Below the pieces are notes generated by a model. The model did not search any database. It worked only from the letters and a program-made list of their open reading frames with translations, and was not told the origin of the DNA. A stretch of DNA of 64,000 nucleotides from an uncultured Pelagibacteraceae bacterium (GTDB lineage: Bacteria > Pseudomonadota > Alphaproteobacteria > Pelagibacterales > Pelagibacteraceae). Where the stretch lies: assembly GCA_902528645.1 (NCBI GenBank), contig CABZTG010000004.1, forward strand, positions 1 to 64,000. Direction: 5' to 3'. Shown here piece after piece: positions 1-64,000 of the stretch (the first letter of the stretch is position 1; the number at the start of each line of letters is the position of its first letter). The position numbers were made by a program, and so were the translations under genes.

Positions 1-587
1 ATAAATTTGAAAGACACTTTTATTGGTTAAAGATAAAAATGCTAATTGAAAATCTTGAAAAAGGAAATCACGAGTTTTATCTCTGGCTAGATGCTGATAC
101 TTTTTTTTGCAGATATGAAAACATATTAGATCATATTGATAAATCAAAACATATCTTTGTTCACAACAATTTTTTCAAATCTGTGCATAAAACAAAATAT
201 AAATTTGTGAATTATTTAACCTGGGGTCCTAATGTAGGTGTTTTGCTTGTTAGAAATACAAAATGGTCATTAAATTTTTTTAAAAATGTTTGGAACAAAA
301 AAAAATATCTTAAACATTTTTGGCCTGATAATGCCGCTTTTATGGATGAGGTTGGTTTAAAAGCTGAAATTTCAAAAATATCTGATAATAATTTATCTAA
401 AGATGTAAGAAATAATGTTTCATTTTTATCAGGTATTTGGAATAGTATGCCAAAAAGAAATTTTGAGAATCCTGAAAGTGATGAAATTTCAAATTTTTAT
501 TTTAATCCTGTGATCATCCATTTAGCTGGAATTAGAAGGAGAGATAGAATTAATTTTATTAAAAAATATAAAAATTTATTTATTTGA
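1..587 (+). CDS. Partial glycosyltransferase-like protein (GMA12/MNN10-like); 5' end lies outside the window
   Basis: The listed ORF starts at 39, but its frame is open back to position 3 (KFERHFYWLKIK-MLIENLE...). LWLDADTFF is a DxD-type motif, followed by WGPNVGVLLVRNTKWS and WNSMP. Confidence 0.55.
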   Translation, partial: KFERHFYWLKIKMLIENLEKGNHEFYLWLDADTFFCRYENILDHIDKSKHIFVHNNFFKSVHKTKYKFVNYLTWGPNVGVLLVRNTKWSLNFFKNVWNKKKYLKHFWPDNAAFMDEVGLKAEISKISDNNLSKDVRNNVSFLSGIWNSMPKRNFENPESDEISNFYFNPVIIHLAGIRRRDRINFIKKYKNLFI

Positions 588-1362
588 TTTTAAGATCATG
601 AATTTGACTTTTAGAGTATAGATTTAAATAACAATTAAAACCACTATTTTTATTCAGTTCATCTTTATCTAGTATTTCATGTAATGGTTTAGGCAACGAA
701 AAAGGAGGTCTTGTTAAATCTATTTCTCTATATTCTCCATCAGGAATGTCAAAATTATCAATTTCTTTATTAGTATCTTTTAACTTATATGTTGTGAGTA
801 ATAAGTAATTAATATTACTTTTTTTAAAGTTTTTAAAAAATAATTTTATACTTTTAAGTGATAAGTGAATTAAACAATCTCTACAAATCATCAAATCTGA
901 GTCTGGTAAACTTTCGTTAGTAATATCAAGTTTAATAAAATCTATATTATTATCCTTAAATTTTCTAAAATTATTATCAATTATTTCTTGAACAATATCT
1001 CCACCAACATAAGTCAAATCCTTATCTAAAACATTTTTAACCCAATTGAAATCTCCACATGGTGCATCTAAAATACTTTTAATTTGATACTTTTTAATAA
1101 TTTTTATAATTTCCTTTTCAATATTGATGGTATTTTTTAATTCAGATCCGAGACCTGAAACACTTTCATTTGAAGACCAGAAATTAGTCTTATAAATAAG
1201 ATTAAATCTTTTTTCTGCAGTGTTTTGATTAAAGATTTTTTTTTTATTTTTTTGATAAACGCGTTTTTTAATAATCCGATATGGTGTTGTTACAATTTTT
1301 ATAATTGTTTTTATTAATCCGTTGTATTTGTAAAATTTATAATACCTGCTTAATATAAACAT
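580..1362 (-). CDS. Class I SAM-dependent methyltransferase
   Basis: SILDAPCGDFNWV motif I, followed by DLMICRDCLIHLS. Confidence 0.6.
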   Translation of the reverse strand: MFILSRYYKFYKYNGLIKTIIKIVTTPYRIIKKRVYQKNKKKIFNQNTAEKRFNLIYKTNFWSSNESVSGLGSELKNTINIEKEIIKIIKKYQIKSILDAPCGDFNWVKNVLDKDLTYVGGDIVQEIIDNNFRKFKDNNIDFIKLDITNESLPDSDLMICRDCLIHLSLKSIKLFFKNFKKSNINYLLLTTYKLKDTNKEIDNFDIPDGEYREIDLTRPPFSLPKPLHEILDKDELNKNSGFNCYLNLYSKSQIHDLKIK

Positions 1363-1484
1363 TGTCGCTTCTAGAAATTATATTAAAATATAGAAGGTAA
1401 AATCAATTATTTCTACTTTTCCTTATCATTTAACCTTTTTCTTTTTATTGAAAACATAAGTAAAAACGCTATAACGAACAATCT

Positions 1485-1561
<77 letters not shown>

Positions 1562-1566
1562 TTTAT

Positions 1567-1848
1567 ATGAAGAAAGCAAAAATTTACATACCCAATAAGA
1601 GTGCAATGCAATCAGGTTTAGGAAAACTTGATAAATGGATACTTGAATTTGAAACTAATGATCCATCAAAAAATCCTTTAATGGGATGGGAAAGTTCTAA
1701 TGATACATATTCAGAGCTGAAACTAGAATTTTCAACCAAAGAATTAGCAATTAATTACGCAAAAAAGAAAAAAATTGATTATGAATTAATTGAGCCGAAA
1801 AAAAGAAAAATAGTTAAAAAATCCTATGCAGATAATTTTTTAAAATAA
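1567..1848 (+). CDS. ETC complex I subunit (NDUFS4-like)
   Basis: MKKAKIYIPNKSAMQSG...WILEFE...NPLMGWESSNDTYSELKLEFSTKELAINYAKK is typical of the family. Confidence 0.8.
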   Translation: MKKAKIYIPNKSAMQSGLGKLDKWILEFETNDPSKNPLMGWESSNDTYSELKLEFSTKELAINYAKKKKIDYELIEPKKRKIVKKSYADNFLK

Positions 1849-1855
1849 ATAAATA

Positions 1856-2848
1856 ATGTTTAAGTTTTTTACAGATAGAAGATGGTATTTATGGAGTATA
1901 GGTGGAACTTTGTTGATATTAATGGCTACTTGGTATCAGGTTCAGCTTGATGTGAGAATTAATGAATGGTTTGGTGAATTTTACGACACTTTACAAAAAG
2001 CTCTGACAAATCCTAATTCAGTATCTGAAAAAGAATTTATCGCATATCTTTTTACATTTGCTAAAATTGCAGCTGTATACATATTGGTAGTTATTTTTAG
2101 TGATTATTTTACCAGCCACTGGACATTTAGATGGAGAACTGCAATGGCAGATTTTTATCATGACAAATGGAATGATGCCTCTTCTATAGAAGGTGCATCT
2201 CAAAGAGTTCAAGAGGACACTCTTAAATTTGCTAGAATAATGGAAGGGCTAGGGGCTGAATTACTTAGAAGTGTAATGACGTTGATTGCTTTTACTCCAA
2301 TTTTATGGGGCTTATCCAAAAGTATTACTATATTGCCATGGATTGGCGAAGTTGAACATGCTTTAGTTTGGGTCGCGATTATATCAGCACTGGGTGGAAC
2401 AATATTATTGGCCAGTGTTGGGATTAAACTTCCTGGCATTGAATATGATATTCAAAAAGAAGAGGCTGCTTATAGGAAAGAATTAGTTTTAGGAGAGGAT
2501 TTTAAAGAAAGCGCACAACCTGCAAAAATTACAGATCTTTATGGTGGTGTTAGAAAAATTCATTATAAAATGTATTTTCACTACCTTTACTTTAATGCAG
2601 TAAAATGGAGTTACTTACAAGGTATGGTAATTGTTCCATATTTAGCATTAGCACCAACGATCGTAACTGGTGCAATAACACTTGGTTTTGTTCAACAAAT
2701 TATAAGAGCTTTTGGTCGAGTTGAAACATCACTGCAATATTTAGTTAGAAGCTGGCCAATTATTGTTGAACTAATTTCAGTTTGGAAAAGATTGAGAGAA
2801 TTTGAATCAAAATTAGAGAAAAATATATCTATTGAAACTGCAAAATAA
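1856..2848 (+). CDS. sbmA: SbmA/BacA-like peptide transporter
   Basis: Multi-TM protein with WYQVQLDVRINEWFGEFYDTLQ and FTSHWTFRWRTAMADFY, typical of SbmA/BacA. Confidence 0.8.
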   Translation: MFKFFTDRRWYLWSIGGTLLILMATWYQVQLDVRINEWFGEFYDTLQKALTNPNSVSEKEFIAYLFTFAKIAAVYILVVIFSDYFTSHWTFRWRTAMADFYHDKWNDASSIEGASQRVQEDTLKFARIMEGLGAELLRSVMTLIAFTPILWGLSKSITILPWIGEVEHALVWVAIISALGGTILLASVGIKLPGIEYDIQKEEAAYRKELVLGEDFKESAQPAKITDLYGGVRKIHYKMYFHYLYFNAVKWSYLQGMVIVPYLALAPTIVTGAITLGFVQQIIRAFGRVETSLQYLVRSWPIIVELISVWKRLREFESKLEKNISIETAK

Positions 2849-3795
2849 TGTCATTAGACAAAAAATTTGAAGACTTATTTTTAAATGTTTCAATCAAAGC
2901 AGCATTATCATCTTACCATTTTGTTGGAAAAAAAGATAAAATAGCAGCTGATAAATCAGCTGTAGATGCAATGAGAAACAAACTTAATGAAATAGAAATG
3001 AGAGGAAAGGTGGTTATAGGAGAGGGAGAGCTGGATGAAGCTCCTATGCTTTATATCGGAGAAACTTTAGGTACCATGAGTGGTCCTGAGTTAGATATTG
3101 CTGTGGATCCTTTAGAGGGAACTAATTTTGCAGCAAATAATCAGCCAGGAGCATTATCTGTAATTGCAGTTGCAGAAAAGTCAAATTTATTTAGTGCACC
3201 AGAGACTTATATGAATAAAATTTCTGCAAATGTACCCTCTGAGGGTATTATTGATTTGGATTATTCAGTTAAAAAAAATATTTCTAATCTTGCAGATTAT
3301 AAGAATAAACAACCTAATGAACTTTCTGCATGTATTTTAGATCGACCAAGGCATAAAAAGATTATTGAAGAATTAAGGAATTTGAAGGTGAATTTAAAAC
3401 TTATATCTGATGGAGATGTATCAGGAGCTTTATTAGTTTCTGATAAAAAATATAATATAGATATTTTTATGGGTATTGGTGGCGGACCCGAGGGTGTGCT
3501 TGCAGCTTCTGCTTTGGATGCTTTTGATTGTTTTTTTCAAGGTAGATTTATTTTTGATAATGAAAATGATGCAATAAGGGCAAAAAAAATGGGTATAGAT
3601 GATTTAGATAAAAAGTATTTGTTAAATGAAATAATTACGGGTGACTCAATTTTTTGTGCAACCGGCATTACAAACGGGGACATTGTTTCTGGGATTAAAA
3701 TAGAGGAAAATAATTATATATCAGAAACGCTCATTACGCATAAATCTACAAATTTGAAAAAAATAATAAAATCAAAAAATGAAATAGATGAATAA
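2848..3795 (+). CDS. glpX: Fructose-1,6-bisphosphatase class II
   Basis: GEGELDEAPMLYIGE, DPLEGT and GIGGGPEGVLAA motifs. Confidence 0.92.
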   Translation: MSLDKKFEDLFLNVSIKAALSSYHFVGKKDKIAADKSAVDAMRNKLNEIEMRGKVVIGEGELDEAPMLYIGETLGTMSGPELDIAVDPLEGTNFAANNQPGALSVIAVAEKSNLFSAPETYMNKISANVPSEGIIDLDYSVKKNISNLADYKNKQPNELSACILDRPRHKKIIEELRNLKVNLKLISDGDVSGALLVSDKKYNIDIFMGIGGGPEGVLAASALDAFDCFFQGRFIFDNENDAIRAKKMGIDDLDKKYLLNEIITGDSIFCATGITNGDIVSGIKIEENNYISETLITHKSTNLKKIIKSKNEIDE

Positions 3796-4159
3796 AGAAG
3801 ATAATTCCTACAAAACTATAAGCGAAGTTGTTAAAATATTAAATTTAAAATCAAAAAAAGGGGACTCTTTACCCACTCATACTCTGCGTTTCTGGGAAAA
3901 AGAATTTAAACAAATTAAACCTAAAATACTTACTGGAAATAGAAGATATTATGACAAAAAAAACATTGAATTATTAAAAAAAATCCACTTTTTATTAAAA
4001 GATCAAGGAATGACCATCAAAGGTGTAAAAAAAATATTAAACAATAAAGAACCTTTAAAGCTTGACGAAATAGCAGATAATTCTATAAGAACTAATAATT
4101 TAAAAAAAAAGTTAAATAAGATTTCAAATATTATAAAAAGTTTAAAAAAATTTAAATAA
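3788..4159 (+). CDS. MerR family transcriptional regulator
   Basis: THTLRFWEKEF...GNRRYYDKKNIELLKKIHFLLKDQGMTIKGVKK. Confidence 0.85.
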   Translation: MNKEDNSYKTISEVVKILNLKSKKGDSLPTHTLRFWEKEFKQIKPKILTGNRRYYDKKNIELLKKIHFLLKDQGMTIKGVKKILNNKEPLKLDEIADNSIRTNNLKKKLNKISNIIKSLKKFK

Positions 4160-4160
4160 G

Positions 4161-4352
4161 ATGGCAAAAAAAACTCATATAAAAGTTCGTTTAGTCCCTG
4201 AGGAAAAACCTGATAGTCCCTTTTTTTACTATGTAAAAAAACCTGCCGGTGGAGAAAAAGCTAAAGTAAAATTAAAAGCTAGAAAATATAATCCTTCAAC
4301 TAGAAAACATGAAATTTTTGTTGAAAAAAAATTACCACCACATAGTAAATAA
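4161..4352 (+). CDS. rpmG: Ribosomal protein L33
   Basis: MAKKTHIKVRLVPEE...RKYNPSTRKHEIFVEKKL. Confidence 0.85.
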   Translation: MAKKTHIKVRLVPEEKPDSPFFYYVKKPAGGEKAKVKLKARKYNPSTRKHEIFVEKKLPPHSK

Positions 4353-4643
4353 TCATTTTTTTTTAAAATTTCTTCTTTCGTAATCAATATAAGACCAGAT
4401 CATATTTTTCCATATTCTATTAGTAATACGTGGATCAATTTTATTTTTTAAAGATTTTTTTCTTATATTACTTAGTATGGATTTAATTCTTTTTTGATCA
4501 ACTATTTGATTTTTTCTATCTTTTAGTTCTAAAACTTTTTTTACGAGAAATGTTCTCTTTTTTATAATTTTTATAAGTGAATTATCTATTTTATCTAGTT
4601 CTGATCTAATTTTGCTTAGTTTTTTTCGTTTTTGCGGCGACAT
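4353..4643 (-). CDS. Chorismate mutase (AroQ type)
   Basis: IRSELDKIDNSLIKIIKKRTFLVKKVLELK... Confidence 0.8.
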   Translation of the reverse strand: MSPQKRKKLSKIRSELDKIDNSLIKIIKKRTFLVKKVLELKDRKNQIVDQKRIKSILSNIRKKSLKNKIDPRITNRIWKNMIWSYIDYERRNFKKK

Positions 4644-4686
4644 TTATATATTTGGATAATTAAAAAATTATTATATTTATGCGCAT

Positions 4687-5703
4687 ATGTACACAGCAAA
4701 TCATAAGATTAATTATCAATTATCTCTCTGGTTAATTTCAATGTTTTGGATTGTGTCCATTATGATTGTTGTTGGTGGTTTAACAAGATTAACGGACTCG
4801 GGTCTTTCAATTACTAAATGGCAACTTTTCTCAGGATTTTTACCACCCTTAAATCAAGAAGACTGGATTTCATATTTTAATCTTTATAAGCAAATACCAG
4901 AATTCAAATTACAAAATTACAATATGAATATGCAAGAATTCAAAATTATTTTTTGGTGGGAATGGGCACATCGTTTTTTAGGAAGATTAATTGGTATCGG
5001 ATTTTTAATACCATTAATTTATTTTTCTTTTAAAATTAGTATTTCAAAATTGTATAGTTTGTATTTAATTTTTTTTCTAATATGTTTTCAAGGCTTTATT
5101 GGTTGGTATATGGTCAGTAGTGGTCTTGTAGATAGAGTTGATGTAAGTCATTTTAGATTATCTATTCATTTATTGATTGCTTTTATTATTTTATCATTAA
5201 TATTCTGGAACTATCTCAAGCTAAATTTGAGCTATAATACAACAAATAAAATAAATCCCTTAATACCACTTGTTTTTTTAACATTGGTTTTTACACAAAT
5301 TGTTATTGGAGCTTTTGTATCTGGTATGGATGCTGGAAAAATTTATAATTCCTGGCCAAATATGGGTACAGCATATTTTCCTGACGACAATGAATTTGCT
5401 AATTTATTTAAACTATCTGCTTTTAGCGACCCATCTTTAGTTCAGTTTATTCATAGAAACTTAGCTTATATAATTGGATTTTATTATTTATTTATGTTTT
5501 ACAAAATTTATAGGGACAAAATTTTCGATTTATACAAATCTATAAATGTATTGGGTTTCTTTATTTTATTACAAATTGTTTTAGGAATAATAACAATTTT
5601 ATATGGTGCACAAATCTATATAGCCTCTATGCACCAAATAAGTTCAATTTTTTTGGTAAGTTCTTGTATCTATTTTTTATACCTTAATACAAGATTTAAC
5701 TAA
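4687..5703 (+). CDS. ctaA: Heme A synthase COX15/CtaA
   Basis: GGLTRLTDSGLSITKW, EWAHRFLGRLIG, AFVSGMDAGKIYNSWPNMG, FIHRNLAY. Confidence 0.92.
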   Translation: MYTANHKINYQLSLWLISMFWIVSIMIVVGGLTRLTDSGLSITKWQLFSGFLPPLNQEDWISYFNLYKQIPEFKLQNYNMNMQEFKIIFWWEWAHRFLGRLIGIGFLIPLIYFSFKISISKLYSLYLIFFLICFQGFIGWYMVSSGLVDRVDVSHFRLSIHLLIAFIILSLIFWNYLKLNLSYNTTNKINPLIPLVFLTLVFTQIVIGAFVSGMDAGKIYNSWPNMGTAYFPDDNEFANLFKLSAFSDPSLVQFIHRNLAYIIGFYYLFMFYKIYRDKIFDLYKSINVLGFFILLQIVLGIITILYGAQIYIASMHQISSIFLVSSCIYFLYLNTRFN

Positions 5704-7024
5704 CCGCCTTTAACTTACCTTTAGAAGATTTATTTAAAGCTTGGTTTAAATCCTCAATGATATCATCTACATGTTCAATACCAATGCATAGTCTTACATA
5801 GCTCTGTGTAACTCCAGATGCTGCAAGTTCTTTTTCATTTAATTGGCTATGAGTTGTGCTAGCAGGATGTATTGCTAAACTTCTTACATCACCAATATTT
5901 GCAACATGATAAAACATTTTTAAAGACTCAATGAATGTTTTTCCAGCTTCAATACCACCTTTTAATTCAATACCAACCATTGGTCCGTAACCTCCCTTTA
6001 GGTATTTTTTTGCTCTATCAGCAATTGGCTTATCATGTTCAGTAGAATAGATTACTTTTGTAACCTCTTTGTGTTTTTTTAAAAAATTAACAACTTTCTC
6101 AGCATTCTCACAATGTTGTTTCATACGTAAAGCTACAGTCTCTAAACCCTGAATTATTGCAAATGCATTATCAGGTGCTAATGCGGAACCAAGATCTCTT
6201 AGTAAACATACTCTAGCTCTCACTGCAAAAGGAACATTTGCTCCAGTAAGCTCAGGCACTGCTTTACCCCATATTACACCACCATAACTAGCATCAGGTT
6301 CATTAAATAAAGGTTGTCTTTTTGGATCAGCAGTCCAATCAAAATTACCACTATCAACAATGCTCCCTGCTACTGCAGTTCCATGTCCACCAATATATTT
6401 AGTAAGTGAATGAATTACTATGGCTGCACCATGTTCGATAGGTTTACAAATAACTGGTGATGCAGTGTTGTCCATGATTAATGGAATATTATATTTTCTG
6501 CCAATATCAGAAACTTCTTTAATAGGAAAAACTCTAAGATAAGGATTTGGTAGAGTTTCTCCGTAAAAAGCTCTTGTTTTATCATCTACCATTTTTTCAA
6601 AATTTTTTGGATCACTTGGGTCCGCATATCTAATTTCAATTCCCAATTTGCTCAATGTGTGAGTAAATAAAGATACAGTTCCACCATATAGATCTGTTGA
6701 ACTTACAATGTTGTCACCCGCTTGAGCCACATTTAATATTGCAAAAGATGATGCTGTTTGACCCGAAGATACTGTTACACAAGATAATCCTCCCTCTAAA
6801 GCTGCAACTCTTTTTTCTAAAACATCATTAGTCGGATTCATAATTCTCGTGTAGATGTTTCCAAATTCTTTTAATGCAAAAAGATTAGCAGCATGTTCAG
6901 TATTATTAAATTGATACGATGTCGTTCTATAGATAGGTACAGCTACAGCATTTGTGGCTGGATCACTTTTATAGTCACCACCATGAATGGCTATAGTTTC
7001 TGGATTATTTCTTTTTGTACTCAT
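5696..7024 (-). CDS. metY: O-acetylhomoserine aminocarboxypropyltransferase (sulfhydrylase)
   Basis: Cys/Met PLP enzyme; AIHGGDYKSDPATNAVAVPIYRTTSYQF, HSLTKYIGGHGTAVAG; SAM riboswitches upstream. Confidence 0.92.
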   Translation of the reverse strand: MSTKRNNPETIAIHGGDYKSDPATNAVAVPIYRTTSYQFNNTEHAANLFALKEFGNIYTRIMNPTNDVLEKRVAALEGGLSCVTVSSGQTASSFAILNVAQAGDNIVSSTDLYGGTVSLFTHTLSKLGIEIRYADPSDPKNFEKMVDDKTRAFYGETLPNPYLRVFPIKEVSDIGRKYNIPLIMDNTASPVICKPIEHGAAIVIHSLTKYIGGHGTAVAGSIVDSGNFDWTADPKRQPLFNEPDASYGGVIWGKAVPELTGANVPFAVRARVCLLRDLGSALAPDNAFAIIQGLETVALRMKQHCENAEKVVNFLKKHKEVTKVIYSTEHDKPIADRAKKYLKGGYGPMVGIELKGGIEAGKTFIESLKMFYHVANIGDVRSLAIHPASTTHSQLNEKELAASGVTQSYVRLCIGIEHVDDIIEDLNQALNKSSKGKLKAVS

Positions 7025-7029
7025 TTTTA

Positions 7030-7085
7030 CTCCTTTTTTAGTGCTTCTACTTTATGCAAGGCGCACAATATAGTTCAAATGCCTA
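7030..7085 (-). promoter_or_regulatory. SAM-V riboswitch aptamer overlapping the metY Shine-Dalgarno
   Basis: Minus strand TAGGC-ATTTGAACTATATTGTGC-GCCT-TGCATAAAGTAGAAGCACTAAAAAAGGAG. P1 is AGGC/GCCT, the pseudoknot is GTGC/GCAC, and the 3' end contains AAGGAG. Confidence 0.8.
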
Positions 7086-7101
7086 CCGATTTTATGAGAA
7101 T

Positions 7102-7147
7102 TTCCTTTTTAGCAGTTTATGCCCGCAATAGGATCAAATCGGCAATG
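7102..7147 (-). promoter_or_regulatory. SAM-II riboswitch aptamer (upstream member of a tandem)
   Basis: Minus strand TTGCC-GATTTGATCCTATTGC-GGGCA-TAAACTGCTAAAAAGGA matches the SAM-II layout (P1 TGCC/GGCA, ATTGC...GCTAAAAAGG pseudoknot). Confidence 0.8.
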
Positions 7148-7228
7148 TCTTTTTAACAGAATAGAGTTATTTTACAAGGTAAATATAAAATTGACTTTAA
7201 ACTTAATAATAGTATTAATCCTCGCGTA

Positions 7229-7687
7229 ATGACAAAATTTGTTAAAAAAAGCGAGCTTAATTCATCTTGGTTTGAAATTGATGCAAAAAATGCTGTTGTA
7301 GGAAGACTTGCAACAATTGTATCTAAGATCATTAGAGGAAAAAATAAAACAACATACACTCCTCATATGGATACAGGAGATTTTGTAGTAGTCAAAAATA
7401 TAGAGCATGCAAAATTTACAGGAAAAAAATTTCAAAATAAGAAATATTACAGGCACACTGGCCATCCTGGAGGTATTAAAGAAACAACTCCAGAAAAATT
7501 ACATGAAAAAAAACCAGGCGAGGCATTAAAATTAGCGGTTAAAAGAATGTTGCCAGGTGGTGTTTTAGGAAGAAAACAACTTACAAAACTTAAAATATAT
7601 GCAGGTGACAATCATCCTCACTCAGCTCAAAATCCTAAAGTAATTGAATTAGATAAGTTGAATAGCAAGAATATAGCAAGAAATTAA
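7229..7687 (+). CDS. rplM: Ribosomal protein L13
   Basis: WFEIDAKNAVVGRLAT...KMLPGGVLGRKQL. Confidence 0.95.
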   Translation: MTKFVKKSELNSSWFEIDAKNAVVGRLATIVSKIIRGKNKTTYTPHMDTGDFVVVKNIEHAKFTGKKFQNKKYYRHTGHPGGIKETTPEKLHEKKPGEALKLAVKRMLPGGVLGRKQLTKLKIYAGDNHPHSAQNPKVIELDKLNSKNIARN

Positions 7688-7688
7688 T

Positions 7689-8126
7689 ATGGAAAACGCT
7701 CAGACTTCATCAAAAACAACAAAATTAAAACTTGATTTTAAGGATAGCAAATATGCAACTGGAAGAAGGAAAACATCTATTGCAAGAGTTTGGCTTAAAA
7801 AGGGTTCAGGAAAAATTTATGTTAATGGCAAATTATACAATGAGTATTTTGCTAGCGAGAATCACAAAATGCAAATTACAAGACCTTTTGAATTAATTAA
7901 TCAAGCTACAGATTATGATGTGAGATGTAATGTAAAAGGTGGCGGTCCGACAGGACAAGCGGGGGCTATGGTACATGGAATTTCAAAAGCTTTAGTATTA
8001 TTTGATGAAAGCTTTAAATCTACTCTTAGAACTGAGAAATTAACCACGAGAGACTCCAGGGCGGTTGAAAGAAAAAAACCTGGAAGAAGAAAAGCTAGAA
8101 GAAGCTTTCAGTTTTCTAAAAGATAA
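7689..8126 (+). CDS. rpsI: Ribosomal protein S9
   Basis: ATGRRKTSIARVWLKKGSGKIYVN...DSRAVERKKPGRRKARRSFQFSKR. Confidence 0.95.
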   Translation: MENAQTSSKTTKLKLDFKDSKYATGRRKTSIARVWLKKGSGKIYVNGKLYNEYFASENHKMQITRPFELINQATDYDVRCNVKGGGPTGQAGAMVHGISKALVLFDESFKSTLRTEKLTTRDSRAVERKKPGRRKARRSFQFSKR

Positions 8127-8159
8127 TTTTTTTTTAATTTTTAACTGTTATAATAAGAA

Positions 8160-9182
8160 ATGCCTAAGATTAATGTATTAGTCGCTGGATCAACTGGTTA
8201 TATTGGTATCCAATTGATAAAATTGTTAAACAAACATAAATATGTAAAAATAAAATATTTATGTGGAAATACATCAGTAGGAAAAAAGATTTCTTATTAC
8301 GATAGTACCATCAAATTAAAAAAATTGCCCAAAATTGTAAAATTCAATAAAAAATTTTTGAATGAAATTGATGTTGTATTCACAGCACTTCCCAACGGAG
8401 AAGCACAAGTAATTTCAAAATATTTGAATAAACAGAACGTTTTAATTGATCTTGCCGCAGATTTTAGGCTTCAAAAAGCTTTAGATTACAAAAAATGGTA
8501 TAAAAAAGATCATAAAGCAAAATATAATATTAAGAATAGTATTTATTCTTTACCTGAAATTACAGGTAAAAAAGTTCAAGATTATAAAATTATTTCTTGT
8601 CCTGGATGTTATCCGACTTCTATTCTATTACCTTTAATACCTTTATTAAAAAATAGATTAATAAAAAATCATAATATTATAATTGATTCAAAATCAGGAT
8701 ATTCTGGTGCTGGAAGAGGTGTACACAAAAAATATAAAGATAAAAATTTGTATGAATCTTTAAGTGCTTATGGTGTAGCATCACACAGACATAATTCTGA
8801 AATTGAAGAAATGATAAAAAGATGTGTTAAAAGAAATGTTCAATTTGATTTTACTCCTCATTTATCACCTATGTTTAGAGGCATTTTAAGCACAATTTAT
8901 GTTGAGCTTAATAAGACTTCTTCAGTATCAAAAATATTAAACACATTGAAAAAATATTATAAAAAAGCAAATTTTATAAAAATATTAAATAAAGACAAAT
9001 TAATAAGTACAAATGATGTAATTAATACGAATAATTGCAATATATCTGTTTTTAAATCAAAAAATAAGAATAAGATAATTATACTTTCTGCTATCGATAA
9101 TCTTATTAAAGGGGGAGCAGGTCAGGCAATACAAAATATGAATATGAAATTTAATTTTCCAAAAGATGCTGGTTTTAAATGA
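8160..9182 (+). CDS. argC: N-acetyl-gamma-glutamyl-phosphate reductase
   Basis: VAGSTGYIGIQLIKLL, SCPGCYPTSILLPL, SGYSGAGRG. Confidence 0.93.
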   Translation: MPKINVLVAGSTGYIGIQLIKLLNKHKYVKIKYLCGNTSVGKKISYYDSTIKLKKLPKIVKFNKKFLNEIDVVFTALPNGEAQVISKYLNKQNVLIDLAADFRLQKALDYKKWYKKDHKAKYNIKNSIYSLPEITGKKVQDYKIISCPGCYPTSILLPLIPLLKNRLIKNHNIIIDSKSGYSGAGRGVHKKYKDKNLYESLSAYGVASHRHNSEIEEMIKRCVKRNVQFDFTPHLSPMFRGILSTIYVELNKTSSVSKILNTLKKYYKKANFIKILNKDKLISTNDVINTNNCNISVFKSKNKNKIIILSAIDNLIKGGAGQAIQNMNMKFNFPKDAGFK

Positions 9183-9400
9183 ATAAATTATTACTTATAG
9201 CTCTCTTCATATTTTTAAACGCATGTTCATTTAATATTGACTCTAAATATTGGAATGAGAAAAGCGATAAAAAAAAAGATAATAAAAAATTGACCGAAAT
9301 AATGAAAAAATCAAATGATATTAGATTAATGACAATTGAAGAGTACGAAATTTATATTAATAATTATATCAAAAAAAGTAAATTTCCAGATATTAACTAA
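9179..9400 (+). CDS. Small putative lipoprotein, unknown function
   Basis: Signal peptide with LNAC lipobox; packed between argC and hom. Confidence 0.55.
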   Translation: MNKLLLIALFIFLNACSFNIDSKYWNEKSDKKKDNKKLTEIMKKSNDIRLMTIEEYEIYINNYIKKSKFPDIN

Positions 9401-10692
9401 TGAATAAAAAGATAAATATTGCACTAATTGGATTGGGTCAGGTTGGAATATTTTTGTATAATGAATTAAATTCAAAAAAGAAAGAAATCGAGATAAAAAC
9501 CGGAAAAAAAATAAATATTGTAGCTATATCTGCTAAAAATAAAAATAAAAAAAGACGTTTTAACATAGATAAAAAAATTTTTTATTCAAATCCTTTAAAA
9601 ATTTTTAAAGAAAAAAAAATAGATATTTTATTTGAATGTATTGGTTTATCTGATGGTATTTCCAAAAAGATAGTAGAATATGCTTTGAAAAAAAAAGTAA
9701 ATGTAATAACGCCAAATAAAGCATTAATTGCTAAACATGGGGATCATTTAGCAAAACTAGCTGAAATGAATAAAGTAAATCTAGAGTTCGAGGCTTCTGT
9801 TGCTGGAGGAATTCCAATTCTTCGAACTATTAAAGAAGGATTAGCAACTAATAAGATTAAAAAAGTTTATGGAATCCTAAATGGGACTACTAATTATATC
9901 TTGTCAGAGATGGAAAATAGTAACGAAAGTTTTGAAAAAGTTTTAAAGAAAGCCCAGGTACTTGGTTATGCTGAACCAGGTAATCCTAAATTAGATCTAA
10001 ATGGTTTTGATGCTTTTGCTAAAATTAGAATTTTATCAGCACTTTCATTTAATATCAAAATATCAAGAAGTAAGTGTATAATGGAAGGAATTGAAAACAT
10101 TAAACTAGAAGATATTAAAATAGCAAATCAATTAGGTTTGAGGATAAAATTACTTGGGATTTCTGAAATTATTAATAATCAATTATTCGAAACAGTACAT
10201 CCATGTTTAGTGAGTAAAAACTCATATATCGGAAATGTGAATGGTGTAATGAATGCGGTTATTACAGAGGGCAGGCCAGTAGGTCAAAGTATTTTACAAG
10301 GAGAGGGGGCAGGTCCTGGACCAACCTCATCATCTTTATTATCAGATTTACTATCAATTTTGAGAGGAAATATAAAACCTCCTTTTGGAATTTCTTATGA
10401 TAAAAGAAGATCTATAAAACCCTTTAACAATCAAAATTATTCTAATTCATTATATCTTAGATTTGAGGTTAAGGATAAACAGGGCGTTTTATCTTTAATA
10501 ACAAATCGATTATCTAAATTTAAGATCTCTGTAAAAAGAATTATTCAAACTCCTGATAAGAAAAATAAGAAGGCTACAATTGTTATTATAAGCCATAAAA
10601 CTACTGAAAAAAATATAAAAGATTGTCTATCAATTTTTAAAAAAAATAAAAATATTCTCAAATTTCCAACTTTAATTAGACTTTATAATTAA
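9400..10692 (+). CDS. hom: Homoserine dehydrogenase
   Basis: IALIGLGQVG, TPNKALIAKHG, EASVAGGIPILRTIKEGL, C-terminal ACT-like region. Confidence 0.93.
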   Translation: MNKKINIALIGLGQVGIFLYNELNSKKKEIEIKTGKKINIVAISAKNKNKKRRFNIDKKIFYSNPLKIFKEKKIDILFECIGLSDGISKKIVEYALKKKVNVITPNKALIAKHGDHLAKLAEMNKVNLEFEASVAGGIPILRTIKEGLATNKIKKVYGILNGTTNYILSEMENSNESFEKVLKKAQVLGYAEPGNPKLDLNGFDAFAKIRILSALSFNIKISRSKCIMEGIENIKLEDIKIANQLGLRIKLLGISEIINNQLFETVHPCLVSKNSYIGNVNGVMNAVITEGRPVGQSILQGEGAGPGPTSSSLLSDLLSILRGNIKPPFGISYDKRRSIKPFNNQNYSNSLYLRFEVKDKQGVLSLITNRLSKFKISVKRIIQTPDKKNKKATIVIISHKTTEKNIKDCLSIFKKNKNILKFPTLIRLYN

Positions 10693-11594
10693 TGGATATT
10701 TATATAAAACTTTTTGAAGTTTTGTTTCCAGTATTCTTTGTTGTGGGTATTGGATATTATCTTGGTAAAAAAAATCCTAAAATTGACACTACATTTATTA
10801 CTAATTTTGCCGCAAATGTTGGTACACCAGCAATGATTATTTATGCATTAAATCCAGTAAATATATCGTTTACTATTTTCATTAACTATTTTTGGTACTA
10901 TGCAATCGCAATTGTTGGGTTCATTATTGTTGGAATAATCATATTATCTCTTTTAAATACTAAAGATATAATAAGAGAACTTCCGCCTTTAACAATGCCT
11001 AATACTGGTAATATGGGTCTACCAATATGTTTATTCGCGTATGGTTCTCAAGGTCTTGGTGTTTCGGCCGCTATTTCTGCATTAATCATTTTGTGTCACT
11101 TTACATTAGGTGTTTTTTTAGCAGATAGAAAATTTAGTTTACAAGTCATAATAAAAAGCCCACCTTTTTATGCGATCATTATTGCGGTTTTTTTACTTTA
11201 TTATGATTATGAACTTCCAGGATTTATAGAAAATACTACTTTTTTATTAATGTATGCCACAATATTTTTAATTTTGATGTCATTAGGAATAGCACTAACA
11301 AGACTTAAGGTTTTTTCACTTAACAAGGCAATATTTTCTTCTTTAGGCCGAGTGATTGTTGGACCTATTATCGGTTATTTATTAATTTTATATTTCGGTC
11401 TAGATGGGTTCGCAGCTGGTGTATTACTGATTCAATGTTCAATGCCTAGCGCAGTTCTTAATTACCTTGTTGCATCAATTTATTCACCTAAAAAAATTGT
11501 TGATAGTGTTGCTAGTACTATTGTTGTGTCAACACTCATGTCTTTTGTAACAATTCCAATTGTTGTATTCTTTGCTTTAAAATACTTTAATTAA
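10692..11594 (+). CDS. AEC family transporter (auxin efflux carrier-like)
   Basis: Multi-TM; LTMPNTGNMGLPICLFAYGSQGL; MPSAVLNYLVAS. Confidence 0.8.
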   Translation: MDIYIKLFEVLFPVFFVVGIGYYLGKKNPKIDTTFITNFAANVGTPAMIIYALNPVNISFTIFINYFWYYAIAIVGFIIVGIIILSLLNTKDIIRELPPLTMPNTGNMGLPICLFAYGSQGLGVSAAISALIILCHFTLGVFLADRKFSLQVIIKSPPFYAIIIAVFLLYYDYELPGFIENTTFLLMYATIFLILMSLGIALTRLKVFSLNKAIFSSLGRVIVGPIIGYLLILYFGLDGFAAGVLLIQCSMPSAVLNYLVASIYSPKKIVDSVASTIVVSTLMSFVTIPIVVFFALKYFN

Positions 11595-11610
11595 TCTATA
11601 TCCTTCTTAT

Positions 11611-12462
11611 ATGAAGGCTATTACATTTAATCTTTTAGCGTGGGTAATGCTTCCAATTATGGATGGTTTTGCTAAATATTTAAGTGCAGAATTACCTGTA
11701 TTACAAATCACTTGGGCAAGATATTTTTTCACAGTGGCGTTCACTTTACCAATTATGTTTTTCTTTTTTCGAGAAAATCTTGTTTGGACAGACAAACCGA
11801 AGCTTCAATTTATAAGAGGCTTAATACTTTTAACAGCAAATATTTGTTTCTTTTATGCCATTTCAGTAATCTCTTTAGCAAAAGCATTAACTTTGGCATT
11901 TGTTGCACCTTTGATTGTTACAGCTTTTTCTCCAATTTTTTTAGGTGAGAAGGTTGGTTTTAGAAGATGGTCAGCTGTAATTATAGGATTTATAGGATCC
12001 TTGGTTGTTATAAGACCTGGGTTTGTTGAAATTAATTTAGCAAGTATTGCTGCGCTTGGAACAGGAATAATGTATGGATTTTATTTAATTATTACTCGTA
12101 AGTTAAGTACTTCAGACAACCCTTTGTTAACTTTATTGTTAACTGGTGTAGTAGGGGCTGTTATTATTTCATGTGTAATGCCTTTTGTTTGGATCAAGCC
12201 AACAATTAATCAGTGGTCAATGATGGCTGCTATTGGTGTATTTGCCTGCGTAGGTCATTTATTTCTAATATTATCTCTAAAATACGCTGATGCTTCAAAA
12301 TTAGCTCCATTTAGTTACTTTGAGATCATTACAAACATAATTATAGGTTATTATTTCTTTAGTGATTTCCCTGATAATTGGACTTTCTTAGGTTTGTTTA
12401 TTATTGTATTAAGTGGTATCTACATCTCAAGAAGAGAGAACTTGGTTAAAAAAGTAAAATAA
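11611..12462 (+). CDS. DMT superfamily (EamA) transporter
   Basis: Ten-TM EamA-like; LSLKYADASKLAPFSYFEI. Confidence 0.8.
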   Translation: MKAITFNLLAWVMLPIMDGFAKYLSAELPVLQITWARYFFTVAFTLPIMFFFFRENLVWTDKPKLQFIRGLILLTANICFFYAISVISLAKALTLAFVAPLIVTAFSPIFLGEKVGFRRWSAVIIGFIGSLVVIRPGFVEINLASIAALGTGIMYGFYLIITRKLSTSDNPLLTLLLTGVVGAVIISCVMPFVWIKPTINQWSMMAAIGVFACVGHLFLILSLKYADASKLAPFSYFEIITNIIIGYYFFSDFPDNWTFLGLFIIVLSGIYISRRENLVKKVK

Positions 12463-12578
12463 TAGGTAATATTTATTTACTATTTTCTAATGTATTACAT
12501 TAAGTATTAATTATAAAATATTGTATTTATTGTATTTTATTAAAAATTATTACAATATTAATTTTTAAATATTTTAGA

Positions 12579-12655
12579 TTATTTAATGTTTAAATCACCC
12601 TAATATTCTCTGCAAAAGTGTAGATTTATAGTAAATTATGAAAAACATTAAATAA
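12579..12655. repeat. Perfect 13-bp inverted repeat with a 51-bp spacer
   Basis: TTATTTAATGTTT (12579-12591) and AAACATTAAATAA (12643-12655). Confidence 0.7.
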
Positions 12656-12898
12656 CCTTTTAAAATAGGGATTTTTTCCGATTGTGGTTATGAAAATTCC
12701 AAAAAAATAGGGCAGTCCAAAAGCATTGATATGGTTGAATAGTAGAGCGATGCATTAATTGAATATAGCATTTAAACGCCCATAGAGGGGCCTATTTTTG
12801 GTATGGGCTAGTATATGGTACAACCGAAGGGTGAATTATGTTATTTAGAAAGTAATCCTTCAAAAAGGTAAAAAAGCGTTCATTTTACTCACCTTTTT
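12656..12898 (+). ncRNA. Candidate structured RNA of unknown family
   Basis: No ORF; nested complementary arms GCATTG/CGATGC (12723/12748), GCCCATA/TATGGGC (12778/12802), GAAGG/CCTTC (12826/12857), ending in a terminator-like hairpin. Confidence 0.35.
12862..12898. terminator. Probable bidirectional intrinsic terminator
   Basis: AAAAAGGT...ACCTTTTT stem with flanking A/T tracts, upstream of the convergent ogt 3' end. Confidence 0.55.
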
Positions 12899-12923
12899 CA
12901 CTTAAAAAATGTTTAATATAGAC

Positions 12924-13199
12924 CTAAATAACTACCTTTTCGGATCTTAGTAATTTGAGCTTTTGCTTGATTCCACCTCTACCAGAGTAACCTCCAAGAG
13001 CTCCATCAGATCTAATCACTCTATGACAGGGTATTTTTGGGGCATATGGGTTTTTAGCACAAGCATTGGCTACAGCTCTGGCTGATTTAGGGCTGTTTAT
13101 TGCAGCAGCAACTTGTTTATATGTTCTTATTTTACCTTTTGGTATAGTTTTGAGGTATTTCCAGACTTTTAATTGAAATTTAGTGCCTTTAAGATGCAT
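12924..13199 (-). CDS. ogt: Short methylated-DNA-[protein]-cysteine S-methyltransferase, DNA-binding domain only
   Basis: GTKFQLKVWKYLKTIPKGKIRTYKQVA...PYAPKIPCHRVIRSDGALGGYSGG-type motif. Start placed at Met29 of the listed ORF (MHLKGTKFQ). Confidence 0.82.
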   Translation of the reverse strand: MHLKGTKFQLKVWKYLKTIPKGKIRTYKQVAAAINSPKSARAVANACAKNPYAPKIPCHRVIRSDGALGGYSGRGGIKQKLKLLRSEKVVI

Positions 13200-13207
13200 T
13201 TTTTTGT

Positions 13208-13387
13208 GAAACCCCTGTTTCCTTGCACTTTTAAGGGTGCAAAGAACAGTTGTTTTGGCACGTCGTTGATGCGCTACCGCCATGCCTCCCGTTCTGCATG
13301 TTCAGCGATGCTTTGCAGAACTTTCTGCCCCTTGGATTTGTACCTCTCGGCTTTTGCCCAATTGGCCAGTTAAGGGTTGCCCCTTAA
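13208..13387 (-). other. GC-rich hairpin cluster upstream of ogt (candidate structured leader, or relic)
   Basis: Perfect stems: GAAAC-CCCT-GTTTC (13208-13221), TTGCAC/GTGCAA (13223-13242), GTTCTGCA/TGCAGAAC (13291-13321), TTAAGGG-TTGC-CCCTTAA (13370-13387). GC of 13251-13380 is about 53% by hand count. Confidence 0.5.
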
Positions 13388-13482
13388 TTCACTTATACTT
13401 TAACAGATATGATTTTAAAGCTGTATCACCTTTTAATTGATTCTTAAAATTTACAGAAATTCCTGTGAATATTGGGGATAAA

Positions 13483-13659
13483 TTAAGCTTTGAAAACTAA
13501 GATAAAATAGCTGATTAAAAATAAGATTGCTAAGATAGATAAAAAAATAGTTTCAATGCTTTTGCCATGATTTTTATACTGAATTGAACTTAAAATAATA
13601 AATCCTACAGAGGTAATTAAAAACCATACAGCAGGAATTTCTCCATCAATTGAACCCAT
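13483..13659 (-). CDS. Small membrane protein, unknown
   Basis: MGSIDGEIPAVWFLITSVGFIILSS...FLSILAILFLISYFILVFKA; two predicted TM stretches; start chosen at the internal Met. Confidence 0.5.
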   Translation of the reverse strand: MGSIDGEIPAVWFLITSVGFIILSSIQYKNHGKSIETIFLSILAILFLISYFILVFKA

Positions 13660-13702
13660 AATTTTTATATTTAAACTATTGACATTAAAAATCACTTGAT
13701 AT

Positions 13703-13737
13703 ATTACTAGTGATAATTAATTGTTATCAATAGTAAT
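13703..13737. repeat. Lox/dif-like inverted repeat (14-bp arms, 7-bp spacer, one mismatch) next to the integrase start
   Basis: ATTACTAGTGATAA-TTAATTG-TTATCAATAGTAAT; ends 3 bp before the ATG at 13741. Confidence 0.75.
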
Positions 13738-13740
13738 TAT

Positions 13741-14694
13741 ATGAGTGAACTTACTACAGACCTTAAATCTCTTCACGAGGCAACATTGAATAACCTTAGA
13801 AGCTCTAAAGCAAAAAATACTTTAAGAGCTTACAAATCTGACTTTAAAGACTTTGGAGCTTTTTGTTCAAAACATGGTCTAAATTCATTGCCAACAGAAC
13901 CTAAAATAGTTTCCTTATACCTTACCCATCTCTCTAAAAAATCAAAAATTAGCACTTTAAGACGAAGATTAGTATCAATAAGTATGGTTCATAAGCTAAA
14001 AGGGCATTATTTAGACACTAAACATCCAATTATAGTCGAAAATTTAATGGGAATAAGAAGGGTCAAAGGAAGTATTCAAAAAGGAAAAAAACCATTATTA
14101 ATCAATCATTTAAAATTAATTATTAAAGCTATTAATGAAGAAAAAACTGAGCAAATTAAAAAACTGAGAGATAAATCAATTATATTAACTGGTTTTGGGG
14201 GTGGCTTTAGAAGATCGGAGCTTATTTCAATTGATTATGAAGATTTAGAATTTGTTCCAGAGGGTCTCAAAATAACTATTAAAAGATCAAAAACAGACCA
14301 ATTTGGTGAGGGAATGATTAAAGGACTACCCTACTTCAATAATGAAATATATTGTCCGGTTTCAAATCTAAAAAAATGGTTAGAAATTTCTAAAATTAAG
14401 TCTGGACCTATTTTTAGAAGATTTTCCAAAGGTTTATCATTAACAGATAAAAGGTTAACTGATCAATCTGTAGTTATATTAATGAAAGAGTATTTAAACT
14501 TAGCAGGTTTAGAAAATAAAAATTTTGCAGGTCATAGTTTAAGGTCAGGCTTTGCAACAGTAGCCGCTGAGTCTGGAGCGGATGAAAGAAGTATTATGGA
14601 AATGACAGGGCATAAAACAACACAAATGGTTAGAAGATACATAAGAGAAGCAAATATCTTTAAAAATAATGCTTTAAACAAGATTAAAATTTAA
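13741..14694 (+). CDS. Tyrosine recombinase / site-specific integrase
   Basis: N-terminal SAM-like core-binding domain; catalytic GGGFRRSEL, HSLRSGFATVAAE, GHKTTQMVRRYIRE. Confidence 0.9.
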   Translation: MSELTTDLKSLHEATLNNLRSSKAKNTLRAYKSDFKDFGAFCSKHGLNSLPTEPKIVSLYLTHLSKKSKISTLRRRLVSISMVHKLKGHYLDTKHPIIVENLMGIRRVKGSIQKGKKPLLINHLKLIIKAINEEKTEQIKKLRDKSIILTGFGGGFRRSELISIDYEDLEFVPEGLKITIKRSKTDQFGEGMIKGLPYFNNEIYCPVSNLKKWLEISKIKSGPIFRRFSKGLSLTDKRLTDQSVVILMKEYLNLAGLENKNFAGHSLRSGFATVAAESGADERSIMEMTGHKTTQMVRRYIREANIFKNNALNKIKI

Positions 14695-14699
14695 ATTCT

Positions 14700-16805
14700 T
14701 CAAAATAAAGAAACTTTTTTTCCTAAAGATTTATCAATTATATATTTTGAAATTTTTGACTCATTAAAAAGTTTAAAGTATTTTTTTTTTCCATTTTTAG
14801 CTATTTTTGTTCTTAATTTATTATTTTTCTTATAAAATTTAATTTTTTCAGCAAGATCATTAATGCTACTATAAGTAATAATTTCACCTGAATTAAAAAA
14901 ATTATTCATTTTAACTTTTTTATCAATGAAAACCATTAGGCCATTTCCCATAAGAGAGGCTATTCTATTACTTGAATAATGTTTTGTGGGATTTCCTCTA
15001 CTAAGATTTAATGCCATTTTAGAATTCAATAAAGATCTATAAAATTCATTACCCCAAACGGGTTCTTGTTTACCAAAACCATAAAAATCATATTTAATTC
15101 CATTAATTTTTTTAATTAGTTTATTTAGGAATTTAACCCTATCGTCTGTTTTTCCCTCTTTTAAAGTCGCTCGATTAACTCCGTGACTCATTGCGTAAAA
15201 TACATCATTTTGAGGATTTAATTTAAAAACATCAAAACACTCAATGTTTTTATCTACTGGGGTCATAAAAAAATGGATATTTTGGCTATCTTTTTTTGAA
15301 AAATTTAATACAGAGGGATTAGTTGTAATAAATGAATGATCAACAATAGGAATAAATTTTTTTAATTTTTCCATATTACCATAGGTATCAGGTAAATTAG
15401 TCATGAAAGGATCTTCATTCCATTGTGAAATAATAACATTTTTATTTATTAACTTAAAATCGTTTAATATATTTGGTGTAATATTGTCTGAGTGTCCAAA
15501 GATAATAAGGTCTGGATTATAATTTTTAAAAGTTTCAACTAAATAATGATGGAATTTATCTTTTATATTCAAAAAATTTAGACCTTTATTTTGTCTTACA
15601 TAATCTCTATCGCTAATTTCAATTACATCATGACCATTTCGAATAAAACCATTGGTAAATTTTTTACCTAACGATAGATTGTAAATTCTATGATTTAGTT
15701 TTTGAGCTAAATTGTAAATATTTAAAATCCTCAATTTTCCATGATTAATATTTATTTTGGTAAACGGAAATAATGAAGTTCTCATTAAGTCGATTACTTT
15801 TGAATTCATTTTTAATTTATGTTTGACAAATTTCTTACTATTTTTCTGAATTTTTTTTCTAAGTTTACTATTTTTGATTAATTTAATAGTTTCTAACTCA
15901 ATATTTTTTACATCTAATTTTTTGAGTTTAACTGCATAATCTGTGGTTTCTGCTAGTCCACCAGTATTTGATATAATGGTTGCACATCCTCTTGAGGAGG
16001 CCTCCAAAGACGTCCTGCCAAAGGGTTCTTCCCATCTAGATGGTATTATTGCTATTTCTGATTTACTCAAAAATTCTAAAACCTTACTATGAGAAATTTG
16101 GCCTAAATTAAAATGTCTTTTATGTGTGGGGTAATCTTGAAATCTTTTTTCTTCACCTGCTGAATAAGCTTTCCAATCTTTGTATAAATCTAAAACTTTA
16201 AACATAGATTTACAATAAAGATCATAACCTTTTGACTCATTTAATTTACCAACAAAAATTATTTGTTTATTTTTTTTTACATTTTTTTTTATAGGATCAA
16301 TGCTATGGTAAATAATTTGAGTTTTATTATCAGATAAAATTGGCAGGTCTTTAAAAAATCTTTTTTTAACCCATTTTGAAATAAATATTATTTTGTCAAC
16401 ATTCTCTAATAAATAAATACGCTCATCGACTGACTTTGCGCCTTTCATTGTAGTTGGATCATTATGAAAATATAAAATTATCTTAGCATTGATCTGTTTA
16501 AAAAATTCTTTAACCATTACAGGTCTATTATGTAATTCTATAATATCAAAATTAAGTTTTTTAATTCTTTTGATAATATTTTTTGAATATTCTTTAGTAG
16601 TACTATTCAATTTAGAATTTATGTTGTTAATATTTATGTTTATGTAGTTTTTAGTGAGATATTTTTTATTTAAAGTACTTCCAATAACATATGTTTTATT
16701 TTTGTAAATTGAGTCTCTCATAAATTCGCTTATCCATAAAGCAACAGCTCCTGCTCCTTGCTTTGAATAATTTTCTTTATAAGGAAGTATTGATGCTATT
16801 TTCAT
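14700..16805 (-). CDS. Two-domain glycosyltransferase (N-terminal GT4, C-terminal CgeB/Glyco_trans_1_2-like)
   Basis: N-terminal FVGKLNESKGYDLY...SRWEEPFGRTSLEASSRGCATIISNTGGLAE; C-terminal DLIIFGHSD...SQWNEDPF...NLSRGNPTKHYSSNRIASLMGNGLM. Confidence 0.75.
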   Translation of the reverse strand: MKIASILPYKENYSKQGAGAVALWISEFMRDSIYKNKTYVIGSTLNKKYLTKNYINININNINSKLNSTTKEYSKNIIKRIKKLNFDIIELHNRPVMVKEFFKQINAKIILYFHNDPTTMKGAKSVDERIYLLENVDKIIFISKWVKKRFFKDLPILSDNKTQIIYHSIDPIKKNVKKNKQIIFVGKLNESKGYDLYCKSMFKVLDLYKDWKAYSAGEEKRFQDYPTHKRHFNLGQISHSKVLEFLSKSEIAIIPSRWEEPFGRTSLEASSRGCATIISNTGGLAETTDYAVKLKKLDVKNIELETIKLIKNSKLRKKIQKNSKKFVKHKLKMNSKVIDLMRTSLFPFTKININHGKLRILNIYNLAQKLNHRIYNLSLGKKFTNGFIRNGHDVIEISDRDYVRQNKGLNFLNIKDKFHHYLVETFKNYNPDLIIFGHSDNITPNILNDFKLINKNVIISQWNEDPFMTNLPDTYGNMEKLKKFIPIVDHSFITTNPSVLNFSKKDSQNIHFFMTPVDKNIECFDVFKLNPQNDVFYAMSHGVNRATLKEGKTDDRVKFLNKLIKKINGIKYDFYGFGKQEPVWGNEFYRSLLNSKMALNLSRGNPTKHYSSNRIASLMGNGLMVFIDKKVKMNNFFNSGEIITYSSINDLAEKIKFYKKNNKLRTKIAKNGKKKYFKLFNESKISKYIIDKSLGKKVSLF

Positions 16806-16806
16806 C

Positions 16807-17055
16807 TTAAAATTTACTAATTAGATATTTTCTTTTTTTTTTATCATTTTTTAATCTATATTCATAAGACATAGCTGAGCTTTTATCATAAAATTTTTTT
16901 TTATAGATAATTCTCCATTTATATCCTCTAGTTGATTTTGCACCAGTCCCAGCATTATGTTTTTTAATTCTCGATAAAAGATTATTAGTATAGCCCACAT
17001 ATGTTTTCGGTATTTTGCTGTTTATGCTTTTTAGCATATAGACATAAAATATCAT
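16807..17055 (-). CDS. GIY-YIG nuclease domain protein
   Basis: FYVYMLKS...TYVGYTNNLLSRIKKHNAGTGAKSTRGYKWRIIYKK. Confidence 0.85.
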   Translation of the reverse strand: MIFYVYMLKSINSKIPKTYVGYTNNLLSRIKKHNAGTGAKSTRGYKWRIIYKKKFYDKSSAMSYEYRLKNDKKKRKYLISKF

Positions 17056-17060
17056 AAATA

Positions 17061-17135
17061 TGGCGGTCCCTAGGGGAATCGAACCCCTCTTTCGAGGATG
17101 AAAACCACGTGTCCTAACCGATAGACGAAGGGACC
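17061..17135 (-). tRNA. tRNA-Glu (anticodon TTC), CCA encoded
   Basis: Minus strand GGTCCCTTCGTCTATCGGTTAGGACACGTGGTTTTCATCCTCGAAAGAGGGGTTCGATTCCCCTAGGGACCGCCA. Confidence 0.95.
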
Positions 17136-17180
17136 AAATCTCAGTTTTCTATTGCAAAATAACCTTTTTATCAAGTGTTA

Positions 17181-17486
17181 TTAGGTTGCACTATTTCCAG
17201 TTTTATTTAGCAAATCTCTAAATTCTTTTGATGGTTTAAATAAAACAACATCTCTCTTAGATATTTTTTTTTCTTCTTTCGTTTTTGGATTTCTACCAAT
17301 TCTTGAGTTTTTTGTTTTGACTAAAAAAGTTCCAAATTTTGAAATTTTTATACTTTTATTTGTTATTAAATTTGAAATCATTATAGAAAAAAATTCTTCA
17401 ATAAGGTTTTCTGCAATTTTTTTTGAAAATCCAACTTGCATATAAACTGAATTAATTAAGTCTTTTTTGGTTAAATTAATTCTCAT
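17181..17486 (-). CDS. ihfA: Integration host factor alpha / HU family
   Basis: LTKKDLINSVYMQVGFSKK...KISKFGTFLVKTKNSRIGRNPKTKEE. Confidence 0.85.
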   Translation of the reverse strand: MRINLTKKDLINSVYMQVGFSKKIAENLIEEFFSIMISNLITNKSIKISKFGTFLVKTKNSRIGRNPKTKEEKKISKRDVVLFKPSKEFRDLLNKTGNSAT

Positions 17487-17489
17487 TTA

Positions 17490-18491
17490 TCAGATATTTT
17501 CTCTAATCTTGTTTATTAAATCACCTCTAACTATTTTACTACAAACATTCAAAGAATTTGAAAATCCAATAAAATCTGTTCCCCCATGACTTTTTACAAC
17601 CGGAGAGTCTAAGCCAATAAAAATAGCACCATTATACAATCTAGGATCTAATCTTTTTTTAAATTTATTTAAATTTGAGTAATTTAATATCGCTGAAATT
17701 TTACCTATCACTGATCTTTTAAAAACTTTTTTCAATTCATTTGTTATAAAATTAGCAGTTCCTTCTGCTGTTTTTAATGCAACATTACCTGTAAATCCAT
17801 CTGAAACAATTACATTAACGTTCCCATCCATAATCTCATTTCCTTCTATATAACCTGAAAAATTAAAATTATCAGACTTTTTATCATTAAGTATTTGAAA
17901 AGTTTCTTTTATAATCTCATTTCCTTTTAATTCTTCTGATCCTATATTTAACAAAGCTGTGTTAGGCGTTTCATTTGGATAAAGAGATTTATAAAGTGAA
18001 GCACCCATAATTGAGAAATCAACTAAATTTTTCGAACTACATTCTATATTTGCCCCCAAATCTAAAACAACACTCATCCCTTTTTTATTTGGCCAAAGAG
18101 CAGAAAGTGCTGGTTTATCTATATTTTCAATCATCTTAAGATTTAATTTAGCTATGACAAGTAATGCGCCTGTATTTCCAGCAGATATTACAATATCTGT
18201 CTCTTTTTTTTTTACACTTTCAATTGCAAGCCACATGCTTGTGTCTTTTCCTCTTTTAGCAGCTTCAAGAGGGCTGTCCGTGCTTTTTACAATATTATTA
18301 GTATGTATTATTTCATAAAAATTTTTATCAAGCTTATCTTTAATTAGATGCTCTATTTCAATTTTACTTCCAAAAATCTTAAAAAAATTTTTTTTATCTG
18401 ATTTATGACTATGAATGATACCATCAATAATCTTCTTTGGTGATCCATCACCGCCCATTGCATCTACTGCAATTTTAGTAAAATCTGACAT
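17490..18491 (-). CDS. plsX: Phosphate acyltransferase PlsX
   Basis: IAVDAMGGDGSPKKII...SAGNTGALL...SDGFTGNVALKTAEG. Confidence 0.95.
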   Translation of the reverse strand: MSDFTKIAVDAMGGDGSPKKIIDGIIHSHKSDKKNFFKIFGSKIEIEHLIKDKLDKNFYEIIHTNNIVKSTDSPLEAAKRGKDTSMWLAIESVKKKETDIVISAGNTGALLVIAKLNLKMIENIDKPALSALWPNKKGMSVVLDLGANIECSSKNLVDFSIMGASLYKSLYPNETPNTALLNIGSEELKGNEIIKETFQILNDKKSDNFNFSGYIEGNEIMDGNVNVIVSDGFTGNVALKTAEGTANFITNELKKVFKRSVIGKISAILNYSNLNKFKKRLDPRLYNGAIFIGLDSPVVKSHGGTDFIGFSNSLNVCSKIVRGDLINKIRENI

Positions 18492-18501
18492 TAAAAAATA
18501 A

Positions 18502-18684
18502 TTATTCTTCTGGATCTAAAACTTGACGACCTTTATACATTCCAGTTTTTAAATCTAAATGATGAGATAATCTATATTCACCAGATTTTTTGTCCTCAAC
18601 AACATTTTTTGATGAGAATTTCATATTTTGGGATCTTCTCATACCAGTTCTTGATGGAGTTTGTTTTCGTTTAGGTACTGCCAT
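18502..18684 (-). CDS. rpmF: Ribosomal protein L32
   Basis: [19 protein letters not shown]. Confidence 0.95.
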
Positions 18685-18686
18685 AA

Positions 18687-19154
18687 TCAGGAATTAATTA
18701 CACTTTTTAAAAAGAAATTCAAAGTTTTTTTCTCTAAATTTTTAGCAAAATCATCAAAATAATCGACCAAAACATCAATTTCTTTAAAATCTTCTAAAAA
18801 AGATGAGAGTTTTTTTAATTTTTCACTTCTATTTAATTGGTGCCAAAAATGTATGTCCGAAACAATAGCGTGAAACAAATTTAAGTAAACTTTCATTTTT
18901 TTATTTATTGATTGATCTCCATAACCTATTTCACGAATGCTTAATTCCAATTGTCTAAAGTTAAAATCATAAATTTCCTGTAAAATATCCTTATTTTCCT
19001 TACTTTTATAGTTTTTTAAAAAGAATGCAAAATGGATAAGAAAGAATGTTAAACGATCAGAAAAGTTATCTTTTCGGTTTAAAGATTTGTATAAATCTTT
19101 ATTTCTAGAGTAATTGATTAAACTGTTATAAACATTTATATAATTTTCAGCCAT
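18687..19154 (-). CDS. Ubiquinol-cytochrome c chaperone-like (CBP3 family)
   Basis: [13 protein letters not shown]...[19 protein letters not shown]-type sequence and position next to rpmF/bamE. Confidence 0.55.
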
Positions 19155-19638
19155 GATAAAAATATTATATATATTTTTTTTTGCATTAGTAGTAACAAAT
19201 TGTTCATTTAAAGAAGTTGTAAAACATCATGGAGTTCCATTTCTTGAAAAAAAACAAAAGAAATTAGTAATTAATAAATCTACAAGCAATGATGTAAGAA
19301 AAATTTTGGGAACACCTTCATCAAGAAGTAAATTTGACAACGATGTTTGGATATATATTGAAAGAAAACAAACTCAATCGAAATTAAGAAATCTTGGAAA
19401 GATGAAAATTTTTAAAAATGATGTATTGGTTATTGAAATAGATAATTATGGCGTTCTTAAAAAAAAAGAATTTTTTAATATGAAAGATATGAATAAAATA
19501 AAAGTGGTCGAGGAGACAACAGAGGCGTCTTTTGCAAGAAATTCGTTCATATATGATTTTATGTCTAGTATGAGACAAAAAATTAATGACCCTCTTGGAG
19601 TAAGGGCGAAAAAAAGAAAAGAAATTAACCAGCGATAA
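19153..19638 (+). CDS. bamE: Outer membrane assembly lipoprotein BamE (SmpA/OmlA)
   Basis: VTNCSF lipobox; [34 protein letters not shown]. Confidence 0.8.
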
Positions 19639-21730
19639 CAGCCAATAAAAGCAAGGCAACAATGTTTGTAATTTTTATCATCGGGTTTACAGCTGGACCA
19701 GCGGTATCTTTGTAGGGATCCCCAACTGTATCACCAGTCACTGCAGCTTTATGAGCCTCTGATCCTTTACCACCATGATTTCCATCTTCAATATATTTTT
19801 TTGCATTATCCCAAGCACCACCACCTGCTGTCATTGAAACTGCAACAAATAGACCTGTAATAATAACACCTAATAACATTGCTCCAACAGATGCTAAGGC
19901 AGCAACCTGTCCACCAATAGCAAATATTATCAAATATAAAACAATGGGTGACAAGACAGGTAACAATGAAGGGATAATCATCTCTTTTATTGCCGCTACA
20001 GTTAGTAAATCAACTAATTTAGCATAATCAGGTTTTTGTTTTCTTTTCATTATACCTGGGTATTTTTTAAATTGTCTTCTTACTTCTATAACAACTGCGC
20101 CCCCTGCTCTACCAACAGCTTGCATACCCATAGATCCAAATAAATAAGGTAACATTCCACCAATTAACAAGCCAACAACAACATATGGATTTGATAAATC
20201 AAATGTTACAACTATTCCCTCTAATTTTGAGCCAACTTCCTTAGAAAAATGTTTTATATCTTCAGTATAGGCTGCAAAGAGAACTAGTGCACCTAATCCA
20301 GCAGAACCAATAGCGTATCCTTTTGTTACTGCTTTTGTAGTATTACCTACAGCATCTAATGCGTCAGTTGTTTTTCTAACATTATTTGGTAACTTCGACA
20401 TTTCAGCTATACCACCAGCATTATCTGTAACAGGTCCATAAGCATCTAAAGCAACAACCATACCTGCTAATGCCAACATAGTTGTTACTGCAATTGCTAT
20501 ACCATACAAACCAGCGATATGGTTAGTAAGCAAAATACCGGCAACAATGATTAAAGCTGGTATAGCTGTTGCCTCTAAAGAAATTGCTAAACCTTGAATT
20601 ACGTTGGTTCCATGTCCAGTAGTAGAGGAACTTGCAACACTTTTTACAGGTCTATAATTAGTTCCTGTATAATATTCAGTCACCCAAATTAGTAATCCTG
20701 TAATAACTAATCCTATTATTCCACAATAATATAAACTCATTCCAGAAAATGATTTATTGTTTAAATCATAAGAATTTTCTAAACCTAAAACATAATCAGT
20801 GACTGGATATAAAATAACTAAAGAGGCTAAAGCTGATACAACAAATCCTTTATACAAAGCTCCCATTACATTTTTATTTCTACCAAGTTTAACAAAAAAA
20901 GTACCAATAATTGAAGTTAAAATACATGCTCCACCAATTGTTAGTGGATAAATCATCATCGATAAATCTCCTGGAAAAAATATTGAGGATAAAACCATTG
21001 TTGCAACAATAGTTACTGCATAAGTTTCAAATAAATCAGCAGCCATTCCAGCACAATCACCCACATTGTCACCAACGTTATCAGCAATTACAGCAGGATT
21101 TCTCGGATCATCTTCTGGTATACCAGCTTCTACTTTTCCAACTAAATCAGCTCCAACATCAGCACCCTTAGTGAAAATACCTCCACCAAGTCTTGCAAAA
21201 ATAGAAATTAATGATGCACCAAAACCAAGAGCAACTAATGCATTTACAATTTCTCTCTCATCAACATTAAATTTTAATAATAAATAATAATAAACAGCAA
21301 TTGATAATAAGGCTAACCCTGCAACTAACATTCCAGTTACAGCTCCAGATTTAAAAGCGACTGATAAACCATTAGCTAATCCTTTTCTAGACGCTTCAGC
21401 AGTCCTAACATTTGCTTGCACTGAAACTAACATTCCAACATATCCCGCTATACCTGATAAAGTTGCACCAATAAGATAACCTAAACCAACAAGCATATTA
21501 AAAGCGAAACTTACAATAACCAAAACAACAACACCAACAAAAGCAATTGTTTTATATTGTCTAGCTAGATAAGCTTTTGCACCGATTTGTATCGCTGATG
21601 CAATATCTTGCATCTTAGAATTTCCAGCACTTGAATTTAAAATATTTTTTCCAGTTAAATATCCATAAACTATAGATAATAATCCAGCACCAATTGTATA
21701 TAAAAGAATAGTTTCGATGGTTGATGTCAT
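19625..21730 (-). CDS. hppA: Membrane-bound proton-translocating pyrophosphatase
   Basis: [54 protein letters not shown]. Confidence 0.97.
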
Positions 21731-21812
21731 ATAAGCCTTAATTATGTTGTTGGTTGTTAGTTATTAAAAATCGGACAATACAAAAAAAGCTATAAAAGGC
21801 AATAAATAACTT

Positions 21813-22772
21813 TTAAAAATTATGAAAATAACCTTTATTTTTAATGGCAATTTTATTCCCTTTTTCATCAATAATTTGTGATTTTTGACCACCCGAAGAA
21901 ATATTTCCAATTTTTGAAATCTTAATACCTAGAGATTTAAAGGTTCTTTTGATGATTCTAGACTTTTTTTTTGATGCAGTAAATAATATCTGATAATCGT
22001 CACCTTTAGTCACTAAGTTAATTTTTTTTAATTTTTTTAAATGTATTATTTTTTTTAGATTTTTAGAGATTGGAATATTCGAAATATTAACCTTATAAGA
22101 TAATTTTTGTTTATTAATTAATTTATCCAAATCTGCAAAAAGACCATCAGAAATATCTATAGAGGTATTAGCAAAATTAAATAATTTTTTTGTTAAATTG
22201 ATATGTAATTCTGGAAGATAATACTTCTTAATAAAATATTTATTGAGATCTTTTTTAAAAGAAAACTTTTTTTTTAATATTTCTAAGCCCATATAACTAT
22301 CACCTAAGTTACCCGTTACATAGATGTCATCATTAAATTTTGCTTTATTTCTGAATATTATATTAGAGGAAAAACCAACAGAAATTATTGTAAAACTCAA
22401 TTTGTTTGAAAAAACAGTATCTCCACCCGAAATATGAATCCCAAACTTTTTTTGTTCTTTCTTTAGTGATTGAGAAATCTTACTTAAATTCGATTTTGTA
22501 TATGTTTTTTTATTTCCAGAGCCTGAAATAAAATAATATTTTGGTTTAACACCTTTACAAATCAAATCAGAAATAGAAGATCTTAGAATTTTTTTAATAA
22601 CTAAATCAGGGTCTTTAAAATCAAAAAAATGTGATTTATCTATATAAGTATCTACAGAAACAACTAATTTCTTTGATTTATCGAAAAAAACATCATCATT
22701 TAAGTTAAGTGAATTTTTATTATTTAAAGAGAGTTTTGAAAAATATTTTTTGATTATCTCAAATTCATGCAT
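21813..22772 (-). CDS. thiL: Thiamine-monophosphate kinase
   Basis: VSVDTYIDKSHF, HISGGDTV, DISDGLFADLDKL, TKGDDYQILFTA. Confidence 0.9.
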   Translation of the reverse strand: MHEFEIIKKYFSKLSLNNKNSLNLNDDVFFDKSKKLVVSVDTYIDKSHFFDFKDPDLVIKKILRSSISDLICKGVKPKYYFISGSGNKKTYTKSNLSKISQSLKKEQKKFGIHISGGDTVFSNKLSFTIISVGFSSNIIFRNKAKFNDDIYVTGNLGDSYMGLEILKKKFSFKKDLNKYFIKKYYLPELHINLTKKLFNFANTSIDISDGLFADLDKLINKQKLSYKVNISNIPISKNLKKIIHLKKLKKINLVTKGDDYQILFTASKKKSRIIKRTFKSLGIKISKIGNISSGGQKSQIIDEKGNKIAIKNKGYFHNF

Positions 22773-23169
22773 TTGTTGATCTTAATTTTTTGGCAGCATT
22801 GTCCAATAATGCATTTAAATATTTTGTTTGAGAGTCATTTAAAAAGAGATTAGATGCATCAAGATATTCTTTAATGATTATCCTGATCGATACGTTGGGT
22901 TTATATAAGATTTCATATGTTGCAGATTTTAAGATAACTTGAAAAATTTTATCTAATTTAAATAAATTGAAATTATCACCTAAATTTTTATCTAATTCAT
23001 CTACTATTATCTCGTTTCGTTCAATTGTGCCTAAAACTATATCTTTTATAAATTTTTTAAATCTATGTTTTGGGAAATCTATTTTGTCGTCGTTATTAAA
23101 CAAAACACCATATAATTTTTGAATAATTATAACTCTAGGGTTGTTTTTTGGGCTATACTTTGTTTTCAT
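22765..23169 (-). CDS. nusB: Transcription antitermination protein NusB
   Basis: LDKIFQVILKSATYEILYKPNVSIRIIIKEYLDAS; position between ribH and thiL. Confidence 0.85.
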   Translation of the reverse strand: MKTKYSPKNNPRVIIIQKLYGVLFNNDDKIDFPKHRFKKFIKDIVLGTIERNEIIVDELDKNLGDNFNLFKLDKIFQVILKSATYEILYKPNVSIRIIIKEYLDASNLFLNDSQTKYLNALLDNAAKKLRSTNA

Positions 23170-23555
23170 TTTTGAGATAAAACTGAAACAACAGCTTTTG
23201 CTGCCTCAGCACCCTTTTTTTTTCTGGCCTTTGCTTGTTTCATATTTAAACAAGTTAGAATTCCATTTCCTATAGGTTTTTTTGAATAAATAGCTAAATC
23301 CATAATAGCATTAGTTGAGGATTGAGATATGAAATCAAAGTGTGGAGTTTGACCTTTAATAACACATCCAAGAGCGATGAAAGCGTCAAATTTTTTTAAA
23401 TGTTTTGAGATGGTCACAGGTATCTCAAAAACGCCAGGAACTTCAATTATTTTTATATTAAAATTTCTTGGGAGATTTTTTTTTGCACTATTTAACAAAC
23501 CCAAAGAAATATCTTTATAATAATCCGCTGTGACTATTAAAATTTTTTTCATCAA
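23166..23555 (-). CDS. ribH: 6,7-dimethyl-8-ribityllumazine synthase
   Basis: EVPGVFEIPVTI...ALGCVIKGQTPHFDFI...GNGILTCLNMKQAKAR. Confidence 0.93.
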   Translation of the reverse strand: MMKKILIVTADYYKDISLGLLNSAKKNLPRNFNIKIIEVPGVFEIPVTISKHLKKFDAFIALGCVIKGQTPHFDFISQSSTNAIMDLAIYSKKPIGNGILTCLNMKQAKARKKKGAEAAKAVVSVLSQK

Positions 23556-24652
23556 ATCAATTCTTGTTTAGTTATTTTAATGTTATACCCCTCTAAACCA
23601 ATAACTTTTTTTGGTGTTCTAGTAATTAATATCATCTTTTTGATTTTTAAATCTTTAATAATTTGAGCACCTATACCATAATTTCTGATAAGATTATCTT
23701 TACCTTTCTTTTTAATACTTTTATTTTTAAAACTTTTAAGCGTTTGAGTTACTGAATTTAAGTTAGAGTCTTTTATAAAGATTAGTACACAATTATTATA
23801 TCTTTTAAAATAGTTCATTGTTTTATCAAATGAATTGGGAAGTTTCTGACTTATAAGATAGTTATAAACTACATTTGATGAAATAACCCTAACACGCGGT
23901 ACGATTGATCTTTTTAAAGATCCTTTAATGAGAGCAAAGTGTTCTGATCCATCTAGAAGATTCTCATATATTTTGATCTTATATTTTTGATTTTTTACTT
24001 TGATATCCGAAGACTTTTTTAATTTTACTAATTTTTCTTTTTTTAATCGATAAGAAATTAAATCCTCAATTTTACCAATTTTAAGTTTATGTTTTTGTGC
24101 AAAATTTAAAAGTGCTTGACCCTTAGCCATTGTTCCATCTTCATTCATTATTTCACAAATGACCGCTGAATTATTCTTTTTAGCTAACTTTGAAATATCT
24201 ACAGAAGCTTCTGTGTGACCAGCTCTTACAAGAACACCCCCATCCTTTGCAATGATTGGAAACACATGACCAGGGGATACTATATCTTTTTTACTCACAT
24301 TTTTCTTAGAGGCTATTTTGATAGTTCTTGCTCTATCCTTTGCCGATATTCCAGTTGTGATACCTTTTTTGGCTTCTATTGAAATTGTAAACGCTGTCTG
24401 ATTTCTTGATTGATTTACAGGTGACATTAAAGATAAATTTAATCTTTTAGCTTGAAGACTATCTAAGGCTAAACAAATAAGACCTCTTCCATATTTAGCC
24501 ATAAAATTAATATTCTTTGCATTTGTATCCGAAGTTGACATAACTAAATCACCCTCATTTTCTCTTTTTTCATCATCAACTAAGATGTACATACCCCCTT
24601 TTCTTGCGACATTTATTATAGTTTCTATAGATGAATAATTATTTTTTTTCAT
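23552..24652 (-). CDS. ribB: DHBP synthase fused to a degenerate GTP cyclohydrolase II-like domain (RibBX-type)
   Basis: N-terminal DDEKRENEGDLV, AGHTEASVDISKLA, CEIMNEDGTMAKG; C-terminal NYGIGAQIIKDLKIKK retained but no GDVF-RCDCG zinc motif. Confidence 0.88.
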   Translation of the reverse strand: MKKNNYSSIETIINVARKGGMYILVDDEKRENEGDLVMSTSDTNAKNINFMAKYGRGLICLALDSLQAKRLNLSLMSPVNQSRNQTAFTISIEAKKGITTGISAKDRARTIKIASKKNVSKKDIVSPGHVFPIIAKDGGVLVRAGHTEASVDISKLAKKNNSAVICEIMNEDGTMAKGQALLNFAQKHKLKIGKIEDLISYRLKKEKLVKLKKSSDIKVKNQKYKIKIYENLLDGSEHFALIKGSLKRSIVPRVRVISSNVVYNYLISQKLPNSFDKTMNYFKRYNNCVLIFIKDSNLNSVTQTLKSFKNKSIKKKGKDNLIRNYGIGAQIIKDLKIKKMILITRTPKKVIGLEGYNIKITKQELI

Positions 24653-25232
24653 AAAAATAGTTTCTAACGTATTTTGAAAGAATATCTATTTCTACGTTAA
24701 CTAAATTACCTTTTTTGAGGGATGACAGATTTGTTAATTTATAAGTATGAGGAATTATCCAGATTTGAAAACCTCTTTTCGTCACTTTAGAAATTGTTAA
24801 TGATATACCATTTATACTAATCGAAGCTTTTTCGATTATATTTTTTCTCTCTTTTTTATCAATTTCAAAATCAAATAGATAAGATTTATCAATATTTTTT
24901 ACTGATAATATTTTCCCAACAGTATCAACATGTCCTTGGCAAATATGCCCTGAAATTTTTTGACCATATTTAAGAGGAAGTTCTAGATTAATTCTATCAT
25001 TTATCTTTATGTATTTAAATTTCGATCTTTTTATAGTTTCATTTGATAAATAAAATTCCATAATTCTTTTTTTTATTGAAATGAGAGTAAGACAAACTCC
25101 ATCACAGGCTACGGAAACACCTATATCTTTTAAACCTAATTTAAGATCAGATTTTACAAAAATATTAATTCCTTTTGGTCTTTTAATTATTTTTGTAATT
25201 AAACCTTTGTTGAAAATAATTCCATTAAACAT
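24639..25232 (-). CDS. ribE: Riboflavin synthase alpha subunit
   Basis: MFNGIIFNKGLI...VACDGVCLTL...GHICQGHVDTVG...SINGISLTI. Confidence 0.9.
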   Translation of the reverse strand: MFNGIIFNKGLITKIIKRPKGINIFVKSDLKLGLKDIGVSVACDGVCLTLISIKKRIMEFYLSNETIKRSKFKYIKINDRINLELPLKYGQKISGHICQGHVDTVGKILSVKNIDKSYLFDFEIDKKERKNIIEKASISINGISLTISKVTKRGFQIWIIPHTYKLTNLSSLKKGNLVNVEIDILSKYVRNYFYEKK

Positions 25233-25233
25233 T

Positions 25234-26337
25234 TTAATTTTTGTAAATAGTTAATTGATCACTAGCTAATTTTGAGTTTATCTTATGTTTATTATATTTG
25301 GTATTTAAAATGCTGAAAGAGGTAAAATTAACATGTTTTTTGTTTTTAGATAAATTTTTCGAACTTCTAAACATATAAAATTCATTAAATAATTTCTTTT
25401 GAAGGAAATTTTTTGTTAATATATCTCCACCTTCTACTAATAGATTTCTTATTTCCATTTTATATAGTTCTTTTAGAATTTTTTTTAGATCCAAATTTTT
25501 GTATTTATCTGTAGATCGCTTTATCAAAATAGCACCTCTTTTTTTTAAAAGCTTTATTTTTGATTTATCGTTAGAATTATGGAAAATTATAGTATTTTCA
25601 TTTTTTATAGATTTAGCTATATAACTTCTTAAATTTATTTCTAAATTTCTGTCTAAAATAATTCTTTTTGGGGAGAATTGACTAAAACCCTCCAACCTAC
25701 AATTTAGTTTTGGATTATCAATATTTAGTGTTTTGGCAGAAATCATTATACCATCACTTTTTAATCTTAAATAATGAGTTAATTTATCAGATATTTTATC
25801 AGTAATTCTCTTTGATATTTCGCTGTAAATAATCTTATTCTTTGATACTGCAATTTTTCCAATTACATATGGTAGGTTCTTTTTTCTATTAAAAAAATAA
25901 GATCTGTATAAATTTTCTGCATCTTTTCTTAAAAGTCCTTTTTCAACTCTTATGTTGTTTTGTTTTAATATTGAATAACTCTTGCCTTTTACTTTTAAAT
26001 CAATGTCATCAATTGAATAATAAACTTCCCTGATTTTATTCTTTATTATATTATTAGTGCAGGGAGGAGTTTTTCCATAATGATTACATGGTTCTAAAGT
26101 AACATACATTTTTGAGTCTTTTAAATTTTCTGAAGAGTTCAAAATAGCGTTATGTTCAGCATGAGGCCTACCATTATAGCCTGTTTGTCCTATAGATATT
26201 ATTCTATTATTCTTTACTATTACACATCCAACCGAAGGATTGTTTCCTGTTAAACCCCTTCGCGCATTAGCTAAGTTTAAAGCTAATTTCATGAAATTTT
26301 TATCTTGAGTTGAAAACTTATCTTTTTTTGTAGACAT
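25234..26337 (-). CDS. ribD: Riboflavin biosynthesis deaminase/reductase RibD
   Basis: NPSVGCVIVK...GRPHAEHNAI...VTLEPCNHYGKTPPCT. Confidence 0.93.
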   Translation of the reverse strand: MSTKKDKFSTQDKNFMKLALNLANARRGLTGNNPSVGCVIVKNNRIISIGQTGYNGRPHAEHNAILNSSENLKDSKMYVTLEPCNHYGKTPPCTNNIIKNKIREVYYSIDDIDLKVKGKSYSILKQNNIRVEKGLLRKDAENLYRSYFFNRKKNLPYVIGKIAVSKNKIIYSEISKRITDKISDKLTHYLRLKSDGIMISAKTLNIDNPKLNCRLEGFSQFSPKRIILDRNLEINLRSYIAKSIKNENTIIFHNSNDKSKIKLLKKRGAILIKRSTDKYKNLDLKKILKELYKMEIRNLLVEGGDILTKNFLQKKLFNEFYMFRSSKNLSKNKKHVNFTSFSILNTKYNKHKINSKLASDQLTIYKN

Positions 26338-26776
26338 CTAGTTTGTCCACAAATTGTACAAAATCTTGTTCTTCTCTAAAATTTCTATAAACAGAAGCAA
26401 ATCTAACATAGGCAACTGGATCAAGTTCTTTTAAACCCTCCATGACCATAGTTCCGATTGTATTACTTGCAATTTCATTCTGACCTAGTTCTTCTAAAGA
26501 TCTTGTAATTCGACTGATAAATTTTTCGACAGTTTCTGTATCTAAAGGTCTCTTTTTTAATGCAATGTAAATTGACTTAGCTAATTTGTCTCGATCAAAA
26601 GAAGATTTTCTTCCATTTTTTTTTACAACCATTACCTCACGATGCTGAATTCTTTCAAATGTAGTAAATCTTGCACCACAACTACATAGTCTTCTTCTAC
26701 GAATCGCAGTTCCATCTTCTGTAGGTCTGGAATCAACTACAGAAGTTTCCCCTTTTTTCTCACAAGGACAGATCAT
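26318..26776 (-). CDS. nrdR: Transcriptional repressor NrdR
   Basis: [42 protein letters not shown]. Confidence 0.95.
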
Positions 26777-28086
26777 TTATTCAAATTTTTATAAATTGGA
26801 AAATTAGAACATAAACTTATAACTTCTTGTCTCACTTCATTTTCCACTTTACTATTATCCTCTGGATTTTCAGATAAACCTTTTATTACTTTAGTTATTA
26901 ATTCACCTACTTTTTCAAATTCTTTTAAACCAAATCCTCTTGTTGTAGCAGCTTGTGAACCAAGTCTTATACCTGAAGTTATCATTGGTTTTTCTGTATC
27001 AAAAGGGATTCCATTTTTATTACAAGTAATATTGGCTCTACATAAACTCTCAGAGGCTATATTTCCTTTAACACCGAAAGGTCTCAGGTCAACTAACATT
27101 AAATGTGTATCAGTACCACCTGAGTAAATTTTAAATCCATTATTTTTTAAAGTCTCTGCTAACATTTTAGCGTTTGCTAAAACATTCTTTATGTAAGTTT
27201 GGAACTCTGGTTTTAATGCTTCAAAAAAACCTGCAGCTTTGGCAGCGATGATATGCATTAAAGGACCACCTTGATAACCAGGAAAAACAGCTGTATCAAA
27301 TTTTTTTCCAAGATCTAAATCATTCGATAAAATAATTCCACCACGTGCACTTCTAAATACCTTGTGTGTTGTGGACGTTACGACATGTGCATAGTCACAA
27401 GGATTTGGATATCCTTTTCCAGCTACTAAACCGGAAAAATGAGCCATATCTACCATAAGATATGCACCAACTTTATCAGCAATTTCTCTAAATCTTTTAA
27501 AATCAATTACTCTTGAATACGCACTACCACCTGCAATAATCAATTTCGGTTTATGTTCTAAAGCAAGTTTTTCAACATTATCATAATCAATTAGTTCAGA
27601 TTTTTTATCTACGTCATAACTTATCGCATTGAACCATTTACCTGACATTGAAATTTTTAATCCATGAGTTATGTGACCTCCTGAATTTAAACTCATACCC
27701 ATAAAAGTATCATTTGGTTTCAACAAAGCTAGAAACACGGCACCATTTGCTTGAGCACCTGAATGAGGTTGAACATTTGCGTATTTACAATTGAAAAGTT
27801 TTTTTATTCTCTCAAGTGCTAGTTGTTCTGCTACATCTACATGTTCACAACCATTGTAATATCTTTTACCTGGATATCCTTCTGCATATTTATTTGTAAG
27901 AACTGATCCTTGAGCTTCTAATACAGCTTGTGAAACTATATTTTCAGAAGCTATTAACTCAATGTGATTTTGTTGTCTAATTAACTCATCATTTATTGCC
28001 TTAAATAAATCTGGATCAGATTTTGAAAGACTTTTTTCAAAAAAATCCTGGTAAGAAGAATTTATATATTTTGTTTCACTTGACAT
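26773..28086 (-). CDS. glyA: Serine hydroxymethyltransferase
   Basis: [61 protein letters not shown]. Confidence 0.97.
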
Positions 28087-28093
28087 TTTTTCC

Positions 28094-28519
28094 TTATATT
28101 TTTTTTACTCTTTTTTTATGTCTACCACCCTCAAATTTAGTATTAATGAAAGCTTCAATACATTTAAAGGCAGTATTTTTTTTTGTCAATCTAGATCCTA
28201 ATGTTATAATATTCGCGTTGTTATGCAATCTAGATAATTTTGTGTTTTTTATTGAATAACACATCGCAGCTCGAATTTTTTTGTGTTTATTTGCAGCCAT
28301 TGACATTCCCATACCGGAACCACAAACTAAAATACCCATATTTTTTGAGTTAACACTGACCTTTTTACATAATTTATGAGCATAGTCAGGGTAATTTACT
28401 GAGACCTTTGAGTTATCAGTCCCAAGATCATGAAAATTGTATCTTTTTAGAAACTTTTTTTTAATTTGTTCTTTCAAGTTATATCCTGCGTGATCTGAAG
28501 AAATAAATATTTTTTTCAA
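28094..28519 (-). CDS. rpiB: Ribose-5-phosphate isomerase B
   Basis: [14 protein letters not shown]...[14 protein letters not shown]...[17 protein letters not shown]. Confidence 0.93.
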
Positions 28520-28520
28520 A

Positions 28521-29111
28521 TTAGTTAAATTTGTAATCTAAAACGCACGCCACTAAATGGATTCTATTTTCCTCTCCTCCATTGAATGCATTATGATATT
28601 TAGTATTATTAGTAATCCAAACAGATCCATCTGCAGGCATATGTTTCGCAACATTATCAATAACCATTATAGAGCCCGGGTTAGTAATTATTGGAATATG
28701 GAGTCTTGGTTCTGGATCTCTGTGCCAACTTAAAGTTGATCTTGGCTCCTTTAATAAAATTCTTACACGTCCTAATTTATACTTTGAGGAAAGGACATCA
28801 AACACTTCTTTGAAATAAGTATGTTTGTAATCTTCAATAAATTCAGAATAAGCAGACTCATCTATCATTTCATCTCTCATAGCTTCATTTCCAGAAGAGT
28901 CTGGTTTAGTCCAGAACACACCTCTTGCTTTATTACCTTTAATAGAGTCTGGATCACCCGGTATTTGCGTTAATGAAATTGCACCAAAATTTGAAACACC
29001 ATCAACACCTGAAAAACCCTTGATGGTTAATAATTCTTTGTAAGCATTTTGAAGTTTGTTTACATCAAACTTAATATCTTGTTTTTGAAAATCGTTAAAA
29101 TTTAAATTCAT
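28521..29111 (-). CDS. Aspartyl/asparaginyl beta-hydroxylase-like 2OG-Fe(II) oxygenase
   Basis: SWHRDPEPRLHIPIITN...YHNAFNGGEENRIHLVACV resembles the HxD...H...R...H pattern. Confidence 0.6.
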   Translation of the reverse strand: MNLNFNDFQKQDIKFDVNKLQNAYKELLTIKGFSGVDGVSNFGAISLTQIPGDPDSIKGNKARGVFWTKPDSSGNEAMRDEMIDESAYSEFIEDYKHTYFKEVFDVLSSKYKLGRVRILLKEPRSTLSWHRDPEPRLHIPIITNPGSIMVIDNVAKHMPADGSVWITNNTKYHNAFNGGEENRIHLVACVLDYKFN

Positions 29112-29202
29112 TTGTAATATATTGTCTCCTGATATTGTTTAATATCTTTTTTAAGATATATTTGTATATAACATTTGTCGCATATTTTAAATAGATTTAA
29201 AC

Positions 29203-30192
29203 ATGATTACAGGAAAATTTCCAGCATTGAGACTTAGACGCAATAGAAAAACAGATTGGTCAAGAAGGTTAATTGAAGAAAATAATCTTACACCTAATGA
29301 TTTTATTTTACCCATTTTTCTAATTGATGGAAAAAATAAAAAACAATCTATTAAATCAATGCCCGGTGTTTACAGGTACACAATCGATAAATTAAATTAT
29401 ATAGTAGATAGAGCAATTAAAAAAGGCATACCTATGATTGCCTTGTTTCCATACACTGAAAAAAGAAAAAAAAACAACTTAGGTACTGAGGCTCTTAACG
29501 AAAATAATCTGGTTTGTAGGGCACTACAGATAATAAAGAATAAATATAAAAATGAGATTGGAATAATGTGTGATGTTGCATTAGATCCGTATACCTCACA
29601 TGGTCATGATGGACTTTTACAAAACAAATATGTGTTAAATGATGAAACCATAAAAATTTTATTAGATCAATCTTTGTTGCAAGCACAAATGGGTTGTGAT
29701 GTTTTAGCACCATCTGACATGATGGATGGTCGAATTGGTGAAATTAGAAAATATCTAGACAAACATAATTTTAAAATGACTCAAATACTTTCTTATGCTG
29801 TAAAATATGCGTCAAGTTTTTATGGCCCTTTTAGAGATGCAGTTGGTTCAAAAGACTTATTAAAAGGAAATAAAAAGAATTATCAAATGGATTATAGAAA
29901 TAGTGATGAAGCCTTAAGAGAGGTTGCTTTAGATATTAAAGAAGGAGCTGATATGGTTATGGTTAAGCCTGGGCTACCATATCTTGATATTATTAAACAA
30001 GTTAAAGAAAACTTTAAGATTCCAGTTATGGCATATCAAGTATCAGGTGAATATTCTTTATTAGAACATGGAATTAAAAATGATTTAACTGATCGAAACA
30101 TTATTTTAGAGAGTCTTATTTCTTTTAAAAGAGCTGGAGCAAATGCTATTGTTAGCTATTACGCTGATAGATTAGACCAAATTATTAAATAA
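29203..30192 (+). CDS. hemB: Delta-aminolevulinic acid dehydratase
   Basis: LRRNRKTDWSRRLIEEN...DVALDPYTSHGHDG...APSDMMDGRIGEIR...MVKPGLPYLDII. Confidence 0.95.
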   Translation: MITGKFPALRLRRNRKTDWSRRLIEENNLTPNDFILPIFLIDGKNKKQSIKSMPGVYRYTIDKLNYIVDRAIKKGIPMIALFPYTEKRKKNNLGTEALNENNLVCRALQIIKNKYKNEIGIMCDVALDPYTSHGHDGLLQNKYVLNDETIKILLDQSLLQAQMGCDVLAPSDMMDGRIGEIRKYLDKHNFKMTQILSYAVKYASSFYGPFRDAVGSKDLLKGNKKNYQMDYRNSDEALREVALDIKEGADMVMVKPGLPYLDIIKQVKENFKIPVMAYQVSGEYSLLEHGIKNDLTDRNIILESLISFKRAGANAIVSYYADRLDQIIK

Positions 30193-30897
30193 TTATTTTA
30201 AAGTATTAATAAATTGTAGTCTGCTGATTGGTTGGTTTAGGTTATTGGGCTTTAAAATTGACTTTTCAAGATAATCACTCAACAATTTAAGACCTGTTAG
30301 TAAAGATCCTAAATCTTCTGTTGAGTTATTTTTATCTATTAAAAAACTCGGTATAATTCTTTTTTTTGTTGATGACTTCGATATATATTGTTTTTGATCA
30401 CCAATAATTTTTTCATTAACTAAATTCTCAAAATTTAAGTCGTAGCCTAGAGATTTAAATAATTCCAACTCCCAAAAGATATAATTTTTTATCCAGTCTT
30501 TAGAGTTCAATAAAACATAAAATTCTTCTAACAAAGAAAATATCTTTGCATTTTTTTGTGACTCAGCTGTAAGCAATTTAACCAAATTCATAGCTGAGGA
30601 AATACAAGTTAATTTTTGATGATTATCAAAATATAATGGAGATAAAGCTTCTTGAATCTCTACTTTAAAATAACCCATACTATTTTCATTTTTAGAATTA
30701 TAATTTACATATAGTTTATTTCCTATTTGAAGATAGTTCTTAATTTTTTTTGAAGTTCCACCGAAAATAATGCCACTTACTTTACCGAAATTTTTAGTAT
30801 AAATTTCGGATATTAATGAATTTTCATTATATCTATTTTTACTCAATAAAAATCCAATATCGTCCCAAATCATAAATTGCTCTGATTTTGTAAACAT
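30193..30897 (-). CDS. recO: DNA repair protein RecO
   Basis: WDDIGFLLSKNRYNENSLISEIYTKNFGKVSGIIFGG; position in the recO-rnc-lepB-acpS block. Confidence 0.8.
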   Translation of the reverse strand: MFTKSEQFMIWDDIGFLLSKNRYNENSLISEIYTKNFGKVSGIIFGGTSKKIKNYLQIGNKLYVNYNSKNENSMGYFKVEIQEALSPLYFDNHQKLTCISSAMNLVKLLTAESQKNAKIFSLLEEFYVLLNSKDWIKNYIFWELELFKSLGYDLNFENLVNEKIIGDQKQYISKSSTKKRIIPSFLIDKNNSTEDLGSLLTGLKLLSDYLEKSILKPNNLNQPISRLQFINTLK

Positions 30898-31538
30898 TTA
30901 ATAGCAGCATTTTGTTCAGCATCTTTTTTCGAACTACCCTCTGCTAAAAAAAACTTAGTATCAACTAATTTTACACCAACCTTAAAAAGGGGTTTATGTC
31001 TCGGTCCAGTATTTGAAATAAGTTTATAAATAGGTAATTTTTTAAATCTTTTTAAAGAGAATTCTTGTAATTTTGTTTTTGCATCTATTTGAGTAATAAC
31101 ACTATCTTTAATATTTTCTGACCATAGTTCTAAAATAAATTTTTCTACAGAATTAAAACCTTTATCTAAATAGATAGATCCTATTAATGCTTCACAACAA
31201 TCAGAAACAACCTTATCCTCTATTTTATTTTTCTTTTTCTTAATATCTAAAGTTAAAATATATTTATCAAGATTAATTTTTTTTGCAATTTGTAAACAAG
31301 TTTTCTTATTTACTAGGGATGCAAACTTTTTATCTAATATACCTTCTTTTTCATTTGGGTAAATTTCCAAAAGTTTTTTTGCAATTACTAATCCTAAGAC
31401 ACGATCTCCTAAAAATTCTAATTTTTCATTATTAATTTCTTTGTTATAGCTTTTATGAGTTAATGCTCTAACTAACAAATCTTTTTCTTTAAAATTGATC
31501 TTAATTTTTTTTTCTAAAGTTTGATAATTAATTTTCAT
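30870..31538 (-). CDS. rnc: Ribonuclease III
   Basis: ALTHKSYNKEINNEKLEFLGDRVLGLVIA...CCEALIGSIYLDKG; C-terminal dsRBD. Confidence 0.93.
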   Translation of the reverse strand: MKINYQTLEKKIKINFKEKDLLVRALTHKSYNKEINNEKLEFLGDRVLGLVIAKKLLEIYPNEKEGILDKKFASLVNKKTCLQIAKKINLDKYILTLDIKKKKNKIEDKVVSDCCEALIGSIYLDKGFNSVEKFILELWSENIKDSVITQIDAKTKLQEFSLKRFKKLPIYKLISNTGPRHKPLFKVGVKLVDTKFFLAEGSSKKDAEQNAAIKCLQNQSNL

Positions 31539-32272
31539 TATTTGATCTTTTGAAAGAATCTATCAAATCTAATTGATTTGTTCCATTTCCAAAATGAAAA
31601 AATACTTCCAATAGATCTATCTGAAGAGAAGAAAATAAATTGAGCCTTTCCTACTAAATTATCTTTATGTACATATCCAACGCTTGATAAATATCTACTA
31701 TCCTTAGAACAATCTCTATTATCTCCTAAGTAGAAGTAGTGATCCTTTGGAACTATAAATTTATCTGAATTTTTAAATGTATAATCTTTTAAGTAAACAG
31801 TTTTGTGTTTTTTTCCATTAGGTAAAATTTCCTCAAAAGTAAATACATCAATGGTTCTATTTCCACAGAATATTTTATCATTTTCTGAGATTCTGGATTT
31901 CAAAACTTCTGCATTATTTATATACAAATTTGAATTAATAAATTGTATTTGATCTCCGGGTAAACCAATTAATCTTTTTATATAATCAGTTCTATTATCT
32001 GCAGGAGTTTTGAATACAACAACATCTCCCCTTTTCGGCTCACTAAACATTAATCTTCCTGTAAAAATAGGTGGGCTAAACGGAAATGAATGTTTGCTAT
32101 AACCATATGAATATTTAGTTACAAATAATCTGTCTCCAACTAACAGATTAGGCTCCATCGATGAAGATGGTATGTAAAATGGTTGAAGAAATATCGATCT
32201 AATAAAAATTGCAATAATTAATGCATAAAATAAGGTTTTTATGTTTTCTTTAAAGAAATTTTTATCTAACAT
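31538..32272 (-). CDS. lepB: Signal peptidase I
   Basis: FYIPSSSMEPNLLVGDRLFVTKYSYGYS...GDVVVFKTP...YIKRLIGLPGDQI...FYLGDNRDCSKDSRY. Confidence 0.95.
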   Translation of the reverse strand: MLDKNFFKENIKTLFYALIIAIFIRSIFLQPFYIPSSSMEPNLLVGDRLFVTKYSYGYSKHSFPFSPPIFTGRLMFSEPKRGDVVVFKTPADNRTDYIKRLIGLPGDQIQFINSNLYINNAEVLKSRISENDKIFCGNRTIDVFTFEEILPNGKKHKTVYLKDYTFKNSDKFIVPKDHYFYLGDNRDCSKDSRYLSSVGYVHKDNLVGKAQFIFFSSDRSIGSIFSFWKWNKSIRFDRFFQKIK

Positions 32273-32658
32273 TATCTTTTAACCAACATTGTAAATGCTA
32301 TTGAATGATCTTTTTCATCAGATAGTGAAAGAAACAAGTCATATTTTTTAATTTTAAACTTTTTTTTTATAATTTTATCAATTTTTTTTGATTTATAGAA
32401 AAAAGGTTTTCCCATTTTATCATTTAAAATTTCAATATCTTTAAAACTCAAATTATCTCTTATGCCGGTGCCGAATGATTTTGATAAAGCTTCTTTGGCT
32501 GCAAATCTTTTTGCAAAAAAGTTTGTTCTATTAACTTTATTTTTAGAAAATTTAAGTTCATTTGGTCCAAAAATTCTTTTTATAAAGTTTTGGTTTTTAA
32601 TTAAAGGAAGAATTCGTCTATTATTTACTACATCAACTCCAATTCCTAATATTTTCAT
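32272..32658 (-). CDS. acpS: Holo-[acyl-carrier-protein] synthase
   Basis: ILGIGVDVVNNRRI...FAKRFAAKEALSKSFGTGI. Confidence 0.93.
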   Translation of the reverse strand: MKILGIGVDVVNNRRILPLIKNQNFIKRIFGPNELKFSKNKVNRTNFFAKRFAAKEALSKSFGTGIRDNLSFKDIEILNDKMGKPFFYKSKKIDKIIKKKFKIKKYDLFLSLSDEKDHSIAFTMLVKR

Positions 32659-32663
32659 TTCTG

Positions 32664-33380
32664 TTATTTAATAATTTTTTTAAACTTTTTTATTACTTTG
32701 GATAAACCAAAAAATACTGACTCACCGATTAAATAATGTCCTATATTAAATTCTTCTATTTCTTTAAATCTAGATAATAATTCAGTTGTTTTATAATCAA
32801 GTCCATGACCAGCATGAACTTCTAAACCAATTTTCTTTGCAATAATTGAGCATTTTTTTATTCTATTAAGCTCTTTAGAATAATTCTTCTTTAATTTTAC
32901 TAATCTAGAAAGTCTACCCGTATGAATTTCAACACAATCAGATCCTAATTTATACGAGGTTTTAATATCATTAATTGATGGATTTATAAATAAACTAGTT
33001 CTAATTTTTTTTTTTTTAAATTTCAAAATTATATTTTTAATCTTATTTTTATTTTTATCTAAGTCTAAACCTCCCTCTGTGGTAACTTCTTTTCGATTTT
33101 CTGGCACTAAACAAATATAATTTGGTTTTATTTTTAATGCTTTACTTATCATTTTTGGGTTAGTTGAAATTTCCAAATTAACTAAAATCTTTTTTAAAGA
33201 ACAAATTTTTTTTGCATCATTATCTTTTATATGTCTTCTATCTTCACGAAGATGAATTGTTATTGAGTCAGCACCTTCTTTCTTAACAAATTTAGCTGCA
33301 AATATCGGATCTGGATGTAATTCACCTCTAGCATTTCTCAGGGTTGCTATATGATCAATATTTACTCCAAGACGTCTCAC
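32664..33380 (-). CDS. pdxJ: Pyridoxine 5'-phosphate synthase
   Basis: LGVNIDHIATLRNARGELHPDPIFAA...ITIHLREDRRHIKD. Confidence 0.95.
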   Translation of the reverse strand: MRRLGVNIDHIATLRNARGELHPDPIFAAKFVKKEGADSITIHLREDRRHIKDNDAKKICSLKKILVNLEISTNPKMISKALKIKPNYICLVPENRKEVTTEGGLDLDKNKNKIKNIILKFKKKKIRTSLFINPSINDIKTSYKLGSDCVEIHTGRLSRLVKLKKNYSKELNRIKKCSIIAKKIGLEVHAGHGLDYKTTELLSRFKEIEEFNIGHYLIGESVFFGLSKVIKKFKKIIK

Positions 33381-33964
33381 TTCGTGTATCTACTTCCTGG
33401 TGTTGAAATTGGAATTAATTTCAACTCGTTTGGAATTTTATTCTTTTTATAAGTTGGAACAGAAATTTTGAGGTGTGAAACTATATTTTTTTTTATCTTT
33501 AAATTATTTTTTGATGATCTATCAATAATTGTTGCAAAACCCATTAGTTTTGCTTTTGCATTTTTAATCAATTTTACACATTCCATGCTTGATTTGCCTG
33601 TGGTTATAACATCTTCAATAATTAATACTTTTGATCCTTTTTTAATTTGAAAACCTCTTCTTAATTTAAACTTTCCTTTTACTCTTTCACAGAAAATAGT
33701 TTCTTTTTTAAGTAGTCTTCCAATTTCATAACCTATTATAATACCTCCCATTGCTGGTGATAAAATTAAGTCGAAGTTTTTAAATTTTTTCTTAATTTTT
33801 TCGGCTAAAGATTTACAAATTTTCTCTGCCTTATTCGGAAAACTTAATAGTTTTGCGCATTGAATATATTTTGAAGAGTGTAATCCAGAAGATAAAACAA
33901 AATGTCCCTCTAATAATGCATTAGTTTTTCTTAAAATATCTAAGGATTTTTTGTGTGAAAGCAT
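33377..33964 (-). CDS. pyrE: Orotate phosphoribosyltransferase
   Basis: ALLEGHFVLSSGLHSSKYIQCA...KVLIIEDVITTGKSSMECVKLI. Confidence 0.93.
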   Translation of the reverse strand: MLSHKKSLDILRKTNALLEGHFVLSSGLHSSKYIQCAKLLSFPNKAEKICKSLAEKIKKKFKNFDLILSPAMGGIIIGYEIGRLLKKETIFCERVKGKFKLRRGFQIKKGSKVLIIEDVITTGKSSMECVKLIKNAKAKLMGFATIIDRSSKNNLKIKKNIVSHLKISVPTYKKNKIPNELKLIPISTPGSRYTK

Positions 33965-35666
33965 TTCTTTTATCTTCGTGTCTAATTATCTTAAATTTTA
34001 TACCTTTTTGTTTTAGCTCTGCAATAAAATTAGTGAAATTTTTTAAATCCCTTATGATTAATTGGAATTTAAAATTTATATAGTTAGGGTTTTTGCCTGC
34101 CATCACAAGGTTTGAAATATTTAGTTTATGCTCTCCGATTAACGAACTAACATTACCAAGCTGACCAGGTTTATCTGGTAAAGATATCCATAAAGTAGTA
34201 TTGTACTTTTTTACTCTTTCCTCTTTTCTTTCTCCCTTTTCATGCCAATAACGTCTTATAGCTGCTCTTGCTTTTCCTGTTTTTGTTATTGGGATCCAAT
34301 GCAATGATGGTGAATGATTTTTAGAGGTAATAATCTTAACTCGATCTCCATTTCTTAAAATAGTTTGGAGTTCACTTTTGTTACCATTAATTTCACAACC
34401 GATTGCAGTATCTCCTATTTTAGTATGTACGGCATATGCAAAATCAATTGGAGTAGCATCTTTTGGTAATTTAATAACCGATCCTTTTGGTGTAAAGCAA
34501 AATACATTTTCTTGGAACATTTGTAGTTTTGTATATTCATATGAATGTTCTGGATTTTCATTTTTTTCAATGATTTCTACTAAATCTTTTAACCAGTCAT
34601 ATTCTTTCCATGTTAAAGAATTAAATTTCTCAGAGGATTTATATTGCCAGTGTGAAGCAATACCCCTTTCAGCGAAATCATGCATTTCTGTTGTTCTAAT
34701 TTGAATTTCTATAGGTTTTTTATTAGATCCAATAACTGCTGTATGAATTGATTTATAACCATTAATTTTAGGTGAAGAGATATAATCTTTAAATTTGCCA
34801 GGTATACAATTGTATTCTTTATGTATTATCCCTAAAGTTTTGTAACAATCATCAATATTTTTTAAAATTATTCTAAATCCAATAATATCAGTTATTTGTT
34901 CAAGAGAAACTCGTTTCTTTTGAACTTTTCTCCAAATTGAAAAAGGTGTTTTGCCTCTTCCATAAATTTTAGATTGTATATTATTGTCATTTAACAAAGT
35001 GTTTATTTCATTAGAAAGAGTTTCGAAAATATCTTTTTTGTCAGATTTGATTTCATCTAATCTATTTTGAATTAGTGTTCTTGCATCATTATTCAAAACC
35101 TCAAAAGATAAATCTTCTAGCTCATCACGAATTCTATGCATTCCCATTCTATCAGCTAATGGTGCATAAATTTCCATTGTCTCTTGTGCAATTCTTTTTC
35201 TTTTATCTTCTTTAGTGATAGCTTTTATCGTTCTCATATTATGTAAACGATCTGCAATTTTAACTAACAAAACTCTTATATCTTTTGAGGTTGCTAAAAT
35301 AAGTTTTCTAAAGTTTTCTGCTTTTGAGTTTGTGGTTGCGGTGTTTTCAAAAACTGAAATTTTTGTAACACCATCAACTAAATCTGCAACCTCTTCACCA
35401 AATTCTCCTTTAATGGTCTCGTAAGTAGCGTAGGTATCTTCGATTGTATCATGTAATAAACCAGTAGTAATAGTAGCACTATCTAATTTGAGATCTGTTA
35501 GGATATTTGCTACTTCTATTGGATGTACTGAATATGGGTCACCTGAAGCTCTCTTTTGATTACTATGTGCTTTAACAGCAAAATCATAAGCTTTATTCAG
35601 TTTTTCAGGGTTTAAAAATTTGTTATAAATTTTTACTTTATTTATTAAATCTTCAGAATTAAGCAT
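33921..35666 (-). CDS. RelA/SpoT family (p)ppGpp synthetase/hydrolase
   Basis: HD hydrolase HPIEVANIL...LLHDTIEDTYATYE; synthetase PGKFKDYISSPKINGYKSIHTAV; TGS domain; ACT-like C-terminus. Confidence 0.93.
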   Translation of the reverse strand: MLNSEDLINKVKIYNKFLNPEKLNKAYDFAVKAHSNQKRASGDPYSVHPIEVANILTDLKLDSATITTGLLHDTIEDTYATYETIKGEFGEEVADLVDGVTKISVFENTATTNSKAENFRKLILATSKDIRVLLVKIADRLHNMRTIKAITKEDKRKRIAQETMEIYAPLADRMGMHRIRDELEDLSFEVLNNDARTLIQNRLDEIKSDKKDIFETLSNEINTLLNDNNIQSKIYGRGKTPFSIWRKVQKKRVSLEQITDIIGFRIILKNIDDCYKTLGIIHKEYNCIPGKFKDYISSPKINGYKSIHTAVIGSNKKPIEIQIRTTEMHDFAERGIASHWQYKSSEKFNSLTWKEYDWLKDLVEIIEKNENPEHSYEYTKLQMFQENVFCFTPKGSVIKLPKDATPIDFAYAVHTKIGDTAIGCEINGNKSELQTILRNGDRVKIITSKNHSPSLHWIPITKTGKARAAIRRYWHEKGERKEERVKKYNTTLWISLPDKPGQLGNVSSLIGEHKLNISNLVMAGKNPNYINFKFQLIIRDLKNFTNFIAELKQKGIKFKIIRHEDKRNAFTQKILRYFKKN

Positions 35667-35686
35667 TCAAACACTATATCACTAAA

Positions 35687-36199
35687 TCAAATTTGTTTAA
35701 TAGACCTAATGTCTCTATTTTTTAATGATAATAATAGTTTTTTTATGGAATGTTTTGAAACTGGATGTTTCCAATTTTTATCTATCTCAAATAATGGAAA
35801 AAGGACGAAATTTCTTTTATGCATTCTTGAATGAGGTAGATTTAATTCACCTTTAATTTTTCTTCTATTAAAATCAATTATATCGATATCGCACTCTCTA
35901 GGAGCATTTCGAAGTCTTTTCTTTCGTCCCAGGCTTGTTTCAATAGTTTTACAAACACTTATTAATTCAATAGGTGATAATTTAGTTAGAACCTTAACTA
36001 CAACATTGTAAAATTTAGGATTGTTATTATCAGGCCAAGACAAACTCTCATAATAGCTTGATGATTTTACTATCATAATATCATTAAGAATTAATTTTGA
36101 TTTAGCTAATTCAATATTATTGATTTTATTTCCAAGATTAGAACCTATACCTAAATAGACAGGATTAACTTGATTTTCTAATATATCTTGCTCTATCAC
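35687..36199 (-). CDS. folK: 2-amino-4-hydroxy-6-hydroxymethyldihydropteridine pyrophosphokinase
   Basis: [18 protein letters not shown]...[11 protein letters not shown]...[18 protein letters not shown]. Confidence 0.9.
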
Positions 36200-36635
36200 G
36201 ATTCCAGTCTCTTTGTTTTTTTACTGCTCTTTTATCAAATTGTTTTTTACCCTTGGCTACAGCCAACTCTAATTTTGCTTTTCCTTTTTTAAAATACATT
36301 TTTGTAGGAACTATTGTGAGCCCATCTCTTTGCATTTTACCAATTAGTTTATTAATTTCTCTCTTATTTAATAATAATTTTCTTTCATTGGTTGGATTAT
36401 GGTTTGAATAACTAGCTTGCTTATAAGATGCAATATGTGAATTTATCAAGACTATTTCACCTTTTTTTTCTATTGCGTAAGAATCTGCTATGTTAACTTT
36501 ACCATTACGAATTGATTTTATTTCAGAACCTTTTAAGACAATACCTGCTTCAAACAAATCCTCAAAAAAATAATTGAAACTAGCTTTTTTATTAAGACAA
36601 ATTATTTTTAAACCACTATTGGTTTTTTTTTTCAT
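36165..36635 (-). CDS. smpB: SsrA-binding protein
   Basis: [27 protein letters not shown]...[12 protein letters not shown]. Confidence 0.95.
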
Positions 36636-37516
36636 TAAACTAGTTTTGCAGAATGAAGTGCTTTTTTAACGATATCCTTAGTTTCAGCTGTCACTTTTAC
36701 AAGAGGTAGTCTTACATTATCATCACAAAGATTTAATAATTTTGCTGCGTATTTTACTGGACTTGGATTACTTTCGACAAACATTGCATGATGAAGAGGT
36801 TGTAATATTTTATCAATTTTTTCAGCCTCTTTAATTTCATCGTTATTTTCAGATTTTGAAAATTTTTGAAAATCAGAACAAAGTTTTGGAGCAATATTTG
36901 CAGTAACACTTATAGCTCCCACTCCACCTCTTTTATTAAATTCTAAAGCATTATCGTCATTACCAGTTAATTGAATGAATTCATTTCCCATCTTTTTTAA
37001 AGTTTGTTCAACCCTATTTAGGTCTCCAGTTGCATCCTTAACACCAATAATATTTTTCAATTCAAATAATCTAGCCATAGTATCAACTGACATATCAATA
37101 ACCGATCTCCCAGGAATATTATAAATTATTATAGGTATTCCACATTTATCATTTATTGCTTTATAATGTTGGTATAAGCCTTCTTGTGTTGGCTTGTTAT
37201 AATAAGGTGTTACAATAAGAGCGCCTGTGGCTCCAATTTTTTCTGCATGAGTTGTAAGTGAAATAGCCTCCTCTGTAGAGTTCGATCCTGTACCTGCAAA
37301 AACTGGTAATTTTCCATTACTTTCTTTTACACATAACTCAATCACTCTTTCATGTTCATCATGACTTAAAGTTGGTGACTCACCAGTTGTTCCTGCTGGA
37401 ACTAATCCATTTGTCCCATTTTGGATATGAAAATGAATTAAATTAATATATGTCTCATCATCAAGTTTATCATTTTTAAACGGGGTGACTAAAGCAACAT
37501 TTGATCCTTTAAACAT
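36635..37516 (-). CDS. dapA: 4-hydroxy-tetrahydrodipicolinate synthase
   Basis: [12 protein letters not shown]...[17 protein letters not shown]...[14 protein letters not shown]...YNIPGRS. Confidence 0.96.
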
Positions 37517-37559
37517 AAATACTTATAACATACATTGTAGATTCATATAGTAAAAGATT

Positions 37560-39770
37560 ATGATTAAAAAAATCTTATTTTGGATAGTATTGATTAATTT
37601 ATTCGGTCTACAAACTATAGCTCAATCTGACATAATCCCATTAAAAAAACCCATCCAATCTGATGAGCTAACACAAAAAAAATTATTAATAGATGTACTA
37701 AAACCCTTACCTAAACCAACGCAAAAAATAGTAACAAAAGATACAGAAAAAAAAATTGAATCTAAGCCAGAAAAGAAGATAAGTGGACTGATACTTCCCA
37801 AAAAAAAACCTTTAATTGCTGGAACAAAAAAAACAAAAGAAATAAAGATATCAAAATATTATCGTAAAAAAGATTTTGCATTAGCAAAAAAAGCAATTTC
37901 CGAAATGAAAAAAGGCAGTTGGACAGCTGCAATTAAAACTGCCAAAAGAGCTAAAGATAAATCTATATATGACTTTATTCAATGGAGGCATTTACTTACA
38001 AAGGGAAATCAAGCTTCTTATTATGATTATAAAACATTCATAGATTCAAATGAAGATTATCCTAGAATTGGAAGAATAAAATATTTAGCAGAGCATAAAC
38101 TTTCTACAGAAAAAGTTAGTCCACAAAAAATTATAGAATGGTTTGGTCCTGCGGAACCTTTAAGTGGTTTTGGTAAAATGATATTGGGTGAAAGTTTTAT
38201 TCTTAATGGTAATAAGGAAAAAGGAATAAGATTCATTAAAGAAGGCTGGATATCAGCTGAATTGTCTAAAACAGATTTAAGATTTTATCGTAAAAAATTT
38301 AAGAAATATCTTAATGCAGACGATTATATTAAACGAGCAGAATATCTTGCTTGGAATAATAAATACTGGGACTTAAAACGACTATTAAGATATTTACCTA
38401 AAGATTATGAACTATTATATACAGCGAGACAACTATTGATGAGTAAATCGTATGGTGTCGATAATGCTATTTCTAAAGTTCCATCTAATCTTAAAAATGA
38501 TGCTGGTTTAAATTACGATAGATTAAAATGGAGAAGAAAAAGAGGAAGAGTTGATAGTTCTGTTGAAATTCTTCTTAATATAAAAAACACAAAAGATTAC
38601 TTAGTTCGTCCGGATAAATGGTGGATAGAAAGAGAAATAATTTCCAGATCATTAATATATAAAAAAAAATATGAATTAGCTTATAAAATTGCCAGCAACC
38701 ATGGAATGAATGATGGACCTGAATTTGCTGCTGCTGAGTGGATGAGTGGTTGGATTGCATTAAGTTTTCTAGATGATCCAGTATTAGCCAAAGAACATTT
38801 TGAAAATTTTTATAATAATGTTGGATACCCTATTAGTACAGCTAGAGGTGCATATTGGTTAGGTAAAACTTATAAAAAACTTGGTGATAAAGATCTATCT
38901 TATAAATGGTTTAAAGAAGCAACAAATTATTTGACCACTTATTACGGTCAATTGGCATTTATGGAAATTAGTCCAAATGAAAAATTTGAGCTTTCAAAAG
39001 ACATGATTATTAAAAAAGAATATCGTGATTATTTTTTTAAAAAAGATTTAGTCAAATTGATATATTTACTTGATGAATTAGATGAAGATAAATATGCTAA
39101 ACATATACTAAGACATTTGGCTAATGATGATGTTGCTAGTGGTAGTGAGGTTTTAGCAGCTGAACTTGCAACAAATATAGAACGATTTGATTTTGCTATT
39201 CAAATTTCTAAAATAGCATCCTATGAAAAAAGATTTCACAACAAATATAATTACCCAATCATAAGCACACCCAAATATATTAATGGAAGAAAAATTCCAG
39301 ATAATGCTTTCATTCTTTCAATCATAAGACAAGAGAGTGAGTTTGATTTAAGTGCCAATAGTCATGCTGGTGCAAAAGGTTTAATGCAATTAATGCCTTA
39401 CACTGCTAAACTAGTTGCTAAGCAGGCAAAACTTCCTTATTCAAAATCTAGGTTAACTACTGATGCAGAATATAATATTAACCTAGGGTCACATTATATA
39501 GCAGGATTAATTCTTGAATATGACGGTGCTTATCCATTTGCAGTGGCTGCTTACAATGCTGGACCAAAAAGAGTTCGATATTGGAAAAAAATAAACAAAA
39601 ATCCTCAAAAAAATCAAATTGATTATATCGACTGGATTGAATTAATTAAATTTAAAGAAACTAGAAATTATGTCCAAAGAGTATTGGAAAACTACAATGT
39701 TTATAGATACGTGCTTGAACAGCAGCCAATCGCAATGAAAGATTTCTTTAAGAATAATCCCTTGTTTTAA
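37560..39770 (+). CDS. slt: Lytic murein transglycosylase (Slt70-like)
   Basis: SIIRQESEFDLSANSHAGAKGLMQLMPYTAKLVAKQ...AVAAYNAGPKRVRYW. Confidence 0.9.
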   Translation: MIKKILFWIVLINLFGLQTIAQSDIIPLKKPIQSDELTQKKLLIDVLKPLPKPTQKIVTKDTEKKIESKPEKKISGLILPKKKPLIAGTKKTKEIKISKYYRKKDFALAKKAISEMKKGSWTAAIKTAKRAKDKSIYDFIQWRHLLTKGNQASYYDYKTFIDSNEDYPRIGRIKYLAEHKLSTEKVSPQKIIEWFGPAEPLSGFGKMILGESFILNGNKEKGIRFIKEGWISAELSKTDLRFYRKKFKKYLNADDYIKRAEYLAWNNKYWDLKRLLRYLPKDYELLYTARQLLMSKSYGVDNAISKVPSNLKNDAGLNYDRLKWRRKRGRVDSSVEILLNIKNTKDYLVRPDKWWIEREIISRSLIYKKKYELAYKIASNHGMNDGPEFAAAEWMSGWIALSFLDDPVLAKEHFENFYNNVGYPISTARGAYWLGKTYKKLGDKDLSYKWFKEATNYLTTYYGQLAFMEISPNEKFELSKDMIIKKEYRDYFFKKDLVKLIYLLDELDEDKYAKHILRHLANDDVASGSEVLAAELATNIERFDFAIQISKIASYEKRFHNKYNYPIISTPKYINGRKIPDNAFILSIIRQESEFDLSANSHAGAKGLMQLMPYTAKLVAKQAKLPYSKSRLTTDAEYNINLGSHYIAGLILEYDGAYPFAVAAYNAGPKRVRYWKKINKNPQKNQIDYIDWIELIKFKETRNYVQRVLENYNVYRYVLEQQPIAMKDFFKNNPLF

Positions 39771-39773
39771 TAA

Positions 39774-39865
39774 TGGCGGAAGAGGAGGGATTCGAACCCT
39801 CGGTACAAGTTTCCTCGCACGGTCATTTAGCAAACGACTGGTTTAAGCCTCTCACCCACTCTTCC
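39774..39865 (-). tRNA. tRNA-Ser (anticodon GCT), CCA encoded
   Basis: Minus strand GGAAGAGTGGGTGAGAGGCTTAAACCAGTCGTTTGCTAAATGACCGTGCGAGGAAACTTGTACCGAGGGTTCGAATCCCTCCTCTTCCGCCA. Confidence 0.95.
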
Positions 39866-39929
39866 AAGAAATTTGTCGCCTTTGATTGTATTGAATAATC
39901 AACATTAATAAAGTAATTATTCATTAATT

Positions 39930-41183
39930 ATGAAAAATAAGTATTCAATATTTTCGCTTATTAAAAATGCTTTTTCTTATCATGAAAATTGGGAAAAAGC
40001 ATGGAAAGACCCTGAGCCAAAAAAAGAATATGATGTGGTAATTATTGGTGGTGGTGGCCATGGTTTAGCAACAGCTTACTATCTCGCAAAAAAACATAAT
40101 ATGAAAAATATTGCTGTTGTTGAAAAAGGTTGGATTGGTGGTGGGAATACAGGAAGAAACACTACAATTATAAGATCTAATTATTTATGGGACGCAAGTG
40201 CTGGTCTTTATGATCACGCTCTAAAAATATGGGAAGGCCTTTCTCAAGAATTAAACTACAATGTAATGTTTAGTCAAAGAGGAGTAATGAATCTTGCTCA
40301 TAATCTTCAAGATGTAAGAGATTTAAAAAGAAGAACCCATGCTAACAGACTTAATGGTATTGATGCGGTATATTTAAATACTGAAGAAGTTAAAAAATTT
40401 TGTCCAATAATAAATACATCTCCAGATATAAGATACCCTGTATTAGGTGGAACTTTACAAAAAAGAGCTGGAACCGCAAGACATGATGCAGTTGCATGGG
40501 GATATGCACGTGGTGCAGATGAAATGGGTGTGGATATAATTCAGAATTGTGAGGTTAAAGGTATTAAGAGAAATGGCGATACAGTTGAAGGTATTGAAAC
40601 TACAAAAGGATTTATTAAAACAAATAAAATTGGTGTAGTAGCCGCAGGTCACTCTAGTGTAATAGCTAATATGGCTGGGTTAAGGTTGCCATTAGAGAGT
40701 AAACCGCTTCAAGCTTTAGTTTCAGAGCCTGTAAAACCAATCATAGATACAGTTGTTATGTCAAATGCTGTTCATGCATATGTTAGTCAATCAGATAAAG
40801 GTGAGTTAGTAATTGGTGCAGGAACCGATGATTACGTTTCGTACTCACAAAAAGGAAGTCATGATATTGTTGAAGGGACATTGAATGCAATTTTAGAGTT
40901 ATACCCTATCTTTAGTCGTATGAGAATGTTAAGACAATGGGGTGGAATTGTAGATATTTGTCCAGACGCAAGCCCAATTATAAGTAAAACATCAATCAAA
41001 GGTTTGTATTTTAATTGTGGTTGGGGAACAGGAGGATTTAAAGCTACACCCGGCTCTGGAGATTTGTTTGCGCATACAATAGCTAACGATGAACCACATA
41101 AACTTAATGCTGCATTTAATTTGAATAGATTTGTAAGTGGTGACCTTGTCGACGAACATGGTGCAGCAGCTGTAGCGCACTAA
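39930..41183 (+). CDS. soxB: Sarcosine oxidase beta subunit
   Basis: [22 protein letters not shown]...[20 protein letters not shown]. Confidence 0.92.
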
Positions 41184-41458
41184 TGTTTTTAATTAATTGT
41201 CCTTTTTGTGGTGAACGAGAACAAAGTGAATTTAAAGCTGGTGGAGAAGCTCATATTGTTAGGCCCAAACAACCAACTGAATTAAGTGACGATCAATGGG
41301 CAGAATATTTATTTATGAGAAAAAATATTAAAGGTATTCAATTCGAAAGATGGAACCACATTCATGGTTGTAGAAAATGGTTTAATATGGTGAGAGATAC
41401 ATCAAATGATGAAATTAAAGCCGTTTACAAAATGGGTGAAAAACCACCGGTTAAATAA
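41183..41458 (+). CDS. soxD: Sarcosine oxidase delta subunit
   Basis: INCPFCGEREQSEFKAGGEAHI...W.H.HGCRKWFN. Confidence 0.93.
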   Translation: MFLINCPFCGEREQSEFKAGGEAHIVRPKQPTELSDDQWAEYLFMRKNIKGIQFERWNHIHGCRKWFNMVRDTSNDEIKAVYKMGEKPPVK

Positions 41459-41461
41459 TCA

Positions 41462-44400
41462 ATGACAAAAAATTTAAGAGTTAAAAGTAGTAAATTAGTC
41501 GATGAAACATATCGAATTTCATTTAAATTTAATGGTACAACTTATTATGGATTTAAAGGTGATACACTTGCTTCTGCCCTATTGGCTAATAACATCCACC
41601 TAGTTGGTAGAAGTTTTAAATACCATAGACCGAGAGGAATTATGACTGCTGGGTCAGAAGAACCAAACGCTATTGTTCAACTTCATAATGGAACTTCAAG
41701 AACAGAACCAAATGTAAGAGCTACTGAAATAGAAATATATGAAGGTCTTGATGCTTCAAGTCAAAATTGTTGGCCTAGTGTAAAGTTTGATATTGGAGGT
41801 ATAAACAATTTTTTAAGTCCATTATTACCTGCAGGTTTTTACTACAAGACTTTTATGTGGCCAGCAAGTTTTTGGGAAAAATATGAATATTTTATTAGAA
41901 AATCTGCTGGTTTAGGAAAATCACCTGATGTTCCAGACCCTGACATATATGAACACAAATACATTCATTGCGATGTATTAGTTATTGGTGCAGGTATTTC
42001 AGGAATTATTGCAGCAAAAACTGCTGCAAAAAATGGTTTTAAAACACTATTAGTTGAGGAAAAATCATATTTAGGTGGTTCTACAATTTATCAAGACTCA
42101 GAATTTTTTAAAATTAACAATCAAAATTCAGCTTCATGGTTAGAAAAGGAAATCAATGAAATAAAAAAAATTGAAAATTTAGAAATTAAAACCAGAACAA
42201 GCGTTGCTGCTTTTCATGGTTATAATTTTTTATTAGCAAGGGAAAATTTAACTGATCACTTGCCACTTGAACAAAGAGAAAATAAAACTCGTCAAAGATT
42301 ACTCAAAATACGCGCTAAAAAAGTTATCACAGCCACAGGGTCTATTGAAAGGCCTTTAATTTTTGACAATAACGATCGCCCAGGGATATTACTCTCATCT
42401 GCAATAAAGAAATATGCAGATTTATTTGGTGTAGCATGTGGAGAGAGAAATATTTTATTTACCAATAATGATAACGCTTATGAAACTGCAATGAGCTTAA
42501 TTCAAAAAGGGATTAAAGTACAAGCGATAATTGACAATAGAGAAGAAATTGATTCTAAACTTATTAAAGAAACTGAAAAAAACAATATAAAGATTTATAA
42601 AGGTTACACAATTGTAGATACATTTGGATACAAAAGAATAAATAGTGTCTCTATAATGAAATTGTCTAAAGATGGTCAAAAGGTTATAGGATCAAAAGAA
42701 AATATTTCATGCGATAGTTTGGGTGTTTCAGGGGGTTGGACACCAGCAGTTCATCTATTTACTCAATCGGGTGGAAAACTTAAATTTAGAGATGATGATC
42801 AAGTTTTTATTCCAAATACTTATCCATCAAATCAGATAAGTATCGGAAGTTGTAATGGTGATTTTACTTTGGATGAAATATTAATTAATGGACCTAAATT
42901 ACTTAAAGAATTTTTAAAAATAAAGAAAACCGAATACGAAAATATTGAAATATATTCAGCATTTAACAAATCAAAAAGAAATATTTGGTTATTACCTTCG
43001 AATAAAATTGTAGGGAAAACTAAATCATTTGTAGATTTTCAAAATGATGCAACAGCTAAAGATATTAAATTAGCTTTAAGAGAAGGTTTCAGGTCTATTG
43101 AGCATGTTAAAAGGTATACAACAACAGGCATGGGTACAGATCAAGGTAAACTTGGGAATATACATGCCTTAGGAATAATTTCTGAAACAGCATCTTCTAA
43201 AATGGGTGAACTTGGTACTACAACATTTAGACCACCCTACACTCCTCTTACATTCGGTACTATTGTTGGAAGAAATGTTGGTAAATATTTTGATATAATA
43301 AGAAAAACTCCAATTCACAAATGGCATGTTGAAAACAAAGCTGAATTTGAGAATGTAGGACAATGGAAAAGAGCTTGGTATTATCCACAGAATGGCGAAA
43401 ACATGCACGAAGCAGTTCAAAGAGAAAGTAAAGCTGCAAGAGATAGTGCGGGCATATTGGATGCATCCACGTTAGGTAAAATTGATATTCAAGGTACTGA
43501 TGCCTCTGAATTTTTAAATAGAGTTTATACCAATGCTTGGTCAAAACTTGAGATTGGAAAATGCCGATATGGTTTAATGCTGAATGAAGATGGCATGGTC
43601 TATGACGATGGTGTTACTACCAGATTAGACGAAAATCATTATATTATGACAACGACAACTGGTGGTGCTGCTACAGTTTTAGGTAAACTTGAAGATTATC
43701 TTCAAACTGAATGGCCTGAACTAGATGTGTATTTGACATCTGTAACTGACCATTACGCAACTATTAGTGTTTGTGGTCCTAATAGTAAAAAGATAATTCA
43801 AAAAGTAATACCTGAAATCGATTTATCAGATAAAGATTTTCCTCATATGTCATTTAAGAATTCAAAAATTGGTAAAGTGAAATGTCGAATTATGAGAATA
43901 AGTTTTACTGGTGAACAAAGTTACGAAATAAATATTCAGGCCAATTACGCTAAATCAGTATGGGAAAATTGCATGGAGGCAGGAAAGGAATTTAATATTA
44001 CTCCCTATGGGACTGAAACAATGCATCTATTAAGAGCGGAAAAAGGATTTATCATAGCCGGTCAGGACACAGATGCAACCATGACACCAATTGATTTACA
44101 GATGGATTGGATAGTTAGTAAAAAGAAATTTGATTTTATAGGTAAAAGATCCTTATATAGATCAGATACTATAAGGGAAGATAGGAAACAATTAGTAGGT
44201 CTTATCACAGACAATCCAGAAGAAATATTAGAAGAAGGAGCACAAATTGTTGCAGATATGAACAAAACACCAATAGAAATGTTAGGTCATGTCACTTCTA
44301 GTTATTTTAGTCCAAATTTAAAAAAATCTATTGCACTTGGAGTAGTTAAGGGTGGAAAAAATATGATGGGTCAAAAACTAATAATTCCAATGGAAAAAAA

Positions 44401-44467
44401 ACAAATCAATGTAACAGTTACAGATCCGGTATTCCTAGACAAGGAGAACAAAAGATTAAATGCTTAA
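41462..44467 (+). CDS. soxA: Sarcosine oxidase alpha subunit
   Basis: N-terminal Fer2_4-like SFKYHRPRGIMTAGSEEPNAIV, FAD GAGISGIIAAKTA, C-terminal aminomethyltransferase-like domain. Confidence 0.93.
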   Translation: MTKNLRVKSSKLVDETYRISFKFNGTTYYGFKGDTLASALLANNIHLVGRSFKYHRPRGIMTAGSEEPNAIVQLHNGTSRTEPNVRATEIEIYEGLDASSQNCWPSVKFDIGGINNFLSPLLPAGFYYKTFMWPASFWEKYEYFIRKSAGLGKSPDVPDPDIYEHKYIHCDVLVIGAGISGIIAAKTAAKNGFKTLLVEEKSYLGGSTIYQDSEFFKINNQNSASWLEKEINEIKKIENLEIKTRTSVAAFHGYNFLLARENLTDHLPLEQRENKTRQRLLKIRAKKVITATGSIERPLIFDNNDRPGILLSSAIKKYADLFGVACGERNILFTNNDNAYETAMSLIQKGIKVQAIIDNREEIDSKLIKETEKNNIKIYKGYTIVDTFGYKRINSVSIMKLSKDGQKVIGSKENISCDSLGVSGGWTPAVHLFTQSGGKLKFRDDDQVFIPNTYPSNQISIGSCNGDFTLDEILINGPKLLKEFLKIKKTEYENIEIYSAFNKSKRNIWLLPSNKIVGKTKSFVDFQNDATAKDIKLALREGFRSIEHVKRYTTTGMGTDQGKLGNIHALGIISETASSKMGELGTTTFRPPYTPLTFGTIVGRNVGKYFDIIRKTPIHKWHVENKAEFENVGQWKRAWYYPQNGENMHEAVQRESKAARDSAGILDASTLGKIDIQGTDASEFLNRVYTNAWSKLEIGKCRYGLMLNEDGMVYDDGVTTRLDENHYIMTTTTGGAATVLGKLEDYLQTEWPELDVYLTSVTDHYATISVCGPNSKKIIQKVIPEIDLSDKDFPHMSFKNSKIGKVKCRIMRISFTGEQSYEINIQANYAKSVWENCMEAGKEFNITPYGTETMHLLRAEKGFIIAGQDTDATMTPIDLQMDWIVSKKKFDFIGKRSLYRSDTIREDRKQLVGLITDNPEEILEEGAQIVADMNKTPIEMLGHVTSSYFSPNLKKSIALGVVKGGKNMMGQKLIIPMEKKQINVTVTDPVFLDKENKRLNA

Positions 44468-45023
44468 TTATTCAAATGTAATTGAAAATGATAAATCTTA
44501 TCCAGGTTTGCAAATGAGAGAAATAAAACCTGTCATGAAACTTATTATTAGAGGAAAAAAAAGACAGTTTTTATCTGCAGTTGGAAAATCATTAAATCTA
44601 CTTTTACCAAATGAAGCAAATACTTCCTCAAGAAGTGATCAATTAACAGCTCTTTGGTTAAGCCCAGATGAATGGATGATTTTTTCAAATGAAATTTTAA
44701 AATCAGATGACAATAACTACGATGTAGAAAAATTACTCAATAAAAATATTTGTAAAACAAATTTGGGTGCTGTAACTGATGTCACAGATCAATTTGTATT
44801 AATAAATCTTAAAGGTGATAAAATTTTTGATTTATTTGAAACTGGATCTCCGTTTAATTTTAACGATTTTAAATCCAAAAAAGGCCTTGTAACTCAAACA
44901 ATTTTGACAAAAATTGATATAATTGTTCATAATCAGGACATTAACGATGTAAATTTATTTGTGAGAAGATCCTTTTCAGATCATTTATTTTCATGGATGA
45001 ATGATAGTGCGTCAAGATTATAG
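44460..45023 (+). CDS. soxG: Sarcosine oxidase gamma subunit
   Basis: [12 protein letters not shown]...[18 protein letters not shown]; last gene of the soxBDAG order. Confidence 0.85.
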
Positions 45024-45061
45024 ATCTCAATAACAAAAAAAATAATATATTTCTACGAATT

Positions 45062-45829
45062 ATGAAAAAATTACTTCTATTAATATTATTTACCTTATTA
45101 CCATTCTCACTTAATGCAGATTCAAATTTAGATAAAATACTATCATCAGGTGTATTAAAAGTTGGCACTACTGGAGATTGGGATCCCATGACAGTTAAGG
45201 ATCCAGCTACTAATAAATATAAGGGTTTTGATATTGATGTCATGAATCAACTTGCAAAAGATATGGGTGTAAAGATTGAATTTGTACCAGCAGAATGGAA
45301 AACTATTGTTTCAGGTATAACATCAGCAAGGTATGATATTTCAACAAGTGTAACAAAAACTCCAAAACGAGCTGAAGTAGCAGGATTTACTGATACTTAT
45401 TACAAATATGCAACTGTTCCACTAGTTCTTAAAAAGAACTTAAAAAAATTCCCTACTTGGGACTCTCTAAATAATGAGAATGTAACAATAGCAACTACTC
45501 TTGGTACTTCTCAAGAAGAAAAGGCTAAAGAATTTTTTCCAAAATCAAAATTAAACTCAATTGAAGCTCCAGCTAGAGACTTTCAAGAAGTATTAGCAGG
45601 TAGAGCTGATGGTAATATTACAAGTTCAACAGAAGCAAATAAATTGGTTATCAAATATCCTCAATTAGCGATTGTTCCAGATGGTGGAAAAAATCCAGCT
45701 TTTTTAGCAATGATGGTACCAAAAGGTGATACTAAGTGGAACGATTATGTAAATAAATGGATTAAAGATAAAAAATCCTCAGGGTTCTTCACTAAGTTAT
45801 TAGCTAAATATAATTTAAAGAGTTTATAA
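45062..45829 (+). CDS. ABC transporter substrate-binding protein (polar amino acid type)
   Basis: [51 protein letters not shown]. Confidence 0.88.
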
Positions 45830-45869
45830 AAAATTAGTAATTAGTTTTTAATTCTTTATAACTTGAAGA

Positions 45870-46601
45870 GTGAGAAACTTATTTTTTTTACTCTTAATTT
45901 TCCCATTAACTTCATGCGGTAAAAGTGAATTAAATTGGTTAATCTTGTCTCCAAACAATATTGAAGGATTAACTAACTTAAAGTTTTTATTAAGTGGTTT
46001 AACAACCACTATCTATATAAGTATAGTCTCTATAATTATTTCAATTATCCTAGGTCTTTTAGTTGCTATTCCATCACTAGCTAAGAGCAAATTTTTAACC
46101 TATCTGAATATTGGATATGTGGAGATTGTAAGAGCAATTCCTTTATTAGTTTTGATTTTATGGATTTATTATGGTTTACCAATTATGACAGGTATAAGTT
46201 TTAGTCCTTTTGTTTCTGGTATCATAGCTCTTTCAATTAGTGAAAGTGCTTTTCAAGCAGAAATATTTAGAGCAGGAATTAATTCAATTAAAAAATCACA
46301 ATGGGAAGCGGGAAGTTCTTTGGGATTAAGTTTTTTTAGAAAATTAAGATTAGTTATCTTACCTCAAGCAATAAAGAATATTTTACCAGCTATAGGTAAT
46401 CAATTTGTATATGTTCTTAAAATGTCATCACTGGTGTCAATAATTGGTATTGGAGATTTAACAAGAAAAGCAAACGAATTAGTTGTGACAACTTATCGGC
46501 CGCTAGAAATTTATACATTTTTAATCCTCGAGTATCTTGTTTTAATTTTGGTTGTTTCTTTTTTAGTTAGAAAATTAGAGAAAAGATTACAAAAAGATTA
46601 A
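45870..46601 (+). CDS. Amino acid ABC transporter permease
   Basis: LLSGLTTTIYISIVSII...VEIVRAIPLLVLILWIYY...EIFRAGINSIKKSQWEAGSSLGLS. Confidence 0.9.
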   Translation: MRNLFFLLLIFPLTSCGKSELNWLILSPNNIEGLTNLKFLLSGLTTTIYISIVSIIISIILGLLVAIPSLAKSKFLTYLNIGYVEIVRAIPLLVLILWIYYGLPIMTGISFSPFVSGIIALSISESAFQAEIFRAGINSIKKSQWEAGSSLGLSFFRKLRLVILPQAIKNILPAIGNQFVYVLKMSSLVSIIGIGDLTRKANELVVTTYRPLEIYTFLILEYLVLILVVSFLVRKLEKRLQKD

Positions 46602-47077
46602 TTTTTTCTTCTCCAATCCCAAGGATATTCAAATTTCATAGACCACATTCCTAAATTATTTGATCTTGCATAATTCTCATCAGGGACGAATTTCTTTGAA
46701 TATTTTCTATATGCAAAAGCATAACCTTCTTTAACTAAATAACTTGATAAACTGGTATTATTTACGAAACATTCAGCTAAAATTCTTTTATACTGATCCT
46801 TCCCCTCTTCAACACATTTTATCTCATTATTTCCTATTCTATTAATTAATAATTTTTTTGCTTCAATCCCACAAAAAATTATTTGATTATTTTTACTACA
46901 GGTTTGTTTCAATTCAGGGGTATCAATTCCACTAAATCTAATTTTTTTTCCATTTAAATGTATAGTATCACCATCAACAACTTTAATTTCATATGATTTA
47001 ACATCTTTTAGAGTTAAGAAAAAAGAAGATAGGAAAAAACTAATAACTAAAAATAGCTTTATTTTGTTTAAATACAT
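46598..47077 (-). CDS. Secreted thermonuclease-family protein (SNase-like)
   Basis: Signal peptide; VVDGDTIHLNGKKIRFSGIDTPELKQTC...YKRILAECFV...LVKEGYAFAYRKYS. Confidence 0.85.
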   Translation of the reverse strand: MYLNKIKLFLVISFFLSSFFLTLKDVKSYEIKVVDGDTIHLNGKKIRFSGIDTPELKQTCSKNNQIIFCGIEAKKLLINRIGNNEIKCVEEGKDQYKRILAECFVNNTSLSSYLVKEGYAFAYRKYSKKFVPDENYARSNNLGMWSMKFEYPWDWRRKN

Positions 47078-48410
47078 TATTTAGAAAATACCCAATAAAT
47101 ATTAAAACAGCAATTCCCATAGCCCAATTAGTTACCATAATAGTATAAAAAATATCTTGGTAATCACCACCTCTTATATTTATCACATACCATAAACTTA
47201 GAAAAGGAAACGCAGTTAATCTTAAAATACTCAAATAGAGACTATACAAAGGTTTTTTAACAGCTTGAAATACTGCTGTAGTAATAAAGAAGACCGGATA
47301 AATTGGTCCAATTAAAGCTGCAACCTTGAGATAAATAGCTCCACTCATAACTGCTTCTTGATTATCAGTAAATAAAGATACAAAAAATTCAGCCCCAAAA
47401 AAAATTATTACTCCAGCAACAGTCATAAATGATATTCCAAAAAATAAAGCCTTAGTATAAAGCTCTCTTATTCTATTATAGGCTTTTGCTCCAAAATTTT
47501 GTCCTCCGATTGAAAGAACTGCGGTATTTAAACCAATAACTGGTAATAAAAAAACTTGCTCTACTCTTAATGCTGCACCATAACCAGCTGTTGCTAAATC
47601 CCCGAATTTACCTATGAAATATAAGATGTTAAAAATACCTACTCCAATAAACAACATACTGAACATTACTGGTACAGCTTGATTTGTTAATGATTTTAAA
47701 TATCCAAATTTTGGAATAAAGCATTGAGGTTTAAGATAATTCCTTATTTGACAATTATTTACCTTAAAAGCTAAATAGATCGTTCCTATTGATTGAGAAA
47801 TTACAGTAGCAATAGCAAGGCCAGCTATTCCAAACCCTGGGATAAATCCATATCCCCATATAAAAAGAGGATTTAAAAAAATGTTAAGGAAAAAACTAAA
47901 TATCAATACATTTCTATAGCTTCTGGTATCACCTTGAGCATTCAAAGTTCCATTTAAAGATATCTGTATCAATACAATAAAAGTTCCGTAGAAAATAATA
48001 TCTAAATATTCTCTCGTTAAAATTATTCCAGCTTCATCAGAGCCCATGACACCTAAAAGATAATTCGATGCATTTAAACCAAATATTGTAACAATTATTG
48101 ACACTAATACTGCAAAGATTAAAGACTGAGCGACATATAATGATGCAACTCTTATTTTCTTTTCACCGATTGAATTACCAATTAAAGCATTAGTTGCGGC
48201 ACCTAATCCAACACCAACAGCTATAATGGTAAAATATATTGGAAACGATTTCGCAATTGCACCTATTGCTTCTGCAGAGATTCTACCTGCAAACCAAGTA
48301 TCAACTAAATTATAAAATGTTTGAAATAATGAGCCTACACTTGCAGGTATCGTAACTCTTCTCAATAGTGTCCAAATTGGATCTTTCGTTAATTTTATTG
48401 ATTTAGACAA
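47040..48410 (-). CDS. MATE family efflux transporter
   Basis: PASVGSLFQTFYNLVDTWFAGRIS...FNILYFIGKFGDLATAGYGAALRVEQ. Confidence 0.9.
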   Translation of the reverse strand: MSKSIKLTKDPIWTLLRRVTIPASVGSLFQTFYNLVDTWFAGRISAEAIGAIAKSFPIYFTIIAVGVGLGAATNALIGNSIGEKKIRVASLYVAQSLIFAVLVSIIVTIFGLNASNYLLGVMGSDEAGIILTREYLDIIFYGTFIVLIQISLNGTLNAQGDTRSYRNVLIFSFFLNIFLNPLFIWGYGFIPGFGIAGLAIATVISQSIGTIYLAFKVNNCQIRNYLKPQCFIPKFGYLKSLTNQAVPVMFSMLFIGVGIFNILYFIGKFGDLATAGYGAALRVEQVFLLPVIGLNTAVLSIGGQNFGAKAYNRIRELYTKALFFGISFMTVAGVIIFFGAEFFVSLFTDNQEAVMSGAIYLKVAALIGPIYPVFFITTAVFQAVKKPLYSLYLSILRLTAFPFLSLWYVINIRGGDYQDIFYTIMVTNWAMGIAVLIFIGYFLNNVFKQNKAIFSY

Positions 48411-48418
48411 AATTATCC

Positions 48419-49327
48419 TTATTTAAACTCTTTTTGAAAAATGTATTTTTTTCCAGATTGCTTTGCTTTGTATATCTGACTTTGTCTCATTCTAAAACGA
48501 GATTTTTGGTTTTTTGAGAGTTTATCAATACAATTAGGACAAGTTACACCCTCCTCATATCTTTTAGATTTTTTATCTTTAGTTGAAATTGGTTGTCTAC
48601 ATCCACCACAAATTGAATAAGTTCCTTGTACTAATCCATGTTTTAGAGTTACTCTATTGTCAAATACAAAACACTCACCTTTCCATAAACTATTTTTTTG
48701 TTTGATTTTTTTTAAGTAATTCAAAATTCCACCCTTTAATTGATAAATATTTTTAAAACCTTTTTTTTCTAAAAATACAGAGGCTTTTTCACACCTAATT
48801 CCACCGGTGCAAAACATTGCTATTGGTTGATCTTTTTTTAACTTTTTTAAGTATTTCGGGAAATCTCTAAAGTTGTCTATATTTGGATTTACCGATTTTT
48901 TAAAAGAACCAACTTTATGCTCAAAAGGTTTTCTTGCATCTAATAAAAAAGTTTTCTTATCTTTTATTAATTCATTCCACTTCGTTGGTTCAATATGAGT
49001 ATTCTTTTTTTTAATTTTATTTGAGATTTTAAAATCCATTGGTACGACTTCTTTTTTAATTTTCACTTTAGATTTGTGAAAAGGTTTAAATTTACTTTTT
49101 GAATTATTGAAACTATCAAATTTTTTAATACTAAAAATTTTTTTTAATTTAATAATTGTAGCCTTAATATCTTTATTTTTTCCAGATATAGATCCATTTA
49201 AACCTTCTTCTGATACAATAATTGATCCATATATATTTTTATTAACTAAAAGATTATTCAACATTTTTTGATTTTTTTTTAGATTATTTATTTTTTGAAA
49301 TTTATAAAATCCAAATATAGTGAACAT
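48419..49327 (-). CDS. trhO: tRNA uridine(34) hydroxylase (rhodanese-like)
   Basis: GSIIVSEEGLNGSISG...TFLLDARKPFEHKVGSF...MFCTGGIRCEKASVFLEKKGF...CxxC pairs. Confidence 0.88.
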   Translation of the reverse strand: MFTIFGFYKFQKINNLKKNQKMLNNLLVNKNIYGSIIVSEEGLNGSISGKNKDIKATIIKLKKIFSIKKFDSFNNSKSKFKPFHKSKVKIKKEVVPMDFKISNKIKKKNTHIEPTKWNELIKDKKTFLLDARKPFEHKVGSFKKSVNPNIDNFRDFPKYLKKLKKDQPIAMFCTGGIRCEKASVFLEKKGFKNIYQLKGGILNYLKKIKQKNSLWKGECFVFDNRVTLKHGLVQGTYSICGGCRQPISTKDKKSKRYEEGVTCPNCIDKLSKNQKSRFRMRQSQIYKAKQSGKKYIFQKEFK

Positions 49328-49977
49328 TAAATCTTCCTACAGACAGTCATTCCGTCTCCAAAAGGCACCATGACTTTTTCAATTCTTTTGTCCTTTGAAA
49401 TAAAATGATTTAAATCTCTAATACTTTTCGTATATTTGTCATTTATATCTTTGTTAACAACTTCTCCATGCCATAAAACATTATCAATAATTACTAAACC
49501 CTCTTTATTTAACAGATCTAGTGAAATTTCATAATATTTTTGGTAATTCATTTTATCAGCATCAATAAAAACTAAATCAAATTTTTCATTTCTAATACTC
49601 ATCAAACTTTCTAATGCTGGTTTAATTATTGTTTTAATTTTGTGATTTTGATTAGCTTTTTTAAAAAAATTTTGAGCAATTTTATTTGTTTCTTCATTTT
49701 TATCTAAAGCAATTATACTACCCTCGTCTGGTAATGCTAAAGCCATAGATAACGTGCTTAAACCTGTAAAAGTTCCTATCTCTAAGACTTTTGTAATTTT
49801 GGAAATCTTAATAATTAAATGTAAAAATTGACATTGGGAAATAGATATTTGCATTCTTTTAATATCACCAAGTGATAAGTTATAGTCTATTATTTCTTTT
49901 TGAATTGGATGTAATTTCAAACCATTCTTTAGTATATAATCTTGTAAATGCTTTGTGATATTAAGGTCTGAACCCAT
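49327..49977 (-). CDS. O-methyltransferase (CCoAMT-like)
   Basis: VLEIGTFTGLSTLSMALALP...DLVFIDADKMNYQKYYE...VIIDNVLWHGEV. Confidence 0.88.
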   Translation of the reverse strand: MGSDLNITKHLQDYILKNGLKLHPIQKEIIDYNLSLGDIKRMQISISQCQFLHLIIKISKITKVLEIGTFTGLSTLSMALALPDEGSIIALDKNEETNKIAQNFFKKANQNHKIKTIIKPALESLMSIRNEKFDLVFIDADKMNYQKYYEISLDLLNKEGLVIIDNVLWHGEVVNKDINDKYTKSIRDLNHFISKDKRIEKVMVPFGDGMTVCRKI

Positions 49978-49981
49978 AACC

Positions 49982-51457
49982 TTATAATTTTTTCTTCAGG
50001 ATCTCATTGATCAATTGAGGATTTGCTTTTCCACCAGATGCTTTCATTGCCTGACCCACAAAAAAACCAAATAATTTTTCTTTACCTTGTTTATATTCAA
50101 TAGCTTTTTCTCTGTTCTCATTAATTATTTTGTCAATTAAAGCTTCTAAAGCTTTTGGATCACTTTGTTGCTTTAATCCTTTTTCCTCAACAATTTTTTG
50201 TGGATCTTTGTCTCCATCAATCATTAATTCAAAAACAGTTTTTGCTATTTTTCCAGAAATAGTTCCATTCTTAATTAGATTTATCAATATGGCGAAGTTC
50301 TTGGCACTCACTGGACTGTGAGAAATTTCTAAACCTTTGCTATTTAAAACAGCAAATAGTTCTCCTGTAATCCAATTGACTGCTAACTTAATATCTTTGT
50401 TCTTGCCCATTTTAGCTACAACTTCTTCAAAGTATTTTGCAGTATCAATATCAGACACTAAAATATTGGCTTCATAGGGAGACAATTTAAACTCTTCAAT
50501 AAATCTTTTCTTTTTATCATCTGGAAGCTCTGGAATATCATTTTTAAGTTCTTCAATAAATTTTTCCGATACCTCTAAAGGTAATAAATCAGGATCAGGA
50601 AAATATCTGTAATCATGAGCATCTTCTTTTGATCTCATTGATCTTGTCTCATTTTTCTTCGTATCAAAAAGTCTGGTTTCTTGATCAATAGTTTTGCCCT
50701 CTTCTATTAAATCAACTTGCCGATTAGCCTCATATTCTATTGCCATTTGCATAAACTTAATTGAATTAACATTTTTAATTTCACATCGAGTGCCAAATTC
50801 TTTTGACCCTTTAGGTCTTACAGAAACATTCACATCCGCTCTTAAAGAGCCTTCTTGCATATTTCCGTCACAAGTTCCTAGGTACCTCATTATAGATCGT
50901 AATTTTTTAATGTAAGCATTAACCTCATCTGGGGATCTTAAATCAGGCTTGCTCACTATTTCCATTAAAGCTACCCCTGATCTATTTAAATCTACAAAAG
51001 TATTTTGTGGGTCAAGATCATGAATACTTTTTCCAGCATCTTGTTCTAGATGTAATCTTTCTATACCTACTTCTTTTTGACCATTAGGCATATCCAAAAT
51101 AACTTTGCCCTCACCTACTATTGGATCTTTAAATTGTGATATTTGATATCCCTGAGGTAAATCAGCATAAAAATAATTTTTTCTATCAAATACAGAGCGT
51201 TTATTAATTTTTGCATTAAGACCAATGCCAGTTTTAATAGCTTGTTTAATACAAAATTCATTTATTACAGGTAGCATTCCTGGAAACGCAGCGTCAACTA
51301 AACTTACTTGTGTATTTGGTTCAGCACCAAATTTAGTTGATGAGGAAGAAAATAGTTTTGACTCAGATAATACTTGAGCATGTACCTCTAATCCAATTAC
51401 AACTTCATATTGATTATCTTTCCGATTAATCAAATATTCTGTGTTTTTCTTATTCAC
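49982..51457 (-). CDS. gatB: Asp-tRNA(Asn)/Glu-tRNA(Gln) amidotransferase subunit B
   Basis: [22 protein letters not shown]...[11 protein letters not shown]...[13 protein letters not shown]. Confidence 0.96.
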
Positions 51458-52911
51458 TTAATCCACCAATCAGTAATTTTGTTTTTAAAATTTATTTTCT
51501 CCTCCATGGCAAAAGCTATGTTTAATATATTTTGTTCATCAAAAGCTTTACCGATTATTTGTAAACCCAGAGGATAACCTTTAGTATCGTGTCCTGCAGG
51601 AATTGATATACCAGGCAGGCCTGCCAAATTAACTGGTACTGTAAATATATCATTTAAATACATCGAAACTGGATCATTTGTTTTTTCACCTATTTTAAAA
51701 GCTGAGCTAGGTGTTGATGGAGTTAAAATTGCATCAACTTTCTTATATGCTTCATCAAAATCATTTTTGATTAGTTTTCTCACTTTTTGAGCTTTAAGAT
51801 AGTATGCATCATAATAACCAGATGATAATACATAAGTTCCAATCATAATTCTTCTTTGAACTTCTGCACCAAAGCCTTCAGATCTAGTTTTTTCATACAT
51901 ATCAATTAAATTTTCACCTTTGGCTCTGTATCCATACTTTACACCATCATATCTTGCTAAATTAGAAGATGCCTCTGCTGGAGCAACAATATAATACGTT
52001 GGTAAAGCATAACTTGTATGTGGAAGTGATATGTCGATTGTTTCAGCACCACAATCTTTTACGTACTGAATACCTTTTTGCCAAAGGTCCTCTATTTCTT
52101 TAGGCATACCATCAACTCTGTATTCTTTTGGAATTCCAATTTTTTTTCCTTTTATATTTTTTGTAAGTTCCTTGCTATAATGATTTCTTTTAAAATTAAT
52201 TGAAGTAGAATCTTTTGAATCATATGTACTGATTACTTCTTGCAATAAAGCACAATCTTTTACATTTTGGGCCATTGGTCCTGCCTGATCTAATGAGGAA
52301 GCAAAAGCAACTATCCCATATCGTGAGCAACTTCCATATGTTGGTTTTAAACCTACAATTCCAGTAAATGAAGCTGGCTGTCTAATTGATCCTCCAGTAT
52401 CAGTACCAATTGTGATTGGAGTTAATTGTCCAGCAACTGCTGATGCTGAACCACCCGATGAACCACCGGGGACTAAATTCTTATCAATAGGATTTTGTAC
52501 GTTTCCAAAATGACTTGTCTCATTAGATGAACCCATTGCAAACTCATCACAATTTAATTTACCCAGAAGTATTGCACCTTCATTCCAAATATTTTCAGTA
52601 ACTGTAGACTCATAAGTTGGTACAAAATTATTTAAAATTTTACTACCAGCAGTTGTTTTAACATTTTTTGTACAGAATAAATCCTTAACTGCCATAGGTA
52701 TACCAGGTAATTTTAAATCTAAATTTGGGTTCTGATCAAATTTTTTTGCTTTATCTAAAGCAGGTGCAAAATCATCTGTGATATAAGCATTTAACTCACT
52801 AGACTTTTCAGACCTTTGAATAAATGCTTTGGTCACATCTGTTGAAGAAAGTTTCTTATTTTTAATATTCTCTACTAATTCTGTTAAAGATTGTTTTGTA
52901 ATGTCTGACAT
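51454..52911 (-). CDS. gatA: Asp-tRNA(Asn)/Glu-tRNA(Gln) amidotransferase subunit A
   Basis: [24 protein letters not shown]...[14 protein letters not shown]...[14 protein letters not shown]. Confidence 0.96.
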
Positions 52912-53198
52912 TATTCAATTACCTTTGGTACAACAAAATAATCCTCATTATCTTCAGGAGAATTTTTAATTATTTGTTCTCTAATATTTTTACTTTTGAT
53001 CTCATCAGATCTGAACTTTAAAGTTGTTTCAGCTATTGATGTTAGTGGCTTTACATCATCTGTTTTTAATTCATTTAGCTTTTCAATAAATTCAAAAATT
53101 GAATTCAAATCATCAGCTAATTTTTCTGCCCTTTTTTCATCAACAGAAATTCTTGATAATTTTGATATGTGTTTTATTGTTTTAAGATCTATACTCAT
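52911..53198 (-). CDS. gatC: Asp-tRNA(Asn)/Glu-tRNA(Gln) amidotransferase subunit C
   Basis: TIKHISKLSRISVDEKRAEKLADDLNSIFEFIEKLNELKTDDVKPLTS. Confidence 0.93.
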   Translation of the reverse strand: MSIDLKTIKHISKLSRISVDEKRAEKLADDLNSIFEFIEKLNELKTDDVKPLTSIAETTLKFRSDEIKSKNIREQIIKNSPEDNEDYFVVPKVIE

Positions 53199-53248
53199 AT
53201 GCTATTTAGATATGACGCAAACTATCATTTAAGTTAAAAATATACAAT

Positions 53249-53704
53249 ATGATCACATTAGAGGAATTTAAAAAAAATCACTTAGATAAGTGCAGATTGA
53301 TAGGCTTAGACCTTGGTTCAAAACGAATAGGAGTTTCAATTTGTGACGAAAAACAATTAATTGCCACACCCTTTATAACTATAGAAAAAAAATCCTCTCA
53401 ACACCTTATAGATCAACTTAAGTCAATAATTATCGAAAACAACATAAAGGGAATCATAATAGGAAACCCCTTAAATATGGATGGCTCTTCTGGCAAATCT
53501 TCTCAATCAGCAAAAGATGTTTCTACTTATATTGAAAAGAACATAGATATTCCAGTTTGTTTATGGGATGAGAGACTATCAACTGTTGGTGCATTTAATC
53601 TTTCCAGTCACTTAGATGTTAATGTGAGTAAAAGAGAAAAAAAAATTGATGAAAATGCCGCTGCTTTTATATTGCAAGGAGCAATAGATTTTTTGAACAA
53701 TTAA
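53249..53704 (+). CDS. ruvX: Holliday junction resolvase-like protein YqgF/RuvX
   Basis: RLIGLDLGSKRIGVSICDEKQLIATP...WDERLSTVGA...IDENAAAFILQGAIDFL. Confidence 0.93.
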   Translation: MITLEEFKKNHLDKCRLIGLDLGSKRIGVSICDEKQLIATPFITIEKKSSQHLIDQLKSIIIENNIKGIIIGNPLNMDGSSGKSSQSAKDVSTYIEKNIDIPVCLWDERLSTVGAFNLSSHLDVNVSKREKKIDENAAAFILQGAIDFLNN

Positions 53705-53746
53705 TACTTGCTATTATACAACTTTATAGCTATAGAGTTGGTTTTA

Positions 53747-54688
53747 ATGGCAATTAAAACAAATAAAGCTATTAAAATTTCCCAAAAACATCTGTTAGGT
53801 ATTCAGGATTTATCTATAAATGATGTTAATCTAATACTTGATGAAGCTCACGATTTTATAAAAGTAAACCAAAGTAAAAATAAAAAAATTGATGCGCTTA
53901 GAGGTAAAACACAGATTAATTTGTTTTTTGAGCCCTCAACACGAACGCAAAGTTCATTTGAATTAGCAGGAAAAAGACTTGGAGCTGACGTGATGTCAAT
54001 GAACATAAGTAATTCTGCAATTAAAAAAGGTGAAACTCTTATTGATACAGCAATGACACTAAATGCTATGCATCCTGACATTATTGTAATAAGACATCAA
54101 GACTCTGGTGCATGTAATCTTCTTTCTCAAAAAGTTAATTGTGCGGTTTTAAATGCTGGAGATGGAAGAAGAGAGCACCCTACTCAAGCTTTATTGGATG
54201 CTCTAACAATTATAAATCGAAAAAAAAAAATTGAAGGTTTAAGAATTGCCATTTGTGGGGATATCCTACATTCAAGAGTTGCAAGATCTAATATTTATTT
54301 ACTGAATATGTTAGGAGCAGAGGTAAATATAATTGCTCCCACAAATTTAATGCCAAAGGAAATAGAAAAATTTGGTGTCAATACATTCACCAATATGAAA
54401 AAAGGATTAAAAGATTGTGATATTGTAATGATGTTAAGATTACAAAATGAAAGAATGACAAGTTCTTATCTCTCATCTAACAGAGAGTATTATGAATATT
54501 ATGGCCTTACACCAGATAAATTAGAACATGCAAAAGCTGATGCATTAATCATGCACCCAGGTCCAATGAATAGAGGTATTGAGATAGATACTAATTTAGC
54601 TGATGATATCAATAAAAGCGTAATTAAAGAACAAGTAGAACTAGGAGTTGCGGTAAGAATGGCCTGTTTAAAGATTTTTTGTACTTAA
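53747..54688 (+). CDS. pyrB: Aspartate carbamoyltransferase catalytic subunit
   Basis: [24 protein letters not shown]...[15 protein letters not shown]...[13 protein letters not shown]; start at the internal MAIKTNK preferred. Confidence 0.95.
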
Positions 54689-55975
54689 ATGAAAAAACAA
54701 TATTTTATAAACGCAAATATAATTGACCCACATAATTCAATTAACGAGACAGGTGGTCTTATAATCTCTGAAGAAGGAAAGATAGAAGCGGTAGGAAAAA
54801 AGGTTAATACAAATAATCTTCCTACAAGAGAAAAACCTATTGACTTAAAGGGAAAATATATATTTCCAGGTTTAGTTGACATGAGAGTATTTGTAGGTGA
54901 ACCAGGCTATGAATATAAAGAAAATTTTAGAACCTTAAGTAATGCTGCTTTAGCTGGTGGCGTAACATCTGTGGTAACAATGCCAAATACTGATCCGATA
55001 ATAGACAATGTATCTATAGTCGATTTTCTAAAAAGAAGAGGAAGAGATAAATCTCGAATAAACATTTTTCCGTGTGCATCACTTACAAAAAATATTGAAG
55101 GAAACAATATGACAGAATTTGGTCTTCTCCAAAGTAAAGGTATAATAGCATTTACTGATGGCATTAAAACTATTCAAAATCCCAGATTAATGTCTCGGAT
55201 AATGAATTCTGCAAAAGATATTGGCTGTTTGATAATGCAACATGCAGAAGATTATGAACTTGCAAAAAATGGGATGATAAATTCAGGCATTATCGCATCT
55301 AAATTAGGATTATCAGGTATTCCTGAGATCGCAGAAAGAATTTTGATTGAAAGAGATCTTACTTTACTTGAAAAAGTAAAATGCAGATATCATATTTCTC
55401 AATTATCATCGCAAAAATCTATTGAAGTGATCAAACATAGGAAAGAAATTGTAAAATTCACATCCGGTGTTTCGATAAATAATCTCTCTTTAAATGAAAA
55501 TGATATTGGTGATTTTAGAACTTTTTTAAAACTATCTCCACCTTTGAGGCGTGAGGAAGATAGAATTGCTCTAGTGGAAGGATTAAAGGATGGATTAATA
55601 GATGTGATTGTTTCAGATCACAAACCTGAAGATGAAGAGTCAAAGAGATTAACATTTTCTCAAGCTGCAACAGGCGCATCAGGTATAGAAACTCTATTAT
55701 CTTTAAGTTTAGAGTTATATCACAATGGATCTTTAAAATTAGAAACATTAATTAAAGCGCTTACTTCAAATCCTGCAAAAATTCTCAAAATAGATAAAGG
55801 TAATCTCTCCATTGGCAATGATGCAGATTTTTGTGTTGTAGATATAAGTAAACCATGGATTGTAAAAAAAGAAAAATTGGTTTCAAAATCAAAAAATACC
55901 TCAATTGAAGACAAAAAACTCCAAGGTAAGGTTACGAATACATTTGTAAAAGGAAAAGAATTATTTAAGCTTTAG
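54689..55975 (+). CDS. pyrC: Dihydroorotase
   Basis: GLVDMRVFVGEPGYEYKENFRTLSNAALAGGVTSVVTMPNTDP...VSDHKPEDEESKRLTFSQAATGASGIET. Confidence 0.9.
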   Translation: MKKQYFINANIIDPHNSINETGGLIISEEGKIEAVGKKVNTNNLPTREKPIDLKGKYIFPGLVDMRVFVGEPGYEYKENFRTLSNAALAGGVTSVVTMPNTDPIIDNVSIVDFLKRRGRDKSRINIFPCASLTKNIEGNNMTEFGLLQSKGIIAFTDGIKTIQNPRLMSRIMNSAKDIGCLIMQHAEDYELAKNGMINSGIIASKLGLSGIPEIAERILIERDLTLLEKVKCRYHISQLSSQKSIEVIKHRKEIVKFTSGVSINNLSLNENDIGDFRTFLKLSPPLRREEDRIALVEGLKDGLIDVIVSDHKPEDEESKRLTFSQAATGASGIETLLSLSLELYHNGSLKLETLIKALTSNPAKILKIDKGNLSIGNDADFCVVDISKPWIVKKEKLVSKSKNTSIEDKKLQGKVTNTFVKGKELFKL

Positions 55976-55976
55976 T

Positions 55977-56555
55977 ATGGATATTTTTTTGATAGGTATC
56001 ATTTCATACCTCATGGGCTCGATACCTTTTGGATATATACTTACAAAGATTTTTTTAAAAAAAGATATAAGAGAAATCGGATCTGGTAACATTGGAGCTA
56101 CTAATGCTTTAAGAACTGGTAACAAAAGTATTGGTTATTTCACGTTAGCATTAGATATTTTAAAAGCAATTATTCCAGTTATTTATGTAAAAATTTTCTA
56201 CCAAGATTTTTTATATATTGCATCTTTATGTGCCTTTTTAGGTCATGTATTTCCAATTTGGCTTAAGTTTAAAGGTGGCAAAGGCGTTGCTACTTATGTC
56301 GGTATTTTATTTGCTATAAATTTATATTTTGGAATTATATTTTCTATATGTTGGTTTGTAACTTTTTTTATTTCTAAATTTTCATCTCTATCATCTTTAG
56401 TAGCTTCAATATCTATACCAATCTATCTATTAATTTCTATTCAGTTTAATCAGGCAATTTTTTTTACGATCATGTTTATCTTGATTTTTTTTACTCACAG
56501 AGAAAATATTAAAAGATTGATAAATAAAGAAGAAAATAAGACAAAAATTTATTAA
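55977..56555 (+). CDS. plsY: Glycerol-3-phosphate acyltransferase PlsY
   Basis: YLMGSIPFGYILTK...REIGSGNIGATNALRTG...GHVFPIWLKFKGGKGVATYVG. Confidence 0.95.
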   Translation: MDIFLIGIISYLMGSIPFGYILTKIFLKKDIREIGSGNIGATNALRTGNKSIGYFTLALDILKAIIPVIYVKIFYQDFLYIASLCAFLGHVFPIWLKFKGGKGVATYVGILFAINLYFGIIFSICWFVTFFISKFSSLSSLVASISIPIYLLISIQFNQAIFFTIMFILIFFTHRENIKRLINKEENKTKIY

Positions 56556-56591
56556 ATTGACTATCTAAAGCTTTTGAGTAGTTTGTAGTTT

Positions 56592-59177
56592 ATGAATTTG
56601 GTCATTGTAGAAAGTCCTGCTAAAGCAAAAACTATAAATAAATACCTAGGTGATAATTATAAAGTTTTAGCAAGTTATGGTCATATAAGAGATTTGCCGT
56701 CAAAAAATGGTTCTGTCAATCCAGATCAAGATTTTAGAATGGAATGGGAAGTTGATAGTTTTTCAAAAAAATATTTAAAAGAAATAACTGATGCGGCTAA
56801 AGACTCATCTAAAATTATATTAGCAACTGACCCTGATCGTGAAGGTGAGGCAATTGCTTGGCATGTCAAAGAATATTTGAATGAAAAAAAACTTTTAAAA
56901 GATAAAGAAATTGAACGAGTTGTATTTAATGAAATAACCAAAAAAGCTGTTATTCAAGGAATTGAAAATCCTAGGCAAATTGAGCCATTACTAGTCGATG
57001 CGTATATGGCTAGAAGAGCCTTGGACTACTTGGTTGGTTTTAATATATCCCCGATCCTCTGGACGAAACTCCCAGGTTCAAAATCTGCAGGAAGAGTTCA
57101 ATCTGTTGCTTTAAAATTAATTACTGAGAGAGAACATGCAATTGAGTCTTTTAAACCTGAGGAATTTTGGACTTTAAGTATTAAATTTGCTGATACTGCA
57201 AATCAAAATTTCACTGCTAGTATTAGTCAACTTGACAACAATAAAATTGAAAAATTTTCATTTAGAAATAAAGAAGAGATAAATAAAGCCATATCAAGTA
57301 TTAATAAAAAAAAATTTAGTATAACTGACATTTCTAGCAAAATAGTAAATCGTAATCCCTCTGGACCATTTACAACTTCAACTCTTCAACAAACCGCATC
57401 AAGTCGACTAGGTTTTGGTGCATCTAGAACAATGCAAATTGCCCAAAAACTTTATCAAGGTATAGAAATGGAAGGTGAAACAATTGGCTTAATTACTTAT
57501 ATGAGAACTGATGGAACTAATTTATCTAAAGATGCTGTTACAAGTTTCAGAAATTATATCCAAAAAGAAATTGGTAATGAATACTTGCCTAAAGATGTTT
57601 TGAATTATTCAGGCAAAAAAGCTAAAAATGCGCAAGAAGCTCACGAAGCAATCAGACCTACTGATATTATAAGAACTCCAGAAAGTGTTAAAAAATATCT
57701 AAGTACAGATCAAAATAAACTTTATGATCTTATCTGGAGTAGAGCTTTATCTTCTCAGATGGAGTCAGCCAAATTTGATAGAAATACTATCACCATAACG
57801 TCAGATAATAATGATACAATTTGTAAAGCCAGTGGATCAGTTTTAAAATTTGATGGTTTCTTAAAGATTTATAATAATCAAAGCAAAGATGATGATGAAA
57901 ATATTTTACCTGCTGTGTCTAAAGGACCTATTAATATTGAGGCGCTAATAGATGAACAGCATTATACACAACCACCACCAAGATATTCTGAAGCTAGTTT
58001 AGTTAAAAAGCTTGAAGAGCTTGGTATCGGGAGGCCTTCTACGTATGCAAGTATTATTTCTACTATTGCTAATCGAGGTTATGCAGAAATATTGAATAAA
58101 AGATTTTTTCCTACAGATAGAGGTAAATTAATTTCAGCCTTTTTAGAAAAATTATTCTCAAAATATGTAGATTACAACTTTACAGCAGGATTAGAAGATC
58201 AACTTGATGAGATCACTACTGGGAAAGAAAGTTGGATTAAAGTTTTGGAACTTTTTTGGAAAGACTTCAATAATAATGTTTCGGAAGTAAAAGAAAAAAG
58301 AACTAGAGAGGTGTTGGATTTACTCAATGATAGTCTAGGTGAATTAATTTTTGATAAGGATAATGAGGGTAATGTAGTAAGAAAATGTCAATTATGTAGT
58401 TCTGGAACACTTAGTTTAAAGAATAGTTTCAGAGGTGGCGCTTTTATAGGGTGTTCAAATTATCCAGAATGTAAATTTACAAGACCCTTATCTAAAGCAA
58501 AAGCTGCTGCTCAAGCACAATTAGCAGAACCAAAATTTATAGGAAAACATGAAAATGGAAATGATATATATTTGAAAAATGGAAGATTCGGCCCCTACCT
58601 TCAATACGAGAAAATCCCCTCTGATTTAGAAGTTGAAAAAAATAGTAAGAAAAAGAAAAAAACTAAAAAATTAAAGTCAGATGTAAATGAACTTTTAAAA
58701 AATGTTTCAATACCAAAAGGATTAGAATTAGAGAGTATTAATTTGGAAAAAGCTCAATTTTTATGTTCGCTACCTAAATCTTTGGGAATAAATCCAGATA
58801 ATCAAAAGGAAATTACTTTAAACGTTGGAAGATTTGGTCCTTACTTAAAATGTGAAAATAAATCAGCAAGAATAGAAAATGTAGAGGAAATATTTTCCAT
58901 AGGTTTAAATAGAGCAATAACATTAATAGCTGAGGCTAAACCTGGTCGAATGTCCTCTTCTATGATAAAAGATTTGGGAGAACATCCTGAGGATAAAAAA
59001 CCTGTTAGAGTCATGAAGGGTCAGTATGGGCCTTATATAAAATATAAATCACTCAATGCAACTATTCCTGAGGAAAAAGACCCCACTGAATTAACGATGG
59101 AAGAGGCTTTAATATTAATTGAGAAAAGAAGAGAATACGATAAAACCAAAAAATCAAAAAGAAAAAAAACAAAATGA
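56592..59177 (+). CDS. topA: DNA topoisomerase I
   Basis: LVIVESPAKAKTINKYLG...ATDPDREGEAIAWH...GLITYMRTDGTNLSKDA; C4 zinc finger. Confidence 0.96.
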   Translation: MNLVIVESPAKAKTINKYLGDNYKVLASYGHIRDLPSKNGSVNPDQDFRMEWEVDSFSKKYLKEITDAAKDSSKIILATDPDREGEAIAWHVKEYLNEKKLLKDKEIERVVFNEITKKAVIQGIENPRQIEPLLVDAYMARRALDYLVGFNISPILWTKLPGSKSAGRVQSVALKLITEREHAIESFKPEEFWTLSIKFADTANQNFTASISQLDNNKIEKFSFRNKEEINKAISSINKKKFSITDISSKIVNRNPSGPFTTSTLQQTASSRLGFGASRTMQIAQKLYQGIEMEGETIGLITYMRTDGTNLSKDAVTSFRNYIQKEIGNEYLPKDVLNYSGKKAKNAQEAHEAIRPTDIIRTPESVKKYLSTDQNKLYDLIWSRALSSQMESAKFDRNTITITSDNNDTICKASGSVLKFDGFLKIYNNQSKDDDENILPAVSKGPINIEALIDEQHYTQPPPRYSEASLVKKLEELGIGRPSTYASIISTIANRGYAEILNKRFFPTDRGKLISAFLEKLFSKYVDYNFTAGLEDQLDEITTGKESWIKVLELFWKDFNNNVSEVKEKRTREVLDLLNDSLGELIFDKDNEGNVVRKCQLCSSGTLSLKNSFRGGAFIGCSNYPECKFTRPLSKAKAAAQAQLAEPKFIGKHENGNDIYLKNGRFGPYLQYEKIPSDLEVEKNSKKKKKTKKLKSDVNELLKNVSIPKGLELESINLEKAQFLCSLPKSLGINPDNQKEITLNVGRFGPYLKCENKSARIENVEEIFSIGLNRAITLIAEAKPGRMSSSMIKDLGEHPEDKKPVRVMKGQYGPYIKYKSLNATIPEEKDPTELTMEEALILIEKRREYDKTKKSKRKKTK

Positions 59178-59635
59178 GTTTTGAAGATAAAATTATAGAA
59201 CTCAATATAAAGCTTCCTGAAGCAAAAGCACCAGTTGGTAATTATGTTGCAACAAAAATTACAGGAAAAATGTTATTCATATCAGGACAAATTTCTATTG
59301 ATGATAATGGTGAATTAATCAAAGGAAAAGTTGGTAAAGAATTGGATGTCACGGCTGGTTACAATGCTGCTAAGAGATGTGCTTTAAGTATTATTGCCCA
59401 AGTTAAAAAAGCCTGCGACAATGATTTATCAAAAATAAAATCATGTGTGAAATTAACAGGATTTGTAAATTCAACAGATGACTTTATTGATCAACCTAAA
59501 GTAATAAATGGCGCATCCGATTTGATAGCTTCAATTTTTGGAGACGCAGGTATGCATACTAGAGCTGCTGTAAGCACAAATAGTTTACCATTAGGTGTTT
59601 CAGTTGAAGTAGATGCAATATTTGAGTTAAATTAG
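59174..59635 (+). CDS. RidA/YjgF family protein
   Basis: LFISGQISIDDNGELIKGKVGKELDVTAGYNAAKRCALSIIAQV. Confidence 0.88.
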   Translation: MSFEDKIIELNIKLPEAKAPVGNYVATKITGKMLFISGQISIDDNGELIKGKVGKELDVTAGYNAAKRCALSIIAQVKKACDNDLSKIKSCVKLTGFVNSTDDFIDQPKVINGASDLIASIFGDAGMHTRAAVSTNSLPLGVSVEVDAIFELN

Positions 59636-59639
59636 ATTA

Positions 59640-60938
59640 TTACTTTCCAACGCTGTAATATTTAAATCCTTGGTCTTTAATCTTTGATGAAGAATATATA
59701 TTTCTCATATCAAAAATCATGAACTTTTTACCTTTAACTAAACTTTTAAAATTAATTGATTTAAAATCATTCCATTCAGTATGAATAATTACAAGATCAG
59801 CCCCATGAACAGCATCTTTTATTGAAGTTTTATTAATTACATTTTTAAACTTCATAAATTCAGTTTTATAACCAGTTGGATCAAAATATTTTATAGTTGC
59901 TCCTTTTTTTGATAACCATGGTATCATTTTTAAACTTGAGGAATCTCTCATATCATCTGTATTAGCTTTAAATGTAACACCTAAAAAAGTAATTATTTTA
60001 TTTTTAATTTTCCTATTTAAGATTCTATTAATTCTATCTAGTATAATTTTAGATCTATTTTCATTTGATTTAATCACTGATTTAACCACTGATAAATTTG
60101 TTTTAAATTTATCTGCTGTTGTAATAATGGCTTTTGTATCTTTAGGAAAACAAGATCCACCATAAGCAGGACCTGCTCTAAGAAATCGACTGCCTATTCT
60201 TTTATCTAATCCCATACCTATTGATATATCCTCAACATTAATGTTAGTTTTTTCACATAAATTAGCTATTTCATTTATAAAAGTAATCTTTGTTGCCAAA
60301 AAAGCATTCGAGGCATATTTAATCAACTCGGCGGCTCTTCTAGAAGTTTGTAAATAAGAAGCACCCTTAGAAATAAGTGGGCTATAAAGATTTTTCAAAA
60401 TTCTACCTGCTTTTTTATCATTAGTTCCAATAACGACACGATCTGGATAAACAAAATCTCTTATTGCTTCTCCTTCTCTTAGAAATTCAGGATTTGAAAC
60501 AACAGAAAATTTCTTTTTACTATTTTTTTTAGATAATATTTTTTCAATTTCATCTCCTGTCGTCACGGGGACTGTTGATTTTGTTATGATAATTTTAAAT
60601 TTATTAATTGAAGAACTTATTTCTTTAGAAACTTTGTAAATTTGACTTAAATCTGCTGAACTACCACCTTTTTTTGTTGGTGTACCAACACAAATGAAAA
60701 TTATGTCTGAGTCTTTAATTGATTTTTTTAAATCTGTAGAAAAATTTAATTTTTTATTTTTAAAATTCTTTATTACTAATTCTGATAAACCAGGTTCATA
60801 GATTGGAATCTTTCCTTTTTTTAGTAAATTTATTTTGTCAACATTATTATCTACACAAATTACTTCATTTCCTAAATCAGCAAAACATACTCCACTTACT
60901 AAACCTACATAACCAGTACCAATCATACACAATTTCAT
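59640..60938 (-). CDS. ugd: UDP-glucose 6-dehydrogenase
   Basis: MIGTGYVGLVSGVCFADLGNEVICVD...NPEFLREGEAIRDF...GPAYGGSCFPKDTKAI. Confidence 0.96.
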   Translation of the reverse strand: MKLCMIGTGYVGLVSGVCFADLGNEVICVDNNVDKINLLKKGKIPIYEPGLSELVIKNFKNKKLNFSTDLKKSIKDSDIIFICVGTPTKKGGSSADLSQIYKVSKEISSSINKFKIIITKSTVPVTTGDEIEKILSKKNSKKKFSVVSNPEFLREGEAIRDFVYPDRVVIGTNDKKAGRILKNLYSPLISKGASYLQTSRRAAELIKYASNAFLATKITFINEIANLCEKTNINVEDISIGMGLDKRIGSRFLRAGPAYGGSCFPKDTKAIITTADKFKTNLSVVKSVIKSNENRSKIILDRINRILNRKIKNKIITFLGVTFKANTDDMRDSSSLKMIPWLSKKGATIKYFDPTGYKTEFMKFKNVINKTSIKDAVHGADLVIIHTEWNDFKSINFKSLVKGKKFMIFDMRNIYSSSKIKDQGFKYYSVGK

Positions 60939-61750
60939 GATTTAGCTATCTCTAAAGTTGATTTGATGTAACCACTCATGCTTCCACAATCAAGATATTT
61001 TCCAGAAAAATTATGAGCAATGAATTTTTTATCATTTTGAATTAATGTTTGGATAGCATCTGTAATATGTATCTCTCCTCCTTTACCTGGTTTTTGTTTA
61101 AGTAATTTTGAAAAAATTTCTCTAGGTAAAATATATCTTCCAATCACTGCTTTATTAGATGGTGCTTTTTTTACAGAAGGTTTTTCAATTACATCTGAAA
61201 TCAAATAATTATTCTTATTTATTTTAGTTTTTAACTTATAAATTCCCCATCTCGAAACATTATTCTTTTTAACATTCATGCTAGCCATAACAGATGCGTT
61301 GTATTTTTTATGAATTTTTATCATTGATTTAGAGCAATTTCTTTTAATAATAAGATCATCTGGTAACAACATTAAAAAAAAATTATCTTTTATAAATTTT
61401 TTTGTTTTTAAAACGGCATCTCCAGTGCCAAGTGGTTTGTTTTGATAAACAAATTTTATCATTTTTTTATATTTTAAAATTTTTTTGTATTCTTCCTTAA
61501 TCCTTTTGTCTTTTTTTTTTTTAATAATTTTTTTATAAAAATTATCATTATAAAAATAAGTCTTTATCATTTTCTTCTTATTTGAAATTATAAAAATAAC
61601 CTCTTTAATACCTGCATCAATGCATTCATCTAGAATGTATTCAATTCCTGGTTTACCATTAATAGGTAAAAGTTCTTTTGGAAATACACTGGTTAATGGA
61701 AGTAAACGTGTACCCAAACCAGCTAAAGGAATAATTGCTTGTTTAATCAT
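60935..61750 (-). CDS. galU: UTP-glucose-1-phosphate uridylyltransferase
   Basis: AIIPLAGLGTRLLPLTSVFPKELLPINGKPGIEYIL. Confidence 0.95.
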   Translation of the reverse strand: MIKQAIIPLAGLGTRLLPLTSVFPKELLPINGKPGIEYILDECIDAGIKEVIFIISNKKKMIKTYFYNDNFYKKIIKKKKDKRIKEEYKKILKYKKMIKFVYQNKPLGTGDAVLKTKKFIKDNFFLMLLPDDLIIKRNCSKSMIKIHKKYNASVMASMNVKKNNVSRWGIYKLKTKINKNNYLISDVIEKPSVKKAPSNKAVIGRYILPREIFSKLLKQKPGKGGEIHITDAIQTLIQNDKKFIAHNFSGKYLDCGSMSGYIKSTLEIAKS

Positions 61751-61784
61751 TCAAATGTTTTACTTATTAAAAAGTTTTATACAA

Positions 61785-62594
61785 ATGAAAATTTTATTAA
61801 ATAATAATGATTTAAATGAGGCATTAGAAAATGTGTCTAATCTAGGTTTTGTACCTACCATGGGAAGTCTTCACAAAGGCCATATATCATTAATTAAACA
61901 ATCTCAAAATAAATGTAGTAAAACTATTGTAAGTATATTTGTAAATCCAAAACAATTTAATAATAAAAATGATTTTAAGAAATATCCAAGAAATAGAAAA
62001 AAGGACTTATCGATTTTAAAAAGACTTAAAGTTAATTATGTATATTTACCAAGTGTTAAGGAAATTTATAAAGTAAAGAGATCCACTAAGATTATAATTT
62101 CAAAAAAAGACAAGATATTATGTGCTAAGTACAGAAAAGGACATTTCGAAGGTGTAATTGATGTAATGGAACGCCTAATTGAAAACATCAATCCTCAAAA
62201 AATTTTTATGGGAGAGAAAGATTTTCAACAATTATATCTTTTAAAAAAATATTTAAAAAAACACTCTTCAAAAATAGTAGAATGTAGAACAATTAGAGAA
62301 AGAAACAAATTAGCATTATCTTCCAGAAATTCATTATTACAAAAACGTGAAAAAAATTTTGCTGCAAAATTAATTACCAATATTATGAAACTTAAAAGAA
62401 AGTTAAATATGCGATCAAATATTAAAAAAGCACTTAATAAAACTAGAAATGAAACAAATAAATTACAAAATGTTAAAATCGAATATCTCGAATTAAGAAA
62501 TATTGAAAATCTAAAAATTTCTAATAAATTAAAAAATTCAAAAATTTTCATATCTTTTTATATTAATAATGTAAGGCTGATTGATAATTTTTAA
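61785..62594 (+). CDS. panC: Pantothenate synthetase
   Basis: GFVPTMGSLHKGHISLIKQS...SIFVNPKQFN...MGEKDFQQLYLLKK; start moved to the internal ATG since the ORF 5' part overlaps galU antisense. Confidence 0.92.
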   Translation: MKILLNNNDLNEALENVSNLGFVPTMGSLHKGHISLIKQSQNKCSKTIVSIFVNPKQFNNKNDFKKYPRNRKKDLSILKRLKVNYVYLPSVKEIYKVKRSTKIIISKKDKILCAKYRKGHFEGVIDVMERLIENINPQKIFMGEKDFQQLYLLKKYLKKHSSKIVECRTIRERNKLALSSRNSLLQKREKNFAAKLITNIMKLKRKLNMRSNIKKALNKTRNETNKLQNVKIEYLELRNIENLKISNKLKNSKIFISFYINNVRLIDNF

Positions 62595-62598
62595 AATT

Positions 62599-63972
62599 CT
62601 ATAAAAAATAAGCCCCAACACCTAAAAAAGAAACAAAACCTATTACATCAGTTATTGTTGTTACGAATACACTAGAGGCAATTGCTGGATCAATTTTCAT
62701 TTTTTTTAACGTGACTGGAACAAGTATTCCAAATAAACCTGCCACTACCATTGTCAAAATCATTGAGATAGATATTATTAATGATAATTGGTAATCTTGA
62801 AACCAGACTTGGACGATAAAAGAACTTATTACAGCAAAAATTATTCCATTTAGAATGCCAATATTAAATTCCTTAATTATGTTTTGATTAAAGTTATTTT
62901 TTGTTAAATCATTTGTTGCTAAAGTTCTAACAGTGACTGCTAAAGTTTGCATACCTGCATTACCACCCATCGATGCAACTATTGGCATTAAAAATGCTAA
63001 GACAACCATTTGTTCAATTGTTGCACCAAACAAACTAATACAATATGTAGCCAGAAATGCTGTGAATAAGTTTAATAGTAACCAGTTAAATCGTCTTTTA
63101 GTTTTTGTGATAACACCATCTGTAATTTCTTCGTCACCAACACCAGCTAATCTTAAAGCGTCTTCCTCAGCCTCTTCTTTTAAAACTGTTAATACATCAT
63201 CAGAAGTTATCATTCCTACAAGTTTATTATTTTTATCTACGACACAAGCTGAGTTTAAACCGTAATTTTCAAACGAGTTACCAACTTCTTCTCTATCCAT
63301 ATCCACTGGAACTAAAAAAATTGAGTCATCCATAATTGTAGACATTTTTGTTTCTCTAGGTGTTCTTAATACTTTTGAAGATGGCACAGCACCAATAGGT
63401 TTAAAATTTTCATCAACAATGTAAATTTCTAAAAATTCTTCAGGTAAATCTTTATTCTCTCTTAAATAATCAATAGTTTGTCCTACCGACCAATTACTTG
63501 GGATTGCAGTAAACTCTCTTTGCATTATCCTAGCAGCACTATCCTCTGGATAACTAAGACCTTCTAATAAAGCAAATCGATCTTTTGGTGGTAATAAACT
63601 TAATATTGAATTTTTATCTTTTTCTTCAACATTTTCTAAAATAGCTATGGCGTCATCAGACTCTAAATTTTTTAAAATCCTAACAATTGCATCTGACGAA
63701 AGATATTTAATGATTTCTGATTGAACAGACTCGTTTAATTCAACAAATACTTCTGGATCAATCTTAAAATTATTTAATTTTATTAAACTTTCTCTGTCAT
63801 TTTCACTTAAATGTTCAATAATATCAGCAGCATCAGCTGGATGCATTTCCTCAAAAGATCTAGTTATAAAAGATGCATCATTTGAGGTAATTTTATCTGT
63901 TACAACTTTTATATATTCCTTATTAAATTCAAAATTGACTTTTTTATCTTTAATTTTTTTTATTAAAGTCAT
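62599..63972 (-). CDS. mgtE: Magnesium transporter MgtE
   Basis: EEMHPADAADIIEHL...AARIMQREFTAIP; CBS region; FLMPIVASMGGNAGMQTLAVTVR. Confidence 0.96.
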   Translation of the reverse strand: MTLIKKIKDKKVNFEFNKEYIKVVTDKITSNDASFITRSFEEMHPADAADIIEHLSENDRESLIKLNNFKIDPEVFVELNESVQSEIIKYLSSDAIVRILKNLESDDAIAILENVEEKDKNSILSLLPPKDRFALLEGLSYPEDSAARIMQREFTAIPSNWSVGQTIDYLRENKDLPEEFLEIYIVDENFKPIGAVPSSKVLRTPRETKMSTIMDDSIFLVPVDMDREEVGNSFENYGLNSACVVDKNNKLVGMITSDDVLTVLKEEAEEDALRLAGVGDEEITDGVITKTKRRFNWLLLNLFTAFLATYCISLFGATIEQMVVLAFLMPIVASMGGNAGMQTLAVTVRTLATNDLTKNNFNQNIIKEFNIGILNGIIFAVISSFIVQVWFQDYQLSLIISISMILTMVVAGLFGILVPVTLKKMKIDPAIASSVFVTTITDVIGFVSFLGVGAYFL

Positions 63973-64000
63973 AAATACACCTATTATTTAGACGGATCTT

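Follow-up and report, generated by a model that had tools for sequence, protein, structure and literature searches.

In Pelagibacteraceae (SAR11), the most abundant bacteria in the ocean, a 35-bp inverted repeat directly upstream of a tyrosine recombinase gene very probably serves as the dif site of the chromosome, in a Xer system that uses a single recombinase in place of the usual XerC/XerD pair. The repeat lies in a window of 64,000 nucleotides (the whole stretch of DNA analysed) from an uncultured member of this family. We read it as dif because of its single copy, its position at the replication terminus, the lone recombinase beside it, the presence of an FtsK gamma domain, the co-variation of its arms, its overlap with a promoter and the existence of similar dyads on plasmids.

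The element, ATTACTAGTGATAA-TTAATTG-TTATCAATAGTAAT, occupies positions 13703-13737 of the forward strand and occurs once in the window, where shuffled sequences are expected to contain none. Its two 14-bp arms (13703-13716 and 13724-13737) differ by one mismatch and flank a 7-bp spacer (13717-13723), and the core GATAATTAATKGTTATC spans 13712-13728. Three bases (TAT) separate the repeat from the recombinase ATG at 13741. A sequence-only reading of the window had described this lox/dif-like geometry, including the distance to the start codon, and every part of that description holds.

No other repeat in the window has 14-bp arms with at most one mismatch and a spacer of 4-10. The same criteria returned 0, 0, 0, 0, 0, 4, 0 and 1 repeats in eight random windows of like composition. 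A bare palindrome in DNA of 29% GC is only modestly unusual, near chance, and it is the conservation of the repeat rather than the dyad itself that sets it apart. Across 133 distinct loci of the window's site class (class I, described below), arms and spacer carry a mean of 1.86-1.94 of 2 bits of information per column, compared to 0.57 bits upstream of the site and 1.23 bits in the adjoining start of the gene. The spacer, at 1.90 bits, is conserved as strongly as the arms, and it is 7 bp long in every host site. Even the mismatch between the arms is conserved, with pair 7 being A/A in 107 of 155 loci, so the half-sites are consistently unlike outside the spacer too. In the loci with enough flank where it was sought, the site was found directly upstream of the recombinase, and within the family these loci come from seven genus codes.

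The adjoining gene (13741..14694, forward strand) encodes a lone Cre/Xer-like tyrosine recombinase of 317 aa, the proposed Xer of SAR11. It matches PF00589 (71.7 bits) and PF02899, and its catalytic residues R157, K184, H265, R268, H291 and Y300 are invariant. In a profile comparison it aligned with Cre over the full length (positions 24-303; E about 1e-9). Scores against XerC (TIGR02224, 69.5 bits), XerD (TIGR02225, 75.7 bits) and XerS (NF003462, 43.9 bits) were all below the respective cut-offs of 335.15, 329.6 and 267. An AlphaFold model made from 13 close homologues had a pLDDT of 54 and was set aside.

A first sample of the genus had the recombinase in 28 of 37 genomes; a second, consisting almost entirely of genomes at least 85% complete, had it in 190 of 218. 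Roughly 9% of the genus genomes that are at least 90% complete had no match. Since all seven single-contig genomes of the genus carry the gene, one copy each, we attribute these absences to missing contigs. Exactly one PF00589 protein is encoded in eight of ten near-complete genomes, and the only conserved one is this recombinase. In G268 (1,308,759 bp), which has the length of P. ubique HTCC1062, the gene lies at 997,875-998,828 and the site reads ATTACTAACGATAATTAATGGTTATCAATAGTAAT. A few Pelagibacteraceae genomes contain additional phage-like integrases. Extra tyrosine recombinases in two complete genomes (G089:C1:676679-677146 and G267:C1:11153-11587, with G267 matched in two pieces) are probably phage integrases. 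The conserved recombinase itself appears to be chromosome-maintenance machinery kept across the family, not a mobile-element remnant, and "integrase" would be a misleading name for it.

The canonical dif, ATAATGTATATTATGTAAA, had no match within one mismatch in seven complete Pelagibacteraceae genomes, where hits with two to three mismatches were at background. In the sister family f2, two recombinases have PRK00283/XerD (330/316 bits) and XerC (318 bits) as their best NCBIfam models. Most f2 genomes tested also have a near-perfect canonical-looking dif, ATTCGTATAATATATATTATGTAAAAT, which resembles the alphaproteobacterial sites tabulated by Carnoy & Roten (PMC2731167). XerC/XerD with a canonical dif in f2 and a lone recombinase in Pelagibacteraceae suggest that the family swapped its system rather than lost it. 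P. ubique HTCC1062 has been said to lack dif/Xer (Carnoy & Roten 2009, PMC2731167), and in the literature joining Pelagibacter or SAR11 with dif/Xer we found nothing that revises this statement.

The position of the site was compared with the replication terminus using cumulative GC skew in the window and three genomes, two of which were covered by a 400-kb tile around the site. The skew maximum is at 14,650 in the window (site at 13,703) and at 615,774 in the whole genome of G012 (1,343,202 bp; site at 617,601). In the two tiles, it is at 918,460 in G061 (site at 919,971, 1.5 kb apart) and at 675,249 in G065 (site at 674,671, 0.6 kb apart). For G268, G089, G064 and G267, terminus position was derived from angles to parB, used as an origin-side marker, instead of from GC skew. 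In the seven single-contig genomes the site is 168.9-179.4 degrees from parB. The FtsK gamma domain is present across the genus. A search for KOPS-type skewed octamers in G012 found no such motif, only uninformative Shine-Dalgarno-like words. The system shares these features with single-recombinase Xer/dif systems: a lone intact recombinase without XerC/XerD, a single-copy site, a terminus position and FtsK gamma. The site itself, an intergenic, single-copy inverted repeat of low G+C, is of the form expected for such a dif, which has a length of about 28-35 bp and a centre of 6-11 bp.

The site also overlaps a predicted promoter. In the window, a -35 hexamer TTGACA, of fixed position and high information, is found at 13679..13684 (forward strand), and a -10 hexamer TATTAC, assigned from position and consensus, at 13702..13707 (forward strand), where it overlaps the left arm. 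In 157 of 171 loci, a TTGACA-like hexamer (at most one mismatch) keeps a constant distance of -33 to the core; 17 bp further on comes TATTAC in class I and often TATAAT in class II. The predicted transcription start falls inside the site, where a bound recombinase would be expected to block transcription, and autoregulation of the recombinase through this promoter is likely. The palindrome could be an operator only, with the recombinase or another regulator controlling the promoter and recombination taking place elsewhere or not at all. Two observations agree with this: almost every locus has the TTGACA-N17-TATTAC/TATAAT promoter overlapping the left arm, and the site ends a few bases short of the ATG. 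However, an operator explains neither a spacer as conserved as the arms, nor the terminus position, nor the absence of another Xer system, and the lone recombinase has no other candidate site known. We therefore consider a purely regulatory role very unlikely. The sequence-only reading had proposed a tyrosine recombinase core site that serves as the target of the integrase, as its operator, or as both; judged from the sequence it is both, and primarily a dif.

That reading had also placed the site in a divergent region beside a small membrane gene. An ORF is indeed there on the reverse strand, listed at 13483-13695 from a GTG start that is doubtful; an in-frame ATG at 13659 is likelier (13483..13659). 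It belongs to no Pfam family. The sequence upstream of the promoter varies among relatives, so the site travels with the recombinase and not with this ORF, which lies outside the system. Further features were seen elsewhere in the window, all on the reverse strand. An IMES-2 marine RNA motif (Rfam RF02035, 143 bits) at 13255-13394, about 310 bp from the site, overlaps the beginning of an ORF at 12924-13283, which encodes an O6-methylguanine methyltransferase DNA-binding domain. A SAM-V riboswitch (RF01826) is located at 7027-7093, and a small GIY-YIG endonuclease ORF lies beside tRNA-Glu at 16807-17135.

In the complete genome of G012 the 35-mer occurs once, and the next best match has 10 mismatches. 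The core occurs once per genome, aside from a few one-mismatch matches at control level, and no second copy of the site was found in the window or in the genomes examined, including G012. A single copy fits dif, because it is the sister dif copies that recombine in a chromosome dimer; it speaks against an invertase, and equally against the att pair of an ordinary integrase. The sequence-only reading would have given up the site if it had no second copy anywhere, if spacer and arms were not conserved with the gene and if the protein did not bind it. The second copy is indeed missing from each genome; arms and spacer are conserved with the recombinase gene, so the proposal stands. Integrase-type Pfam and PHROG matches of the recombinase, and a site that adjoins the gene as in many att-int modules, could suggest an attB/attL remnant of an integrated phage or island that used this gene as its integrase. 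This is highly improbable, as every single-contig genome of the genus has the site, which also extends over seven genus codes of the family, each time in one copy and with no second att. This distribution refutes an active integrated element, whereas the dif reading itself includes an ancient domesticated one. A DNA invertase site or phase switch, to which a tyrosine recombinase and a palindrome at a promoter might point, can be dismissed almost entirely, since inversion needs two sites and copy number (one per genome) refutes it, while the orientation of the site to the gene is constant.

Two classes of site were found in the family. Class I sites read ATTACTAnY-GATAA-N7-TTATC-NNTAGTAAT, with outer arms as in the window's site, and class II sites read TTCC-GATAA-N7-TTATC-GGAA; both arms change jointly between the classes. 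All 133 class I recombinases have an insert at aa 226-238 and Q242, whereas in all 22 class II recombinases the insert is deleted and residue 242 is K or R. On a recombinase tree made with the insert and 242 columns left out, the site class changes only once. Therefore, the co-variation of protein and site is one strong coincidence and not many. In the full-length profile alignment, K230 is opposite Cre K244 and Q242 is opposite Cre R259, both DNA-contacting residues in Cre. Members of genus code g10 (L369-L377, L392, L393) are scattered on the recombinase tree, and L394/L395 belong to g8. The site-plus-recombinase module may have moved from one SAR11 lineage to another; alternatively, the genus codes may not be clades.

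When phage and plasmid collections were compared, the recombinase was closest to plasmid recombinases, with up to 44% identity (Alicyclobacillus, Paenibacillus), while phage matches reach about 30% identity at most. A GATAA-N6-TTATC dyad in which 11 of 13 arm positions pair lies upstream of two of the seven plasmid relatives examined (39% identity), 261 bp away on a Sporosarcina plasmid (L405) and 180 bp away on an Iodobacter plasmid (L407). Such dyads appeared in 0-1 of 3000 random-sequence trials. The two plasmids look like a family of recombinase-plus-site modules, and the Iodobacter recombinase gene adjoins parAB. Capture of a plasmid resolution module would be the simplest origin of the SAR11 system, in the direction that we infer.

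Under the dif reading, two monomers of the adjacent recombinase would bind the two arms. When a crossover between sister chromosomes has produced a dimer, two dif copies would be synapsed near the terminus, probably under the control of FtsK at division. Strand exchange across the 7-bp spacer, at presumed cleavage positions, would then yield monomers. With a site spanning its own promoter from the -10 to the start codon, bound recombinase would also repress its own synthesis. A plasmid-type Cre-like resolution module of site and gene probably replaced XerC/XerD-dif in the ancestor of the family.

Cre, which resolves plasmid dimers, and the loxP site of phage-plasmid P1 resemble the SAR11 system in full-length homology, a single recombinase and an inverted-repeat site. 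However, loxP is 13-8-13 and the SAR11 site 14-7-14, and the latter is chromosomal, at the terminus and universal in the family. XerC/XerD-dif shares the proposed job and FtsK gamma, and the GATAA/TTATC inner arms recall the ATAA/TTAT of dif; the remaining arm sequence is unrelated, the spacer is 7 and not 6, and SAR11 has one recombinase, scoring 70-76 bits where 330-335 are needed. XerS/difSL of Streptococcus and Lactococcus likewise combines one recombinase with a site adjoining its gene near the terminus (PMC5357621, PMC2731167), but XerS has 356 aa and a 31-bp site with an 11-bp centre. XerH/difH of Campylobacterota also has one recombinase with a linked site at a GC-skew peak and relatives that use XerCD. 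XerH is longer (354-362 aa), its match is weak (phmmer E 4e-4) and the difH arms quoted in PMC5357621 are unlike those of SAR11. XerL/dif of Legionellales is also a single-recombinase system that homology searches had missed, with long inverted-repeat arms free of interruptions and a dif at the skew maximum (PMC9765430). By its published description, XerL differs in being longer (catalytic Y387/Y389), and in L. pneumophila its gene is more than 400 kb from dif. The kind of system is thus already known (XerS, XerH, XerL, XerA); the lineage, the promoter-embedded site, the two specificities and the phage mimics are new as far as the literature found shows.

These mimics came from a search of HTCC1062-type and consensus sites against 50,697 phage records (E ≤ 0.01), which hit only three pelagiphages, HTVC100P, HTVC035P and Greip EXVC021P, all of the HTVC010P type (PMC10504331). 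Their sites (MT375525.1 22465-22499, reverse strand; MW273924.1 34319-34352; MW273923.1 35829-35863) are all intergenic, at the junction adjoining terL. The arms have 1-2 mismatches, compared to 6 for the best site in random 35-kb sequence, and the spacers of 6, 7 and 6 bp are unlike the host spacer. In HTVC100P and HTVC035P (MW273924.1, MW273923.1), a class II-like dyad and a class I-like one stand in tandem with about 30 bp between them, as if suiting hosts of both specificities. Weaker GATAA-N6/7-TTATC dyads occupy the same spot in HTVC204P, HTVC024P, HTVC203P, Lederberg and HTVC034P. No clear site was found in HTVC010P itself, and no integrase was detectable in the three phages.

Like IMEX, elements that use the Xer system of their host to integrate, these pelagiphages have a host-dif-like site without an integrase; integration at the host dif, the other mark of IMEX, was not seen, with no prophage found at dif. 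HTVC100P TerL was present in one of 399 genomes, as two inverted copies on one contig with no dif junction. Without a dif-junction prophage, stable lysogeny finds no support. Greip was classed as lytic for want of lysogeny genes, while the infection dynamics of most isolates suggested lysogeny or chronic infection (PMC8163748); temperate infection was excluded in PMC11066056. We tentatively propose, as a possibility somewhat short of even, that HTVC010P-type pelagiphages (Ubiqueviridae), a type that has been called strictly lytic, may carry a working dif and borrow the host recombinase for multimer resolution or for integrase-free entry at dif. Of these two uses, multimer resolution is favoured, because the spacers differ and prophages are absent.

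SAR11 has served as an example of genome streamlining severe enough to do away with the resolution of chromosome dimers (Carnoy & Roten 2009, PMC2731167). Our analysis suggests that the lineage kept the function by handing it to a single Cre-like enzyme whose target lies in its own promoter, and that the whole arrangement costs about 1 kb. The SAR11 terminus would gain a sequence marker, and the two site classes would offer two naturally occurring recombinase specificities that are linked to a short insert in the protein. The system would also make it possible to test directly whether the dimer-resolution enzyme of the host is used by some of the commonest phages in the ocean.
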